The position numbers and the translations under genes were made by a program. This document shows, piece after piece, positions 1 to 64,000 of a stretch of DNA of 64,000 bases. Numbering within the stretch: the first letter of the stretch is position 1; every line of letters starts with the position of its first letter. Source of the DNA: a virus; IMG/VR virus record IMGVR_UViG_3300008111_001025, positions 1 through 64,000 of that record; one strand, 5' to 3'. Below the pieces are notes generated by a model. That model was not told where the DNA came from and made no database searches. It saw nothing but the letters and a program-made list of their open reading frames with translations.

Positions 1-740
1 CGTCCGTAGCCCATTGAGCCTGCGCCACCGCCTCCACCACCACCATAGTGTGTACCTGTAGGAGTTCCGTTATAATGAGCACCTACGCCACCTGGGTGTC
101 CTTGTCCTGCTGTTCCAGCTGCTCCAGCATGTATAGTTTCTGGACCACCATTCCATCCTGGGCCACCACCACCTGATCCACCGCCACTAGTTGGTTGACT
201 ACCTGGGGGATAATGACATCCTCGGCCACCGCCTGTTGCTACAATTGATACTGGAGTACCGCCGCCAAATGTGCTAGGATTACCTGAAGTACCATCATTT
301 GCACTATGACTTGAACAGCCATTGCCACCTGTTCCAACAACTGCGGGATACGCAGTTCCAGCAACTACAGGAACTCCGCTAACATAGATATAGCCGCCTG
401 CGCCGCCTCCACCTGAAATACTGTGGCCTCCGCCACCGCCTGCAATTGTTAGTACTTCTACAACACCGTCTTTGGTTGGTGTAAATTGTTGTGTTCCAGA
501 AGTAAATGTGTGAATTCTATATCCTGCTGCGGTAGTGATTGCTCCGCCTGTACTAGCATTACCTACTGTTGACTCTTCTACACGTACCCAAGCACTACCA
601 TTCCAATATTCATTAGATGCAATATCTGTATTGTATCTTATCATACCAACCGTTGGACTACCTGGTCGCTGTGCGTTTGTTCCGCTAGGAAGTCTGATAA
701 ACCCAGTATCGTTTACAGTAAGATTTTTTAATGTTGCCAT
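1..740 (-). CDS. Glycine-rich tail fibre adhesin (3' end outside window)
   Basis: Starts at the ATG at 740, which overlaps the TAA of the preceding gene (TAATG), and stays open to the left edge (246 codons visible). The first ~60 residues carry a short module, LPSGTNAQRPGSP then GMIRYNT, then a Trp, also seen in other genes of this locus. After it comes HTFTSGTQQFTPTKDG and then long glycine-rich stretches (GGGGGHSISGGGGAGG, GGGGGGGAG). Gly-rich domains of this kind are known at the tips of phage fibres, for example gp38-type adhesins with polyglycine-II sandwiches, where they contact the receptor. It is the last visible gene of the fibre operon and sits directly after an S74 chaperone gene. 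Adhesin role is inferred from composition and position; the C-terminus is not seen. Confidence 0.75.
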   Translation of the reverse strand, partial: MATLKNLTVNDTGFIRLPSGTNAQRPGSPTVGMIRYNTDIASNEYWNGSAWVRVEESTVGNASTGGAITTAAGYRIHTFTSGTQQFTPTKDGVVEVLTIAGGGGGHSISGGGGAGGYIYVSGVPVVAGTAYPAVVGTGGNGCSSHSANDGTSGNPSTFGGGTPVSIVATGGGRGCHYPPGSQPTSGGGSGGGGPGWNGGPETIHAGAAGTAGQGHPGGVGAHYNGTPTGTHYGGGGGGGAGSMGYG

Positions 741-1594
741 TACTTAGCTGCCCTTAATTCATTAATTTCTTGTTTTAAAGTTTTAATAGATTCAATTAGA
801 TAAGCTGTTAATTTAGTATATTTAATACCTATAGTGTTACCTAGGTCATCTTTAGTAACTAAGTCTGGTAACACTTCATCTGTCCATTCAGCAATCAACC
901 CTGCTTCGTGTTCTTTATTATCAATACGATCGTAAGTTACGCCACTTAGTTTTAAAATGCTGTCTAGTGCATTCTCAATTGGCAAAATATTTTCTTTTAA
1001 TGTTATACTAGAAGTTTCAACAATGCCTGCCGCAGTTAATTGACCACCAACACCTACTCCACCTGTAACTACTAATGCTCCGTTTGTAACAGCATTTGAT
1101 ACTGTACTTGCTGTTACACGCATCTCTGTTGAACTCAATACTCCTGTACTTGGCACAAAAGTTAGTTTAGTACTGCTTACAGATACTGTTGACACTGTTC
1201 CTGTAGTAGCAGTAGTAATTGCTGGATAATATACTGCTGTGTCAGCTGCTTGGTTAGCCACACTAACGAATGGAGCAACCCAACTCAAATCTCCGCTTGC
1301 GTTACTTCTTAATACTGTATTATCAACGGCTGCGGCTGGAAACGTATAAGTTACGTTAGCACTAACAGTTGCGGGTGCCCTAAGTGCTACAAAATTGCTA
1401 GAGTCAGCATCGGCTAATCTTAAACTATTTTGAGCATTAATCTGCATAGAACTAACAGACTGCACAATGCCAGAGCCATTTGGTTCTAACAATACATTAG
1501 CATTAGACACTACAGATTGAATACTATTATTAACGGTAGTTAGGCTACCTAGCACTGCTCGACCTACTTTACCTGATGTGATTTTTCTAGACAT
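740..1594 (-). CDS. Fibre protein with C-terminal S74 intramolecular chaperone
   Basis: 284 aa. The N-terminal ~190 residues are Ser/Thr/Val-rich fibre sequence with a NANVLLEPNGSG repeat element shared with the giant fibres. The C-terminal 90 residues match the peptidase S74 chaperone pattern: SSITLKENI at 195-203, LKLSGVTYD, a Gly-Leu-Ile-Ala segment, VLPDLV, IGIKYTKLTAYLIESIKTLK, and a helical end. In endosialidase-type S74 domains a Ser/Lys dyad spaced by five residues self-cleaves after trimerisation; here S195 and K200 have that spacing. Expected role: drives trimer folding of a fibre tip and then releases itself. It sits between a small beta protein and the Gly-rich adhesin. Family call is firm; which fibre it serves is not known. 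Confidence 0.88.
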   Translation of the reverse strand: MSRKITSGKVGRAVLGSLTTVNNSIQSVVSNANVLLEPNGSGIVQSVSSMQINAQNSLRLADADSSNFVALRAPATVSANVTYTFPAAAVDNTVLRSNASGDLSWVAPFVSVANQAADTAVYYPAITTATTGTVSTVSVSSTKLTFVPSTGVLSSTEMRVTASTVSNAVTNGALVVTGGVGVGGQLTAAGIVETSSITLKENILPIENALDSILKLSGVTYDRIDNKEHEAGLIAEWTDEVLPDLVTKDDLGNTIGIKYTKLTAYLIESIKTLKQEINELRAAK

Positions 1595-1613
1595 AATCTA
1601 TTTCCTTGGATTT

Positions 1614-1934
1614 TTATACTGTTGATGTTTCTATTCCGTAGACAACAACATCAGTGTTTGCTTGCGTTGAATAGGCATAAATTGTCCTACCATTTTGTAT
1701 TACAACACCGCCACGTTCTAATACTCCACCTGGTAAAACTTCTGCATTATATTCAATGTAGTTACCTGGTGCTGGTATATTAGGATTAACTGCTAATGCT
1801 ATTCGCACATTAATTGCTGTTGCATTTTTATTACAAATGCTTATAGTTACCACACTAAATGTATCTGCGGGCGGGCCGTATATACTTGTGTAGGTTGTTG
1901 CTGCCAGGGCAGCATTTGCTAAAATTCCGTTCAT
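1614..1934 (-). CDS. Small beta-rich virion protein (copy 1 of 3)
   Basis: 106 aa, no cysteine pairs or membrane segment. Predicted beta-sandwich from alternating hydrophobic strands. The C-terminal half reads EVLPGGVLERGG, then Val/Ile strands, then VVVYGIET. It shares this pattern (LPxG, a strand, a loop, then a Val-rich final strand ending in Glu) with the 109-aa product at 15029-15358 and the 118-aa product at 27512-27868. The ATG at 1934 lies 17 bases after the giant fibre gene stop, so it belongs to the same transcript. Function not recognised; a fibre collar, connector or capping protein is possible. Confidence 0.7.
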   Translation of the reverse strand: MNGILANAALAATTYTSIYGPPADTFSVVTISICNKNATAINVRIALAVNPNIPAPGNYIEYNAEVLPGGVLERGGVVIQNGRTIYAYSTQANTDVVVYGIETSTV

Positions 1935-1950
1935 GTTATTTGTTCTCCAA

Positions 1951-4900
1951 TTATCTTAAGAAATAGTTATATGCTAGAGGTAATCCTAAAACTGTGCCGT
2001 TAAACACTACATTACCTTTTATATTTATCGGAGCGCCGCTTACAGTTGTAATTGTATTGGCACCAACAAATATGTCACCTGCTGTTACTGAGTTTACATT
2101 CAATGAAGCGCCGCCGCCACCGATCTGTGCTTCAATGTACGCTTTAACAGCTCGTTGAGTTGGCACAATATTATCTGAGTTAGCAGTAAAGAATGGATCT
2201 GTACTAAATTCAGTAATACTTGCTGAGTTACCACCTAGTGTAACTTCACCTAAACTTAACTCTTGTAGTCCTGCAATATTAAATGCATCAGCATTAAGTG
2301 TTGCAACACCTGTACTCTGCTCAATACTAAACAAATCGCCAACTCGGAAATTACCGTCTTGGTCAGTAGCTGTGAAGAATACTCGTCCACCATTTGAATC
2401 AACTGTTTCGTTAGCTTGAATAGGTTGTTGTAAAGGAGTGTTTGGATAATTTGTAGTATTAAATCCGCCAGTACCAATATCTAAGAAATCGTGACCAGTT
2501 AATCGAACTTGCGAGAATCTAATACGTAGTTCTACTGCTTCGTTGTTAGCTAATCGAGTACCTACTGGAATAGCAGGACTTACTTGTAAAAATCCTGTGT
2601 ACGATCCTGGACTAGTTCCTAAGAAACTAACAGTATTAACTAATTTAAAGAACTGTCCAGGTAAACTATCAAACACTATGTTTGATCCTGATACTGGCTG
2701 CTGTGTTAGTCTCTTCACAGCAATAAATGTACCGTCCTGTATAAAGTCTGCACTACCGTTAGAATTTTGACTATCAATTTCTGCACTTGCAGTAATGAAC
2801 CCAGTTCCTCTGTTAACAAATGTAGGATTAGCTATTGCTCCGCTATTTAATCTTGCTTCTACTACTACATCGTCAATATTGTTAGGATCAGTGACTGTAA
2901 TAGTTGGTGCACCGCTGGTATAGCCAGAGCCTGGTTCAATTAGTCGTATTTCAAATATCTGTTCGTTACTAACGCCAGCTCTACCTCGAGCTCTAGCTCC
3001 AATTCTTGCATCAAGGCCTGCTGTTGTAGTACCTGAACCAATTAGTACAAATTTGCCCGTTCTAGCTGGATTACCAAATGCTACAGCAAAATATCCTGTG
3101 TTTGGTAAGCTGGTAACTGCTGTCCATACAATTCCATCTTCTGAATGGTATAATGCTGTTGTTGTAGTTGTTACAACAAATACACCTTGTCCGTATGCAA
3201 TGTTGTTTGTAGTTATGCTTCCTGCAATAGTTACAGCACTACTCCAAGTAATACCATCTAAACTGTATGAGCAAGTGCCGTCACTAGCTAGAGCAACAAA
3301 TCTACCATTACCCCAAGTAATATCATTCCAAGTTTTGTTTGGTAGTCCTGAACCTGCTGTCCAAGCAATGCCGTCAGTGCTATATACACTATTAGTAGTA
3401 CCGCTCTTAATAGCTACAAACAATCCCTTTCCGTATGCAATAGGAAGATATCCAAGTGCTGGTAGAGCATTTGTTGTTAATGACCAGGTTGCGCCGCCGT
3501 TGTCTGAATATGCTACATCTCTGTAACCTTCTGCGATTACAACAAATCTACCAATGTTGCTTGTAACTTGTCCAAATGCAACATTTGTTTGATAGCCAGC
3601 ACCCGTTGGTATTGTACTAGTGCTCCATACATCACCGTCATTTGAATATGCTGCTGTTGTACCTGCTGTAACAATCACAACACTTTGTTTAAATGTACTT
3701 GATCCATCGTTAATTAGTCCGCTAGCAATATTTTTGTATGAACTAGCACTAGCAGGTAATACCTCTGCACTCCAAGTTACACCATCTATACTCTTTTGAG
3801 CACCAGTACCGCTGTTAGGTATTGCAAGGAATAAACCTTTTCGTGCAAGACCTGTAAAGTCGTAGTTGACTACTGCTCCTGTTACACTATTGATACTAGT
3901 AATAATTACTGTAATATCGTTGGCAGGGCTTGCGCCACCAACAGATGTGCCTGCAATAGTAATTGTATTACCTCTAACATAATTAGATCCTGCACTGTTA
4001 GTTGTTAGGTAGTATCTTTCGCCGTTACGTGTAATGTTGAAAGTTAATCCTGTACCGGCGCCGCCTGTAGTTGTAACGGCTGTATATTGTGCAGAAGTTT
4101 CAAAATAATGCGCATTTGCATAATTACTACTGCTAATAGTTGTAGCTGTTGTTGTCTTAGGAGGAGCTGTAAAAGAAATAGCTGGTTCAATCAAATAAGT
4201 TGACGAACTGTTAGGTGCTACAATGGTTGTGCCTGGAATAACATGATCCCATCCAGCTGCACCGTTACTTTCTCTTATTACCTCTGCTTCTTTAGAACCA
4301 GCATCGTAAGTGCTTATTATACCATAGTTACCAATACCTGCGCCGCCTATGATATACACTTTCATTCCAACATAAGCTGTACTTAAAGCACCATCAGTTG
4401 CTGATAAAAATACACTAGTTGTTGTTCCGCTCTGTGCAACGTTACTTACTCGAACATAGCCACTTCCACCTAGCGGTGCAGGTGTAGCTGGCGGAATAAC
4501 TGTTTCTAAATCAACTTTAACATTTATAACAGCATTGTCGCGGAACTCGTCAGCTACAACTACATCCCCAGTTCCAGCACCAAAAATATCAATTACAGCT
4601 TCAGTATAATCGTTACCTGCATGGTTAAATTCAAATCCTAGTAGCTGATTGTTATCAGTGAATACATTGCTAATTGTAGCACTATATTGGGTTTGATTAT
4701 CAACTACTGCTGTTACAGGAGTTTCGTCAGGGTCAACACCTTCTGCTACAGATCCAAAGTCACCGTAGGAGTTGTTGCCGTTGGTTGCACGAATTCTGCC
4801 ACCAGTTTCTGCTAGGTAGCCAATATGAGAGTAGTATGTAAATACAGATACAAGTTCTGCTCTACCGTTATTAGTAATCCATGCACCAATACCGTCTGAA

Positions 4901-7900
4901 ATAACCTGAGTAAAGTCGTTGGATGTTATAGAATCGTTGCCGCCGTTATGCAGATTACCGTCAACTTTTTGTCCGATAGCCGCATTACCAAATGTTGTTA
5001 GACCCTGTACATACGGTGATCGTGTTATGATCCATGTAGTAAAGTCGTCTGGTCCCCAGCCTGGATCTAAGCTAGCGTAAGCACCAGCTGTCACCCGACT
5101 TGTACCAAATTCGTTTGGTGGTGTTAAATCTCCATTTAATCCGTTTAATGTACAATCTCTTAAGCCAGTTGCATCGCGTAAGTAGAACATGTCTTCTTCT
5201 CTACTGCCTCGTACTGCGTTAGCATAATAACGAGATACATAGCGAGATTTGTAGTTGCCTGGATATTTTAGATCATACTTTAGTGCATCAATGTATAGTC
5301 CAACATCGCGTAAGCACAACTCTACATCATATGTATATCCTGGATAAGTTTGTGCTACATATGCTGCAACTTCTGCTACAATAAAGTTTCTATTACGCTC
5401 AAGCTGTAGTCTTGCGTATTCTCTATTTTGATTTTCAGTTTGACATACACTACCTTCGCTAGATCCGCCAAATATGATTTGATCTACAATTCTGTAGCTT
5501 TCTGTTAATCTTGCCTCAGCTGTAGCATTACTCATTAATCCTAATGCTGTGTTTCTAGCTACTGTTAAACTGTTACGAGTAGCTTCTTTGATTCTATCAT
5601 CTCTATCAAATAATTCTGAAGATGTTAATCTTAAGTATGCGTGTGCTGCTTTTAATGTTTGATAATTGCTATTAAACATAAAGTCAAAAGCTACTGCCTT
5701 AGCAACGATTGCCGCGTCTCTACGAGCCTTTGTAACACTGTAATCAACATCTGAATAATTTGTAGCTAGGTATGCTTCTACAGCATCTTGTATAGCGTCA
5801 AACCCGCTGGCACTGATTGCAGTATAGTCACTAATTAGTGCTGTTGTAGTATTAACGCCATTTGCTGGTGTAGGATCAACTAGTGTTACAGTTGTACCTA
5901 CTGCACTTGGTCCAACATCTAATATTTCTATAATGTCTTCAACATTATTAGCAATCTGTGTTATACTTCCAACATTACCTGTAAGCGTTTGTGTTACTAA
6001 CGTTTGTCTAGGACTAACAACAGTAGTATTGCCTGCTATGCTTTGTAACGTAGTTTTTAAAAAATTTAAAGAATTAATAGTTGCAGTTTTAATACTTGCT
6101 GGAATTTGAGGCTGTGTATTATCATCACCGTCCCAATAAGCTAATCCTGCTGCAACACTTAATGCATTTCCGCCATAGGTCAAATCATAGACTAATGCAT
6201 CAATTATATATCGTGCATCTCTGCGAGTTTTAGTTTTGCCGTAACGTAGCGCAGGATATTCTTCTGCTAGGTATGCAATAACTTCTGCTATTGCAAAATC
6301 TATATTAGTGCGAATATTTTGTCTTGCATTTAACAAACTAGTACTATAACCAGTTGGGTTTGTTAAGTATGCGCTGTGCATAGTATCTAACAGATAATCT
6401 GCACGATACTTCATTACTTTAACTAAGTCGTATACAGCATCGCTTTCGGCTTGAATCGCCAACGGCCATTCTTGACTTTGTAATTCGTTGTTACCTACGG
6501 TAGGTGTTACTGTGACACCTTTGACTACGTTAGACACTACATCGGCAATTCTATCAAATGTAGCGATTGTATATACTGAATCACCTGCTGGTACTGTAGA
6601 TCCTTGAGCAATAATTTGTGTAGAACGAAGTTCGTCACCTTGTACACAAGTATAAGCTGGCACAATTATTGGTAGAGTTTCAAAATGCTTACCAGTAGAT
6701 ACTTTTATTAGACTAAAAGAAACTTCTCTAGCTGGTATTGAATTCACATTGCCTGTGCTTATTGCTGTAATAATAATATTAGCTAATTCTGTTATTCTAG
6801 TAAGTGCGCCTTGTTCAATGCGTAAGTTAACATTGAAATATTGATCTACGATAGCTACTGAATCATCTACAACATTTTGATAAATTACAGTTGGTGCTTC
6901 ATTTGCAAGTACGGCTTGTATTAATACTAGCATGCGGTTGTATGCAGCCACGCTTTGTAGTCTTTCGCTTGCTAAATCTCCGTACGGGCCAGTTCCGTTA
7001 TTTTCTGCGGCTGTTGAGAACGGACCGTCTGCAAGTGCATTAAGGAATGTTTGTGCAGCGGCTCTAGTTTTTAAATTGCCACCGTGGCCTAGATCATGTA
7101 AAATTTTATCAAGAACAATTCCAACATCGCGTTCGCATTTTAAAGTATCGTACTCAAAATTTTCCCAGATGCTACCTATTGTAGCACTTGCAACTTGATC
7201 TCTAATCCAAGCAGTTATTTCTTTCTGTATAAACACTCGGTTTGAGTCAAGCATAAATTGTGCTCGTTGATTCTTAATTCCCTGTTCAACTTGTTCACAT
7301 GCATAGCGAATAGTTTTAAATGGTCTATCAACACTTCCACCGTAGATAGGATACTCTCCGTCTACACCGTGTTCAGCAACATAGTACACATCTTCAACAC
7401 TGCTTAAAAATTCCCAGTTAGGTAAATTATTTGCACTAACTGTTAGTACTTGTCCATTTTCACCAATTGGTAATCTTGCTGGTGCTGAACCTGTAAAATA
7501 AACTAAGTCGCCAATTTCTGCTAGTACACTTTGTTCAGTGCCAACTGCTATAATATTCCAATATTGACTACTGTTTACTAGATCTGGTCTACTACCTGGA
7601 TCACCGCCAAAAGTAGATCCGTCGTCGCCTTCTGATATATGTCCTTGTATACAAATGTATGAGTTATCACCAAATCGAACAACGTCACCTTCGTAGTACT
7701 CTTGGTCGTCTAACCATACATTGCGCCATCTAAATCCGCTGTTAATCTGTTTCCAATATTCTGCATCAGGTGGTTGTTGTGCAGTTGTATGATCTTTAAC
7801 GCACACATAAGTGAATCCGCCAAGACGAATAACTTCGCCTACTTTATAATGTTGGTTAGCACTGTCTTCGTTCCAGTCGCCAATGAAACGAAACCCTTCA

Positions 7901-8721
7901 GTGAACAAGTCCCAGTCGTCATTGACGCTGGTTGGAATGACTGCTAAATTAGTTGATCTGCTTATGTACTGATTTCCGCCGTAGCGAATAACATCACCGT
8001 CTTGATATTTTACAAATGGGCTCCAATCATTTTCATATTGGAAGCCTTCTACAAATTTAGACCAATTAGCGTTATCAGTACCAAAGTCTGCAGATGCAGT
8101 ATGTGCTACTGTACTAATCCAAACTCCTGCACCGTAACGAACTAAATCGTTAACTTTGTATCGGATTCCTGAAGTCCAAGTTCCTTTAAACTCAATTCCT
8201 TGATTAAAATAATCCCACTTGTCTTGATTAGCTTCTAATCCCAAAGAAGCTGTAGCGGCAGACGTATGCAATTCATTACACACATAAGTAGTTCCGCCGT
8301 ATTTAACAAAATCATTTACACGATAACGAGTGCTTGGAGTCCAAGCACCTTTCCAGTCTAGTCCTTCAGCAAAAGCATCCCAGTTAGCAATATCGGCTTC
8401 GAGACCGGCATTAACATCAGCTGTAGATGTATGAACAGTATTTGCAATGTATAGTCTAGCACCATATTTAACTATGTCATCAAACACATAACTTGTGCTA
8501 GTAGTCCAATCGCCTTTCCATATTTGGCCATCGCTGAGCAAGTTCCATTTTGGTGGAACAAGATTAAAGTCTGAGAAAAAGTTGGGTTGACTAGTGTGTC
8601 CAATAACGCAAATATATATTTTTCCACCAAATGCAATTACGTCATCTTGGTAATACACCGTAGATGGTGTCCACACGTTTTTCCAAACAAATCTGATTCT
8701 ACCTAGTTTAAATTCTGCCAT
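1951..8721 (-). CDS. Giant tail fibre/adhesin A1, 2256 aa
   Basis: Modular fibre. Residues ~14-400: seven W-x(7)-Y-x(3)-D-V-x(2)-x-G-x(2)-Y units (such as WKGDW...YVFDDIVKYG) like small carbohydrate-binding modules. Residues ~443-470: YYVAEHGVDG and RPFKTIRYA, the usual opening of a right-handed beta-helix in these phages. Residues ~530-1156: four helical D-R-D/DLxxGGN inserts. Residue ~1237: RSPYVQGLT beta-helix core, then NNGRAELVSVFTYY. Residues ~1625-1890: repeats of GNGRFVAL...SLDGITW, a BNR/kelch-like propeller. Residue ~2077 on: GHDFLDIG and DQDGNFRVGDLF terminal module. Paralogue of the product at 8765-14638. A late-promoter octamer lies 19 nt upstream, with GGAG before the ATG. Receptor-binding role is inferred. 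Confidence 0.85.
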   Translation of the reverse strand: MAEFKLGRIRFVWKNVWTPSTVYYQDDVIAFGGKIYICVIGHTSQPNFFSDFNLVPPKWNLLSDGQIWKGDWTTSTSYVFDDIVKYGARLYIANTVHTSTADVNAGLEADIANWDAFAEGLDWKGAWTPSTRYRVNDFVKYGGTTYVCNELHTSAATASLGLEANQDKWDYFNQGIEFKGTWTSGIRYKVNDLVRYGAGVWISTVAHTASADFGTDNANWSKFVEGFQYENDWSPFVKYQDGDVIRYGGNQYISRSTNLAVIPTSVNDDWDLFTEGFRFIGDWNEDSANQHYKVGEVIRLGGFTYVCVKDHTTAQQPPDAEYWKQINSGFRWRNVWLDDQEYYEGDVVRFGDNSYICIQGHISEGDDGSTFGGDPGSRPDLVNSSQYWNIIAVGTEQSVLAEIGDLVYFTGSAPARLPIGENGQVLTVSANNLPNWEFLSSVEDVYYVAEHGVDGEYPIYGGSVDRPFKTIRYACEQVEQGIKNQRAQFMLDSNRVFIQKEITAWIRDQVASATIGSIWENFEYDTLKCERDVGIVLDKILHDLGHGGNLKTRAAAQTFLNALADGPFSTAAENNGTGPYGDLASERLQSVAAYNRMLVLIQAVLANEAPTVIYQNVVDDSVAIVDQYFNVNLRIEQGALTRITELANIIITAISTGNVNSIPAREVSFSLIKVSTGKHFETLPIIVPAYTCVQGDELRSTQIIAQGSTVPAGDSVYTIATFDRIADVVSNVVKGVTVTPTVGNNELQSQEWPLAIQAESDAVYDLVKVMKYRADYLLDTMHSAYLTNPTGYSTSLLNARQNIRTNIDFAIAEVIAYLAEEYPALRYGKTKTRRDARYIIDALVYDLTYGGNALSVAAGLAYWDGDDNTQPQIPASIKTATINSLNFLKTTLQSIAGNTTVVSPRQTLVTQTLTGNVGSITQIANNVEDIIEILDVGPSAVGTTVTLVDPTPANGVNTTTALISDYTAISASGFDAIQDAVEAYLATNYSDVDYSVTKARRDAAIVAKAVAFDFMFNSNYQTLKAAHAYLRLTSSELFDRDDRIKEATRNSLTVARNTALGLMSNATAEARLTESYRIVDQIIFGGSSEGSVCQTENQNREYARLQLERNRNFIVAEVAAYVAQTYPGYTYDVELCLRDVGLYIDALKYDLKYPGNYKSRYVSRYYANAVRGSREEDMFYLRDATGLRDCTLNGLNGDLTPPNEFGTSRVTAGAYASLDPGWGPDDFTTWIITRSPYVQGLTTFGNAAIGQKVDGNLHNGGNDSITSNDFTQVISDGIGAWITNNGRAELVSVFTYYSHIGYLAETGGRIRATNGNNSYGDFGSVAEGVDPDETPVTAVVDNQTQYSATISNVFTDNNQLLGFEFNHAGNDYTEAVIDIFGAGTGDVVVADEFRDNAVINVKVDLETVIPPATPAPLGGSGYVRVSNVAQSGTTTSVFLSATDGALSTAYVGMKVYIIGGAGIGNYGIISTYDAGSKEAEVIRESNGAAGWDHVIPGTTIVAPNSSSTYLIEPAISFTAPPKTTTATTISSSNYANAHYFETSAQYTAVTTTGGAGTGLTFNITRNGERYYLTTNSAGSNYVRGNTITIAGTSVGGASPANDITVIITSINSVTGAVVNYDFTGLARKGLFLAIPNSGTGAQKSIDGVTWSAEVLPASASSYKNIASGLINDGSSTFKQSVVIVTAGTTAAYSNDGDVWSTSTIPTGAGYQTNVAFGQVTSNIGRFVVIAEGYRDVAYSDNGGATWSLTTNALPALGYLPIAYGKGLFVAIKSGTTNSVYSTDGIAWTAGSGLPNKTWNDITWGNGRFVALASDGTCSYSLDGITWSSAVTIAGSITTNNIAYGQGVFVVTTTTTALYHSEDGIVWTAVTSLPNTGYFAVAFGNPARTGKFVLIGSGTTTAGLDARIGARARGRAGVSNEQIFEIRLIEPGSGYTSGAPTITVTDPNNIDDVVVEARLNSGAIANPTFVNRGTGFITASAEIDSQNSNGSADFIQDGTFIAVKRLTQQPVSGSNIVFDSLPGQFFKLVNTVSFLGTSPGSYTGFLQVSPAIPVGTRLANNEAVELRIRFSQVRLTGHDFLDIGTGGFNTTNYPNTPLQQPIQANETVDSNGGRVFFTATDQDGNFRVGDLFSIEQSTGVATLNADAFNIAGLQELSLGEVTLGGNSASITEFSTDPFFTANSDNIVPTQRAVKAYIEAQIGGGGASLNVNSVTAGDIFVGANTITTVSGAPINIKGNVVFNGTVLGLPLAYNYFLR

Positions 8722-8739
8722 TTTTTAACTCCGCTCGTA

Positions 8740-8747
8740 TATTTATC
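8740..8747 (-). promoter_or_regulatory. Late promoter motif GATAAATA
   Basis: GATAAATA on the minus strand. With T4 late geometry (octamer at -13 to -6) transcription would start near 8734, leaving a short leader that still contains GGAG ahead of the ATG at 8721. It would start a transcript for the 2256-aa fibre and the small genes after it. Confidence 0.65.
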
Positions 8748-8764
8748 ATAAGATGTATCATTAA

Positions 8765-11700
8765 TTATTGCATCCCTTCGTCGGGCTGTCTTAAGAACAA
8801 TATCTGACTCACTATAGTTCCTGATATATTAGTTTGGCGTACAATATCAGGCCCAGTTAGTTGTGGTTCTAAGTATGTTCCGTCAAACGTTACAGGTACT
8901 GGTATAACTAGATACTGCTGTAATACATTTTCTATTTCACTCTCGCTGCCGCCAAGACCAACCCTACCTGCTACTATTCTGTTAACTTCAAGATTTTCAC
9001 CACCTACGCTAAGTCTGTTAGCAACAAATGTTGCAATAGCTCGTTGTGTAGGTATGATGTTATTAGAATCCGCTGTAAATGTAGGATCTGTTGAAAATTC
9101 GTTTACTACAGTGCCAGAGCCGCCTAATCTAACACCGCCTAATGCTAATTCTGAAAGACCGTCTAATTCAAAGAATTCTGCACTAATTGTAACAATACCT
9201 GTACTTTGTTGAACAGCAAATAATTCGCCAGTTCTAAAGTTACCGTCTTGGTCAGTTGAAACATAAAATACTCGACCACCGTTTTGTTCAAGTACTTCGT
9301 TTTCAGGTGATGCTGTAAAGAAGTTGCCGCCGGCGTAGATTTCTGGATAATTTGTTTGTTCAAAGTTTCCAGTGCCTATATCTAAGAAATCATGACCTGT
9401 AATACGACATTGGCCGTATCTTTCTCTAAGCGACACTGATGTGCCGTGTTCTAGATCATATTCGTTGCGTAATCTTGGAGACACTGTAAGTCTAACAAGT
9501 CTAGTTCCATTACCACTACCGTCATCGCCTAAGTCTGTAACAATTGCTCCTGTAAATACTCGTAAATCAGTTAAGTTTTCAGTTAGTGGATCTAATATAC
9601 CAGATATTCGAATTTGTACTCCTGATCCTGGTACTGTAAGAACTCCTGCAATAATTAACTCGCTATCTTGTGGGATAATGTCCGCATAGCCGTTTCCAGT
9701 AATAGTAATTACCGAAGTAGTTGTTCTATATCCAGATCCTCTGTTAACAAAATCTGGTTGGCTTAATACTCCATTTCCTATTCTTCCGTCTATCTCAACC
9801 GCAGTTGTAAAATTAGGGTCAGTAACAGTAAAAATTAAAGGTGTATTTTCATCGTACCCACTACCTGGCTCCCAAATTTTCACAGCTCTAAATGATCCTT
9901 GTAATACGTCTGCTCTAACTTTTGCGCGAGCACCAACACGTACATGATTGATACCTCCAGTGCTAGAATTACTTGCTAACACTACCCACTTAGATACTCC
10001 GTCTACTTTACCATTGGTTACTGCTGCCCACCTTTGAGAACTTGATAACGTTCTAGAAGTCCACAGTATTCCGTCTTGAGTAGTTGCACACAACGTAGTT
10101 GGATTAACTCCTTCTAATCCTGTAGCAAAAAATACTCCTTGACTATATTTTAAATTTGTCCAAGTTGTTAAACTAGATAGGCCTGTAAGATCTACTAAAG
10201 TAGTCCAGTTAATTCCGTCAAGGCTAAACGCTGCATATCCAGCTTCATGTAACACAATAAATCGATTATTGCCGTATTCTATTGCTGCTACATTCCAAAG
10301 TAACGATCCTAATCCTACAGTTATTTCAGGAAGTGCTAGTTCATACCTAGTCCAAGTTGTACCGTTTGTAGATACTGCTACACTCCTGTCGTTGCCTGAT
10401 ACTGCAACAAATTTTCCAGCACCGTATGTTACGTGTGTCCATTGACTTACTGTACTATCACCAATTGTATCAGTGTCAGGAATGGTTGCTGTTGTAAATG
10501 TTGAACCGTTTGTACTTACTAGAACTGTGTTAGTATTATCACCTACAATTATAAATTTACCAGCACCGTATGTTATATCTCTCCAACTACCTAGTTGAGG
10601 TAAATTTACAGTTGTCCAAGTTTGTCCCGTTAGTGACACACTTACACGATTTTCGTTATTAGCTAGTGCAATAAATCTATTGTTACCTGATGCAAGTTTT
10701 CTATAATCGCCTATAAAACTTAAATTAACTTCAGTCCAACTAGTAGCATTGTCACTCCATCTAGCATACTGACTATTTGTCAATGCTACAAATCTATTAG
10801 ATTTAGCACGCCCAGAACTAGTAAATGTTTGAATACTATTTGAACTATCATCTGTTACATCAGTTATAGTTACTATTAGATCATTTTCTGGTGTAGTGCC
10901 GCCAAATAGTGTACCTGGAAAGGTAATATTATCACCTACACTATACCCTGCTCCAGGATTAACTAGTGTGGGGGAATAACTATCGCCTGCCTTTATTACA
11001 TTAAATGCAGCAGCTATTGCAGGACCGTCAAATGTTTCACCTGATCCAGCTTCGTATACTAAACTTAATTGTTCGCCTTGAACAAAACTTGTAGGATCTC
11101 CTATACCATCTACTTCAATATACGATGTAGCGTTTGCACTAACATTAGTTACTTCAAACTCAGTACCACTTAATTTACCTCTAATCGTAAATGGTACCGC
11201 AGGGTTAGTTAAAAATATACCAGTAAATTGAACTGCTACACTAGATATAACATCCTTAATAGTTACAGAATTATTTTCATTATCTGTCCACAATGCATTA
11301 CTAGGACCTGTAACATTAGTATATGACTGTGTTGTTCCGCCGTACGCTGCATCCACATAAATTCTATTTGTAATTAGATCAAAACTTGTACTTGAAAAAT
11401 TTGGCGAGTTAACTGTAACCCTTGGTTCAATTCTATATCGTGTTGTTAAATCTAAACTAGGTTCTATCGCTGTTCCTGGAATAATGTGTTCCCATCCTAA
11501 TAATCCAGTACTTTCTTGTCTAACTGTAACTGTTTTACCTACAAATTCAAATCCACTAATATATCCGTACTGACCAGCGCCAGTGCCGCTGGTAATTATG
11601 ATTCTCATTCCTTCTATTTCTGAAAGAAACTGCGTAACATCATTTGCTGATAATCTAACTGAACTTGAAGCATCTATTGTTTCTTGTGCAGAACCTTGTC

Positions 11701-14638
11701 TTATTAAATATCCAGCACCGCCTTCACTTCCTGAATCTTGACTATTAACTAACCTAGCTTCAAACAATGCACCATCTCTAAAATCTGTATATTCAACTGC
11801 GGCCGCTGCACCAGCACCAACTATCGTTGCATTAGCTTGTGAGTATTGTTCACCGGCATTAGAATATTCAAAAGCAAAAATAGTATCACTTACTCCACCA
11901 GCAAATGCACTACTTACTTGTGCTTCGTTATTTCTGTTAAACACAGTTACCTGCTGAGGAATTTCGGTGGCGTCTGCACCGTCAGCTACTGCACCGTATC
12001 TGCCATAGCTATTATTGCCGTTGGTTGCACGAATTATTCCGCCATTTTCTGCAAAATAACCTATTTGACAATAGTATGTGAATACAGATACAAGTTCTGC
12101 TCTACCATTATTAGTAATCCATGCACCAATACCATCTGACAATACTTGAGTAAAGTCATTAGATGTCATTGACCTATTGCCGCCATTGTGTAAAGACCCG
12201 TCAACTTTTTGTCCGATACATCCTGTACCTATATTTGTAACTCCCTGGATATATGGTGAACGATTTATAATCCATACTCGCTCGTCTGCTGGCCCCCAAC
12301 CTGGATCTAAACTTACACATGCACCGCCCGTTGGCTTTTGATATAAATCAAATACTCCAGGAGGATTTAATACTCCTTGCAGTCCTTGCGTTGTCAAGTC
12401 TCTTAGGCCTGTAGTATCTCGCATAAAAAACATACTGTCAAATTGAGAACCTGTAACAGCATTTGCATATCGTCTACCTGCTAATAAAGTTCTGTGATTG
12501 CCACTAAATTCTAAATCTTTAGCAATACCTCTTAGAAGGGCTCGTACATCATTTTTAACTCTAGTATCGCTAAATGTTACTGTAGGGTATTCAAGTTTAA
12601 CATAGGCTAGTAGTTCGCTTTCGACAAAACGTTTATTAATTAGTAATGCGCGACCTGCGTTTGCAATTATTTGTGTTGCATTTGGAACATTTGATCCTAC
12701 ATTCACAGGATCTACTTCACCGTTTGCTGTTCTAAATAAAATATATGCTTTGTAATCTTCTATTAGATCAACTACCGCAGATGCTCCTGCTACATTTGAA
12801 TACGGAAAACTATTTACTAATATTGGTTCACCTGTGATTGGATCAAGCTCTGGAAGTCCTGTTCCTGGATTAATCTGAGGTGTTACTAAAGTGGTAATTT
12901 GATCTTCAGTATTACCTTGCGTTGGTGTGACAGGAACTCCTGTTATTAAATTTAATAATATTGTTATAAAATATTCTAAATAATCATCAACATATTGAAA
13001 ATCATCTTGATATTCTGCTATTGGTGAATTTGCAATGATAGTAGTACTTCTTAGTTCATCACCGTTAACTGCACAACCAGCAGGAACACTTATTGGTGAA
13101 ATTTCTTCAAATCTACCAGTAGATACTCTAATAACAACAGGTGTAAGAGGTGGAAAAGTATCTTCAACATAGTCAGCAGCATATCTTACTGTACGAAATG
13201 GTTTTTCAAAAGTGCCTCGGCCGTCGTCATCAACTCCGTTAGTTGCTACAAATATTGTATCACTATCCCCTGCAACGGATCTCCAGTACGCTTCGAGATC
13301 AGAAGCTATTGAAAGTACTTGACCTGTTTCTCCAATTGGAATTCTAGTATCGCCTAGAGTACTTGTGTCTAGACTACTACCGTCTAATGACTCTCCTAAA
13401 CCTACTGTAGGACGTGATAATCCGTATGTTAACAAATCACCAGCTGCTACAAATCCTCCAGGACGTCCAGCCTGTATTAAAATATCCCAGTAATTAAATA
13501 TGTTTCCGTTGTCGCCTGGAAAATTTTGATATCCAGATTCGTGTTCAATATTACATACATATGTTGAGCCTAAATGATAAACTGTATCGCCTATGCTATA
13601 TATTTGATCAGTCGTCCACAATCCTTGCCATTGTTTACCTGGTACTAATAGTTCCCATGTATCGTTTTCTAAATAGTCTAATGTGCTTCCATCAACTGAT
13701 TGTCCTGCGCCAATATCTCTAAGTGCGTTATATAAATTTCCGCCTCTTAAAACAATATCACCTGTCTTATATGCAGCATCGGTATCCCAAGGACCTACAA
13801 AATTAGAACTTCTTGCTAACAGAATCCAGTCTGATGATCCGTTGTCAACATAAGGTCTAGAATTTTGATTATTATTAACAGCATAGTACATAAACCCACG
13901 ATGGCGGACAACATCACCTACGTTATAATAAGTTAGATTAGACCAGTCATCGTTAAATTGTGCTCCAAAAATTTCAATTTGAAATTTTGTAGTGTCTAAA
14001 TTTGAAGAGTTTGATGAATGTGTTTCTGTGCAACGAAATACTGTGCCGCCGTATTTTACTAGATCATTTTTTCTATATAATGTATTAGGTAGCCAGTTAT
14101 TACGAACTTCAATGCCAACATGATATTCTTCCCAAGAAGCTATATTGTTTTCTAATCTAGTATTAGCTGCATGAGAAGTTATACATTTATATGCTATACC
14201 ATTGTAACGTACAATTGCTCCCGGAGTATATGAAGTTCCGTTAGTCCAATTACCTACATAACTAGAAGTTTGTGCAAACACTGTCCAGTTGTTAAAATTT
14301 ACTGCAAACGAACTTGCAACATGATTTACAACGCAAGTCCATAATGACCCGTTGTATAAGACTATATCGCCTAGATTATATGTAGTTCCTTGCGCCCAAT
14401 CTCCAACAAAACTACGACCGCTAGTCATTACGGTCCAGCGTGGTTGTATTTGTGGTGGTACAGAATTTGGAAGGATAGCTGTTAAATCAGTAGAAAATAA
14501 ACTGCTAGAAGTATGTGCAACCAGACATACATAACTTTTACCGTTTAGTCGTACTACATCGTCTCGATTATATGCTTGTCCGGTATTCCAGGTGCCTCGC
14601 CAGTTATACTTAAATCGTTCTAGTTTAAATTCAGCCAT
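8765..14638 (-). CDS. Giant tail fibre/adhesin A2, 1957 aa
   Basis: Paralogue of the 2256-aa fibre with the same order of parts. Both begin MAEFKL. Residues ~10-410: seven carbohydrate-binding-like W...Y...D units (for example FVGDWAQGTTYNLGDIVLYN). Residues ~460-490: IFVATNGVDD and KPFRTVRYA beta-helix opening. Residue ~692-713: a single DVRALLRG/DLEFSGN helical insert, against four in the paralogue. Residue ~791: RSPYIQGVT and NNGRAELVSVFTYY core. Residues ~1279-1562: propeller-like repeats (YGAGKFVAV...STNGTTW). Residue ~1747: GHDFLDIG, then DQDGNFRTGELF. ATG preceded by AAGGAG. Ends 43 bases before the A1 gene. Expected to bind host surface glycans; direct evidence is domain type only. 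Confidence 0.85.
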   Translation of the reverse strand: MAEFKLERFKYNWRGTWNTGQAYNRDDVVRLNGKSYVCLVAHTSSSLFSTDLTAILPNSVPPQIQPRWTVMTSGRSFVGDWAQGTTYNLGDIVLYNGSLWTCVVNHVASSFAVNFNNWTVFAQTSSYVGNWTNGTSYTPGAIVRYNGIAYKCITSHAANTRLENNIASWEEYHVGIEVRNNWLPNTLYRKNDLVKYGGTVFRCTETHSSNSSNLDTTKFQIEIFGAQFNDDWSNLTYYNVGDVVRHRGFMYYAVNNNQNSRPYVDNGSSDWILLARSSNFVGPWDTDAAYKTGDIVLRGGNLYNALRDIGAGQSVDGSTLDYLENDTWELLVPGKQWQGLWTTDQIYSIGDTVYHLGSTYVCNIEHESGYQNFPGDNGNIFNYWDILIQAGRPGGFVAAGDLLTYGLSRPTVGLGESLDGSSLDTSTLGDTRIPIGETGQVLSIASDLEAYWRSVAGDSDTIFVATNGVDDDGRGTFEKPFRTVRYAADYVEDTFPPLTPVVIRVSTGRFEEISPISVPAGCAVNGDELRSTTIIANSPIAEYQDDFQYVDDYLEYFITILLNLITGVPVTPTQGNTEDQITTLVTPQINPGTGLPELDPITGEPILVNSFPYSNVAGASAVVDLIEDYKAYILFRTANGEVDPVNVGSNVPNATQIIANAGRALLINKRFVESELLAYVKLEYPTVTFSDTRVKNDVRALLRGIAKDLEFSGNHRTLLAGRRYANAVTGSQFDSMFFMRDTTGLRDLTTQGLQGVLNPPGVFDLYQKPTGGACVSLDPGWGPADERVWIINRSPYIQGVTNIGTGCIGQKVDGSLHNGGNRSMTSNDFTQVLSDGIGAWITNNGRAELVSVFTYYCQIGYFAENGGIIRATNGNNSYGRYGAVADGADATEIPQQVTVFNRNNEAQVSSAFAGGVSDTIFAFEYSNAGEQYSQANATIVGAGAAAAVEYTDFRDGALFEARLVNSQDSGSEGGAGYLIRQGSAQETIDASSSVRLSANDVTQFLSEIEGMRIIITSGTGAGQYGYISGFEFVGKTVTVRQESTGLLGWEHIIPGTAIEPSLDLTTRYRIEPRVTVNSPNFSSTSFDLITNRIYVDAAYGGTTQSYTNVTGPSNALWTDNENNSVTIKDVISSVAVQFTGIFLTNPAVPFTIRGKLSGTEFEVTNVSANATSYIEVDGIGDPTSFVQGEQLSLVYEAGSGETFDGPAIAAAFNVIKAGDSYSPTLVNPGAGYSVGDNITFPGTLFGGTTPENDLIVTITDVTDDSSNSIQTFTSSGRAKSNRFVALTNSQYARWSDNATSWTEVNLSFIGDYRKLASGNNRFIALANNENRVSVSLTGQTWTTVNLPQLGSWRDITYGAGKFIIVGDNTNTVLVSTNGSTFTTATIPDTDTIGDSTVSQWTHVTYGAGKFVAVSGNDRSVAVSTNGTTWTRYELALPEITVGLGSLLWNVAAIEYGNNRFIVLHEAGYAAFSLDGINWTTLVDLTGLSSLTTWTNLKYSQGVFFATGLEGVNPTTLCATTQDGILWTSRTLSSSQRWAAVTNGKVDGVSKWVVLASNSSTGGINHVRVGARAKVRADVLQGSFRAVKIWEPGSGYDENTPLIFTVTDPNFTTAVEIDGRIGNGVLSQPDFVNRGSGYRTTTSVITITGNGYADIIPQDSELIIAGVLTVPGSGVQIRISGILDPLTENLTDLRVFTGAIVTDLGDDGSGNGTRLVRLTVSPRLRNEYDLEHGTSVSLRERYGQCRITGHDFLDIGTGNFEQTNYPEIYAGGNFFTASPENEVLEQNGGRVFYVSTDQDGNFRTGELFAVQQSTGIVTISAEFFELDGLSELALGGVRLGGSGTVVNEFSTDPTFTADSNNIIPTQRAIATFVANRLSVGGENLEVNRIVAGRVGLGGSESEIENVLQQYLVIPVPVTFDGTYLEPQLTGPDIVRQTNISGTIVSQILFLRQPDEGMQ

Positions 14639-14651
14639 TTATAATTGCTCC

Positions 14652-15029
14652 TTAATATCCTGGACCTGACACGTCTGGATACACATATGCTCTTCCTACT
14701 ACTTGTACAAATTGTCCGTCAACCGGATCTACATAATATAACACACTTCTACCATCCCATCTTAGTTGCGGATAACGTAAGTTTGCGTACACACGATCAT
14801 GATCTGCATCAATACCTTCAAGAAAATCAATACCTTCTTCAAAGTCTAAAAAGTTTCCTTCTGCAACACCAATTTCGTTAATAACTACTTCTTGATCTGT
14901 TGAAGCGTTCAATTGATCAACTTTGATTAGAAATAATTCTCCGTCGTCATTTCTTCTAAGACCGTATAGATATCGTTTAGCAAAACCGCTTATAACGTCT
15001 TGCGGGGTAGTGCCTATATAGTAACTCAT
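14652..15029 (-). CDS. Small virion protein, 125 aa
   Basis: Acidic, 125 aa, beginning MSYYIGTTPQDVISGFAKRY, with a glycine-poor beta-rich body (YLYGLRRNDDGELFLIKVD) and aromatic C-terminus (VVGRAYVYPDVSGPGY). Its ATG overlaps the stop of the upstream 109-aa gene (TAATG), so the two are translationally coupled, and it runs straight into the A2 fibre gene. I know similar short proteins from fibre clusters of T4-like marine phages but cannot assign a role. A fibre-attachment or chaperone job is a guess from position. Confidence 0.65.
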   Translation of the reverse strand: MSYYIGTTPQDVISGFAKRYLYGLRRNDDGELFLIKVDQLNASTDQEVVINEIGVAEGNFLDFEEGIDFLEGIDADHDRVYANLRYPQLRWDGRSVLYYVDPVDGQFVQVVGRAYVYPDVSGPGY

Positions 15030-15358
15030 TATGTAATCTCCACATAGCTTACAATAACATCAACTGAGTCATCTAAGTTTGACGATACTAGTAATCTATT
15101 ATTAGGTGCTAATACTAATTTTTCACCTGTTGATACTGCTCGCAAACTAGATCCTGCAGGAAGTATTGAATCTTTTAAATAATAACCAGCCACACTTGTG
15201 TCATCTTCTACTAAAACATTTACATAAACAAATGTTTCTGTTAAATTAGTAAAACTTAATCCTAACACTGTAACTCTAGTTGTAGGCAGAGTTTCGTATA
15301 TTAGTACTGGAACAATTCCAACGTTTTTAATTACAGTATTTTTAAGTATTGTTGCCAT
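15029..15358 (-). CDS. Small beta-rich virion protein (copy 2 of 3)
   Basis: 109 aa. Shares the LPAGSSL, Val/Leu strand, PNNRLLV, then VDVIVSYVE pattern with the 106-aa and 118-aa products elsewhere in the locus. No signal peptide or membrane segment. It starts at the ATG at 15358, 7 bases after the end of the 2108-aa fibre gene, and overlaps the next gene by the TAATG junction. Probable virion component; exact role unknown. Confidence 0.7.
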   Translation of the reverse strand: MATILKNTVIKNVGIVPVLIYETLPTTRVTVLGLSFTNLTETFVYVNVLVEDDTSVAGYYLKDSILPAGSSLRAVSTGEKLVLAPNNRLLVSSNLDDSVDVIVSYVEIT

Positions 15359-15364
15359 TTGTCT

Positions 15365-18300
15365 TTATCCAAAAATTAAAACTTTTTCAATTGCTATACC
15401 TTCTGCATCCGCAAAGCTGATACCACCGCTTGCGCCTGCTACTGATACCCAAGTTGTTCCATCGTATAATTCAACTCGTTTATCAGAAGTATTATATCTA
15501 ACCATTCCTGTTACACCTGATGGACGAGTACTGTTATCTCCAACTGGCAGCACTACTCCGTACGGATCTGTAAATTCAAAATATCCTGTACCAGTAGTTT
15601 GTAAAATTGTATTGCTGCCAGAAACTGTATTTGTTATTCTGTTGTCTTGGAATGCAAAATTTTCAAATCTAACTCTACCGGTACCATTTGCAGAAAGTAC
15701 TAAATCTGTATTTGGTGTAATAGTACTTATCACATTTCCATCTACCTGGATAGCATCTACGACTACTTGAGGTGCATTAAGTCTAATGGTGTTTATGTCT
15801 ACTATGGTATTATTTTGAACAATGAATCTTATAGTGTTATCGTTAGCACCTTCTGTTAATTCTGCTGTGACTTTGGTATCGCCGTCAACATCTACTACAC
15901 CATGTAACTGAATCCAATTTGTACCGTTATACCCTTCAAATCTTGCCAATTCACTGTTGAACCTAATTTGTCCGGCAACTGCTGCGGGGCGTTGTAATAT
16001 TGTTCCAGCTGGCAATTTAATAGCACCTGTACTATCAATTATTACTGATCCACCTGCTGGAGCTATTGTAAAATTGCTTACAGAACTAATAGTTGCATTG
16101 TTGATGCTAAAATCATCAATTACTATTGATCCAGTTCCGTTTGCACGTAACTCTAAATTTGAGTTAGATGTTGTAGTTGTGATAAAGTTATCATCAATTA
16201 GTATATCGCCAGTAGTAAAATTATTAGCAGTAATAGTACCGGTGCTGGTAATGTTACCTGTAGTAATTGTTCCAATAACGGTTAGATCATTTGATATAAC
16301 AACATCATTATTTGGAATAGAAATTATACCAGTGCCGTTAGCACGTAGTTCTAAATTAGAATTACTATCAGTAGTAGTAATTACGTTTCCGCTAATTTGA
16401 ATATTTTCAAACTGTGCGCTTGCACTAACTGTAACAGTTCCTGTGGTTGCAAAGTTGCCAGTTATATTGATATTACCTGTTTGTGTTACTGCACCTGTGT
16501 GAGTAATTGTTCCTATTATGGTTATATCTTCTAGATCTGTGTTGCCATTAACTGTTAAATTCTGCTCAATGATAACATTGTTACTAGGTACTACTACTTC
16601 GCCTGTTCCGTTAGCACGTAGTTCTAGATCTGAATTAGGTGTAGTAGTTATGATAAAATTATCATCAATTAGTATATCGCCTGTACTAAATCTATTAGCA
16701 GTAATAGTGCCAGCACTATTGATATCCCCTACAGTAATTGTACCATCAACAAATAAGTCGTTTGATATAACAACATCATTGTTTGGAACTATTACTTCGC
16801 CTGTACCTGCGGCTCTTAGTTCTAAGTCTGAATTACTATCAGTGGTAGTAATTACATTATTATTAATTTGAATATTTTCAAATTGCGCAGAAGCACTAAT
16901 TGTTACTGTTCCAGAAATACTATAATCGCCAGTTAGTGAAATATTTCCAACCTGCGTTACATTACCAGTATGTACAAGTGTGCCTTGAATTGTTGTGTCG
17001 TCTAAATCAGTATCGCCATTAACTGTTAAGTCTTGGCCTAATACAACATCGTTTGTAGGCATAACAACATTGCCTGTGCCATTAGCACGTAATTCTAGAT
17101 CTGAATTAGAAAGTGTTGTTGTGATTATATTGTTATCAATTAATATATTACCAGTGCTGAACTGATTTGCTGTAATTGTTCCTGTTGTAGTTAAATTGTT
17201 TGCATTAATATCTGCTACAACAGTTAAATCATTTGTTATCTGAACATTGTTGTTAGGAACAAGAATTACACCTGTGCCATTAGCACGTAGTTCTAGATCA
17301 GTGTTGGAAGTAGTAGTTGTAATAAAATTATTATCAATTCTAATTTCTTCAAACTGTGCATATTCTGCAATAGATAACGAACCGTTTATAGTAACATCAC
17401 CAATTATGTCATAATTACCTGTTTGTGTTGTGTTACCATTAACTGTTAAAATGCCGGTTACGTCAACATCGCCTAGAGTAGATTCGCCAATAACTGTAAG
17501 TTCGTTATTAATTAATACGTTGTTGTTAGGAACAAGAATTACACCTGTGCCATTAGCACGTAGTTCTAGATCTGTATTACTTACTGTCGTTGTGATATAG
17601 TTATTAGATATAGAAATATTATCTACTGTTACGTTATTAACAAAAATATTTGACCAACGTAGCGCGGCTGTACCTAAACTGTAAACACTGTCCTGAGCAG
17701 GTATAATATCAGAATCAATGCCTGCTATAAATTGAATTGTGTCAGTGGGTGCATCACCTATAGTAATGTTTCCGCCAATTGATACATTGCCAGTTACATC
17801 AAGGTTGCCTGTAATAGTTACATTATTGTTTAGATTGATTTCATTTGAAGCTGCAACAATGTTAACATTGCCAGAGAGACTTTCAACAGTGTTTCCACTA
17901 ATGCGTAGATTGCCTGTGTCAATTCGTGTACCGTCAATAAAAGTTATATTAGAACCGTCTGTAAATGTTACTCCAGATTCCGATACGTTAAAATTTGAAA
18001 CAGTCAGTTCAACTGTTCCTGTATCCTGATTAACATAAAACAAATCACCAACTCTAAAGTCACCTTTGTGGTCTACAGAATTGTAGCGTATTTTAGCACC
18101 GTTAGTTTCTACTACTTCGTTGTCTTGTATTACAGTAATAGGATCATTAGTAACTTCTTTACCGTTGCCAATATATGCTAGATTTTGACCTATAGCATAC
18201 ATTAAAACACCAGGGCCGTCACCAACTAATCCAAAGTTACCGTATACAGACGCTGATCCAATTAATCTAACTTCTGCTCCAAAGTCTGTAAAATCAGTTA

Positions 18301-21300
18301 GGGTAATATACTGTGCTGTGGCACCGCCTGAGAATCTAATGTCTTGTGCATAAACAACATCATCTTCAAATGTTGTCGAATTGTTTGCACCGTCAAAGCG
18401 AGCCATTAAAACTGTGTCAGCGGTAACTAATGCACGAGTAGTTGGTGCTGTAAAAGTAGTTGTATAGAGACCAACTCCTTTAATAATTCTTAAATCGTCA
18501 ATATATCCGCTAAAAGAAGTGAGCCCAACAAACGAGGCACCTAATACTAAGGGTTTTGTAGTTCCGTAATCAGTTGTATCAACATAAGTATTAGTTGACA
18601 CAACTCCATTAATAAAAAATCTAGTTACGCCACTAACACGAGAGATAGCAAGATGATTCCAAGCATTAAGTGTATGAGTATTGCTAGATGTTAATACAAA
18701 CACTCCGTTTACAAATAATCTTAAATTATTTGCGGAGTTAGACTGAACCATAATTGAATTCTGAGTCGACGTTGTTCTAGTATCAATTAAAATTTGCGAA
18801 AGTGAGGCTGTTTTATAGAACCATCCATCGATTGTGAAGTCTCCCGTGCCAAACCCAAAATCTATTGTACTTTGAATACTAGCATAATCTCCTGTGCCGT
18901 CTAGGGCAAGACTTGATGTACCAAACTTTTTAACTGCTGTACTTAGTTTAGCATCTCCGTTGGCTGCGATAGTTTTGCCGCCTCGTTCTGCGGCTGTTTC
19001 AAATCCTAACTGTTTGCCGTCAATGAATATTTTTCCGGTGCCATCAATACTAGCAATAGCTGCGCTTCCTAAAAGTGTAACACCATCACTGTCGTAGTAA
19101 CTGATAGTTTGTCCAGTAGTAATTGACCCTGCTAATCCGTCTACTCGTATTGCTGTTTCACCCTGGCCTTTAAGACCACTTACTCCATCTACTGCATATA
19201 ATCCTCTGTTAGCAAAATATGTAAACGAATTTAACCACTCAACCCTAACGCCGTTGGTCATTACTATAGCGTCAACTCCAGGTGTTATAAATGTACAACT
19301 GTGAAATAAACATGCTGCTTCGTTGCTGAGAATGTTTGCTACTGCACCGTCTAGATATGCGCCTCTACCAGCATTACCTGCGTTAAATCCTCTCGGGTCT
19401 TCTAGTGTAGTTACGCTACCTTTGGTAATTACACTGATGTTTTTAATGTATGGACTGCGACTAGTTACTGTAAACCCAGGTGCATATTTAAATGCAAATC
19501 CGGTTTCTACTGCGCCTGTTAAATTATAAATGTATGTTTTACCTGATTCAGTACCGCCGGCATCATCCTCAAGATAGGCGCTAACTACGGCATAGTTACC
19601 TGATATTGCAACTGATGCAGCAAAGAAATCACCTGCACTTGTACCAAAAGCATTAGGGTTATTAATAGTTTGTATTAGCTGTCCGCTTATAGTACTGAAA
19701 ATATATGCTTTGCCTGAACCTCCGCCACCAGCATCATCTTCTCCGTATGCGCCAACTATAGCATAGTTACCTGATATTGCAACTGACCAGCCAAAGAAAT
19801 CACTAGCACTTGTACCAAAAGCATTGGGGTTATTTAGGGTATGTACTAGGGCACCCGTGGTTACATTAAAGATATAGGCTTTGCCTGAATCGCCGCCGGT
19901 GCCGCCTGCGTCATCCTCTTGATAGGCACCAACTATAGCATAGTTACCTGATATTGCAACATTCCGTCCAAACAAGTCACCAGCACTTGAACTAAAAGGA
20001 TTTGGATTGTTTAATGTGAATAGTAATGCGCCGGTAGTTACATTGTAGATATAGGCTTTGCCTGAATTTCCACCATTGGCGTCATCTTCTAGCCAGGCGG
20101 TAACTATAGCATAGTTACCTGATATTCCTACTGCGATACCAAAGGCATCACTCGCACTTGTACTGTAGGCATTGGGGTTATCTAGGGTATGTACTAGGGC
20201 ACCCGTGGTTACATTAAAGATATAGGCTTTGCCTGAATCAGCGCCGCCAATTTGATCTTCTGCATAGGCACCAACTATGGCAAAATTATCTGATATGCTA
20301 ACTGAAAAACCAAAGCCATCACCTGCACTTGTACTGTAGGCATTGGGATTGTTTAATGTGTGTACTAGGGCGCCTGTAGCTACATTAAAGATATAGGCTT
20401 TGCCTGAACCTCCGCCACCGGCATCATCTTCTGCATTTGCCCCAACTATAGCATAGTTATTTGAGATTGCTACTGCGCCGCCAAAGGTGTCGGCGCCACT
20501 TGTACTGTAGGCATTAGGATTATTTAATGTATGTACTAAAGCCCCAGTTGTTGCATTAAAAATATAGGCTTTGCCTGATTCAGTGCCGCCTGCGTCATCT
20601 TCTTGCAAAGCGCCGACTATAACATAATTACCTGATACAGCAACTGGGTAACCAAAGAAATCATTAAGACTTGTACCAAAGGGAGTTGGATTGTTAATTA
20701 CACTAGATAACGTGATTTCTGCTGTTGAGCTACTATAAAAGTCAGCTATTGTTATATCTTCAACTGTTGTTTCGCCGTTTAGTAAAAATGCATCATTAAA
20801 TTGTGTACCTACAGTAGGAACAATTTTTACTGAACGTAGGCCTTGGCCTTTAACTGTTACACCTACTGGTATTGTTAAAGGAAATATTTCTGTGTATACA
20901 CCAGGATAGATATGTACTGTGTCGCCTGTTGTAGCTACGCTAAGTGCATGCTTCACTGACGCAAAAGGCGCTTGAGGATGATCACCAGGTGATGCGTTGT
21001 TGCCGTTTTCTGCAACATAATAAATATTACCTTGGCGCAATACTAAATCAATTCCAGCAACTGACAGGTCTGTTGAATTAATAGTTGATGCTACTAGATT
21101 ATTAACATAAACATCTTGCCAGCGTTTGCTGGTAGTACCTAGGTCATATGTTACATTTACGTCTGGAATTATATCAGATGCAACTTCAGCATTAAATACT
21201 ACATTGTCAGTGTCTGCATCACCGATCGTTACGGTTCCGTCTGCACTAATATTTCCAGTTGCATGAATATTTCCAGTAACATTCATGTTTGCATAAACAT

Positions 21301-21691
21301 GTACTTCGCCGGTTCCGTTTGGACGTAATTCTAAGTTTGCGTTTGAGCTATTGGTGCTAATAACATTGCCTTCAATGTCGATTGAATCAACACGAAGTTT
21401 GTTATTGTAAATGATGTTGTCAAATGTACCTAATCTTAGATACTGTTGATCAGTACTAATAGTATTGCCTTCAATATTGACATCTGCGATGTCTGCTCTA
21501 TTGTCAACTATTAGTGTTGTTGTTTTTGTTGTACCGTTTATTTGTAGTTCGTGCGTAGGAGCTACGGTTTTGATGCCGATGCGTTGATTAACAACATCAA
21601 GATATAGTAGATCTGTCTCAAAGGCAATATTAATCCCGTTTCTAACGAGATTTTCCTTTAAGAGTGGACCCGAAATACGACCAATCGCCAT
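15365..21691 (-). CDS. Giant tail fibre B1, 2108 aa, with seven-bladed propeller and LamG domain
   Basis: Begins MAIGRISGPLLKENLVRNG, the same N-terminus as fibre B2. Residues ~217-250: IYYVAENGNNASPGDHPQ and PFASVKHAL, a beta-helix opening. Residues ~334-725: seven FG-GAP-like repeats of ~58 aa (SGNYAIVGAY, EDDAGG, SGKAYIFN), the number needed for a closed seven-bladed propeller. Residue ~742: SRSPYIKNIS core. Residues ~910-1087: LamG/concanavalin-like domain (LALDGTGDYASI, FTIDGWFY, WNHLAISR, GYIDDLRI). Residue ~1207: HKGDFRVGDLF. Then about ten LELRANGTG fibre repeats to ~1920, and two RP...G...RYN...W modules (~1902, ~2053). A GAGGAG site precedes the ATG. Propeller and LamG suggest glycan or protein binding. 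Confidence 0.85.
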   Translation of the reverse strand: MAIGRISGPLLKENLVRNGINIAFETDLLYLDVVNQRIGIKTVAPTHELQINGTTKTTTLIVDNRADIADVNIEGNTISTDQQYLRLGTFDNIIYNNKLRVDSIDIEGNVISTNSSNANLELRPNGTGEVHVYANMNVTGNIHATGNISADGTVTIGDADTDNVVFNAEVASDIIPDVNVTYDLGTTSKRWQDVYVNNLVASTINSTDLSVAGIDLVLRQGNIYYVAENGNNASPGDHPQAPFASVKHALSVATTGDTVHIYPGVYTEIFPLTIPVGVTVKGQGLRSVKIVPTVGTQFNDAFLLNGETTVEDITIADFYSSSTAEITLSSVINNPTPFGTSLNDFFGYPVAVSGNYVIVGALQEDDAGGTESGKAYIFNATTGALVHTLNNPNAYSTSGADTFGGAVAISNNYAIVGANAEDDAGGGGSGKAYIFNVATGALVHTLNNPNAYSTSAGDGFGFSVSISDNFAIVGAYAEDQIGGADSGKAYIFNVTTGALVHTLDNPNAYSTSASDAFGIAVGISGNYAIVTAWLEDDANGGNSGKAYIYNVTTGALLFTLNNPNPFSSSAGDLFGRNVAISGNYAIVGAYQEDDAGGTGGDSGKAYIFNVTTGALVHTLNNPNAFGTSASDFFGWSVAISGNYAIVGAYGEDDAGGGGSGKAYIFSTISGQLIQTINNPNAFGTSAGDFFAASVAISGNYAVVSAYLEDDAGGTESGKTYIYNLTGAVETGFAFKYAPGFTVTSRSPYIKNISVITKGSVTTLEDPRGFNAGNAGRGAYLDGAVANILSNEAACLFHSCTFITPGVDAIVMTNGVRVEWLNSFTYFANRGLYAVDGVSGLKGQGETAIRVDGLAGSITTGQTISYYDSDGVTLLGSAAIASIDGTGKIFIDGKQLGFETAAERGGKTIAANGDAKLSTAVKKFGTSSLALDGTGDYASIQSTIDFGFGTGDFTIDGWFYKTASLSQILIDTRTTSTQNSIMVQSNSANNLRLFVNGVFVLTSSNTHTLNAWNHLAISRVSGVTRFFINGVVSTNTYVDTTDYGTTKPLVLGASFVGLTSFSGYIDDLRIIKGVGLYTTTFTAPTTRALVTADTVLMARFDGANNSTTFEDDVVYAQDIRFSGGATAQYITLTDFTDFGAEVRLIGSASVYGNFGLVGDGPGVLMYAIGQNLAYIGNGKEVTNDPITVIQDNEVVETNGAKIRYNSVDHKGDFRVGDLFYVNQDTGTVELTVSNFNVSESGVTFTDGSNITFIDGTRIDTGNLRISGNTVESLSGNVNIVAASNEINLNNNVTITGNLDVTGNVSIGGNITIGDAPTDTIQFIAGIDSDIIPAQDSVYSLGTAALRWSNIFVNNVTVDNISISNNYITTTVSNTDLELRANGTGVILVPNNNVLINNELTVIGESTLGDVDVTGILTVNGNTTQTGNYDIIGDVTINGSLSIAEYAQFEEIRIDNNFITTTTSNTDLELRANGTGVILVPNNNVQITNDLTVVADINANNLTTTGTITANQFSTGNILIDNNIITTTLSNSDLELRANGTGNVVMPTNDVVLGQDLTVNGDTDLDDTTIQGTLVHTGNVTQVGNISLTGDYSISGTVTISASAQFENIQINNNVITTTDSNSDLELRAAGTGEVIVPNNDVVISNDLFVDGTITVGDINSAGTITANRFSTGDILIDDNFIITTTPNSDLELRANGTGEVVVPSNNVIIEQNLTVNGNTDLEDITIIGTITHTGAVTQTGNINITGNFATTGTVTVSASAQFENIQISGNVITTTDSNSNLELRANGTGIISIPNNDVVISNDLTVIGTITTGNITSTGTITANNFTTGDILIDDNFITTTTSNSNLELRANGTGSIVIDDFSINNATISSVSNFTIAPAGGSVIIDSTGAIKLPAGTILQRPAAVAGQIRFNSELARFEGYNGTNWIQLHGVVDVDGDTKVTAELTEGANDNTIRFIVQNNTIVDINTIRLNAPQVVVDAIQVDGNVISTITPNTDLVLSANGTGRVRFENFAFQDNRITNTVSGSNTILQTTGTGYFEFTDPYGVVLPVGDNSTRPSGVTGMVRYNTSDKRVELYDGTTWVSVAGASGGISFADAEGIAIEKVLIFG
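15930..17900 (-). repeat. Fibre-shaft repeats (LELRANGTG units)
   Basis: The C-terminal shaft of fibre B1 is built of repeats that each carry a (N/T)(N/S)xDLELRANGTG segment followed by VPxNDVxxxNDLTV and a beta strand. DNA copies are closely similar (the gcacgtagttctagat core recurs) but not regularly spaced. Related units occur in fibre B2, the 425-aa protein and the S74 protein. Confidence 0.75.
19513..20700 (-). repeat. Seven tandem ~174-bp repeats encoding FG-GAP propeller blades
   Basis: Seven in-frame copies within the 2108-aa fibre. Blades are recognised by NNPNA(Y/F), a variable FG.xVAIS strand, GNYAIVGA, EDDAGG and SGKAYIFNVTTGALVHTL. Two copies two blades apart (19821-19890 and 20169-20238) differ at one base in 70, which points to recent duplication or conversion between blades. 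Confidence 0.9.
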
Positions 21692-21802
21692 CTCTTCTCC
21701 TCACACGGGGATCCTGTCCCTCTAGCCTAATTTACAGCTTGCGCTCTTTGCTGGCTAACCACAGTATATCCTGCAATGTGCGGTCTCACATTACATTATC
21801 AA
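21692..21802 (-). other. Leader of the B1 fibre gene with small hairpin
   Basis: About 105 nt between the predicted late start and the ATG at 21691, far longer than the 10-30 nt seen at most other late units here. It has no ORF of note. On the minus strand GGGA-CAGGA-TCCC can fold shortly before the GAGGAG ribosome site, so a translational effect is possible but unproven. Confidence 0.4.
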
Positions 21803-21810
21803 TATTTATC
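21803..21810 (-). promoter_or_regulatory. Late promoter motif GATAAATA
   Basis: GATAAATA on the minus strand in the gap between fibre genes B2 and B1; would begin the transcript carrying B1, the 109-aa and 125-aa proteins and A2. Confidence 0.65.
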
Positions 21811-21832
21811 CGTTTAGTAAAATATATTGTTA

Positions 21833-24800
21833 TTAGCCGTATATTAGAGTTTGGATGAACGCTTCGTCTTCCATCTGAGCAACACTGATAGAGTCAAACT
21901 GACCCGCACTAGATCGCCACTGATCACCTATCCAGGTTTCAAGTGTGTCTGAATCAATATTATGTCGTGTTTGCCCTAGAACCGGGCTTGCAGGTCTAGA
22001 CCCAGTATCTCCAGAAGGAAATTTAACGGCTGTGTTCCCTTCAAACACTATCCACTGCTGTCCTGTTCCGCCTAGTCGAGAAGCAGAATTAAGTGTAGTA
22101 GGAACAATAATATTGCTCTTAATAGTAAACGCTTCGACAAGTAATTCGCCTGAGCCGTCTGCTCGTAATTCTAAATCAGAATTCGATGCGTTTGTAAAAA
22201 TTGCATTATTATCAAATACTATGTCGTCAACATCTAATCTATGAGTAATTAATCCGTTAACAGTTACTTGGGCCAGCTGTACTGTATTAATTGTTAAATT
22301 TAAAGTATTATTAGTAGGATGTGCTACTAGGTTAGTTCTGCGATCGCTAGAGTAAACACCGTTAAATGTTATAGTGTTAGACAGACCGCGAGCTTCAAAT
22401 ACATTATTAGAAGTATCAAATCTTAAATCCCCTACGGTGTTTGATTGTTGTAGTGTAGTACCACTTGGTAACTTAACTGCTCCTGTAGAATTAATTGTAA
22501 TATTTTCTGTTGGTGCAAATGTTATATTTCCGCTTCTAGTTCCTAGTCTATCCGTATTTACAAATACATTTTCTAACAGTACATCACCTGCACTATTAGC
22601 ACGTAATTCTAAGTTTGAGTTTGTATTAGTAGTAGTAATAACATTATCAAAAATTTGTATGTCGGTGCTACTTTCTAATGCTTCAAGAGCAAAAGTATTA
22701 TTGATTGTTAAATTGCTAGTTACTATACTTTGAGCAGTTAGATCCTGTGCAATAAGCAGACTATCATCAAATACAATATCTCCAATGCCGCTGGCACTTA
22801 GTATTAAATTTTCGTTTATGTTAGTGGTTGCAATAAAGTTATCAACAAGTTTTATTGCTTCTAGTTGTACATCGCTTTGAGTTGAAAACTGCCCAACTAT
22901 TAAATTTCCTGTTTGAGAATAATTACCTGTTTGAGTTCTATTACCTGTGTGATTTACAGTCCCGTTAATAATAATATTTTTTAAATTAGTAGTGCCGTTA
23001 ACTGTTAGATCTTGATCAAATATAACATCGTTGGTTGGCAATGCAACATCACCTGTTGCACGTAGTTCTAAATCTGAATTAGAAATTGTTGTTGTGATAT
23101 AATTGTCGTTGATTTGTATGTTATTAGTTCTAACAATAATATCATCTAAGTCAATGTCTTGATCAATTATAATATCACCAGTAGTTATAGTTGCAGCAAA
23201 TAAATTATTTGTTACTCTAACGTTATTATTAGGTACTAGTACTTTTCCAGTTCCACTCGCTCGTAAGTCTAAATCATTATTACCTACTGTAGGTGTAATA
23301 ACATTGTCGTCTACTGATATGTCAGAAAATTGTACTGCACTGTTAACAAACATATTTCCGCTTTGTACTAAATTACCTGTTTGAGCGTAGTTTCCTAGTT
23401 GTGTTCTTAATCCTAACTGATCTAGTGTACCTATTACTGTGACATTTTGTAAACTTGTAATGCCGTCTACTGTTAAATCTTGTTCAAAAATAACATCACT
23501 ATTTGGCAATGTTATATCGCCCGAGACAATAATATATGTAAATTTAAAATTGGTAATTCCAGAATCAACTGTTGGGCCACCAAATGCCCAAGTACCGGTC
23601 ATTCTATATACGCCACTGCCTTGACTTACCCAACCGCTAGTGGAAGTAAAATTTATTAAATTACCGTATCCAGCAGGGTCTAGCTGTAATATTGAACCGC
23701 TAGAAACTGTTAGTAGATTATTAAATGCACTAGTGTTTGTCCATGCTGATAATGTTATTTCCAAATAGCTACCGGTAGCCCAGTAATATATTCCCCATGG
23801 ATCGCCGCCAGTTGGAAATACTGCAAAATCAGTATTGAACCCTGAGCCATTTGCCCAATACGTAATACTACTACTGTTTATAGCACTAATTACTAGGTCT
23901 AAGTTACCGTTGTTGGTTGTGATATAGTTTTGTGAAATATCAATGTTAGCTACGTCAGCTTTATTAAATTCTACAACATTGGTTATTGCTATGGTACTGG
24001 TATTATAGATATTATCAGCACTTAAACTATTACTTACTAGTACATCGCTAGTAGGAACTAAAATTATTCCAGTAGGTTCTGCACGTAATTCTAAGTTTGC
24101 ATTTGATGAAGTAGTTGTGATAACGTTGTCGTCAACTAAAATTTCTTCAAACTGTACTGCCTCAGTTACTGACAAAAATCCGTCTACTGTTTGAGACTGT
24201 ACACTTACATCACCTACAATATTTACAACACCGTTTAAATTTAAATTTGCTACACTGACATTATTGTCTAAAGATGAATTACCTACAACTGTTAAGTCAT
24301 TACTAAATGATACATTGTTACTAGGAATTAAAATACGCCCAGATCCGTTTGCACGTAGTTCTAGATCTGAGTTAGAGTCTTGTGTTTGTATTACATTGTC
24401 AAAAATTCTAATACTATTAATATTAGCTTCAGATAACCAAACATTTAACCATTGGTTGCTTATTGAACCTAAATTATATTGTGTATCTATATTAGGATTA
24501 AAGTTTTGTTCAATGTCTATATTAAAATCTACAGTATCAGTATAAGCATTACCAAATAAATTTAATGAGCCGTCAAAATTAAAATTACCAGTCATTGCTA
24601 AATTTTTAGCAACATTTACATCAGAATTGAAATTAATATTTTCACTTGCACTGTCAATATTAAATTCTCCAGATAAACTTTCAACAGTGTTTCCAGAAAT
24701 CCTAATGTTTCCTGTATCTATTTTGTCGTAAGTAATAAAAGTAAAATTAGGATCGGTTCCTATTTTCATTTGAGCAAGATTATCAAATGTTACAGAACTA

Positions 24801-26959
24801 GTGTCAATACTAGTAGTACCGTTTTCAAAATCTACATAAAATGTAGTTCCAACTCTAAAGTTACCTAGATGATCCGTAGAACTATAATAAATTCGACCTG
24901 AATTTAATTCAACTGCTTCGTTAGCTTGTATTGCTAGTGTCTTATCGTTTGAAGAATTTAAACCACTGCCAATATATCCAAAATTATGCTGTATTAGATA
25001 CATCAATGTATCTGCACCGTCAGCTACTGCGCCATAGTTTCCATAGACTGATGCTGATCCAATGCTTCGAATTTCTGCTCCATAAATTACTGTACTACCG
25101 TCTTGACTTATTCTTCCAGTTGCTCCATCTACTGCGTACAATCCTCTATTGGCAAAATACGTAAAACTGTTTAGCCATTCAACCCTAACACCATTGGTCA
25201 TTGTTATTGCATCTGCATTTGGTGTTATGAAAGTACAACTATGAAACAACATCGAAGCTTCAATACTTGCTGGATCCATTTCGCTACCATCAATCCAGGC
25301 CCCGCAGCCTGCTAATAAAGTAGTACTAGTAGTTGGAGATGAAAAGATTGGAATACCAGTTCCGCCAACTAAAAAGGTAGTAACATAGATTCTCCACTGA
25401 TTAGTATTAACTGGATCTTCAATAATATAATCAACTATGTATATTGTGCCGGCAACATTTATTGTCCAACCAGGTTGTACTGTAGTTTCAAAATTAGCTG
25501 GTAAATTAGTTTTAAAATATGCTACCCATTTTTCACCAACTGAACTTCCGCTTGTATCCCAAATATCGTTTGTGATAATTAAAGTGGGATCAATAGTTGA
25601 ATAAAAACTAATGGGTTTTATTTGACCAGTTGGATCAAAAGTTGTATCAACAGTCATTCGCCATTGAGTTGGGTCCGATGGCTCTGTAACAATTGATATA
25701 ACTGTATAAAATAAAGGAGAATTAGGATATCTATCAATGACTGCTGTTTGTCCTACTAACAAATCTACAAGAGCTTGGCTATAAAATGTTTTAGACAGTG
25801 TTACACTATTACTAGTTAAGGAAACACCAGTAGGTGCTGGGCCAACAGTTATTTGTCTAGGCGTTACAAGTTCAGTATTAGTAATAACCGAAACATCTTG
25901 TACGTACGGACTTCTTGAAGAAAATATTGCGTTAGGAGCAAATCTAAAAGCATATCCTGTGTTGTTTATATTGTCGTAATAAAAATCTTTTATTGTTAAA
26001 TGCTGTACAGTTGTTTCTCCATTAAGATGAAATACATCTTCAGTTTCGTATCCGGTTGCTGGCACTACTGTAACACTACGTATTCCTTCTCCAATAATAG
26101 AAACATTTGAAGGTACTACTAAAGGCAACTGTTCCTGATACTCTCCAGGATAAACAAATATAGAAACAGGACCACCGTTGCTTGCATCAGCTGCATCTAG
26201 TGCTCTGCGAATTGTTGCGAAAGGACCTTGTGGATGATCTCCTGCATTAGTATCATCTCCATTTACTGCTACATAAAAAATATTACCTGAGCGCAATGCA
26301 AGGTCAATACCGCCGCCTGAGATTGACGATGTTGTAACTACTTCACCATTAACTAAATCTGTATATAGCTGTCGCCATTTTTTAGATGGGGATCCTAGAT
26401 CATATGTTAACGTCTGATCTGGAACAATGTTGCTGCTAACATCAGTATTAAAATTAACAGTATCTTCTACGATGTTATTACCAAATGTTATTGTACCGCC
26501 TAGAGTAATGGTTCCAGGAGTTGTTAAATTTCCAAAAATTCTTAGACTGTCAGTTTCTACAGTACCTGTTCCATTAGGAATTAAATCTATATTAGCGTTA
26601 GAACGTATAGTGTTTATTCTATTGTCAGAAATAGTAAACTCTGATGTTTCTAAATTTGATAAGACGATAGCATCAGCAGCATCTAAATTGATATTGCCAA
26701 CTACAGCATTTATTTCATTGTCTTCTATTCTTAAATTAGGAAGTATTAAATCATCAGCAATAAGATTTACGGTTCTAGTAGTACCAAAAATTTCTAATTC
26801 GTAGGAAGGATTATTAAGATTAATACCAATACGACGATTATTAACGTCTACATAGAGTAGCTGAGTCGTGGATGTATTATTACGAAAAGCGATATCTACG
26901 CCATTACGTATTAAATTTTCTTCTAGTAGCGGGCCGCCAATTCTACCAATCTGTGTCAT
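21833..26959 (-). CDS. Giant tail fibre B2, 1708 aa
   Basis: Paralogue of B1. N-terminus MTQIGRIGGPLLEENLIRNG, then LLYVDVNNRRIGI. Beta-helix opening IFYVAVNGDDTNAGDHPQ with PFATIRRAL near residue 230. RSPYVQDVS near 350, and FHSCTFITPNADAITMTNGV shared with B1. DHLGNFRVGTTF near 705. Then nine LELRANGSG-type shaft repeats and two copies of the RP...G...R.N...W module at the C-terminus. It lacks the FG-GAP propeller and LamG domain of B1, so these look like insertions gained by B1 or lost from B2. The late motif AATAAATA lies 19 nt upstream and GAGGG serves as ribosome site. Virion fibre; receptor unknown. Confidence 0.83.
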   Translation of the reverse strand: MTQIGRIGGPLLEENLIRNGVDIAFRNNTSTTQLLYVDVNNRRIGINLNNPSYELEIFGTTRTVNLIADDLILPNLRIEDNEINAVVGNINLDAADAIVLSNLETSEFTISDNRINTIRSNANIDLIPNGTGTVETDSLRIFGNLTTPGTITLGGTITFGNNIVEDTVNFNTDVSSNIVPDQTLTYDLGSPSKKWRQLYTDLVNGEVVTTSSISGGGIDLALRSGNIFYVAVNGDDTNAGDHPQGPFATIRRALDAADASNGGPVSIFVYPGEYQEQLPLVVPSNVSIIGEGIRSVTVVPATGYETEDVFHLNGETTVQHLTIKDFYYDNINNTGYAFRFAPNAIFSSRSPYVQDVSVITNTELVTPRQITVGPAPTGVSLTSNSVTLSKTFYSQALVDLLVGQTAVIDRYPNSPLFYTVISIVTEPSDPTQWRMTVDTTFDPTGQIKPISFYSTIDPTLIITNDIWDTSGSSVGEKWVAYFKTNLPANFETTVQPGWTINVAGTIYIVDYIIEDPVNTNQWRIYVTTFLVGGTGIPIFSSPTTSTTLLAGCGAWIDGSEMDPASIEASMLFHSCTFITPNADAITMTNGVRVEWLNSFTYFANRGLYAVDGATGRISQDGSTVIYGAEIRSIGSASVYGNYGAVADGADTLMYLIQHNFGYIGSGLNSSNDKTLAIQANEAVELNSGRIYYSSTDHLGNFRVGTTFYVDFENGTTSIDTSSVTFDNLAQMKIGTDPNFTFITYDKIDTGNIRISGNTVESLSGEFNIDSASENINFNSDVNVAKNLAMTGNFNFDGSLNLFGNAYTDTVDFNIDIEQNFNPNIDTQYNLGSISNQWLNVWLSEANINSIRIFDNVIQTQDSNSDLELRANGSGRILIPSNNVSFSNDLTVVGNSSLDNNVSVANLNLNGVVNIVGDVSVQSQTVDGFLSVTEAVQFEEILVDDNVITTTSSNANLELRAEPTGIILVPTSDVLVSNSLSADNIYNTSTIAITNVVEFNKADVANIDISQNYITTNNGNLDLVISAINSSSITYWANGSGFNTDFAVFPTGGDPWGIYYWATGSYLEITLSAWTNTSAFNNLLTVSSGSILQLDPAGYGNLINFTSTSGWVSQGSGVYRMTGTWAFGGPTVDSGITNFKFTYIIVSGDITLPNSDVIFEQDLTVDGITSLQNVTVIGTLDQLGLRTQLGNYAQTGNLVQSGNMFVNSAVQFSDISVDDNVITPTVGNNDLDLRASGTGKVLVPNNNVRVTNNLFAATITTGDIIIDQDIDLDDIIVRTNNIQINDNYITTTISNSDLELRATGDVALPTNDVIFDQDLTVNGTTNLKNIIINGTVNHTGNRTQTGNYSQTGNLIVGQFSTQSDVQLEAIKLVDNFIATTNINENLILSASGIGDIVFDDSLLIAQDLTAQSIVTSNLTINNTFALEALESSTDIQIFDNVITTTNTNSNLELRANSAGDVLLENVFVNTDRLGTRSGNITFAPTENITINSTGAVKLPSGTTLQQSNTVGDLRFDTSNNVFEARGLSNTITFNGVYSSDRRTNLVAHPTNNTLNLTINTVQLAQVTVNGLITHRLDVDDIVFDNNAIFTNASNSDLELRADGSGELLVEAFTIKSNIIVPTTLNSASRLGGTGQQWIVFEGNTAVKFPSGDTGSRPASPVLGQTRHNIDSDTLETWIGDQWRSSAGQFDSISVAQMEDEAFIQTLIYG

Positions 26960-26977
26960 ATAATTCCCTCAACACAG

Positions 26978-26985
26978 TATTTATT
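26978..26985 (-). promoter_or_regulatory. Late promoter motif AATAAATA
   Basis: AATAAATA on the minus strand, start predicted near 26972, a dozen bases before the B2 fibre ATG, keeping GAGGG in the leader. Confidence 0.6.
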
Positions 26986-26987
26986 GG

Positions 26988-27512
26988 TTATTTGTCGAAG
27001 TTATGTAGTACAGTAATTGGTTTAGCAAGAGGTGGAGCAGATGTAAATTTAATGTACCATCCATCTGCATATGGTGAGTTAGGGCCTGTTAGGCTTCCTG
27101 ATACACTTTGCTCAAGTGTGTAATTTGTTGTAGATATCTGAAAAACGTTTTCGATTAATACTAACACGTTTTGCGCTGCTGCTGGGATAGGAAAATCTGT
27201 ATCGCCGCTGTTTAACGGTCCAAACACAGTTTCAGTAGCATCGCCATTTCCTAAATTTTGCTGAGTTATTGTGCCTGGTTCTTTATAACGAAGTTCTCGC
27301 CAAGCACTGTTTTGATATACTTCAAATTCGTTATCATCTATATTATAGCGCACATGTCCATTAATTGGACTTGCTGGTCGTTGCGCTTGTGTTCCTTTAG
27401 GAACTAGCACACAATTTGTACTGTCAAGAATAACTTGATCGTTTACATCGTACTTAACACCCTTACCCTTAATGTTTCGTAAGTTTGTATTTTGTGCTTT
27501 AAGTAATCTCAT
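26988..27512 (-). CDS. Fibre-associated virion protein, 174 aa
   Basis: 174 aa. The N-terminal half carries LVPKGTQAQRPASPING, HVRYNIDDNEFEVYQ and a Trp, the short module also found at the ends of fibres B1 and B2 and at the start of the Gly-rich adhesin. The C-terminal half (NVLVLIENVFQISTTNYTLE, then YIKFTSAPP) resembles the beta-rich domain often found in phage fibre proteins that follows a VxIxGxxQxPxxxYxV pattern. The ATG overlaps the stop of the 118-aa gene (shared base 27512). Probably a minor fibre or a fibre connector; not assigned further. Confidence 0.65.
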   Translation of the reverse strand: MRLLKAQNTNLRNIKGKGVKYDVNDQVILDSTNCVLVPKGTQAQRPASPINGHVRYNIDDNEFEVYQNSAWRELRYKEPGTITQQNLGNGDATETVFGPLNSGDTDFPIPAAAQNVLVLIENVFQISTTNYTLEQSVSGSLTGPNSPYADGWYIKFTSAPPLAKPITVLHNFDK

Positions 27513-27868
27513 TATACTTCCAAATAACTTATTGATGCTGCTAGATTAGTAAAATTTGATCCTAGATCAGGTTCTGCAACAAACGATAACTTATCGCCTG
27601 GACCTAGTACAACTTTTTCAGAATCAAATGTAAATGTTTCGCCAGCCGGTAATTCAAGTTCTCTAACTACACAAGTGACACTATTGTTAAGTGCTTGTGA
27701 ATTCTTAATAAAGTGCATGTCAAAACTTGCGCCGTTGGTAGCAGGTGAAGCACCGTTTGGACTGTATGTATTGCATACCATAATACTAGTAATAGCATAA
27801 CTTTTACCTGCGGGCACGGTTAATACATCAAGTTGTGTAGTTTTTAGTTGTGCATTTTCTATAGCCAT
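27512..27868 (-). CDS. Small beta-rich virion protein (copy 3 of 3)
   Basis: 118 aa. The C-terminal half has LELPAGETFTFDSEKVVLGP, GDKLSFVA and SISYLEV, matching the LPxG-strand-PxxxL-strand-YxE pattern of the 106-aa and 109-aa products. Also MVCNTYSPNG and MHFIKNS in the middle. ATG preceded by AAGGAT, start 10 bases after the 425-aa gene. Virion protein of unknown role; three dispersed copies suggest one per fibre type. Confidence 0.7.
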   Translation of the reverse strand: MAIENAQLKTTQLDVLTVPAGKSYAITSIMVCNTYSPNGASPATNGASFDMHFIKNSQALNNSVTCVVRELELPAGETFTFDSEKVVLGPGDKLSFVAEPDLGSNFTNLAASISYLEV

Positions 27869-27878
27869 TTTTTTATCC

Positions 27879-29156
27879 TTAGAAGAGCATGCTCAATAAT
27901 AATGCTCTATTTTTACTTATAAATTCTCCGCTGGTGTTACTTCTATTAACGAAATATAAACCAGTATCTCCAACACCTTCTTGCTTACTGTAGACTTTAA
28001 TGCCTTCTAAAGGTGAACTTGGATCTAAGCTACCATCATCATCAGTTGGAGTTTCAGAAATTGCTAGTACGTCTTTTATTAAAACGTTACCTGTTCCTGG
28101 TGCTCCTAATATCAAATTAGTATTACTTTCAGTTGTTGATATTTCTGTTCCATTAACTTTAATACCGTATAGTTCAATTCTATTTTGATAAAAATTAGCA
28201 ATTTCACTATTTTCAACAGTAACTGAAATTTTACTGTTATCACTAATTGCTCGACCAGAACTTGCTATATATTTTGTTATGTCACCGCCGGTCGTGCTGC
28301 GATTAAATTCGATAGTATTATCAGTTGGAGTATCTGTAACTGTCCAAGTTCCGTTAATACCGTTTATTATTGCATCTACTGGACTTGTTGTAACTCCAAT
28401 AATTGTTATGCTATCACCTATTTGATATCCGTGAGTATTTGTTGTTCTAATAATAGTTCTAGAGCCAACTTCAATAATAGCCCCAATTGTATTATTTTTA
28501 TCAATCACGCTAACAGAACTGTTATCTTGACTAATAACGCTAACACCAATGTTAACAAATGAGAAATCAACAAAGTCAGAAACAGCTTTTGCATTTGGTA
28601 TTGCATCGTCATTGACAATAACAGATCCAGTTACTGGATCCGGAGTAATTATTCCAGCATCATATCTAAAAACTTTTTCTTCGTAATTAACACTACCTTG
28701 TACAGTGATAACACCATTCCCTACACTAACAAATAAATTCCCGCCTGCAACTATTCCAGGAGTTGCTATAGGTAAACGTTGTGTGCCTTGTTCTGCCAAC
28801 CACGTACCAATACCATTAACTTCACCGCCAAGGCTCCACGTTATGCTGTCATCGTATACCCATCTTGCATTTACAAATGCACCCCTTTCAATTTCAATTC
28901 CACTTGAATAAGGTCTATCAAGGCTTGCTGGTAATCCATCTGCTGTATTACTTGCGCTTAGTATAAGGATGTTATCGTCAACTTTTACTATAGTTGAATT
29001 TACAGTAGTGGTATCACCTTTAACTTCTAAATCACCAGTGATAAGAACTTTACCAGTGCCGTTATTTTTTCCGTTAGTAGTGTCGAGGGTAATTGTGTTA
29101 CCCTCTCCTACTATAAGTTTATAATCACTAGTTGGTATACGAAGTACTCTTGCCAT
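27879..29156 (-). CDS. Fibre-like virion protein, 425 aa
   Basis: Begins MARVLRIPTSDYKLIVGEG with an N-terminal beta-rich domain holding GKVLITGDLEVKGDTTTVNS and VKVDDNILILSAS, a pattern common in fibre or neck proteins of T4-like marine phages. It has one NTNLILGAPGTGNVLI shaft element near residue 345, related to the LELRANGTG repeats. ATG with AAGGAT eight bases ahead. Lies between the capsid-side small protein and the fibre cluster. Likely a short fibre or fibre base; the exact T4 equivalent is not evident. Confidence 0.7.
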   Translation of the reverse strand: MARVLRIPTSDYKLIVGEGNTITLDTTNGKNNGTGKVLITGDLEVKGDTTTVNSTIVKVDDNILILSASNTADGLPASLDRPYSSGIEIERGAFVNARWVYDDSITWSLGGEVNGIGTWLAEQGTQRLPIATPGIVAGGNLFVSVGNGVITVQGSVNYEEKVFRYDAGIITPDPVTGSVIVNDDAIPNAKAVSDFVDFSFVNIGVSVISQDNSSVSVIDKNNTIGAIIEVGSRTIIRTTNTHGYQIGDSITIIGVTTSPVDAIINGINGTWTVTDTPTDNTIEFNRSTTGGDITKYIASSGRAISDNSKISVTVENSEIANFYQNRIELYGIKVNGTEISTTESNTNLILGAPGTGNVLIKDVLAISETPTDDDGSLDPSSPLEGIKVYSKQEGVGDTGLYFVNRSNTSGEFISKNRALLLSMLF

Positions 29157-29196
29157 TTTATATCCTTAGATAAGGAACTACAGTTCCTTATAATTT

Positions 29197-29622
29197 TTAG
29201 ATCGCAGTTAAAACAATGTAATCGTTAGAGCTATCGTTTTCTAGACGCCACGTATACTTGTTACCACTAAAATCAGTAGCCATACGTTTTGTAAGTTTAG
29301 CAATAGATACAAGTTGACCGCTGTTAGAACTTAGATGACCTCGAATACGGATTTCACCGTTAGTTCCAGGTTGTGCAGAAACTAGTACACCAGTCTTTAA
29401 ATCTGTACCGGTAACTGTTCCAGGAATGCTTTCGCTATCAGTAAGTGCATCAACTGATGCCTTTAGTACTACGAAAGTTTTCTTTCCTCTTTGTTTTACA
29501 AGTTGATAGTCTGTGCCTAATGCACCACCAAAATATCCTTCAACTCTAATACCTGCTTGTGTTGTTGTTGCTGAACGGGTTACTTTAACACCGTTAATAT
29601 CTTTATGTAATGGACGTCCCAT
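29197..29622 (-). CDS. Small virion protein after gp23, 141 aa
   Basis: I use the ATG at 29622 (MGRPLHKDINGVKV) because AAGGAG stands seven bases ahead; an in-frame ATG 20 codons upstream has no ribosome site. The protein is basic and beta-rich, with GGALGTDYQLVKQRGKKTFVV and YTWRLENDSSN. MGRPL-type proteins of this size are frequent next to structural genes in T4-like marine phages, as virion proteins of unknown role. Separated from gene 23 by a terminator and served by its own late motif. A capsid-decoration role is possible but unsupported. Confidence 0.7.
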   Translation of the reverse strand: MGRPLHKDINGVKVTRSATTTQAGIRVEGYFGGALGTDYQLVKQRGKKTFVVLKASVDALTDSESIPGTVTGTDLKTGVLVSAQPGTNGEIRIRGHLSSNSGQLVSIAKLTKRMATDFSGNKYTWRLENDSSNDYIVLTAI

Positions 29623-29706
29623 TGTTTTCTCCTTAATTTGACGTTTTAGGTCTACGCTGCGGGTTACAGCATAAGTTCGCATTACGCGAATATAATTTAG
29701 ACAAAG

Positions 29707-29714
29707 TATTTATC
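29707..29714 (-). promoter_or_regulatory. Late promoter motif GATAAATA
   Basis: GATAAATA on the minus strand, right after the gene 23 terminator; predicted start near 29701 gives a ~79-nt leader whose 5' end can fold TTCGC-GTAAT-GCGAA. Would drive the 141-aa gene and the following fibre genes. Confidence 0.65.
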
Positions 29715-29729
29715 AGAAACCTAAGATAA

Positions 29730-29757
29730 AAAAATAGACCCCGGAGGGTCTATTTTT
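29730..29757 (-). terminator. Intrinsic terminator after gene 23
   Basis: Stem GACCC/GGGTC extended by ATA/TAT and flanked by A-run and T-run, tetraloop of CGGA/TCCG. On the minus strand it is followed by seven T. It lies 21 bases after the gene 23 stop. The flanking A/T runs make it usable in both directions. Confidence 0.85.
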
Positions 29758-29777
29758 ATTTTGCTACCTAGTAAAAA

Positions 29778-30953
29778 TTACTGGAATGTAACGTTACCGC
29801 TAGTGATAGCTACGTTAGCTAGGTAGTCAGCAGCATTACCTAGAGATGATGCTGTGTTGCTTAATTCAACATATCCATAACGAGTCATAAAGCTCACGAC
29901 TGGTTCGAATGTGTCTGGATCTAGAACAACACCAGAGCTCATTAGAGGAATGTAAGGGCAATAGAATGCCGCTGCATCTGACTCTGAAGAACCTTTGTAA
30001 CCAACTAGAACACCTGTTGCATCAGATGCATAAGTGTCAACGAACACACGCATAGCGTTGTTCAATGTACCAACAAACTTGGTATTAGTTGGAGCTTCGA
30101 ATGAACCTTCTGTTGTTCTTGCGAACGCAGAAGTAGTTGCACTTTGAAGAATTGTTAAAGCAAACGGACTAACAACTGCAAAGTTACCAGCACCACGACG
30201 AGTACGCTGAGCGATCAAATTAGCAGCACGGTTGATTTGAACAGCTAATGCAGCGTGTTCATCACCAACGAATGTAGCTGTACCTGAAACGGTAGCTTGG
30301 TCGTATGTTTGTACTGTGCCTGCTAGGCTACGTAAAGAAGCAAGAACTTCTTGATCAATTTCAGCTGTAATTTCTTGAGCCAAAGCAGCCATAATTTCTG
30401 CTTCGATATCAATACCATGCTGAGATTGTGCATCCTGTGCAGCTTCGAATGTCCAGCGAGCTGATAGCTTTCTGGTCTTAGCTTCAACAGTTTGCTTCAA
30501 GATCTGGATGGACATTCTTCGTCCAGCTGCACCTTCTAAAGCTGCTGTTGCATTAGCTTTACCGGTATTAGCACCAGAATACTGTTCAGCAATCTTGAAT
30601 GGGCTTAGAGCTTCTTCACCTGCTGTTGTACCAACGACACCGCCGTTAGCTGCTACTGTGTCGCTGTAGCGAACACGTAGCGTGTGGATCTGACCCACTG
30701 GACCAGTCATAGGCTGGACACCTACCAATTCGTTAGCGATAACGGTTGGCATTACACGTCTGATGACGGGTAGGATAACACGATTAAGTGTTGAGACATT
30801 ACCAGCAGAAGTAGAACCTGCGGTAGCGGATTCACTTAGATAACGACGAGTGTTTTCTAATGTGGTTTCCATTACGCTTTTCTTGGTGCCTTGTAAGCCC
30901 TCAAGAAGTGCAGTCTTTGTATCCTGCCAGCGACTTTCTAATAGTTCTGACAT
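29778..30953 (-). CDS. gp23: Major capsid protein gp23
   Basis: 391 aa, HK97-fold major head protein of T4-like phages, recognised by MSELLESRWQ, the NTRRYL stretch, NRVILPVIRRVMPTVIANEL, VGVQPMTGPVGQIHTLRVRY, and FGAxx-like C-terminal region. It is shorter than T4 gp23 (521 aa) as in marine relatives. Residues 39-41 are LSE, fitting the (L/I)xE cleavage rule of the prohead protease, so a propeptide of ~41 residues is probably removed during head maturation. It follows gene 22 by 12 bases, with AAGGAG before the ATG, and is closed by a strong terminator. Confidence 0.97.
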   Translation of the reverse strand: MSELLESRWQDTKTALLEGLQGTKKSVMETTLENTRRYLSESATAGSTSAGNVSTLNRVILPVIRRVMPTVIANELVGVQPMTGPVGQIHTLRVRYSDTVAANGGVVGTTAGEEALSPFKIAEQYSGANTGKANATAALEGAAGRRMSIQILKQTVEAKTRKLSARWTFEAAQDAQSQHGIDIEAEIMAALAQEITAEIDQEVLASLRSLAGTVQTYDQATVSGTATFVGDEHAALAVQINRAANLIAQRTRRGAGNFAVVSPFALTILQSATTSAFARTTEGSFEAPTNTKFVGTLNNAMRVFVDTYASDATGVLVGYKGSSESDAAAFYCPYIPLMSSGVVLDPDTFEPVVSFMTRYGYVELSNTASSLGNAADYLANVAITSGNVTFQ

Positions 30954-30965
30954 TTGGTTTTCTCC

Positions 30966-32060
30966 TTATTTTAATCCAGCTAGACGCTTGATATCGATTA
31001 CATTTGAATCGTGGTCTGCTTTTGAACTAATACTTTCTTCCCTATTGCCTGTTACTTCTTTGCCTTCTGATAATACTGCCTTCTTCTTAGCTGGAGAATT
31101 TCCGTCAATTACTGCCGGTAGGTATTTGTCAAACGCAGAGCGTAGCTTTGCTGTCTGAACAGATTCCAGTAAGTCTGTCATAATTTCTCTTTGGCCTGCG
31201 TTTAACGGCGAAACCAAGTCGTTCATTATTTCTTTTCTTTGTGCAGATTCAACTAAACGTTGTTTTTCAACGCTAATTGTTTCTGCAAGTTGCTTTGCTT
31301 TAGCCGCAAATGCTTTTGCTTCAGATATTTGTTGATCTTTTAACTCAACAACTTTCATTAGTTTAGCAGTGTCTGACTTTTCATTTAAGTAGCTGCCTGC
31401 GTATTCAGAAGCAAATGCTTCAAATAGCTTGCGGCCAAAGTCATTACGGCGTGCTGTCTCAATATCTTCTTTAAGCTGAGTCATCTCTTGTGTGAGTTTC
31501 TTGCTTACAGTTTCTGATACTAATTTAGCACTCTTGTTAATAAAGCTCTTTTGAACTTGTGCAAATTTTTCTTTAGCTTCACGGACTAGGCGAACCTTTG
31601 TCTCAGCTAGATCTTTCTTATCTTCGTAAAATTCTGCGATCTCAGTAGCTAGTGCTTCTACAATGAATTCTTCTAGTTTGGCAAACTTAACTGCCATAGT
31701 CTTTTGATCTTCATGTAGCTCTCCGACTTCCTTACCTAGCTGACTTACAACAAAACTTTTTAGTAGATTTGCGTTTTCACGCATTGCTACTGCATATTTT
31801 GCTTTTGCTTCTGCTAGTTGTCTGCGATCATCTGCAAACTCTTGGATTTCGGAGGCAAGGCGCTCACTAAGCATGGCATCAATAGCTTCAACCATTGATG
31901 CTTTATCATGTTCGTATTTTTGAGCGAACTCTTCGCGTAGTTCAGCAGTGACAGCTTGACGGTTCTCACGAACCCTAGATTGCCATGCTTCCTCGATTTG
32001 GGCACGCACTTCTTCTGATACAACATCATTTTCGAATAGTGTTTTAAGTGCATCCAACAT
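30966..32060 (-). CDS. gp22: Prohead core scaffold protein gp22
   Basis: 364 aa, nearly all helical and strongly charged, with heptad-like coiled coil from ~15 to ~290 (EEVRAQIEEAWQSRVRENRQ and on). The C-terminal third holds NDLVSPLNAGQREIMTDLLE and LRSAFDKYLPAVI, the recognisable gp22 signature. It forms the inner scaffold of the prohead with the gp67-type protein and is digested by gp21. Between gene 21 and gene 23 as in T4. GAGGAG precedes the ATG. Confidence 0.93.
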   Translation of the reverse strand: MLDALKTLFENDVVSEEVRAQIEEAWQSRVRENRQAVTAELREEFAQKYEHDKASMVEAIDAMLSERLASEIQEFADDRRQLAEAKAKYAVAMRENANLLKSFVVSQLGKEVGELHEDQKTMAVKFAKLEEFIVEALATEIAEFYEDKKDLAETKVRLVREAKEKFAQVQKSFINKSAKLVSETVSKKLTQEMTQLKEDIETARRNDFGRKLFEAFASEYAGSYLNEKSDTAKLMKVVELKDQQISEAKAFAAKAKQLAETISVEKQRLVESAQRKEIMNDLVSPLNAGQREIMTDLLESVQTAKLRSAFDKYLPAVIDGNSPAKKKAVLSEGKEVTGNREESISSKADHDSNVIDIKRLAGLK

Positions 32061-32073
32061 TTATTTTCTCCTC

Positions 32074-32697
32074 TTATTGGAGTCGACTGATTATATTAAT
32101 CAGCGAATCTTTCAAATACTTCTGTGCCTTGGGGTCGTGTCTTGTAGCCTGTGCGATTTCATAAGCCTTGTAACCGCCACGAGCATTCATAATATGTTCG
32201 TAGATGGGTGTTGGGTAAGCACCAGGTGCGCTGGGTTGTGCCACAACGTCAACGGTGATTATTTCAAAATCTGATACTTCACCGGAACCGTCCTCTTGGA
32301 CGTTCCCGGATCCGCGTGATGATACTCCTAACTTTACCCCGCTCTCTAGCATTGTTTTAACTAGATTGCCCATTGGTGTTGGTAGGATCTTTAACTTGCC
32401 ATAGCCGTTTGGTCCATCCATCCACATTTCTGTGATCATATGGCTTACGCGGTCTAGGTTGATATTAAGGCCTTCTGGATGATCTACTTCGCCGAGAACT
32501 GAGTAGCCTCCGCTAACTTGATCATTGAGAGTTTTGACAGCCCTGCCAATTTCATTTACAGGATACACTCGCTGATTTGCGTTGCGCACTCCGCCTTGAA
32601 TACAAATGCCTTTCATGTAAAGACTTTTGCCTTCATCAGCGGATTCGATCACAATCTTAGCTTGGTCGAATGTCAGGTTCTCTCGTAAGTTTTTCAT
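32074..32697 (-). CDS. gp21: Prohead core protease gp21
   Basis: 207 aa from the ATG at 32697 (MKNLRENLTF), chosen because AAGGAA stands six bases ahead; the upstream ATG would overlap the preceding gene. Herpesvirus-assemblin-like serine protease fold of T4 gp21. H73 in GEVDHPEG and S126/S127 in LGVSSRGSG are the expected catalytic His and Ser; the GYGKLKILPTPMG strand is typical. It cleaves scaffold and the gp23 propeptide after (L/I)xE sites inside the prohead. T4 order 67-21-22-23 is kept. Confidence 0.95.
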   Translation of the reverse strand: MKNLRENLTFDQAKIVIESADEGKSLYMKGICIQGGVRNANQRVYPVNEIGRAVKTLNDQVSGGYSVLGEVDHPEGLNINLDRVSHMITEMWMDGPNGYGKLKILPTPMGNLVKTMLESGVKLGVSSRGSGNVQEDGSGEVSDFEIITVDVVAQPSAPGAYPTPIYEHIMNARGGYKAYEIAQATRHDPKAQKYLKDSLINIISRLQ

Positions 32698-32707
32698 TCG
32701 AAGTTCC

Positions 32708-33721
32708 TTACTTGCCGCCAATGATTGATTTCTTATTGGCTGCTGTGTCACCGGAGCCTTTCTTCTCTGCGCCGTGACCTTTTGCTACACCACTCATTTT
32801 AGTGGCGCTCTTTGAACCAGGAACGTTTACATTGCCAGCATTGTCTTCTTTAGGTGAACCACCTTTGAAAACGCCATTGCCTTTTAGTTGACCTTTGTTA
32901 GCTTCAACACCTTGCTCTGTTCCAGCTTGGTTCAAGTTAGATGCGGTACCGCCCATATCATTTTTGTTAGCAACTACGGACTTTGTGTTTGCTCCGTTGT
33001 CACCCATTTTACCAAATTGATTGTATGTTTGGCCGCCTACTTTTTCGACATATTCACGCATTTCTTCTGCGGCGGATTTTTTCATATCCTTTTTCTTGTC
33101 GTCTTTTTTATCTTTTTTAGCTTCGAAAGCATAAGATTCTTTTTCTTCTTCGTCGTCGGACTCTTCGCCTTCTTCGTCGTCGGAACCTTCTTCGTCACCG
33201 CCCATGTCATCCATGTCGCCGTGCTCTTCTTCACCTTCTTCACCAGACATCATTTTTTCAAATTCAGCCTTTAGTTCGTCTAGTGCGTCTTCTAGATCAA
33301 CTACACGATCTTCAATACCGCCACCTTCTTCGTCACTGCCCATGTCATCCATGCCCATGTCGCCGCCGTCTACTTCAACGTCACCCATCATGTTGTCAGC
33401 TGGATCACCGCCCATCGCCATTGGGTCAGCTTCTACTTCAAATTCGTCTAAGTTGAAATCTTCGTCAACTTTTTTATCTTCGTCATCAGACTCATCAACT
33501 TCTTCGTCGGAAGCTTCATCAACTTCTTCGTCATCTGACTCATCAACTTCTTCATCAGAAGCTTCGTCTACATCTTTATCTTCTAGATCATCTTCTAAAA
33601 GTGCTTCGTAAATTTCACGTGATTTTTCAACCACGATTTCATGGAAAAGCTCTTCAGCACCTGCTTTATCTTCATTGATAAGGCGCTCAAGCATTTCTTC
33701 AAACTTTTTGCGATCTGCCAT
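32708..33721 (-). CDS. gp67: Acidic prohead core protein, gp67-like
   Basis: 337 aa from the ATG at 33721 (MADRKKFEEML), which has AGGAG in place. The N-terminal ~45 residues are helical (LINEDKAGAEELFHEIVVEK, then IYEALLED), like the start of T4 gp67. They are followed by a very acidic Asp/Glu/Met/Gly tract to ~215, a Lys-rich patch, and a Gly/Asn/Ser-rich tail. Much longer than T4 gp67 (about 80 aa). Position between the portal and protease genes supports a prohead core role. Assignment rests on position, acidity and N-terminal resemblance. Confidence 0.72.
   Translation of the reverse strand: MADRKKFEEMLERLINEDKAGAEELFHEIVVEKSREIYEALLEDDLEDKDVDEASDEEVDESDDEEVDEASDEEVDESDDEDKKVDEDFNLDEFEVEADPMAMGGDPADNMMGDVEVDGGDMGMDDMGSDEEGGGIEDRVVDLEDALDELKAEFEKMMSGEEGEEEHGDMDDMGGDEEGSDDEEGEESDDEEEKESYAFEAKKDKKDDKKKDMKKSAAEEMREYVEKVGGQTYNQFGKMGDNGANTKSVVANKNDMGGTASNLNQAGTEQGVEANKGQLKGNGVFKGGSPKEDNAGNVNVPGSKSATKMSGVAKGHGAEKKGSGDTAANKKSIIGGK
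33470..33585 (-). repeat. Tandem acidic repeat in the gp67-like gene
   Basis: Two copies of a 16-residue (48-bp) unit EASDEEVDESDDEEVD, each made of two 8-residue halves. Low-complexity GAN codons; likely replication slippage. Such repeats may vary in number between relatives. Confidence 0.75.
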
Positions 33722-33766
33722 TTGTATTCTCCTGTAAGTAATTACCTGTGGTAAGGCTGTCATGTT

Positions 33767-33774
33767 TATTTACT
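33767..33774 (-). promoter_or_regulatory. Late promoter-like motif AGTAAATA
   Basis: AGTAAATA on the minus strand just after the portal-operon terminator; predicted start near 33761 gives a ~39-nt leader for the gene 67-21-22-23 capsid operon. Matches the TAAATA core but deviates at the first two positions. Confidence 0.5.
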
Positions 33775-33800
33775 CGTTTTGGGGAAAAGTGCGCAGATAT

Positions 33801-33834
33801 AGGCAAAAAACGGCTCGTTTTGAGCAGTTTGCCT
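33801..33834 (-). terminator. Intrinsic terminator of the portal operon
   Basis: On the minus strand, GCTC-AAAAC-GAGC followed by CGTTTTTT, the whole enclosed by a longer AGGCAAA/TTTGCCT stem. It begins within the stop codon of the 240-aa gene and sits upstream of the capsid-operon promoter motif. Confidence 0.75.
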
Positions 33835-34555
33835 AAAGATTGAACATTTTCTTAAAGTCATCAACAAAGATTGTCTTTAAGTTGTTAAATTTATTTAGTT
33901 CCTCTGGACAATAATTATCAGGTAATATTACCCTGTAAAACTGTGTTTGAGGATTTTCTTTAATAACACTGGCTGTTTGACGTAACCAATTGCCAAAGAA
34001 TGTAGCGCCGTCAGTGCTTTTTTTATAGTTAACTGTGTCTGCATACAGGTTATTAAATTTTGCACCTTCGTTTAATCCTTTATAATCAAAGCCTAGTATA
34101 AAGATTCGTTCATACTTGTGCTGACTAGATAACCATAGTGCAGTAGGTCCTGAACTCCATCCTTTACTAGGATGAAAATAATTTAAATTTTGTATACGTT
34201 GATATGATTTATTAGGATTAGTCCATACTGGATTTCGATGCTGATAGCCTGCCTTTGAAATTTCTAAGACCATTTTTACATCTACTGCAACTAGATAGTC
34301 TGGTGCAAAAGTTCTGTACAATGCATTACAGCCGTATGTTTTTCCGTAAAGTTTTAATACTTTAGGATCTATGCTGGATCTACTAGTACCGTTGCCTAGT
34401 ACAAAAGCTGTAGCAGTATCAAAAGGTACTACTAAAGTTTGCGGTTGAGTGTTAGGAACTGAATTAACAGCTTCGGCAATTTTTTTTTGCCTACGCTGTT
34501 CTTTAATTATGTTCCATTCAGTTTTAGTATATTTTGATTTGTCTATCTTGGCCAT
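33833..34555 (-). CDS. Conserved hypothetical, 240 aa, Rossmann-like
   Basis: Basic N-terminus (KSKYTKTEWNIIKEQRRQKK) followed by a possible Rossmann-type domain starting AFVLGNGTSRSS, with LVAVDVKMVLEISKAG and ERIFILGFDYKG later. The GNG(T/P)S motif resembles the DUF115/MptE-like nucleotide-binding fold, but I cannot confirm it. Starts on the stop of the 82-aa gene (TAATG). Lies between the portal gene and the capsid operon, with its own terminator. It could be an enzyme carried in the structural operon rather than a virion part. Confidence 0.6.
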   Translation of the reverse strand: MAKIDKSKYTKTEWNIIKEQRRQKKIAEAVNSVPNTQPQTLVVPFDTATAFVLGNGTSRSSIDPKVLKLYGKTYGCNALYRTFAPDYLVAVDVKMVLEISKAGYQHRNPVWTNPNKSYQRIQNLNYFHPSKGWSSGPTALWLSSQHKYERIFILGFDYKGLNEGAKFNNLYADTVNYKKSTDGATFFGNWLRQTASVIKENPQTQFYRVILPDNYCPEELNKFNNLKTIFVDDFKKMFNL

Positions 34556-34803
34556 TACCCACCTGTAGCCGCTGCTTGTGCTGCCATTCCGTACATCTGT
34601 CTAATGAAATCTAATTCTTTGACAGTTTCTTTTTTATGTAGTTCAGCAGCTTTTCTAGCACGACCAATTTGGCGTAGGGTAAGACGTGTTTTGCGTGTGT
34701 CAGACGGTTTTAGTATAGATGTATCGTAAATGGGATCATACCTGTCGTTTTCAACAGGTTCTAATGTTTCTTTATCAAAATAAAATAATTCACGCAATAT
34801 CAT
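34555..34803 (-). CDS. Small conserved protein after portal, 82 aa
   Basis: 82 aa, MILRELFYFDKETLEPVEND then a basic helical segment (TRKTRLTLRQIGRARKAAEL) and an Ala-rich end. The ATG follows the portal stop by eight bases and the gene overlaps the next by TAATG. Small proteins in this position are common in T4-like marine phages and may be prohead core components (gp68-like), but nothing in the sequence proves that. Confidence 0.6.
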   Translation of the reverse strand: MILRELFYFDKETLEPVENDRYDPIYDTSILKPSDTRKTRLTLRQIGRARKAAELHKKETVKELDFIRQMYGMAAQAAATGG

Positions 34804-34808
34804 AATAG

Positions 34809-34816
34809 TATTTATA
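34809..34816 (-). promoter_or_regulatory. Exact T4 late consensus TATAAATA over the portal stop codon
   Basis: TATAAATA on the minus strand, its first TAA being the stop codon of gene 20. T4 geometry would put the start at 34803, the A of the next ATG, giving a leaderless message. It may be a real internal late promoter or a chance match. Confidence 0.4.
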
Positions 34817-36560
34817 TCGTTTGTGATCCTGCGGGCGGTGCCGCACCGGGTGATGTGCCTGTTGATGTTGTTGGCGGAGCAGCATCTCCACCTGCAACTG
34901 GTTCTTCTCCGGTAGTGTCAATGTCTTCTGCGCTGCCTATGTCTGCACTGATGCCTGCTGAACTAATACCAACTCCTCTCATCTCGCCGGCAGCGTCTGC
35001 TGGGCTTCCGTTGACATTTTCTTCGTTTTCTTCGCGCCACATTCTTTCGTTCTCTGCTATCTCTTCTGGACTCATACCTAAGAAACGTTTCATTGCAAAG
35101 CGGTTTGATATGAATGGAATTTGTTGTACCTGCGCAAAGGTTGGTATACGTGCATTGTCTAATTCTGATTGACGATAAGCCGCAAAGTTTAAAGGTTCTT
35201 GGAAAGCAATGTCAAACATTGCAACGTCTATGTTCACACCTTTTTCTAGCAAATAGCGTTTAAATTCTTGGTTAAACTCTTCTGCAACTAATCCTTGTAG
35301 ACGTTCGCAGTAGTTGTTGAATCTTAATTCTTGTATGTAAGCTGTGCCTACTCGACCGTCATTAAACTGGCTAGCACCGTCATCTGCACCTGTAGGCAAG
35401 TATGAACTAGGTATACGCAGACCTCTAACTAATTTGTTAGTAAAGTAGCGTAAATCATCAATTTCACCTAGGTTAGTACCGCCTGGTAAGGTTTCAACTT
35501 TAGAACCTCTACCTTCTGCTGTTTGCGGGAAGAAGTAGTCTTCGTTAATACTTAACGGGTTGTAGCTTGAGTCAATTACATTGGTACCACCACCTGTTGT
35601 AGAAGGTATGCGTCTTTGATGTATTTCTGTTTTTACACGCTCAACAAAGGCCATTGCTAAGTGACTAGGCATATTACCTACGTCAACATAAAACACTCTA
35701 CGTTCTGGAGCACGTTGTACTCGATAGATAATAATAGCGTCTTCAAGTAATTCTTTTTGTTTGTAAACTTTAAAGATTGATTCTAATAAACTGTTACCAA
35801 ATGGATAGTTATTGTCTAAGCCTTCTGATAAACTTAGATGAACAATGTGTTCAGCATCAATTGCTACTTCACCATCACCAACTTGAAATCTGCTGCCTGC
35901 TTGTTGTGGTGCGCTGCCTACCATACCACGGCCACCACCTGTGAAGTATCCTTCACTCTTACCTGCACCTGTAATGTTACCTGTGGTAATATTAGGAGTA
36001 GTTGCTACTAGATGTTTAAAGTTTAGGTTAACATCTTTGATCATGTATTGCTCGGGCTTTTTACCTTCGCTTTCGTTTACTATAATTCTAGTAACTTTAG
36101 CTGGATCAATGTGAAACCATTTGCCTGTTTCTGGATCTCTGATAAAAAATGCATCACCATACTTGAATACATTACGAAACACACGGAACATACGTGTGTC
36201 AAATTGATTATTCTTACACCATTGTTTTAGGTACTGACCTAAAATTGTTACTTCACTGTTAGTAGCACGTTTGTTAAAAGTAAATTTGAAGTTAGTTTTA
36301 TTTTCGTCATTGATCTGTGTACAGAATTCTGCAAGAATATCCAGAGCAGCATTAACTTCTGAATCCATATCCATAGTGTTATACTGCCCATAACGTTCTA
36401 CACGATTAGGTGAACCTACATACACGTCTGGAAGATATGAACTATAGTTTGTTCTTGCAGGTCCAGGGCGGCCAGTACTGTTTCTTCCGCTGAGAGGACT
36501 GTAGCTTCCGCTTGCGTTATCCCCTGTTTGCACAGGAGTAAAATATTTTTTCCAACTCAT
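34812..36560 (-). CDS. gp20: Portal vertex protein gp20
   Basis: 582 aa. Recognised by NRVERYGQYNTMDMDSEVNAALDILAEFCTQ, KYGDAFFIRDPETGKW, YPFGNSLLE and IYRVQRAPERRVFYVDVGNMP, all classic gp20 stretches. It forms the dodecameric portal through which DNA is packaged and the point where head assembly begins. The acidic, Pro/Gly/Thr-rich C-terminal ~70 residues are low complexity. Preceded by the tape-measure candidate (stop at 36562, GGTTAATATG junction). Confidence 0.97.
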   Translation of the reverse strand: MSWKKYFTPVQTGDNASGSYSPLSGRNSTGRPGPARTNYSSYLPDVYVGSPNRVERYGQYNTMDMDSEVNAALDILAEFCTQINDENKTNFKFTFNKRATNSEVTILGQYLKQWCKNNQFDTRMFRVFRNVFKYGDAFFIRDPETGKWFHIDPAKVTRIIVNESEGKKPEQYMIKDVNLNFKHLVATTPNITTGNITGAGKSEGYFTGGGRGMVGSAPQQAGSRFQVGDGEVAIDAEHIVHLSLSEGLDNNYPFGNSLLESIFKVYKQKELLEDAIIIYRVQRAPERRVFYVDVGNMPSHLAMAFVERVKTEIHQRRIPSTTGGGTNVIDSSYNPLSINEDYFFPQTAEGRGSKVETLPGGTNLGEIDDLRYFTNKLVRGLRIPSSYLPTGADDGASQFNDGRVGTAYIQELRFNNYCERLQGLVAEEFNQEFKRYLLEKGVNIDVAMFDIAFQEPLNFAAYRQSELDNARIPTFAQVQQIPFISNRFAMKRFLGMSPEEIAENERMWREENEENVNGSPADAAGEMRGVGISSAGISADIGSAEDIDTTGEEPVAGGDAAPPTTSTGTSPGAAPPAGSQTI

Positions 36561-36561
36561 A

Positions 36562-38775
36562 TTAACCTAATCCTCTCATAACATCACCGCTCATACCTCT
36601 AATGCCTTTAAGTTGTTTCTGTTGAATTTCTAACTGCTGACCTGCTGTTTGGGCAAGTTGTTCCATTGGCCCTTTAATTGAGCTTGCTACATCTTCAATT
36701 GGCTTTTTAATTTCGCTCATTGCAGATCTAAATGATTGCGTTAGTTCACTCATATCCATACCTTTTGCCGAAGCATTTGAAACCATTTGCCTAGAAGTAT
36801 TCTGCATAGTATTTAACATACCGTTAAGTGTTTGTACGTTATTTGCGGCTAATGTTTCCATAATTGGCGTTACATTGCTTGCAACATCATTTGATAATGT
36901 TCCTACATTAAATATGTCGCTTACTGCTTGTAAAGCGCCAAGAGCACTATTTCGCATAATGCTAGCAGTCTGTTCTGGTGTTTGCACAGATTCAATACCA
37001 TGCAATAACATGTTAGACTGTTTACCAAAATTTTCAAATAGTCTACCAGTTTTACCTAGTGACCCTGTTTCGCGTCCTGGGTCATTTTGAGTTCCCCTTC
37101 TGTCAGGCGGTATTGATCTTTCATTTACTGGTCCGTTTACTACTACGGTTCCTGTTGCATTTACGTTTACATTTTCCCATGTTAAACTCATTGCTTCTTT
37201 TATTTTAGATGCTAAATCTTCAATTAATTTTGTACGCTCACTTTCTGGCGACTCTTTAATTTGAGTAACTAATTTATTAATTTCTGCAGCAAGTTCTGGG
37301 TTATTAGCTTGGATAGCATTTCTAACTGCTGCACTTGAGTTAGCTACTACCGCTGCCATATCAGATCCACCTATTCCTAAAGTAGATCTAACAGTAGATA
37401 ATATATTGTCAACTTCATTTTTGACATTAAGTTGTGTTCTTAAGTAATTTGCAAAATCGTCTGCACTTTTTCCAAGAGTACTATATAGTCCGCTAATTTG
37501 TTTTTGTGCTTCTAACGCCATCCCACTTGCAATACCCTGCAATTTTAATAAGGCTTCAACAGCTGATCGACCTTCGTCTTCAACTTCTTTACCTGTCTTA
37601 GGATCTATTGTTTTAGGTCCTTTCATTATTTCTTCTTGCTTTTTCTTAACTCTATCTAAGAACTCAGCACCTGCTAGATCAACATTTTTTCCTTCAGCTT
37701 TAAACTGATCTTGAACTTGGCGAATGGCTTCTGCTAATCCAAAAGCTCCTTCACCAAATACTCTACTGTACAATTCTGTAATATTAGAATCAACTCTGCC
37801 GCCTAATTTAGCTAGTTCTCGCATAGTAGTTGACTGTTGTTCTGCTGCCGCAGTACTTAGAGCTGCTGCAAGGGCTGCTTCGCGCTCTGCATCTGTTCCA
37901 TTCTTTAAAACTCTTTCGTATTCTTCAAATGCTTTTACAGTTTTAGGCATCATAGCAACCAGCGGAGCAACATCTTTTCCTGGAAACTTTCTAATTACCA
38001 TATCTTCAAACAACTGCTGCATAGCAGGACCCATAGTTTTAAATAATTGAGAACCTTCAAGGAAAGATTTTCTTGATTTAGTATCTAACTCAGTTAGATA
38101 TGCTGCTACGTCACCCTGACGCATTTTTGCTTCTATCTCTTTTTGTAACTGTTGTGTTTGCTTACCAGTTAATTTAGATAGTTTGTCAAGATTTTTAGTG
38201 AACTCCATTGCAGATGCATTTCGTTCTTCTTCTGTTTGTTGTTGGCCTTTGCGTCTATAATTTTCTATAGCATCGTATTGTAAGAAACTTTCGTTAATAT
38301 CTTTAGTTGTTAGACCTAATCGCTGTAATTGTAGAGAAGTTTCAGTGGATTGGCCCTCTAATGTAAAAAAGAACTTGCGCTGCATGTCCAAGAATCTTGA
38401 AGCACCATCAGACACTCCTACTAGGCCATCGCCAAATGTTAAAAGGAAATCAGTATTGCTGCTTATCAGCGATGCCATTTCATCAAGTTTTAATCTAGCA
38501 CCTGCGGCAGATTCGTTCATCTTGCCAATACTCATACCAAAATCTACACCAAATCTTGAAAACCCTTGCAGTGTACCTAAGCCACCTTCAAGATATTTTA
38601 CAACTGAATTAAGTGCTCCTAGACCAGAAGTAAGATCAGATAATTGAGGATTAGTATCTAGTAGACCGCCAGCAAATCCTTTAAGACCCGCAGTAGCTTT
38701 GCGTACAGTGCCCGTAAACACATTACCTGCACCGGTAGCTACTTTATCTGAGACGGTTTTGTCATTTTCAGCCAA
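36562..38775 (-). CDS. Tape-measure protein candidate, 737 aa
   Basis: Start TTG at 38775 with AGGAG seven bases ahead (MAENDKTVSDKVATG). Long, almost wholly helical, Ala/Gln/Lys/Glu-rich, with repeated Leu-spaced heptads (for example 180-290 and 395-560) and Gly-rich hydrophobic helices near the N-terminus (ADLTSGLGAL-like, VKYLEGGLGTLQGF). No enzyme motif. Size, composition and position suggest the tail-length ruler; 737 residues at ~1.5 A each would give ~110 nm, near T4 tail length. It lies back to back with gene 26, which carries the chaperone-type frameshift. T4 gp29 is the known ruler; homology to gp29 is not visible by eye, so the call is inference. Confidence 0.6.
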   Translation of the reverse strand: MAENDKTVSDKVATGAGNVFTGTVRKATAGLKGFAGGLLDTNPQLSDLTSGLGALNSVVKYLEGGLGTLQGFSRFGVDFGMSIGKMNESAAGARLKLDEMASLISSNTDFLLTFGDGLVGVSDGASRFLDMQRKFFFTLEGQSTETSLQLQRLGLTTKDINESFLQYDAIENYRRKGQQQTEEERNASAMEFTKNLDKLSKLTGKQTQQLQKEIEAKMRQGDVAAYLTELDTKSRKSFLEGSQLFKTMGPAMQQLFEDMVIRKFPGKDVAPLVAMMPKTVKAFEEYERVLKNGTDAEREAALAAALSTAAAEQQSTTMRELAKLGGRVDSNITELYSRVFGEGAFGLAEAIRQVQDQFKAEGKNVDLAGAEFLDRVKKKQEEIMKGPKTIDPKTGKEVEDEGRSAVEALLKLQGIASGMALEAQKQISGLYSTLGKSADDFANYLRTQLNVKNEVDNILSTVRSTLGIGGSDMAAVVANSSAAVRNAIQANNPELAAEINKLVTQIKESPESERTKLIEDLASKIKEAMSLTWENVNVNATGTVVVNGPVNERSIPPDRRGTQNDPGRETGSLGKTGRLFENFGKQSNMLLHGIESVQTPEQTASIMRNSALGALQAVSDIFNVGTLSNDVASNVTPIMETLAANNVQTLNGMLNTMQNTSRQMVSNASAKGMDMSELTQSFRSAMSEIKKPIEDVASSIKGPMEQLAQTAGQQLEIQQKQLKGIRGMSGDVMRGLG

Positions 38776-38801
38776 TCTGCTTCTCCTGGTATTTTAGCAC
38801 T

Positions 38802-38809
38802 TATAAATA
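38802..38809 (+). promoter_or_regulatory. Late promoter motif TATAAATA for gene 26
   Basis: Exact T4 late consensus on the plus strand; start near 38815, 33-nt leader with TAGGAAA before the gene 26 ATG. It lies inside the region transcribed from the opposing motif at 38826-38833. Confidence 0.7.
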
Positions 38810-38825
38810 TGAATACGCTATTGTA

Positions 38826-38833
38826 TATTTATC
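38826..38833 (-). promoter_or_regulatory. Late promoter motif GATAAATA for the portal operon
   Basis: GATAAATA on the minus strand; start near 38820, ~45-nt leader with AGGAG before the TTG of the tape-measure candidate. It faces the plus-strand motif at 38802-38809 so the two starts overlap by about six bases. Confidence 0.7.
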
Positions 38834-38847
38834 TTTAGGAAAAACAC

Positions 38848-39684
38848 ATGGAAAACTATTCAAGTCCTCTTCAGAAGTATAAGAGGGAACCAAAATTGTT
38901 AATTGACTTACCCAGTAAGGGAAGTTTTTACCCTCGCAACGCACTAGAAAAGGCAACTGAACTTGAAGTGTACAGTATGACAGCCAGCGATGAAATGCGA
39001 TTAAAAACTCCTGATGCACTTTATACAGGCAATGCTGTTGTTAATACAATTCAACGTTGTATACCCGGTATCAAGGACGCATGGGCCATGCCTGTAATTG
39101 ATGTTGACTATGTGTTAGCTGCCATTAGATTGGCAACTTACGGTGAAAATATCACTATAAATTCAAAATGTCCTGAGTGTAGTAACGAAGATGCGTACGG
39201 TATTCCAATTCAATCTATACTTGATCACTACAATTCAGTTAACTTTATAAACGAATTTAGAATTAACAATTTTATTTTTAGAATACGTCCGTTAAACTAT
39301 AGAGAATTAACTGACATACAACAAAAAAGTTTTACTATTCAGCGACAACTTAATCAATACGTGTCACAAATAGACGACCAAGAAAAACAACAAGCTGAGG
39401 TTAATAGATTATTTGACGACATTAACTCTATTACTATCAACACTATACAAAAAGTTGTTGTTGAAATAACTACGCCTGACGGTGACAAAGAAATGCATCA
39501 TCAGTTTATAGTTGACTTTTTAGAAAACGGCGAAAAAGAGTATTTTGAAGAAACTAAAAAAGTTTACGAAACTAACTTAGAGAATTGGAACATTAAGCCT
39601 AGTAGTGTTGCGTGTAGTGCCTGTAGTCACGAATATAAAATATTACCAAACTTAGACTATTCAAGTTTTTTCGGTCGAGGCTAA
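38848..39684 (+). CDS. gp26: Baseplate hub/tail assembly protein gp26
   Basis: 278 aa. Resembles the T4 base-plate protein gp26 family of marine phages: YKREPKLLIDLPSKGSFYP near the N-terminus, EVYSMTASDEMRLKTPDAL, CIPGIKDAW, IRLATYGE, then FRIRPLNYRELTDIQQ. Two Cys pairs (C108/C111 in KCPECS and C256/C259 in ACSACS) look like one zinc site. In T4, gp26 is needed for hub assembly. The last codons contain the slippery T TTT TTC, so part of the product should continue in the -1 frame into the next ORF. Own late promoter upstream, divergent from the tape-measure candidate. Confidence 0.85.
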   Translation: MENYSSPLQKYKREPKLLIDLPSKGSFYPRNALEKATELEVYSMTASDEMRLKTPDALYTGNAVVNTIQRCIPGIKDAWAMPVIDVDYVLAAIRLATYGENITINSKCPECSNEDAYGIPIQSILDHYNSVNFINEFRINNFIFRIRPLNYRELTDIQQKSFTIQRQLNQYVSQIDDQEKQQAEVNRLFDDINSITINTIQKVVVEITTPDGDKEMHHQFIVDFLENGEKEYFEETKKVYETNLENWNIKPSSVACSACSHEYKILPNLDYSSFFGRG

Positions 39685-39719
39685 TTGAGACTCCGGACTC
39701 TGCATTACCTCAATTAGCC
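39666..39719 (+). promoter_or_regulatory. Programmed -1 ribosomal frameshift signal
   Basis: Slippery heptamer T TTT TTC at 39666-39672 in the gene 26 reading frame (X XXY YYZ form). Spacer GGTCGA (39673-39678). Perfect 11-bp stem GGCTAATTGAG (39679-39689) with CTCAATTAGCC (39709-39719), loop of 19 nt. The gene 26 stop lies inside the stem's 5' arm. The -1 frame is open through the region and continues for 73 codons. Every part of a canonical -1 site is present. Confidence 0.85.
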
Positions 39720-39905
39720 AAAGAATACGAAAACGAAATTAAACAACTCAAGCACAACATCTATAAAATTTGTTGGTTCATGCGAGGCGGAGTTGCATCA
39801 GATGTATTATTCACTGACACAGATATGGATGACTTAATGATTCTTCATACTGTAATTGAAGAAAATATAGAGACTGCTAAAAAGACAGGAATGCCGTTAA
39901 TCTAA
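39684..39905 (+). CDS. gp26 -1 frame extension (GT-type tail chaperone domain)
   Basis: 73 codons in the -1 frame relative to gene 26, open from within gene 26 to TAA at 39903-39905. The head of the frame has no ATG, GTG or TTG; the first ATG is internal (after KICWF). The sequence looks like real protein: SALPQLAKEYENEIKQLK, HNIYKICWFMRGGVASDV, then an acidic helical end and MPLI. If read by frameshifting, the fusion would be ~352 aa (275 from gene 26 plus 77). Small helical domains appended this way are the T part of lambda G/GT. An ATT start at 39684 is the alternative. It overlaps the convergent membrane-protein gene by 9 bases. Confidence 0.75.
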   Translation: METPDSALPQLAKEYENEIKQLKHNIYKICWFMRGGVASDVLFTDTDMDDLMILHTVIEENIETAKKTGMPLI

Positions 39906-40895
39906 TCCTGCAGCCCAATTTTTTCTTGTAGGTTCAGACTTCGGAGGCTCAGACTGAGAGCTGCTGCTACTTGGTGCAGAACTACTTGCAGCGGGCGCCG
40001 ATGCCGATGCAGTTGGAGCAGGTGCAGCAGGTGTAGGCTTAGCAGATGTATAGTCTTGCTTACTTTTCTCAACACCGGCTTTGTCTCTCGGAGACATACC
40101 CATAGCATACTTCAAGTCTTTTTGTACATCATCATCGAGAGACACATCAGGATTAAATTTTGAAGCTGTTGCAAACGCTAATGATATTGCTGGAGCATTC
40201 CAAGTATATTCTATTAATGCTTCTATTGTACTAGGTCTGTTAATTAACCACATTGCTCCATAACTTGCAGCCTCGCCTAATAGGTATGCAATTAATGCTC
40301 CTATTCCTAGTGTAGCAGATCCAGCAGCCAATGCGCCAGCAGTTCGTGCTGCCCGTATTCCATTAATAATTTTTGCAGCAATTACAGCTTGTGCTCCACT
40401 GGCTAAGATCGTTGCCGCTGCTGAACTTACCCAAGCACCATAAATTACTTTTGATCTTTCTTCATATTTTTTTACTGCTTCAGGACTTCCCATAGTACCA
40501 AAATTACCAGCCCTATAAGACTTATATAATTCAGTTTGTTCTGTAACATGTGTATCTACACTGCCAACAATTGAATACCCTGCGAAAAGAATTCCAAGAC
40601 CGCCAGCAGACAGTTTTAGATTACGATAAAAGCGATTCGTTGATTTTATTTTATCAAGTTTATCTTTTTCTGCTTTTTCAGCATCAGCTACCTTTTTATC
40701 AGCAGCCGCTTGAACTTTAGCATTTGCATCTTTAGCAGCGGTACGAGCTTGTCCAGGAGTACGATATGATCCTAGTTCTTTGCCAGACTCTGGATCAATT
40801 ACAACAAAAAGTTTGTTAGGCGGATTTCCACGAGGTACTACATCGTACTCTTCATTTAGTTGATCTTTAGCACTTACAACATCATAAACTCGCAT
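39897..40895 (-). CDS. Putative membrane-associated protein, 332 aa
   Basis: I take the ATG at 40895 (MRVYDVVSAKDQLNEEYDVV), which has AAGGAT 13 bases ahead and a late motif before it; an earlier in-frame ATG lies upstream of the promoter. Order: short N-terminal domain, charged coiled coil at ~70-105 (KVQAAADKKVADAEKAEKDK), then three hydrophobic stretches (near 115-135, 165-190, 200-225) rich in Ala/Gly/Ile, a helical section, and an Ala/Pro/Ser low-complexity tail of ~60 residues. No family recognised. Expressed late by its promoter. It may be a membrane-active virion or lysis-stage protein; undetermined. Confidence 0.7.
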   Translation of the reverse strand: MRVYDVVSAKDQLNEEYDVVPRGNPPNKLFVVIDPESGKELGSYRTPGQARTAAKDANAKVQAAADKKVADAEKAEKDKLDKIKSTNRFYRNLKLSAGGLGILFAGYSIVGSVDTHVTEQTELYKSYRAGNFGTMGSPEAVKKYEERSKVIYGAWVSSAAATILASGAQAVIAAKIINGIRAARTAGALAAGSATLGIGALIAYLLGEAASYGAMWLINRPSTIEALIEYTWNAPAISLAFATASKFNPDVSLDDDVQKDLKYAMGMSPRDKAGVEKSKQDYTSAKPTPAAPAPTASASAPAASSSAPSSSSSQSEPPKSEPTRKNWAAGLD

Positions 40896-40921
40896 AATCG
40901 TGGTAATCCTTAGTGATAATG

Positions 40922-40929
40922 TATTTATT
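40922..40929 (-). promoter_or_regulatory. Late promoter motif AATAAATA
   Basis: AATAAATA on the minus strand; start near 40916, leader of ~20 nt containing AAGGAT for the membrane-protein gene at 39897-40895. Confidence 0.6.
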
Positions 40930-40934
40930 AAGAG

Positions 40935-40961
40935 TAATGAGCTAACGCTCATTAAGTTTTT
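40935..40961 (+). terminator. Terminator-like hairpin (plus strand)
   Basis: Perfect 8-bp stem TAATGAGC/GCTCATTA with TAAC loop, then AG and five T on the plus strand. No T-run on the minus side. It could stop plus-strand reading from gene 26 before the 41-kb interval. Confidence 0.55.
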
Positions 40962-41225
40962 CGCTATCGCTCAAACTAACTTGTTTTCTTTAAATTAAAG
41001 AAGTAATTTAGTATGATACATTGCGCTATTACGAAGTGATAGCGTTTAAATTTCATGTAGATTGTTTTAGTCAGACGGAACCTACTACGGGTTCCATCTA
41101 ATCTCAAAAAGCTAACTTCATGTGAGTTGTAGTAGCCGAGACTTGGAAATAGGTATTTTAGCTGCTACTCAACGGGCTCTAACCTTTCCCGTACCTACGT
41201 CGACATATAGTATTGCTACTATTAC

Positions 41226-41257
41226 CCTCTGCTTCGTTCCTAGTGCAAGAGGTTTTT
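41226..41257 (+). terminator. Terminator-like hairpin (plus strand)
   Basis: CCTCTGC paired with GCAAGAGG (one bulged A), 12-nt loop, then TTTTT on the plus strand. With no plus-strand gene upstream since 39905, it may mark the 3' end of a plus-strand non-coding RNA. Confidence 0.5.
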
Positions 41258-41433
41258 ATGAGTAATGCGCAGTTTTTCGATCGCCAACAGACAACCTATA
41301 TCAACCAGTGAGCCCAATTTGTTTGATGGCTTCCTCCCTCTGGGGAGTCGATCAATATGTTACGTGTGCTCCTATCACAGATGCTTTTTCCACAGCGGTA
41401 TTACAAACTGGCCCGCTAACCTTAAGTGTTGGA

Positions 41434-41865
41434 TTATTTTGCCTTGCGCTCTTGTAGAGCTTGCCTAAGTGATACAGAACCGCCTACTCTTACATTAATG
41501 ATACCGTTATAGTAATCATCTGTCTCAAGTACACAGCGGTCAAATTGTTCTTTAGCCTCTAAGTATGATAGTTCTGATCTTGATTTACAGTAGTAAATTA
41601 TTTCTCTTGTGAATTGTTCCGGGCCTAATGATGCGACATCTGCTTGTAAGCTCTCTGAAGAGCCCCAATAATCTCGCCAATCACTTTCTACAGTGGTTTT
41701 GCGCTTGCGTTTTTTGCCTTTGAGTGGTGGTTTAGTGCGTTTAAACTGTGCTAGTTTTTTGCCTATATATTTGCGCCCGGTAGTTAGATTCGTTATCAAA
41801 TAAACAAAGCCAATAATGTCTTCGGGTATTTCATCGACGATGATTCCTTGATAAGTCCACTGCAT
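41434..41865 (-). CDS. GIY-YIG nuclease-fold protein, SegE-like
   Basis: 143 aa. The N-terminal domain shows the GIY-YIG pattern GFVYLITNLTTGRKYIGKK (VYL at 21-23, YIG at 33-35), a basic loop, then RDYWGSSESLQADV and a later Glu in LSYLEAKEQFD, the expected order of motifs. Proteins like T4 Seg endonucleases have this fold, but this one is short and lacks a clear DNA-binding tail. It follows the 74-aa gene by four bases. It could be a DNA-repair or homing-derived nuclease; activity unproven. Confidence 0.72.
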   Translation of the reverse strand: MQWTYQGIIVDEIPEDIIGFVYLITNLTTGRKYIGKKLAQFKRTKPPLKGKKRKRKTTVESDWRDYWGSSESLQADVASLGPEQFTREIIYYCKSRSELSYLEAKEQFDRCVLETDDYYNGIINVRVGGSVSLRQALQERKAK

Positions 41866-41868
41866 GAA

Positions 41869-42093
41869 CTAGTTATCGGAGTCTGCGTCGTCTGCCTCTT
41901 CGTTTTGGTTAGGATATTTTTGTTTGTGCCTAGTATGTATTTCGTCCATACGTAACTTTGATAAGCGTCGAATTTCTCTAAGCCATTTTCGACTTGCTTT
42001 GTGTGTCCGTACAGAATTGCGCTGTTCAAAAGCCTCGTTTGCCTTAAAATATTTTAAGTATGCCTGTGTTAGTTGATCGTGGGTGTCGTCCAT
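41869..42093 (-). CDS. Small conserved hypothetical, 74 aa
   Basis: Highly charged helical protein (HDQLTQAYLKYFKANEAFEQ, RKWLREIRRLSKLRMDEI) with an acidic end (EEADDADSDN). Its ATG overlaps the gene 46 stop (TAATG), so it is the next cistron of the 47-46 operon. No family recognised; may be a partner of the recombination nuclease. Confidence 0.6.
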   Translation of the reverse strand: MDDTHDQLTQAYLKYFKANEAFEQRNSVRTHKASRKWLREIRRLSKLRMDEIHTRHKQKYPNQNEEADDADSDN

Positions 42094-43865
42094 TACTCTA
42101 CAATATCGATGTCATTTGCAAAGCTAGTAAATCCATTTTCTTTAATAACTTTAAGAATATGATTTACACGACCAATAAGTTCGTCTTTGTGAGAAATTAA
42201 AAATATATTTTTGTCTCGTTCTCGTCCAATCTTTTTAAGAACGCTTAAACTATTTTCAACTCCTGCTGTATCCATACCGCTGTCAATTAGCTCGTCGATG
42301 AACAATAAGTTAATGTTTTGGTATAAACTTTCCCATACATCACGAAATGCAAAGCTCAATCCTAATATAAGTCTGTTTCGCTCGCCTCTGCTTAGGTTGT
42401 CAAAATCTAGATCCTGACCAAGCTGAGTAATTTGTACGTTTAGATCGTTTTGAAACTCTACTTGATGTGGTAACCCTAGCTTATCAAGATAATATGTAAG
42501 TCTATTGTTTAGGTACGCTAAGTTTTGATCAATAATCTTTTTACGAATAAAACTATCTTTGTTTGTTAACAATTTAAGTAAAAACTCTTGATGTTCTTTA
42601 AGATTATTAAGATCGTTAACAACAGACCAGTCGATAGATTGCAGTGCTGTCTGTGTTAGGTCATCAATCTGTGCTTGATACGGATCTTCTTCTGCTTGTT
42701 TATTTGTTAATGCTGTACGAAGATTATCTACGTTACCTCGGTGAGCGTATGCTTCTTTAGCAGTTTCATAATAAGTATTAGGGCGTCCATTAATGTCGCC
42801 TATGGTACTAAGTCCAAGCATAACAACTTCTAACTTACCTGCAACTTCTAATTTATAAGCGTCTGCGTCTTTAAATTCTTTTAATTTTTTTGCAAGAATT
42901 TCTTCTTTTTTATCGTCATGTAAGGGTTGTCCGCAGGTATAACACAGCGCATCTTCTAAATTTGCGATGTCTTTTTCAACCTTTTTTACAGTTTTATCAG
43001 CTTGCATTAGAGCACTCTCTAGTGTGCTTTTCTCTTTGTTTAAGGCGGTTATTTTATTGTTTAGCTCAGACCAATTAGCAAGTTTTTCATGTAGATCTAG
43101 TTCGGCATCGATGTCAAGATGCTCTAATTCCTGTATTGCTTCTTGCAATTTTGTAACATCTTGAGTCTTTTTTGCCTGCCAAGCACGTTGAGTCTTGCCT
43201 AAATTTTCAATAGCAACATTGATTTTTTCGTTTGCGGCCTGTACAGCATTAATTTTTGCTGTTTCTTCTATAATAGCATCTTTAGTAGCACGTACTTGTT
43301 CCTTAAGAACTTCTGCCTTTACTGAAAGTAAAGTAATACCTAGCAGTTGTTCAATAATATCTCTCTGTTCATTCTGCTTCATGCTTAAGAATGGTTCAGA
43401 GTAAGTGTTTAACGCAACAATATGCTTAAACATATCGTGGCTCATACCTAGTAAATTGCTAATGTAGTTCTGTGTTTCTCTACTGTCGCCCTGACTTTCG
43501 TCAACTGATTCTTGTTCTTGGTCGTTAACATAGAACTTGAGTATGTTAGGAGAACGCCCTCTCTCTATGCGATAATCCTGCCCGTCTTTTTCAAAATGCA
43601 GTGTAACCAACATGCCCTTACTATTGGTCTTATTAATTAAATTATTTCTTTTAATGTTAGTTAACGCTGTACCATAGAGAGCATAGCTTAGTGCATTAAT
43701 AATAGTAGTCTTGCCAGTACCATTGCGACTTCCGCTGTCGTCACCGCCTTGATCTAAGTTTTCGCCTAGTACTAGTGTTAGCTGTTCTTTATTAAAATCT
43801 ACAGCTTGGGTCTGATTACCCACACTCATAAAATTCTTTACAGTTAAATCTTTAATTTTTAGCAT
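42093..43865 (-). CDS. gp46: Recombination endonuclease subunit gp46 (Rad50-like)
   Basis: 590 aa (T4 560). Walker A GSRNGTGKTT at 45-54, long coiled coil with the zinc hook CYTCGQPL near 306, signature LSRGERNRL near 487, and Walker B LLFIDELIDSG near 519. SMC/Rad50 ATPase that works with gp47 to process DNA ends for recombination-dependent replication and host DNA breakdown. Follows gene 47 by one base. Confidence 0.96.
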   Translation of the reverse strand: MLKIKDLTVKNFMSVGNQTQAVDFNKEQLTLVLGENLDQGGDDSGSRNGTGKTTIINALSYALYGTALTNIKRNNLINKTNSKGMLVTLHFEKDGQDYRIERGRSPNILKFYVNDQEQESVDESQGDSRETQNYISNLLGMSHDMFKHIVALNTYSEPFLSMKQNEQRDIIEQLLGITLLSVKAEVLKEQVRATKDAIIEETAKINAVQAANEKINVAIENLGKTQRAWQAKKTQDVTKLQEAIQELEHLDIDAELDLHEKLANWSELNNKITALNKEKSTLESALMQADKTVKKVEKDIANLEDALCYTCGQPLHDDKKEEILAKKLKEFKDADAYKLEVAGKLEVVMLGLSTIGDINGRPNTYYETAKEAYAHRGNVDNLRTALTNKQAEEDPYQAQIDDLTQTALQSIDWSVVNDLNNLKEHQEFLLKLLTNKDSFIRKKIIDQNLAYLNNRLTYYLDKLGLPHQVEFQNDLNVQITQLGQDLDFDNLSRGERNRLILGLSFAFRDVWESLYQNINLLFIDELIDSGMDTAGVENSLSVLKKIGRERDKNIFLISHKDELIGRVNHILKVIKENGFTSFANDIDIVE

Positions 43866-43866
43866 A

Positions 43867-44877
43867 TTATAGCTCGTTATAGATGTCTAGCAATAACTTT
43901 TTATTAAATTGTTCGGAGTCAATAGCACCAATTTCTTTACTAACGATTTCGTCAACACTCTCAAAGTCTTTAATATCAATTTGAGAAGTAATTTCCTCTA
44001 CTTGTTTTTGAGGAATTAGTGTAATTTCTCTACAATCGTGATTTTTTATAAATGTTTCTTTGATAAATTGTGCTTCTTCGTAACTAATAGGAAGATCCAA
44101 CGTTACACGCAGATACATTTTAGGTTTGATTATTTCTTCTGTCTTGTCTAATAGGGTTGATAACTTAACTGTACGATACTTAGGACAGTTCCACCAATTA
44201 ATATACTCAGGTGGTTTATTATTTTCTCGGTCTAAAATCATCATACCGCGCTCGTCGTCGCCAGAATCAGCATAGTTGTGCGGAAAAGCGTTGCCGATGT
44301 AATGTATTTTACCCTTAACTTGACGCTTGTGGAAGTGTCCTGAAAACACATAGTCTTGGTATTCAAAATGTTCTGCTTTAAGTTCACCGTGATCTGGCAT
44401 CTGTACCATTGCATTCATATAAAAATGAGGCAATTCAAAGTGACCAAACATGTATTTTGCTTTACATACTTGTATTTTCCTCCATTCGTCGCCTACTAAC
44501 CAGGGCACAAGTGCAACATCATCAACTACAGTTAGTTCGTTTACAACAGTAACACCCGGTACGTATTTGCCAAATTCTACTGAATGAATGTCTCTACGAT
44601 CTTTATAATATAGATCATGATTGCCAGGAAAGTAAAAAAACTGCTCAAAGGCTGCACCTAACTTTTCTAAACTACGTAAAGTAGCGTCCATAGTGGTGAT
44701 ATTTAGACTGTTTCGATTATGATGCCAATCTCCGCAGAAAATTCCTGTCTCACAACCGTTTTTCTTTGCTTGATCGATGAACCAGTCTACGAATTCTTCG
44801 CAATCGTCGTTGTGTACTTTTGAATTGCCTTTAAGGCCAAAATGAATGTCTGTAAATACGGCTGCTTTTTTAAACAA
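43867..44877 (-). CDS. gp47: Recombination endonuclease subunit gp47 (Mre11-like)
   Basis: 336 aa (T4 339). Mre11/SbcD calcineurin-like phosphoesterase motifs in order: FTDIHFG (D10, H12), FCGDWHHNR, FPGNHD, and SGHFHKRQ, which bind two metals. Start TTG at 44877; no ATG in frame nearby, and GAG lies eight bases ahead. Transcribed from the sigma70-like promoter just upstream. Works with gp46. Confidence 0.95.
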   Translation of the reverse strand: MFKKAAVFTDIHFGLKGNSKVHNDDCEEFVDWFIDQAKKNGCETGIFCGDWHHNRNSLNITTMDATLRSLEKLGAAFEQFFYFPGNHDLYYKDRRDIHSVEFGKYVPGVTVVNELTVVDDVALVPWLVGDEWRKIQVCKAKYMFGHFELPHFYMNAMVQMPDHGELKAEHFEYQDYVFSGHFHKRQVKGKIHYIGNAFPHNYADSGDDERGMMILDRENNKPPEYINWWNCPKYRTVKLSTLLDKTEEIIKPKMYLRVTLDLPISYEEAQFIKETFIKNHDCREITLIPQKQVEEITSQIDIKDFESVDEIVSKEIGAIDSEQFNKKLLLDIYNEL

Positions 44878-44898
44878 AATAGAAATCTCTTTTTATAT

Positions 44899-44926
44899 AG
44901 TATAGTTCTTTTAGCTGTTTTGTCAA
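44899..44926 (-). promoter_or_regulatory. Sigma70-type promoter for genes 47-46
   Basis: Minus-strand TTGACA (44921-44926), 16-nt spacer, TATACT (44899-44904). Suits expression before late transcription, as expected of replication/recombination genes. It partly overlaps a CTGTT/AACAG hairpin after gene 55. Confidence 0.75.
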
Positions 44927-44930
44927 CAGT

Positions 44931-45758
44931 TTATTCTCCAGAATGTTCTCGTTCTCTACGCATTGCATTTTCCCATTCTCCACTCATTTGTCTAGAATAG
45001 CTAGGGTCCATACCATTCTGCTCTAAGATATCGTCGCGAATGTTTTGATTACGTTTTTCAATATTAATTACTCTTACAAATGAATTAGTGACAGCGGCTG
45101 TATAATATGCAAAAGGATTATTTGACTTAGATTCATCAAACTGTAGACCTATTTGAGTCAATTGCAGTATAGCTTGTCCCTTCATTTCGTCGTTGTAGGT
45201 ATAACCTCGAACATTACCGCGTGTAGCATAGCGTTCGCATAACTTCATCCACATAAGAGCTAATTTATTAGTAGCCTGACCGTGATCTTTAGAAAATTTG
45301 CCTTTTTCGACAGTGCCTTTCCAATGGCTTTTTCCAACGCAATCTAATTGGTCTTCGTCGTTGTATTTCCAATGTTGGAACGGCGGAAAGTTTAATTTAG
45401 ATTTTCCGTCTGCTACAGTCTTTGGATTTTTCTTTCTACCAACTTCGTCTGGTATGTGTTCAAACGTCATAACTCGAAATATTAGCTCAGTCTTTGCAAT
45501 TTTTTTATAGTCTACTTCGCAGTCTGCTTGCTTTACCTTTTCACCAGCTGTCTTTCGACGTTCATATGCTTCTTGACTTAGTCGTTTAGCTTTATTACGT
45601 TTAGCTTCTGCTATGGTTCGAATATTGATCTTATCCAAACTAGTAAGAATTATATCGTAATCAGCATATTCGGGCATTTCGTAACTGCTGTATGTGTTTT
45701 TTGATCTATGTATTTCTAGTAATAAATCTTTGTTATTTAAATAATTGACTTTTCTCAT
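44931..45758 (-). CDS. gp55: Late transcription sigma factor gp55
   Basis: 275 aa (T4 185). The end holds the sigma region-2-like stretch NPFAYYTAAVTNSFVRVINI then EKRNQNIRDD (214-243). Before it are CVGKSHWKG, ERYATRGNVRGYTYNDEM and ILQLTQIGLQFDESKS, typical of gp55 in marine T4-like phages. It directs host RNA polymerase to TAAATA late promoters together with the sliding clamp. ATG with ACGGAG ahead and a sigma70 promoter upstream; its own late-type targets abound in this window. Confidence 0.93.
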   Translation of the reverse strand: MRKVNYLNNKDLLLEIHRSKNTYSSYEMPEYADYDIILTSLDKINIRTIAEAKRNKAKRLSQEAYERRKTAGEKVKQADCEVDYKKIAKTELIFRVMTFEHIPDEVGRKKNPKTVADGKSKLNFPPFQHWKYNDEDQLDCVGKSHWKGTVEKGKFSKDHGQATNKLALMWMKLCERYATRGNVRGYTYNDEMKGQAILQLTQIGLQFDESKSNNPFAYYTAAVTNSFVRVINIEKRNQNIRDDILEQNGMDPSYSRQMSGEWENAMRREREHSGE

Positions 45759-45778
45759 AATTCTCCGTTCGTACTACT

Positions 45779-45807
45779 ATTATAATATACTCACATAAAA
45801 AAGTCAA
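45779..45807 (-). promoter_or_regulatory. Near-consensus sigma70 promoter for gene 55
   Basis: Minus-strand TTGACT (45802-45807), exactly 17 nt, TATAAT (45779-45784). Strong host-type promoter 20 bases before the gp55 ATG. Its -35 box abuts, by one shared base, the plus-strand late motif of the baseplate operon. Confidence 0.85.
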
Positions 45808-45814
45808 CTAAATA
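45807..45814 (+). promoter_or_regulatory. Late promoter-like motif ACTAAATA for baseplate operon
   Basis: ACTAAATA on the plus strand; predicted start near 45820, leader of ~13 nt retaining AGGAG before the ATG at 45833. Confidence 0.55.
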
Positions 45815-45832
45815 ATGTAAGGAGACTAAGAT

Positions 45833-46630
45833 ATGACAATTGATGTAAGAAGTAGTGTTGATAACTTTATAGGGTCCGCTGGCGATGCATTTAACAGAGC
45901 TTCGGGTTCAGTAAGTGCCGCTGCAACTAAACTAGTAACTGATTCTGGGTTTGGTAAAGCTCTACGGTCAATTGGACTGCTCCCCGGTGCAGTACCTACA
46001 ACTGGTATTGCATTTACAGATGCTAATTGGGGATCTGAGACCGATCTTGACTGGAGAGTTCGTTTATCCATACCACAGCTTTACAAAAGCAGTCCGCTTT
46101 TACAGCCGTTGTTAGAAACTAACGGTTTCTGTTTTCCTTACACTCCTCAAATTATTATAGAACATCAAGCAAACTATAACGCATTAACACCGACGCATAG
46201 TAATTATCCTTTTCCTGCTTATCAGAACAGTCAAGTGAGTGCAATGACAATTATTGGAGAGTTTCTAATAGAGAATCCAAGAGAAGGCGAATATTGGGTA
46301 GCCGCAGTACATTATTTGCGATCAATTACAAAAATGGCGTACGGTGCAAGTTCAAATCAAGGTAGTCCTCCTCCAGTAGTTAAATTAAACGGATACGGTG
46401 ATTACGTTTTTAAAAATGTACCTGTAGTAGTAACAATGTTTACAGTAGATTTGCCTAATGATGTTGACTACATACAAGTAGGCTTAGGCGAAAACGGCTC
46501 TTGGGTACCAACAAGAAGTCAGATGTCTGTAACCGTGCAACCACTATACAGTAGAAAAAGTGTTACACAATTTAGTCTTGATGCATTTGTTAATGGTTCG
46601 TATGTTGTTAATGGAAAAGGATTTATTTAA
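45833..46630 (+). CDS. gp48: Baseplate tail-tube cap protein, gp48-like
   Basis: 265 aa. After an Ala/Ser-rich N-terminus (~60 aa) comes DLDWRVRLSIPQLY, FPYTPQIIIEHQANYNAL, MTIIGEFLIENPREGEYWVA and a tube-like beta region, the pattern annotated as gp48 in marine T4-like phages. The cap sits between baseplate hub and tail tube and seeds tube growth together with gp54. First gene of the baseplate operon; its TAA overlaps the ATG of gene 53. gp54 is an alternative, since the two are related folds. Confidence 0.7.
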   Translation: MTIDVRSSVDNFIGSAGDAFNRASGSVSAAATKLVTDSGFGKALRSIGLLPGAVPTTGIAFTDANWGSETDLDWRVRLSIPQLYKSSPLLQPLLETNGFCFPYTPQIIIEHQANYNALTPTHSNYPFPAYQNSQVSAMTIIGEFLIENPREGEYWVAAVHYLRSITKMAYGASSNQGSPPPVVKLNGYGDYVFKNVPVVVTMFTVDLPNDVDYIQVGLGENGSWVPTRSQMSVTVQPLYSRKSVTQFSLDAFVNGSYVVNGKGFI

Positions 46631-46932
46631 TGGCAGCTTATGTTAATACATCTCCGTGGCACGTTACTCCTATTATAAATGAATTTTATCTAGACATTTT
46701 AGAAATAAGACCAATACCTGCTGAGAATGACGATATAAAATATGTTGTACAGACACAGTATGCATACAGACCAGATTTGCTAGCCTACGACCTGTACGGA
46801 ACAACTAAGTTATGGTGGGTATTTTCTCAACGTAACATGGATATAATTAAAGATCCTATTTACGATTTAGTACCAGGTATAGAAATTTATCTACCAAAAG
46901 GTCCTAATTTATCTAGACAACTAGGAGTCTAA
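46630..46932 (+). CDS. gp53: Baseplate wedge protein gp53
   Basis: 100 aa. Matches the short gp53 form: YVVQTQYAYRPDLLAYDLYG, TTKLWWVFSQRNMDIIKDPI, then a PGIEIYLP end. In T4 (196 aa) gp53 joins neighbouring wedges around the hub. TAATG overlap with the gene before; two bases before the next start. Confidence 0.88.
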   Translation: MAAYVNTSPWHVTPIINEFYLDILEIRPIPAENDDIKYVVQTQYAYRPDLLAYDLYGTTKLWWVFSQRNMDIIKDPIYDLVPGIEIYLPKGPNLSRQLGV

Positions 46933-46934
46933 CA

Positions 46935-49382
46935 TTGGTCACCCAAGTAAACGCCAACGGTAACCCTGTACTTACCCCTGGGGGTAATACAATAACTACC
47001 ACTGCATCTAATCTAGTGCAGTCTAGTATAAACACTAGCGGAAGCATTGCATTAGGAACAGCAAATGTTGTTGTTGGCGGCGCAGCGTCTGCTGTAGTAG
47101 GAGTTGCAGGTGCTGTGGTAGGAGCAGCAATTAAACCTGTAGTTGATGTAGCACGTCAAGTTAACACAGTTGTTGAATTAATTCAAAATCCTACTTTGGG
47201 AGGCGCCCTGGCGCTCTTAGGACGCGGATTTCCACCTTACAGAAATGAACTAGACCAATTTGCTAGTTACAATTATATTTTTACTCTGTCGTGTTTGACT
47301 AATTTAGAATTAAACTATCCGTTAAGTTACAGAACAGTTGGCCCTTTAATACAAATAATTAGAAGCGGAGGCACTGGTGGAAAAAAACTTCCCACTATAT
47401 ATGAGACAGACGGAGTAGTTGAATTTTTTATTGATGATGTAACAATTGATTCATATATTGCACCTAATTCTAGGACTAGACATTCTAACGCAATGGCGAT
47501 TAATTTTAATGTAATTGAACCATACAGTATGGGCCAGTTTTTACAGAATCTTAGAACAGCGGCATTAGTTGCTGGACATTTAAATTATATTGAAGCACCG
47601 TTTTTATTATCAGTAGAATTTATTGGTTACGATGATGAGGGTAATATTAAATCACCGTTCTTTTCAAAGAGGCATATTCCAATTAAACTTATTAAAGCTG
47701 ATATGAATGTCACCGAAGCTGGCGCAGTTTACAGCGTGTCTGCGGTTCCATATAATGAAATAGCCTTAACAAATACTAATAGAGAAGCAAAAACAGACGT
47801 TGACGTTAGAGGATCAACAGTAGGTGAAATTTTACAATCAGGACCTAATAGTTTAACCAGCGTGTTAAATGAGACAATGATTAAACTTCAAGAAGCAGGC
47901 CAAGTCAATACTGCTGATCAATATGTGATTAGTTTTCCTAAAGGTGATTTTATCTCTAGCGCAGTAGGCGGAGTTACTAGTTCTACAAGTGCTGTTACAT
48001 CGTCGTCTAGCACACGCCAGCAACTGTACGAAGCACTCACTGGAATTAAAGGAGGAAACATTCCTCCAGAGTTTGAAAAAAAATTACAAGAATTAAAAGG
48101 GGTGTCAATCACAAGATCAGCTCTTGGTGAGGCTGTTCGTGCCGAAGCCAATGCACAAGTTTCTTGGAACGATATAGGCAGTTCTAAAATTGTTAAAAGT
48201 TTCTTAGACGGCGGAAAAATGCCATTTGCAGAACCTTCTTTTGTTGAGATGCAGGATAATAAAGGTCATATACTGCGTGGCGCAATGCAGACTAGCGATG
48301 AAAACAGAAAGTTTACATTTAAGTCTGGAACTACTATTGAAGAAATGATCGAAGAAGTTATTTTAAGCAGCGACTATGCTAGAAAATTTGTTGAGAAAAC
48401 AGCAGATGCTAAAGGCAAAATAACATGGTTTAGAATTGAAACTCATGTTTACAATGTAACAGATTGGACAACTGTAGGACAAATAGGAAGGAGTCCTCGA
48501 ATATTCGTATATAGGATCTTGCCTTTTAAGATTGACGCCGCAAAGATTGAAGGATCTAAACCTAACGTATTTAAATCGTTAATTAAACAGTCTAGTGCTA
48601 TTAAAGCATATAACTACATTTACACTGGACAAAATATCGATATTATTAATTTTGATTTAAATTTTGATCTATCATTTTTTACTAATATTTCAACTACTAG
48701 AGGCCAAATGCAGGCTGGTAGTAAAAAACCAGATGGTATGGCAGCTGGTACACCTGATCCTAATTTTGTAGGCCCGTTACCAGTTCCGTCTCCTGCGCCT
48801 GCTGAAGGTTCAGCAGCAGTTAATAATTCAACAGGTCCTCAGACAGGTAAAAAAGGTGGCGGCGCTAAAGAACACGTTGAGAATTCTATAGCTAGAATGT
48901 TTAATGATTCTATATTAAACAGTGATGCAGATTTAATTAATGTAAAATTAACAATACACGGAGATCCCTTTTATATTATAGACGCAGGTTTAGGAAATTA
49001 TTTAGGAATTGAAAATCCAATAAACGAAGCAATAACTATAGAAGGATCGTTAAATCCTAGAAAAGGTGAAGTAGATGTAGTTTTAAATTTTAGAACTCCT
49101 ATAGACTATGATGGCGAAGACGGCTTTGTGAAATATCCTCTAGGAGGGTTTTTACCTATAGGTATGTTTAGCGGAGTATATCAAGTTATTTTAGTAAACA
49201 ACAAGTTTAGTAAAGGTCAATTTACACAAGAATTAGACCTAGTGCGAAAACGTGGCCAAGACTTAACATTAGAGGGCCTTGCAAGTTCAGCAGTATCATT
49301 ATTTAAAGATGCTAAGGCACTAGTAACTGGATCTAAGAAAAATCAAATAGATGAAAAAGACGCAAATGCAGGACCTCCATAA
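46935..49382 (+). CDS. Baseplate hub protein, gp27-equivalent candidate, 815 aa
   Basis: Starts with TTG at 46935, supported by AGGAG seven bases ahead. N-terminal Ala/Gly/Val-rich hydrophobic region (~35-85), then a domain with YIFTLSCLTNLELNYP and MGQFLQNLRTAALVAG. Central part with YVISFPKGDF and an ERxxEE-free linker. C-terminal third (LTIHGDPFYIIDAG, FSGVYQVILVNNKFSKG, FTQELDLVRKR) resembles tube-like domains of hub proteins. Placed between genes 53 and 5, where a partner of the gp5 spike is expected. Its size is about twice T4 gp27; assignment is inference, virion role is likely. Confidence 0.65.
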   Translation: MVTQVNANGNPVLTPGGNTITTTASNLVQSSINTSGSIALGTANVVVGGAASAVVGVAGAVVGAAIKPVVDVARQVNTVVELIQNPTLGGALALLGRGFPPYRNELDQFASYNYIFTLSCLTNLELNYPLSYRTVGPLIQIIRSGGTGGKKLPTIYETDGVVEFFIDDVTIDSYIAPNSRTRHSNAMAINFNVIEPYSMGQFLQNLRTAALVAGHLNYIEAPFLLSVEFIGYDDEGNIKSPFFSKRHIPIKLIKADMNVTEAGAVYSVSAVPYNEIALTNTNREAKTDVDVRGSTVGEILQSGPNSLTSVLNETMIKLQEAGQVNTADQYVISFPKGDFISSAVGGVTSSTSAVTSSSSTRQQLYEALTGIKGGNIPPEFEKKLQELKGVSITRSALGEAVRAEANAQVSWNDIGSSKIVKSFLDGGKMPFAEPSFVEMQDNKGHILRGAMQTSDENRKFTFKSGTTIEEMIEEVILSSDYARKFVEKTADAKGKITWFRIETHVYNVTDWTTVGQIGRSPRIFVYRILPFKIDAAKIEGSKPNVFKSLIKQSSAIKAYNYIYTGQNIDIINFDLNFDLSFFTNISTTRGQMQAGSKKPDGMAAGTPDPNFVGPLPVPSPAPAEGSAAVNNSTGPQTGKKGGGAKEHVENSIARMFNDSILNSDADLINVKLTIHGDPFYIIDAGLGNYLGIENPINEAITIEGSLNPRKGEVDVVLNFRTPIDYDGEDGFVKYPLGGFLPIGMFSGVYQVILVNNKFSKGQFTQELDLVRKRGQDLTLEGLASSAVSLFKDAKALVTGSKKNQIDEKDANAGPP

Positions 49383-50806
49383 TGTCAACTGATTCAAGAA
49401 CTGCCCCTAGAGAGCAAAACCCTTCCGGCATATATGTAGGAATGGTAGTTAGTCATCTCGATACAAAGTTTATGGGGTCTTTAGAAATTGAACTATTAAA
49501 GTCAACAGAGTCGGGTAACTTAACAAGACGCACAGGACAAATTGTTCAAGCAAAATACATGAGTCCTTTTTACGGAATAACACCGTATAAAGATATGACC
49601 AAAAATAGTGGTTATGCTAATACACAAAAAAGTTACGGATGGTGGGCAATACCTCCTGATCCTGGCTCATTAGTGCTTGTGTTGTTCACAGAAAATAATT
49701 TTGGTAATCCGTATTGGATAGGCTGCGTACAAGACGAATATACAAATTTTATGTTACCAGGGTATGCTGCTACCACGTTCAATGATTTCGACAAAGCTAC
49801 TGCTTTACCAGTTGGTGAATATAATAAAAAAGTAGAAACTGCCTCGGGTAGAGATCCTACAAAATTTATTAAACCGTACAACAACATTGCATTTGACCAA
49901 CTTGAAATCCAAGGCCTTACAGCTGACCATATAAGAGGAACAACAACCTCTAGTGCTAGAAGAGAAGCACCTAGTATGGTGTTTGGAATGTCAACCCCGG
50001 GCCCATATGATGTAAAAGGACCAAAAGCTGAATACGGGCCTCAAGGCTCAAGAATTAACGTGCCATTTAATCGATTGGGGGGTAGTTCGTTTGTAATGGA
50101 CGATGGAGACATGAGTCTTCTTCGTAAGAAGCCACCCAGCGGAACCGACGCTGGCCCATTAGAATATGCTAGTGTAGAAAACGGAGAAAAAGACGGCAAC
50201 GTACTTCATCCTGCAAATGAGCTAGTGCGAATTAAAACAAGAACAGGTCATCAAATTGTATTTCATAACTCTGAAGATTTAATTTACATTTCCCACGGTA
50301 GCGGTAACAGTTGGATTGAAATGACTGGCAACGGCAAAATTGATATTTACGCTAAAGATTCAATCAGTGTACATTCAGAAAATGATCTTAATTTTTCAGC
50401 AGGTAGAGATATTAACTTTAGAGCAAAAAATAATATTAATGCAACAGCTGGTGCTAATGTTTTTGTAAAAGCCATAGAAAATATAGAACTTAAAGCAGAC
50501 AAAGATGGCAGAATATATGCCAAAGGCAGTACACATATTAGAGCTGAATTAGATCATATTGAAACTACAGTCAAAGGCAAAATTTTTATGAATAGCTCAG
50601 TTACGGCAATTCAAGCAAAGGATGCATTTATACCTAAAAGAGTTCCTCAACACGAACCGTGGAGAGAACACGAAAATCTTAACCCTAAGGATTTTACACC
50701 AGAGCAGACTAAAGCGATTAGTCCTACAGAAGAAGATCCAGATGCAGTACTACCGCCATTTAATTTTCCACCAATCGCTGACACATTTAAGAAGCCTACA
50801 AAATAA
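49382..50806 (+). CDS. gp5: Baseplate hub spike gp5 (no lysozyme domain)
   Basis: 474 aa. N-terminal OB-fold (GIYVGMVVSHLDTKFMGSLE, YGWWAIPPDPGSLVLVLFTE, YWIGCVQDEY). C-terminal part from ~285 is spike beta-helix-like: RTGHQIVFHNSEDLIYISHG, then short VGS-type strands (INFRAKNNINATAG). T4 gp5 has a lysozyme domain between them; here that region (~165-285) shows no lysozyme Glu/Asp/Thr motif, as in other marine T4-like phages. Trimeric membrane-puncturing device. Starts on the stop of the hub gene. Confidence 0.88.
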   Translation: MSTDSRTAPREQNPSGIYVGMVVSHLDTKFMGSLEIELLKSTESGNLTRRTGQIVQAKYMSPFYGITPYKDMTKNSGYANTQKSYGWWAIPPDPGSLVLVLFTENNFGNPYWIGCVQDEYTNFMLPGYAATTFNDFDKATALPVGEYNKKVETASGRDPTKFIKPYNNIAFDQLEIQGLTADHIRGTTTSSARREAPSMVFGMSTPGPYDVKGPKAEYGPQGSRINVPFNRLGGSSFVMDDGDMSLLRKKPPSGTDAGPLEYASVENGEKDGNVLHPANELVRIKTRTGHQIVFHNSEDLIYISHGSGNSWIEMTGNGKIDIYAKDSISVHSENDLNFSAGRDINFRAKNNINATAGANVFVKAIENIELKADKDGRIYAKGSTHIRAELDHIETTVKGKIFMNSSVTAIQAKDAFIPKRVPQHEPWREHENLNPKDFTPEQTKAISPTEEDPDAVLPPFNFPPIADTFKKPTK

Positions 50807-50818
50807 GGTAAATATATT

Positions 50819-51277
50819 ATGAGCGCACTAGAAAAAAATCTTTATAAACAAATATCAGTTAAGTCAACTAGATCTAGATCCAACGATAATGTTGCAACCG
50901 CAGCACCTACTTATAAAGGATTTAGCACAGTAAATTCTACAAATTCTAGTCCAGCACTTTATGATATTGCTCTTATCAAACAAGATATTATAAATCACTT
51001 TCATATTAGGCAAGGTGAAAAATTAAGTGATCCAGAATTTGGCACTATAATTTGGGACATTATTTTTGAACCTCTAACAGACGATACTGTAAATGCAATA
51101 ATTCAAAATATTTCTAGGATTGTTAATTATGATCCAAGAGTCAAGGTTAATAAGATTGATGTCAAGCAACCTTACGAACATGCAATTCGGATTGATTGTG
51201 AATTGGTATATTTGCCTTATTCAATTGTAGAAAAATTACAATTTACGTTTGACGAAAAAGCTGGGTTCATCAATTAA
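50819..51277 (+). CDS. gp25: Baseplate wedge protein gp25
   Basis: 152 aa (T4 132). GPW/gp25 family: DIALIKQDIINHFHIRQGEK, LSDPEFGTIIWDIIFEPL and the C-terminal VKVNKIDV and ELVYLP strands. Lysozyme-like fold without activity, initiating sheath assembly. AAGG 12 bases before the ATG. Confidence 0.95.
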   Translation: MSALEKNLYKQISVKSTRSRSNDNVATAAPTYKGFSTVNSTNSSPALYDIALIKQDIINHFHIRQGEKLSDPEFGTIIWDIIFEPLTDDTVNAIIQNISRIVNYDPRVKVNKIDVKQPYEHAIRIDCELVYLPYSIVEKLQFTFDEKAGFIN

Positions 51278-51296
51278 CTACGCACTTTTCAAATCA

Positions 51297-51304
51297 AATA
51301 AATA
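51297..51304 (+). promoter_or_regulatory. Late promoter motif AATAAATA before gene 6
   Basis: AATAAATA on the plus strand in the 51-base gap; start near 51310, leader ~19 nt with AAGGAAA before the gene 6 ATG. Confidence 0.65.
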
Positions 51305-51328
51305 TTGATATAGTTAAGGAAAGCGCAC

Positions 51329-54300
51329 ATGTCATCTACAGATAGACAAAATAGATTATTACTTGCAGAAGATTGGAAGCGTGTCTACCAATCTTTTCGC
51401 AATGCAGATTTTCAAAGTTATGATTTTGATAATCTAAGACGTACGATGATATCGTATCTAAGAGAAAATTATCCCGAAGACTTTAATGACTATGTTGAAT
51501 CAAGCGAATATCTTGCGTTAGTAGACTTAATAGCGTTCCTTGGGCAAAATATTGCTTTCCGTATAGATTTAAACGCTAGAGAAAATTTCTTAGAATTAGC
51601 AGACAGACGTGAAAGTGTATTACGACTAGCTCGATTACTTTCTTATAATCCTAAGAGAGTACAATCTTGCAATGGATTATTAAAAATTGCATCAGTTAGA
51701 ACCTCAGAAGAAATTCGCGATAGCAATAACATTAATTTACAAAATCAAACTATAGTATGGAATGATCCTAGTAATATTGATTGGTACGAACAGTTTATAA
51801 AAGTAATAAATGCAGCCTTACCTGTTAATGGTACGTTTGGTCGCCCAGTTAAAAAAGACAACGTTAATGGAATTCCTACAGATCAATATAGATTGAATAG
51901 TACAAATTCAGAACTACCTGTTTATTCATTTAATAAAACAATTGACGGCAGAGCTACAACTTTTGAAATAGTTTCAACTGATGTATCTGATGGAAATATT
52001 CTTGAAGAAGCTCCCTTCCCAGGAAATAATTTTGCTTTTATATATCGAGACGACGGACGTGGTCCAGCAAGCTCAAACACAGGATTTTTCTCACATTTTA
52101 GACAAGGAAATCTAGACGAAGGATTGTTTAATATTTCGGCGCCTATCTCAAATCAAACTGTTTCTATTGAGTCTCCTAACATTAACAACTCCGATGTATG
52201 GCTCTATCGTTTAGATTCATTTGGCAATGAAACAGAATTATGGACTAAGGTTGATGCACTAGAAGGCAATAACGTAATCTATAATAGTGTAAACAAAAAA
52301 AATAGAAACATTTATAGTGTACTAACTCGTGTAGGTGATAGAATTAATTTAATATTCTCCGACGGCACATTTGGAGAATTACCTAAAGGTCAATTTAAGA
52401 TATATTATAGAACAAGTCTACCAGATAGATTAATTGTTGGCCCTGAAGATATGCGAGCTATTTCTATTACAATTCCGTATCTAAGCAAATTAGGCAAAGA
52501 AGAATCAATAGTTATAACTTTTGAACTAAAATATACAGTTGATAATAGTAGTCCTAGCGAAAGTAACGACAGCATTAAATTAAATGCTCCTAGCACATAT
52601 TATACACAAAATAGAATGATAACTGGTGAGGACTATCAAATAGCACCTCTAGGTATTAATCAAGAAATTATTAAAGTTAAAGCAGTTAACAGAACATCAA
52701 GCGGAATAAGTCGTTACTTTGACTTAATAGACGCTACAGGAAAATATAGTCAAACTACCCTGTTTGGGAACGACGGTGTTGTGTATAAAGAATTTTTAGA
52801 ATTACAAAAAAGTTTTACTTTTAATACTCGAACAGACGTTGAAGGAGCAGTAGAAAATATAATCGTTCCTATCCTCAATGATAAAAAACTTAGAAATTAT
52901 TATCACGATAGATTTCCAAAAATTCTAACTAGCGACTTAGGAGTTAACTGGGTCCAAGAAACTAAAGAAACTAATCTAAGCACAGGATATTTTAAAAATA
53001 GAGAAGAGGTAAAATCAAGACTGGGTAGTTTTACAGCATCTATTCTTAGTCTAGTACGTCCAGGAGCCATGATAAAATTAGTAGCACCTGGATTCCGACC
53101 AAAAACTGTTCCAACAGCAGCGGACCTATCAACTAATCATTTCGTTCCTGATGGTACCATGCGAACCGGCGTTGCTAACAGTCTAGGTGCGTCTTATTAT
53201 AATTGGGTTAAAGTGTTAAGTGTCAACGGCCCAGGAGTTGACAATACAGATGACGGATTTGGACCTGTAGCACTCAATGACATAATACCAGGACCAACAG
53301 CAGGAGTATCTCCAATTGGAGCAATTCTTGCAGAAATTAAACCAACATTACCTAACGATTTAACTGATGAAGTTAAGGCTCAAATAATTGATCAAATATT
53401 TGCTAACAGAACTTTTGGTATCCGTTTTGATCAAACTAGCGGTCAGTGGCGTGTTATTACAGAAAATAATTTAAACACAACATCTGAATTTTCTACAGGT
53501 AAAACAGGTGATGCTACAAATCAGCGGTTAGATTCTAGTTGGCTTGTATGGTTTAAAACTGACGGCGAGCGATATACTATTACATATCGAGCTATGAGAT
53601 TTGTATTTGAAAGTGATCAAGAAATTCGGTTTTATTACGATAGCAGCGACAAGATATACAACACAAAAACTGGCAAAATTGTTAAAGATACTATAACAGT
53701 ATTAAACGTTAATAATAAACCTGATGAAACAAACTCGTTCACTAAAGATTTTAACTGGGAAATAGTTGAAGCTTATCGTGATACTGAAGGTTATGTTGAC
53801 AGTAAAAAAATAGAAGTTAGTTTTTATGACGACGACGAAGACGGAGTAGTTGATGATGTAGAATTATTTGAACAAATCGTATCACCACAAGTTAATCAAA
53901 CACAAAAATATGTTATGTTTGAAAAATATCTAACACAAGACGGAGTTGAAGATTTTAATTTTTATTCCAATGATACTCAACAAATAATTGTACTAGCAAG
54001 GAAAGCTGACCTATTACCACTAAGCGCATACAACGACGGCCAAGTTTTTTATTACATTGATCTAGATATTTTTGAAGTATGGAATAAGGAACGAGGTGTG
54101 TTGGAGTTATCAATTAATTATAAAGCTCGCCTTGGCAGAGATAAACTTAAATTCCGTTATATTCATGCTGCGGATTCTAATTCAAGGATTGATCCTAGCG
54201 CAAGCAATATTGTTGATTTATATTTGCTAACAAAAGCATACGATACAAGTTTTAGACTTTGGTTAACTGAAGAAATAATAACTAAACCATTACCACCAAG

Positions 54301-54826
54301 TAGTGATCAGTTGTTTATAAATTATAGTTCCCAACTTAATCAAATTAAATCACTTAGTGACGAAATAATTTATCATCCAGTTAAGTATAAGATACTGTTT
54401 GGAAAAAATGCAAGTGATGATTTAAAAGCAACATTTAAAGTTGTAAAAAATCCTGACATGGTATTAAATGATAACGATATAAAAGCAAGAGTAATATCAG
54501 CTATGTCACAATTTTTTGCACTTGAAAATTGGGAGTTTGGCGAAACGTTTTATTTCTCTGAATTAAGCAGTTATGTTATGAATAGAATGGCACCAGATTT
54601 AGTAACATTTGTTATAGTGCCGTTCCAAGATTCTCAAGCATTTGGATCATTGTTTGAAATTAAGGCAGAAGCAGATGAAATTTTTATCAGCGGAGCAACA
54701 GTTGATGATATTGAAATAATAGATGCTATTACAGCGTCTAGATTAAAAGCAGGCGGAAGAGTGATTACCCAGTCAACTAGTACTAATGTAGGAATACAAA
54801 GTTCGTCTACCGGAGGATACAATTAA
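51329..54826 (+). CDS. gp6: Baseplate wedge protein gp6
   Basis: 1165 aa (T4 660). The N-terminus DWKRVYQSFRNADFQSYDFD, LRENYPEDFNDYVESSEYLA, then LIAFLGQNIAFRIDLNARE and LARLLSYNPKRVQS identify gp6. Middle strands (NLIFSDGTFGELPKGQFKIY) and a C-terminal region with VISAMSQFFALENWEFGETF match the baseplate-J-like fold. It forms the inner wedge ring. Extra length is typical of marine relatives. Its stop overlaps the next ATG (TAATG). Confidence 0.95.
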   Translation: MSSTDRQNRLLLAEDWKRVYQSFRNADFQSYDFDNLRRTMISYLRENYPEDFNDYVESSEYLALVDLIAFLGQNIAFRIDLNARENFLELADRRESVLRLARLLSYNPKRVQSCNGLLKIASVRTSEEIRDSNNINLQNQTIVWNDPSNIDWYEQFIKVINAALPVNGTFGRPVKKDNVNGIPTDQYRLNSTNSELPVYSFNKTIDGRATTFEIVSTDVSDGNILEEAPFPGNNFAFIYRDDGRGPASSNTGFFSHFRQGNLDEGLFNISAPISNQTVSIESPNINNSDVWLYRLDSFGNETELWTKVDALEGNNVIYNSVNKKNRNIYSVLTRVGDRINLIFSDGTFGELPKGQFKIYYRTSLPDRLIVGPEDMRAISITIPYLSKLGKEESIVITFELKYTVDNSSPSESNDSIKLNAPSTYYTQNRMITGEDYQIAPLGINQEIIKVKAVNRTSSGISRYFDLIDATGKYSQTTLFGNDGVVYKEFLELQKSFTFNTRTDVEGAVENIIVPILNDKKLRNYYHDRFPKILTSDLGVNWVQETKETNLSTGYFKNREEVKSRLGSFTASILSLVRPGAMIKLVAPGFRPKTVPTAADLSTNHFVPDGTMRTGVANSLGASYYNWVKVLSVNGPGVDNTDDGFGPVALNDIIPGPTAGVSPIGAILAEIKPTLPNDLTDEVKAQIIDQIFANRTFGIRFDQTSGQWRVITENNLNTTSEFSTGKTGDATNQRLDSSWLVWFKTDGERYTITYRAMRFVFESDQEIRFYYDSSDKIYNTKTGKIVKDTITVLNVNNKPDETNSFTKDFNWEIVEAYRDTEGYVDSKKIEVSFYDDDEDGVVDDVELFEQIVSPQVNQTQKYVMFEKYLTQDGVEDFNFYSNDTQQIIVLARKADLLPLSAYNDGQVFYYIDLDIFEVWNKERGVLELSINYKARLGRDKLKFRYIHAADSNSRIDPSASNIVDLYLLTKAYDTSFRLWLTEEIITKPLPPSSDQLFINYSSQLNQIKSLSDEIIYHPVKYKILFGKNASDDLKATFKVVKNPDMVLNDNDIKARVISAMSQFFALENWEFGETFYFSELSSYVMNRMAPDLVTFVIVPFQDSQAFGSLFEIKAEADEIFISGATVDDIEIIDAITASRLKAGGRVITQSTSTNVGIQSSSTGGYN

Positions 54827-57800
54827 TGGCATACGATGATAGACAAACAGAATTACCTTTACCAGGTGACGGATCTGAAAAAAGAAAAAGTGAAATTCAT
54901 CTTCCAAAATATTTTCGAACAGAATCTAATACTAAATTCTTATCAAGCACCCTTGATCAGTTACTACAGCCCGGCGTGGCAGAAAAACTTAACGGATACT
55001 TTGGCAGAAAAACTGCTACAGCGTTTAATCCATCAGACACATATATAGCAGATGTTTCCAAAGACAGAGAGGATTATCAGTTTGAACCAGCTTCAGTAAT
55101 TACAGACGCATTAGGTAATGTAGAATTTTTTAAAAATTATAATGACCTTATTAATCAAGTTAAAAACTTTGGCGGCGTTAATCGCAATCATAGTAATATA
55201 AACAAAGAAGAATTTTATACTTGGGATCCCCATATCAATTGGGATAAATTTACAAATTTTAGAGAATACTATTGGTTACCCACAGGTCCCCAAACACTTA
55301 ATATTGTTGGTGATGTTAAAGAAATAACCAGTACATATTCTGTATCTTTGCAAGATAACGGTGACAATTATTCTTATATTTTTTCGCCTGACGGATTAAC
55401 TCCTAATCCTAATTTTAAATTATTTAGAGGAGTTACATATAGGTTTGAAATCAATACACCGGGTTTACCTCTTACTTTTAGAACACAGCGTACCCTTGAT
55501 GATGCATTTTTAATTAAACAAGGAATTAATGCCCAGGCAGTTGAAAACGGAGTTATTGAAATAACTTTAAATGAAGCTACTCCTAATGAAATTTTTTATG
55601 TAGCTGATAATAATATTAATCTTGGCGGAGTAATTCGCGTAGCAAATATTGAAGAATCTAGTTTTATTGATGTAGAAACAGAAATTTTAGGTAAAAAAAC
55701 ATACACTACAAAAGCCGGATGGAGTGTAACTAACGGTATGAAAATTAGATTTGTTGGAGAAGTAATCCCAGCAATATATTCAAACTCTGAGTGGTATGTA
55801 GAAGGTGTTGGAGATAAGATTAAACTAATATCCGACATTGATGTTGAAGTATCTTTTCCGGTAGGCATTGACCTAAACGTTCCTTTTGACACCGAAGACG
55901 GATTTGATAGATTACCATTTAGCTCTGCAATTGGTTTTCCACGAGATAAAGATTACATTGTAATTAATAGAGCATCTAGCGACGGCAATTTTTGGAGTAG
56001 ATATAATCGATGGTTCCATAAAGATGTCATAGAATTAGTAGCAAGTATTAATAATCAACCAGCAAATCTTGATCAAGCTGCAAGAGCCAATCGACCAATT
56101 ATTGAATTTGAAGCTAATTTAAAATTATTTAATTTTGGTACAACAACAAAACCTGTTATTGATTTAATAGATGATTTTAGCGTAGATGCATTTTCCAGTA
56201 TTGAAGGAACACTAGGGTATAGTGTTGACGGAGTTCAGTTAAGAAACGGAATGCGAATATTGTTTTTAGCAGACACTGATCCGTTAGTAAGAGGAAGAAT
56301 TTTTAAGGTTGAATTTATTAAATTTACAGGTAGTGGTGTAGCAGGACAGATCGCACTACGAGAAACAGAAGATTCTTTACCTCAGATAAACGAAAACGTA
56401 CTAGTAACTAAAGGAAATACCTACACAGGATCTATGTGGTTCTTTAACGGTACAGAGTGGAAACGTGCCCAGGAAAAAACACAAGTTAATCAGCCGCCAC
56501 TGTTTGATGCATACGATGCCGCCGGCGTCTCGTTTGCAGATACGTCAAAATACGAAGCATCAAACTTTAAAGGAACTGAAATTTTCAGTTATAAGACTGG
56601 AGTTGGCACAGCTGATTCTGTATTAGGGTTTCCGTTGGTATACCGTAGTATTGATAACGTAGGCGATATCTTATTTGATTTTGATTATAATTCTGATATA
56701 GTTGAATATCAGATTGATACAGTTCCTCAAACAGTTCCAATTGCTTCTGGTTATTTAAAAAAATATACAGATAAAAATAATTTTATTAATTTAGGTGCAT
56801 GGACTAAAGCTGATAAACTTTCGTCTCAAGCTGTAATACTACAATATATTAATGATAACACTAAAATAAATTATCCTATTAATTGTTTTGATCAAAGTGG
56901 ATTCCTTACTGATTTATTAGTAAGGGTGTTTGTAAATAACAAAGTAGTTAAAGAAGGGGTAGATTATGAATTAGTACTTACTGCTGACAAGTTTAAAGCA
57001 GTTAAGTTCATTAAAAATATTAAACTTAATGACGTAATTAAATTTAAGTGTTTTTCTAATACTGCAAAAAACGAAAACGGTTATTACGAAATTGCTGCTA
57101 ATCTTGAAAAAAATCCTCTTAATGAAGATGTAACAGATTTCACACTAGGCGAAGTTAATGATCATGTAGCAAGTATTGTAGAAAATTTACAAGCATTTAC
57201 AGGGGTATTTCCAGGAACAGGAAATTTACGTGATATAACAGATTTAAGTAAGTACGGCCGTAAGTTCATAAAACATTCCTCGCCATTAAATCTATCAATG
57301 TATCACTTGCTTGATAGAGAAGCTAATTTAGTTAAATCAATTCGATACGCACGAAGAGAATACGGTAAATTTAAACGTCAATTTTTAGAGATTGCAAGCT
57401 CGTTAGGGTATGAAGGTCCAGTTAAAGAACACGTTGATCGAATACTGCTTGAAATTAATAAAGATAAAATTAATAAAATGCCTTTCTATTCTAGTGATAT
57501 GCTTCCTTACGGAGCAGCTATTAGAAACAGAATAACTGTAGAAGATCCTGACTCAAGATTTTATTCACTAACGCAGCCTTTTAAGTATAATGAAATTAAT
57601 ACAAGGGCTGTTGGAGTATACATTAATAATGAACAATTATTATATCAGAAAGATTATGAGTTTAATGATAACGGATTTTTAATAGTAACGGTACAAAAAG
57701 AATTTGGCGATGTTCTCGATATCTACGAGTACGAATCTACTAACGGAAGTTATATTCCGCCTACGCCAACTAAATTAGGATTATATCCTAAATTTGAACC

Positions 57801-60800
57801 TAAAATTTATATAGACAATAGTTACAATAATTCTGTTAAAGTTATTCAAGGCCACGACGGTAGTATAATTGCAGCGTATGATGATTTTAGAGATGCATTA
57901 ATTTTAGAATTAGAAAGAAGAATATTTAATAATATTAAAATAGATTATAATGCTGACCTATTTGACTTGAATGACTACAAACCAGGCGCATTTAGAAACA
58001 CTGGATTTACGCGAGAAGAAGTTGATCAACCTATTATTACTGACTTTGTCCAATGGCTTCAATTAGTAGATCAAGATTATACTGAGCACAAATATTTTGA
58101 CAGAGAAGATTCTTTTACTTTTAATTATTCTAGTTTAAGAAGTCCAACAAATACTTCGTTGCCAGGTTGGTGGAGAGGAGTGTTTGACCATGTGTATGAC
58201 ACTGACAAACCAAATACCAATCCGTGGGAAATGTTAGGTTTTAAAATTAAACCAAATTGGTGGGAAGAACAATACGGCCCTGCTCCTTATACTAGTGAAA
58301 ACTTATTACTATGGGAAGACCTAGAGCAAGGTATAATAAGAATTCCTGGTCAACCATTTAAAATTAATTCTAAATATGCACGCCCGGGTTTGAAAAATTT
58401 CTTACCAGTAGACGCAGACGGAAATTTATTAAGCCCATCTGATGCTAATATTTGTTTAAAGTATGATAGTTTAGATATTAAAAATAGTTTTAAATTTGGT
58501 GATTATTCTCCTGTTGAATTAGCTTGGAGAAAGAGTTCCGAATACCCGTTTGCAATGTTAGCAAGTTGGGCAATAAATCAACCAACTCGACTATTAGCTA
58601 CAGGTTTTGATAGATCTAGACAGATTCGAAATAAACTTGGACATATAGTTTATAAAGACTCGGGCAGACATATACAACTTGCAGACATTTTATTTCCTAA
58701 TACTGTTGACGATACAACACAAGTATTAACATTGGGAGTAGTTAATTATATTGCAGACTATATGGCATCAAGTGTAACTGCAAATTTTAAAAATTATAAT
58801 ACTAGACTAAAGTCTATAAAAAATAATCTAACTATTAGATTAGGTGGATTTACTGACAAATCTAAATTTAAATTAATTTTAGATTCAAGAACACCGTTAA
58901 ACAAAGGTAACGTTTTTGTTCCAGAAGAAAACTATAGAGTTTTCTTAAACACTAGTTCTCCATTACGAACAATTAGCTATAGTGGTGTTATAGTTGAAAA
59001 ACGACAATCTGGATTTATTATTAGAGGTTATGATTCTGAATCACCAACATTTACTTACTTTGAACCTTTTAAAACACAACGCGATACGTTAATAAATGTA
59101 GGAGGAATCTCTGAGATTTTCACACGTTGGGAATCTGGACAATTATATAGAGAAGGCTCAAATGTTGAATATAATAATGCTTATTATAAAGTAATTACAA
59201 CTCATACTGCAACTGGAGTGTTTGACGTAACTAAATTTGCTAAATTGCCTGCACTGCCATTAAAAGGCGGCCGATCAGCAACATTTAGTAAGAAATTTAA
59301 TACCTTTCAGCCTATAACTATTCCTTACGGCACATTGTTTAAAACAGTCCAAGAAATTGTTGATTTTCTATTAGGTTATGGTAATTGGTTAGAAGCTAAT
59401 GGATTCCGATTTGAGTATTATGACGGCGAAGAAAAGATTATTTCTAACTGGGAAACTAGTGCTAGAGAATTTTTATTCTGGACTACTCAAAATTGGGGAG
59501 AAGGTACATTATTAGCTCTAAGCCCAGCAGCCGATGAAATTAATTTTACTACAGAGTATAGTATTGTTGATAATATCTATGACAATTTTTACGGTTACTC
59601 TATTCTTAAAGCAGACGGTAAAAAATTAGTAGAAGAATTTAGTAGAATTAATAGGACTGATCCTAACAACTTCCAATTACGTCCAAAGAATACCGCTGAC
59701 GGAGTTTATGCCATACAAGTTCCAGTAGTTCAAAAGGAACACATAGTTTTAATTGACAATTTTACAGTGTTTGGCGATGTAATTTATGATCAACCTACTG
59801 GTTATCGACAAGAACGTATTAAAGTTCTAGGATACAGGACCTCTGACTGGGACGGTAGTTTAAATATTCCTGGATTCTTATATGATGCAGCCACTGTTAC
59901 AGACTGGAAACAATGGACTGATTATGCTATTGGTGATTTAGTAAAATATAAAGAATTTTATTATACAGCTAAAAATAAAATAGCAGGTGCTGAAAATTTT
60001 GAAATAAACAGTTGGGCACGATTACCTAGCCGACCTGAATCAGGTTTGATTACAAATTTTGAATATAAAGTAAATCAGTTTGCAGATTTTTATAATTTAG
60101 ATAGTGATAACTTTGATGTTACACAACAAAAACTTGCACAACATTTAATTGGTTATCAAAAGCGTGAATACTTAGAAAATATTATAAATGACGAAGTTTC
60201 TCAATATAAATTCTATCAAGGAATGATACAAGATAAAGGTACTAAAAATGCTCTTACAAAGTTATTTGATGTACTAAGTAGTAACGACAAAGAAAGTTTA
60301 GAATTTTTTGAAGAATGGGCCATTAAAGAAGGTCAATATGGTGCCAGCGAAGGGTTCGACGAAGTTGAATTTAAATTAGATGAATCAAAATTTAGAAATA
60401 CTCCACAGCCATTTGAGCTAGTTAGTTCTGTACCTGGCGGCGAGACAGATTTAATATATCGCATACGTCCATTTGAAGTATTTAAAAAACCGCTTAATTA
60501 TAATCATAAGCCTTTTCCTGTTAGAGAATCTAGCATAGGATACACCCGCGATGCAGGTTATGTAAATCAGGAAGATGTGCAGTTTATTGTACCTTCATAT
60601 TATGATATTTTAAATATTAATATTGATGAGTTTTCTAACAAAAATTATGTATGGGTAGGCACAGAAAAACAATCATGGAATGTTTATCAACATGTCTTAT
60701 CAGATTATCTTGTTACAAAACTTGTAGGTAATGCTAATGCAGTATCAATAGGAGATCCTACAAAAAATCAATTTAAATTATCTCTAAACAAAGCAGCTAC

Positions 60801-63800
60801 AGATATTAAAGCAGGCGACATTATCGGATTGTACGATTTAATAATATCAACTAGGGGCGAAGAAGATTCAACTACTATACCTATAGTAACACAAGAAACT
60901 TCAACAGTTCAAGGATTTTTTAAGGTATTAGCAGTTAATGTTAATGAACTTATTATTGATACTGATCTTACGGTTAGTGACATTGACGATTGTCGTGGTT
61001 TACTAACTCGTTTAGTGTCATCAAGAGTAGAAAATATTAACGAAGCAAATATTCTTACACAAGGTACAATTGACAATAACGACTTGGTATGGATTGATAA
61101 TGACGGTGTTGATTGGAGAGTAATAAAAAATAATCAAGCCTTTGACTTATTACAAAAAATTCCCGCAGAGGAAGTTGGAATATCAAATAAATTTGGATTT
61201 TCTATAGATGTAGATAGTCGTAATACGGTCATTGTTGTTGGATCACCGGGTGCTTCAACTAATGGAAAGGCTTTTGTCTATACTCGTGGTGCAAATTCTC
61301 AAAACTTTCAATTTACACAAATCATTGAACCTACAGACAATTTAGCTGACCTAGGGCAGCAGTATGCTGAAAGTGTAGCAGTATCCCCAGACGGCAAATT
61401 TATTGTTGTAGGTTCGCCTAATGCTTCAAATATAAAAACTTTATTTAGAGGTGACTACGACGAAGAAACAGACTATCAAAACGGCGAAAGTGTATTGTTT
61501 AGCGATCAACTGTGGGAAGCTGTTGTAGACATTCGCGGAGCAGACGATTCACTTGAGTTTTCTAGCTTTGGATCAATTATTGAAATTTTACAAAAGTATA
61601 ATATCACTGCCGGCGAAATTACATTTAATAATTTAATAACAGGTAATTATCCGTTTAAAAATGTAGAAACAAATCATATATTAGTTAGAGCACCAGCAGA
61701 TCAATATGCCGGTACAGGCCCGGGAGATAGAGTATTTTTAGATTGGTATTTAAGGACCACAGCAAATCAAGATCAGCTACCTTTAACTTTAACTGCTAGA
61801 CAACCGTTTGGCGGAGCAGTAACTGGATTTACAGAGGCAAATCTTGAAGGTGGTTTAATAATTCAAAAGAAAATTGATGCAGTATTGTATGTTGAAACAT
61901 TTGCTAATCTACCTGAAATTGGAGAACAAATAGACTCCGAAGGAGTATTTGGATATGTGGCTTATGTATATCAAGATGAAGGCGCAGCAACAGTTTATGT
62001 TGAGGGATCGTTTGGTCGTTGGCAACCTACAGGATCTTTATTTACTGAACAAGGCGAGTTCGTAGGAGAGTATGTAAGAGTTGCACCAATTGAAACATTA
62101 GATGTATCTGATGATCTAGGCGGATATTGGTGGTTTAATACTACGTCAACAATCAATGTAGGATTAGTTAACGAAGATGAAGGCCGAGCGTTAGCAGTAT
62201 ACAACGTTATACCTAACGGAAAAGCTGATCCAGGTGCTCGTGGCGGCAATATCTATGATTATAACAACACTATTGTTAATAGTGAAAATAATATTAATAG
62301 CTATATTAGAACACTAACGTATCAAGGAGCACCAGGTGCATACAATAATCTAAACATAATTCCAAGTGATTTGTTCGTAGTTAGAGCACCAAATAGTCTT
62401 ACAACTAAATTATCAACCGGTGACAGAGTTACACTTGAAGTAGTTAATTTACCTAATTATTCAGATGGTGGGTTTGTAGATATTTCACCGCTTGGTATAA
62501 CTACTTTTAATACAAATAAAACACATACTATTGTCGACGTATGGAGCGGCTATATTAATTTCAATCTAGATGAGACTGATACATTTGGTAATCCGTTTGA
62601 ACCGCGTGTTGGACAGTTTGTTAGAGATAGAAATACTGGCGCAACTGGTCTAATAACGTTTTATCAACGTAACGGTTTAAGTGCTACGATCTTTGTTAAA
62701 AACGTTGTAGGAACTTGGTCAAGAGGTAGAAATTTTGGTAATGTTTCTAGCATTGAATTTATAGGAGAACCAACTGATCCAAGTCCAGTGTATTCAGTTA
62801 CTAGAAGAATGGGCGAAATTCGCTCAGTATCTTTAGGTAATGCATCATTAGGAATTGGCGGTTTAGTAGTATTTAGATTAGCTGCACCTATTGTAACAGT
62901 GCCTGTTCAGGCAGTAATAACTGGTGCAGAATATATTATCTATAGAGACGATCCTATACTAGGTATTGCAACACAGCCTAATATACCGTCACAGGCAAAT
63001 TTTGATTGGAGACCTATTTACAATGTATCTGTAAATGCCGATGGGTTTGTAGTTAATACTGATAATCTTGGCATGTTTACAGTTTATGCTAAAGAAGCTT
63101 CAACAACTTATAGTTTAGTAGGATCGTTTATTGTTCCAGAAATTCAAGATAATCTAAGATTAGGCTCAAAAGTTTTAATTAGAAAAAATAATAACTTATA
63201 CAAATTATTTGTAGGTTGTCGTGGCTCAGGAACATCTAACAATCCTGGAAGAATTTATTTTGTAAATTACGGACTTACTGCCGACGGAACTTTCTATAAC
63301 TGGGAACTTGCTAAAAATAAAAAATACAGGGGTGAGTTTGGTCCAGAAAAAGAATATTTTATAAATGATATTGTTTTCTTAGATGGAATATTTTATCAAG
63401 CACAAACTAATATTGCCCCAGGACTTCAGTTTAATATTTTAGATTGGGAAAGAGTTGCCTTTGACGGATTACAATATACTGGCATTGATTATGTAGGTTA
63501 TATTCCTAACGATACAAATTTTGTTCCAGGTAATGATAGTTCGTTAAATCTTGATCAAGAAGGGTTACTTGAGTTTGGAACTATTTTTGATGCAGACGAA
63601 AAAGGTGAAGTTGTTGTTGTTACAGCAATTTACAACAATACTAAACCTAACAGGGTTGTTATATACAGAGCAATTAATGGTAATTATATAAAAGCACAAG
63701 AGTTATTAGCTACTAATACTACATCTAATTTTGGAGAAGCAGTTAGTATTAGTCGAGATGGTACATTGATTGCAGTAGGAGCATCACTAGACTCAGCAGA

Positions 63801-64000
63801 TATAGATAGTCAAGGAGCAGTTTATGTATACCGACAAGTTGCCGGTGAATTTGTACTAGATCTTAATAATAACACTGGACAAAAATTAACTAGTGCAAAT
63901 GCGAAAAGAAAAGAATTATTTGGAGCATCATTAGATTTTGACGGTGATACCCTTTATGTTTCTGCTCACAACTCATATTCAGATGAAATCACAACTTTTG
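54826..64000 (+). CDS. Giant baseplate/virion structural protein, >3,050 aa, partial
   Basis: ATG at 54826 on the gene 6 stop; the frame stays open to the last base (3,058 codons). N-terminus MAYDDRQTELPLPGDGSEKR. Early part with EEFYTWDPHINWDKFTNFRE, a Trp-rich section near 1120 (NPWEMLGFKIKPNWWEEQYG), and WEDLEQGIIRIPGQP. Near 2120-2200 and again near the edge (~2960-3058) FG-GAP-like repeats occur (FSIDVDSRNTVIVVGSPG, FGEAVSISRDGTLIAVGAS). A W...Y...D-I-V...Y unit lies near 2850. Large proteins after gene 6 are virion proteins in marine T4-like phages, in the place of T4 gp7. The C-terminus is outside the window. Confidence 0.85.
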   Translation, partial: MAYDDRQTELPLPGDGSEKRKSEIHLPKYFRTESNTKFLSSTLDQLLQPGVAEKLNGYFGRKTATAFNPSDTYIADVSKDREDYQFEPASVITDALGNVEFFKNYNDLINQVKNFGGVNRNHSNINKEEFYTWDPHINWDKFTNFREYYWLPTGPQTLNIVGDVKEITSTYSVSLQDNGDNYSYIFSPDGLTPNPNFKLFRGVTYRFEINTPGLPLTFRTQRTLDDAFLIKQGINAQAVENGVIEITLNEATPNEIFYVADNNINLGGVIRVANIEESSFIDVETEILGKKTYTTKAGWSVTNGMKIRFVGEVIPAIYSNSEWYVEGVGDKIKLISDIDVEVSFPVGIDLNVPFDTEDGFDRLPFSSAIGFPRDKDYIVINRASSDGNFWSRYNRWFHKDVIELVASINNQPANLDQAARANRPIIEFEANLKLFNFGTTTKPVIDLIDDFSVDAFSSIEGTLGYSVDGVQLRNGMRILFLADTDPLVRGRIFKVEFIKFTGSGVAGQIALRETEDSLPQINENVLVTKGNTYTGSMWFFNGTEWKRAQEKTQVNQPPLFDAYDAAGVSFADTSKYEASNFKGTEIFSYKTGVGTADSVLGFPLVYRSIDNVGDILFDFDYNSDIVEYQIDTVPQTVPIASGYLKKYTDKNNFINLGAWTKADKLSSQAVILQYINDNTKINYPINCFDQSGFLTDLLVRVFVNNKVVKEGVDYELVLTADKFKAVKFIKNIKLNDVIKFKCFSNTAKNENGYYEIAANLEKNPLNEDVTDFTLGEVNDHVASIVENLQAFTGVFPGTGNLRDITDLSKYGRKFIKHSSPLNLSMYHLLDREANLVKSIRYARREYGKFKRQFLEIASSLGYEGPVKEHVDRILLEINKDKINKMPFYSSDMLPYGAAIRNRITVEDPDSRFYSLTQPFKYNEINTRAVGVYINNEQLLYQKDYEFNDNGFLIVTVQKEFGDVLDIYEYESTNGSYIPPTPTKLGLYPKFEPKIYIDNSYNNSVKVIQGHDGSIIAAYDDFRDALILELERRIFNNIKIDYNADLFDLNDYKPGAFRNTGFTREEVDQPIITDFVQWLQLVDQDYTEHKYFDREDSFTFNYSSLRSPTNTSLPGWWRGVFDHVYDTDKPNTNPWEMLGFKIKPNWWEEQYGPAPYTSENLLLWEDLEQGIIRIPGQPFKINSKYARPGLKNFLPVDADGNLLSPSDANICLKYDSLDIKNSFKFGDYSPVELAWRKSSEYPFAMLASWAINQPTRLLATGFDRSRQIRNKLGHIVYKDSGRHIQLADILFPNTVDDTTQVLTLGVVNYIADYMASSVTANFKNYNTRLKSIKNNLTIRLGGFTDKSKFKLILDSRTPLNKGNVFVPEENYRVFLNTSSPLRTISYSGVIVEKRQSGFIIRGYDSESPTFTYFEPFKTQRDTLINVGGISEIFTRWESGQLYREGSNVEYNNAYYKVITTHTATGVFDVTKFAKLPALPLKGGRSATFSKKFNTFQPITIPYGTLFKTVQEIVDFLLGYGNWLEANGFRFEYYDGEEKIISNWETSAREFLFWTTQNWGEGTLLALSPAADEINFTTEYSIVDNIYDNFYGYSILKADGKKLVEEFSRINRTDPNNFQLRPKNTADGVYAIQVPVVQKEHIVLIDNFTVFGDVIYDQPTGYRQERIKVLGYRTSDWDGSLNIPGFLYDAATVTDWKQWTDYAIGDLVKYKEFYYTAKNKIAGAENFEINSWARLPSRPESGLITNFEYKVNQFADFYNLDSDNFDVTQQKLAQHLIGYQKREYLENIINDEVSQYKFYQGMIQDKGTKNALTKLFDVLSSNDKESLEFFEEWAIKEGQYGASEGFDEVEFKLDESKFRNTPQPFELVSSVPGGETDLIYRIRPFEVFKKPLNYNHKPFPVRESSIGYTRDAGYVNQEDVQFIVPSYYDILNINIDEFSNKNYVWVGTEKQSWNVYQHVLSDYLVTKLVGNANAVSIGDPTKNQFKLSLNKAATDIKAGDIIGLYDLIISTRGEEDSTTIPIVTQETSTVQGFFKVLAVNVNELIIDTDLTVSDIDDCRGLLTRLVSSRVENINEANILTQGTIDNNDLVWIDNDGVDWRVIKNNQAFDLLQKIPAEEVGISNKFGFSIDVDSRNTVIVVGSPGASTNGKAFVYTRGANSQNFQFTQIIEPTDNLADLGQQYAESVAVSPDGKFIVVGSPNASNIKTLFRGDYDEETDYQNGESVLFSDQLWEAVVDIRGADDSLEFSSFGSIIEILQKYNITAGEITFNNLITGNYPFKNVETNHILVRAPADQYAGTGPGDRVFLDWYLRTTANQDQLPLTLTARQPFGGAVTGFTEANLEGGLIIQKKIDAVLYVETFANLPEIGEQIDSEGVFGYVAYVYQDEGAATVYVEGSFGRWQPTGSLFTEQGEFVGEYVRVAPIETLDVSDDLGGYWWFNTTSTINVGLVNEDEGRALAVYNVIPNGKADPGARGGNIYDYNNTIVNSENNINSYIRTLTYQGAPGAYNNLNIIPSDLFVVRAPNSLTTKLSTGDRVTLEVVNLPNYSDGGFVDISPLGITTFNTNKTHTIVDVWSGYINFNLDETDTFGNPFEPRVGQFVRDRNTGATGLITFYQRNGLSATIFVKNVVGTWSRGRNFGNVSSIEFIGEPTDPSPVYSVTRRMGEIRSVSLGNASLGIGGLVVFRLAAPIVTVPVQAVITGAEYIIYRDDPILGIATQPNIPSQANFDWRPIYNVSVNADGFVVNTDNLGMFTVYAKEASTTYSLVGSFIVPEIQDNLRLGSKVLIRKNNNLYKLFVGCRGSGTSNNPGRIYFVNYGLTADGTFYNWELAKNKKYRGEFGPEKEYFINDIVFLDGIFYQAQTNIAPGLQFNILDWERVAFDGLQYTGIDYVGYIPNDTNFVPGNDSSLNLDQEGLLEFGTIFDADEKGEVVVVTAIYNNTKPNRVVIYRAINGNYIKAQELLATNTTSNFGEAVSISRDGTLIAVGASLDSADIDSQGAVYVYRQVAGEFVLDLNNNTGQKLTSANAKRKELFGASLDFDGDTLYVSAHNSYSDEITTF

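Follow-up and report, generated by a model that had tools for sequence, protein, structure and literature searches.

A predicted −1 frameshift at the end of a gp26-family gene and its probable tail assembly chaperone-like fusion product in a T4-related phage

Results and discussion

The gp26 locus

We analysed a 64,000-nucleotide stretch of DNA (the window) which forms part of an IMG/VR virus record of 145,344 bases (IMGVR_UViG_3300008111_001025). The record carries genes of T4 type for the portal, SbcC/SbcD-like nuclease subunits, a late sigma factor, a hub subunit with tail lysozyme and a baseplate wedge. The following features lie at the locus:

38848–39684, + strand: gp26-family gene of 278 aa, predicted short tail assembly chaperone (TAC-N), matching PF12322 and phrog_150
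39666–39672, + strand: slippery heptamer T_TTT_TTC in the zero-frame X XXY YYZ register, of the canonical −1 type
39673–39678, + strand: spacer GGTCGA of 6 nt, read directly
39679–39719, + strand: predicted 3′ stimulatory hairpin of 11 bp (arms 39679–39689 and 39709–39719), from folding and covariation
39672–39905, + strand: −1 frame extension domain (TAC-C), 77 aa and stop, without a start codon at its head
36562–38775, − strand: divergent neighbour of 737 aa, candidate tape measure protein, from its position and annotated relatives

The gp26-family gene scored well above the cut-off of the Pfam T4_baseplate profile (PF12322; E 6.2e-14, 52.6 bits, cut-off 24.5) and matched phrog_150, baseplate hub, in PHROGs (E 5.6e-15). 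Its zero-frame 3′ end reads AGT TTT TTC GGT CGA GGC TAA, the stop codon (39682–39684) lying within the 5′ arm of the hairpin. The −1 frame runs uninterrupted from 39639 up to a stop at 39903–39905 and provides 77 codons after the slip, 73 of them beyond the gp26 stop; the earliest ATG in it is residue 37 of 77, just past the first long helix (residues 9–36), and no GTG or TTG precedes residue 37. A fusion of the two frames is predicted to have 275 + 77 = 352 aa. The original prediction had described a T TTT TTC heptamer, a 6-nt spacer and a perfect 11-bp stem, all of which are read directly in the sequence, and its hidden 73-codon domain, start-less ORF head and fusion of ~352 aa agree with the counts given here.

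Conservation of the heptamer and of the −1 frame

The heptamer played no part in the search for relatives, which used the gp26 sequence, and ten isolates were added; from the resulting 210 loci, two in which gp26 runs off the contig (L032 and L145) were dropped, leaving 208. The heptamer counts are given without L003–L008, which are copies of L018–L023, and without L098–L108, which were found via the −1 domain itself. A non-redundant set of 136 members was drawn at <90% gp26 identity, excluding those with a gp26 under 200 aa or a −1 ORF running off the contig; its non-redundancy is imperfect, as partial copies pass (for example, L080 equals L036 over the region shown).

Alignment of the gene 26 3′ ends, the check put forward with the original prediction, bore it out: a slippery heptamer was found in 207 of 208 relatives, an open −1 ORF in 136 of 136 members (70–80 codons post-slip) and a significant stem in 85 of 136. 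As in TAC genes, a conserved in-frame X XXY YYZ heptamer lies near the 3′ end, being exact TTTTTTC within the last 45 gp26 codons in 204 relatives and the equally slippery TTTTTTT in three (XacN1, CM1 and L208). In a single metagenomic copy (L081, left out of the 207-entry set) an apparent upstream indel, perhaps an assembly or sequencing error, shifts the heptamer out of frame at the gp26 end. The codon preceding Phe-Phe ends in T in all 136 members, with eight different amino acids (90 Asn, 20 Ser, 16 Asp, 4 Ala, 3 His, 1 Arg, 1 Tyr and 1 Thr), and elsewhere in their gp26 genes phenylalanine is encoded by TTT 1237 times and by TTC 358 times. From codon usage alone, and assuming independent lineages, the heptamer would have a log10 P of about −133, a figure which shows direction only because the lineages are not independent.

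The region beyond the gp26 stop was compared in 270 equal-length pairs sharing 60–92% identity. Median pN/pS was 0.325 in the −1 frame, the two remaining frames giving 1.18 and 1.73, and pN was below pS in the −1 frame of every one of the 270 pairs. Substitution patterns of this kind mark the −1 frame as coding and under purifying selection; a conserved coding −1 ORF overlapping the stop, another feature of TAC genes, is therefore present.

The downstream hairpin

In the window, the arms GGCTAATTGAG (39679–39689) and CTCAATTAGCC (39709–39719) form 11 perfect pairs around a 19-nt loop. Folding of the RNA from 39673 to 39740 gave −15.5 kcal/mol (z −2.49), a value which 3 of 200 shuffles equalled or bettered. 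Across the family, we searched for perfect stems beginning 3–10 nt past the heptamer, with 60 dinucleotide shuffles per member, and the 85 members mentioned above had stems at p ≤ 0.05, where ~7 would be expected. The stem began 6 nt after the heptamer in 39 of these and 5 nt after it in 26, and the arms vary by clade (GGCTAATTGAG, GGCTAACGAG, AGGATCTTAAC, GGCTTTTGA, GGCTCTTTGT and others), with 3′ arms placed differently. A stem significant by the same test was absent from 51 of 136 members, including nine of ten RaK2-type members; these may use another structure or none.

Covariation was assessed in the window's own clade, in an alignment without gaps of 25 rows (23 distinct) out of 27 selected by TAC-C length and ending, the outgroups L220 and L216 being omitted. 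Nine of the 11 pairs were changed on both sides, with 42 two-sided cells and 77.5% pairing, compared with at most 18 cells and 38% pairing in a slid-partner control; this count leans towards the hairpin because it was the sequence of the window that supplied the structure. In 12 of the 23 rows the two innermost pairs do not hold, and RNAalifold keeps only six of the pairs for this clade, at a weak consensus energy of −1.57 kcal/mol. A downstream stimulatory RNA structure, as expected of a TAC gene, is thus predicted for the window and its clade, and family-wide for 85 of 136 members. We discounted a transcription terminator as the explanation of the hairpin, which sits within the coding −1 frame and has no run of T after it; across the window's clade its pairing also stays at the same distance from the heptamer.

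Models and matches of the two protein regions

The TAC-C alignment was built from each of the 126 non-isolate members, the ten isolates being left aside, and the gp26 alignment comprised 68 of 125 references. The AlphaFold2 model of TAC-C (pLDDT 94.7) has helices at residues 9–36, 43–48 and 52–72, and the 126-member alignment yields a consensus motif WYMRGG. The gp26 model reached a pLDDT of 93.4, with the last five residues (274–278), beside the slip site, under 50.

Searches of Pfam and PHROGs with the −1 domain of the window gave nothing significant. Across the 126 TAC-C members, Pfam returned five families (XPA_C, Styelin, DUF6760, MbeD_MobD and DUF4202) with one or two members each and a best E of 0.00061. 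PHROGs matched eight families: phrog_18291, which has no assigned function, was found in 7 of 126 members (E 1.7e-36) and is the RaK2-type ORF previously called as a gene, and the other seven were matched by one member each, including phrog_634, ‘baseplate hub assembly catalyst’ (E 0.0055).

Foldseek searches of the PDB with the TAC-C and gp26 models returned no match at E ≤ 0.001, known TAC folds included. VIA-align gave a best Z of 3.0 for TAC-C and of 8.0 for gp26, the latter over 55 residues of a helix pair, which we take to be a common arrangement. Matches in BFVD were to uncharacterised phage proteins, with probabilities of up to 0.99 and a best E of 0.22.

The divergent neighbour

A reverse-strand ORF of >100 aa lies beside gp26 in 131 of 136 loci. 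Matches to the 737-aa neighbour of the window, counting the window's own copy, were found in 85 of these 131 by a single BLASTP search and in 121 by an iterative HMM; the ten unmatched by the HMM include Atu_ph07, XacN1, CM1 and Vibrio 2.275, and a tblastn search with the neighbour in the named phages gave no match at E ≤ 1e-5. The neighbour diverges fast, yet keeps its position beside gp26. The relative in RaK2 carries an annotation of similarity to a tail tape measure protein and the one in PA5oct that of a structural protein, supported by ESI-MS/MS, and the PHROGs label for the RaK2-type neighbour is only ‘virion structural protein’. On position and annotation, the 737-aa protein would presumably be the tape measure, the client of the chaperone.

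Proposed interpretation as a frameshifted chaperone gene

We consider that a programmed −1 frameshift fuses gp26 to the 77-aa extension, with a probability of about 0.93 on the comparative sequence evidence. The comparison reveals a conserved signal, a −1 frame that bears the marks of coding and a predicted hairpin conserved in much of the family; from these we infer that slippage occurs, and with some efficiency. The majority of ribosomes would terminate at the TAA within the hairpin and release gp26 alone (278 aa, TAC-N). Some, held up by the hairpin while Phe-tRNAs occupy TTT TTC, would have both tRNAPhe re-pair one base back on TTT TTT and would read on into the extension, giving the ~352-aa fusion (TAC-NC) with a predicted helical domain of 77 aa at its C-terminus. 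As with lambda G/GT, both forms would bind the tape measure protein during tail assembly; such binding by gp26 and the fusion is probable on that analogy. The best reading of the comparative evidence is that gp26 and the fusion would form a TAC-N/TAC-NC chaperone pair of the G/GT type, and to this extent the original prediction, that gp26 is the chaperone and the fusion its GT form, stands; its further suggestion, that gp26 is thereby recast, is unsupported.

Part of the group may make the extension in two ways, fused by slippage and free by reinitiation. One of ATG, GTG or TTG falls within −1 codons −5 to +11 in 54 of 136 members, and in 27 it is ATG; separate translation is therefore possible in those 27. 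ATG is the second codon post-slip in 13 of 136; Atu_ph07 and Phosso are among these, and in both the ATG shares bases with the gp26 stop (ATGA) and heptamer and stem are retained; in the Phosso record the extension is annotated as its own CDS. Both T_TTT_TTC and a −1 ORF are present in Vibrio phage Bakedbeans. We regard this dual production as unlikely; were it true, free TAC-C would be a third chaperone species, and the arrangement found in the distant Pseudomonas phage Cygsa01 would be the end point of a drift from frameshift to separate genes, towards the T4 layout. In Cygsa01 (L112, 1072–1982), a small −1 gene overlaps the gp26 stop by TAATG and the heptamer is imperfect or unclear, possibly reflecting a change from frameshifting to coupled translation.

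It is distinctly improbable, and already contained in the odds that we give to the frameshift, that slippage takes place and yields a fusion which serves as a structural part of the hub or baseplate rather than as a tape-measure chaperone. The databases do name the family baseplate hub, and neither model resembled a known chaperone structure; against this, two forms related by a −1 frameshift beside a candidate tape measure gene fit TACs, and T4-like TAC genes have, by its title, been identified in print (Vladimirov et al. 2022).

Still less credible is a −1 ORF that stands alone as a small gene, reached by translational coupling or by reinitiation past the gp26 stop, and is never fused. The ATGA overlaps of Atu_ph07 and Phosso and the Phosso CDS annotation would fit such a gene, as would Cygsa01 with its TAATG overlap and no clear heptamer; 82 of 136 members, the window among them, lack all three start codons (ATG, GTG and TTG) between −1 codons −5 and +11, however, and ordinary initiation at the ORF head therefore cannot make the domain there. 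In the window itself, we set separate initiation aside because the first −1 ATG, at residue 37 of 77, comes just past helix 9–36. Moreover, the heptamer is retained even where an ATG is present: relatives with an ATG and no heptamer, which the original prediction had named as counter-evidence, are represented by one distant phage, Cygsa01, in which no clear heptamer is seen, and Atu_ph07 and Phosso keep both heptamer and stem.

Of the 42 ORFs in the window that reach 100 aa, antisense ones counted, 5 have an in-frame heptamer within their last 12 codons, and three of these 5 also have a −1 ORF of at least 60 codons beyond the stop: the gp26 gene, the antisense ORF 32888–33274, and 740–1594 (− strand), whose downstream gene has its own overlapping ATG. 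That the gp26 signal is likewise a chance T run ahead of a stop with a spurious open frame, as the TTTTTTC and 60-codon −1 frame ending the antisense ORF might suggest, has a negligible chance and is refuted by the comparative data, namely the heptamer in nearly all relatives, the purifying selection and the hairpin covariation.

Prior reports and annotation

The original prediction held that no −1 frameshift had been described for the gene 26 family. That does not stand: the phage Adele paper (PMC12846349), in the passage concerned, cites Vladimirov et al. 2022 for the polyT signals for −1 frameshifting that T4-like phages carry in their TAC-N genes. The idea that the frameshift recasts gp26 is likewise unsupported, the title of Vladimirov, Gautam and Davidson 2022 stating that T4-like tail assembly chaperone genes were identified. 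A passage of the PRFect paper paraphrases the same study as finding separate short and long genes in some T4-like phages, and mentions a conservation study of −1 frameshifted tail assembly chaperones by Xu et al. Our literature search, which covered few subscription journals, found in the text it reached no account of a frameshift in RaK2-like or Atu_ph07-like phages, and the Atu_ph07 paper contains no word starting with ‘frameshift’. On the parts of this literature cited here, frameshifting in T4 relatives is already known, and the window is a further, well supported case and no new kind of system.

The findings correct annotation: the RaK2 and PA5oct records have no entry for the putative TAC-C of the long chaperone, and those of Atu_ph07, CBB and Munch enter it as a short hypothetical protein. 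The 136-member set, with a nearly frozen heptamer and a hairpin whose sequence and spacing vary by clade, is also useful for studies of frameshift signals.

Comparison with T4-like phages and lambda

T4 differs from the window in its layout: genes 26 and 51 are separate and on opposite strands in T4, where the window has one gene and a −1 extension. There is no TTTTTTC at the end of T4 gp26, and the gp26 ends of phiAS4 and Serratia phage 4S are likewise without the heptamer. T4-type gp26 is nevertheless related to our gp26 alignment (P 5.3e-4, probability 31%). Three of the four cyanophages examined (S-RIM8, S-CAM8 and DSL-LC02) resemble the window, with TTTTTTC and a −1 ORF at the gp26 end, and part of the −1 ORF of S-RIM8 is annotated ‘hub assembly catalyst’. 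The checks on T4, phiAS4, 4S and the cyanophages agree in part with the abstract of the 2022 study, in which frameshifting is reportedly kept in several T4-like groups and T4 itself is said to use genes 26 and 51. In Synechococcus phage S-SCSM1 (L110, gp26 end at 2187), TTTTTTC is present and the gp51-like frame is −2/+1, the −1 frame closing two codons past the gp26 stop; a −2 slip would account for this frame, as would an indel introduced in sequencing.

The C-terminal end of T4 gp51 (gene 51 at L109, 6480–7229) resembles the cyanophage −1 domain (P 8.3e-7, probability 91.6%), a likeness which is consistent with gp51 as a hard-wired long form. Window-type TAC-C compared more weakly with the gp51 C-terminus than the cyanophage domain did (P 2.8e-4, probability 41%, over 34 columns) and had no direct match to cyanophage TAC-C (P 0.029, probability 1.7%); gp26 versus T4 gp51 was weak (P 0.0071, probability 5.4%), and hhalign of three TAC-C sequences against the single T4 gp51 was uninformative. 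The comparison bears on how T4 acquired separate genes 26 and 51.

In phage lambda, G and GT are the short and long forms of the tail assembly chaperone, which arise when ribosomes slip by −1 shortly before the short gene ends. The locus described here differs from lambda G/GT and other TACs in two respects: our searches matched it to no solved TAC in sequence or in fold, and its gp26 gene and the candidate tape measure gene are divergent. The likeness to lambda G/GT lies in the predicted pair of a short and a long form, with the slip near the end of the short gene.
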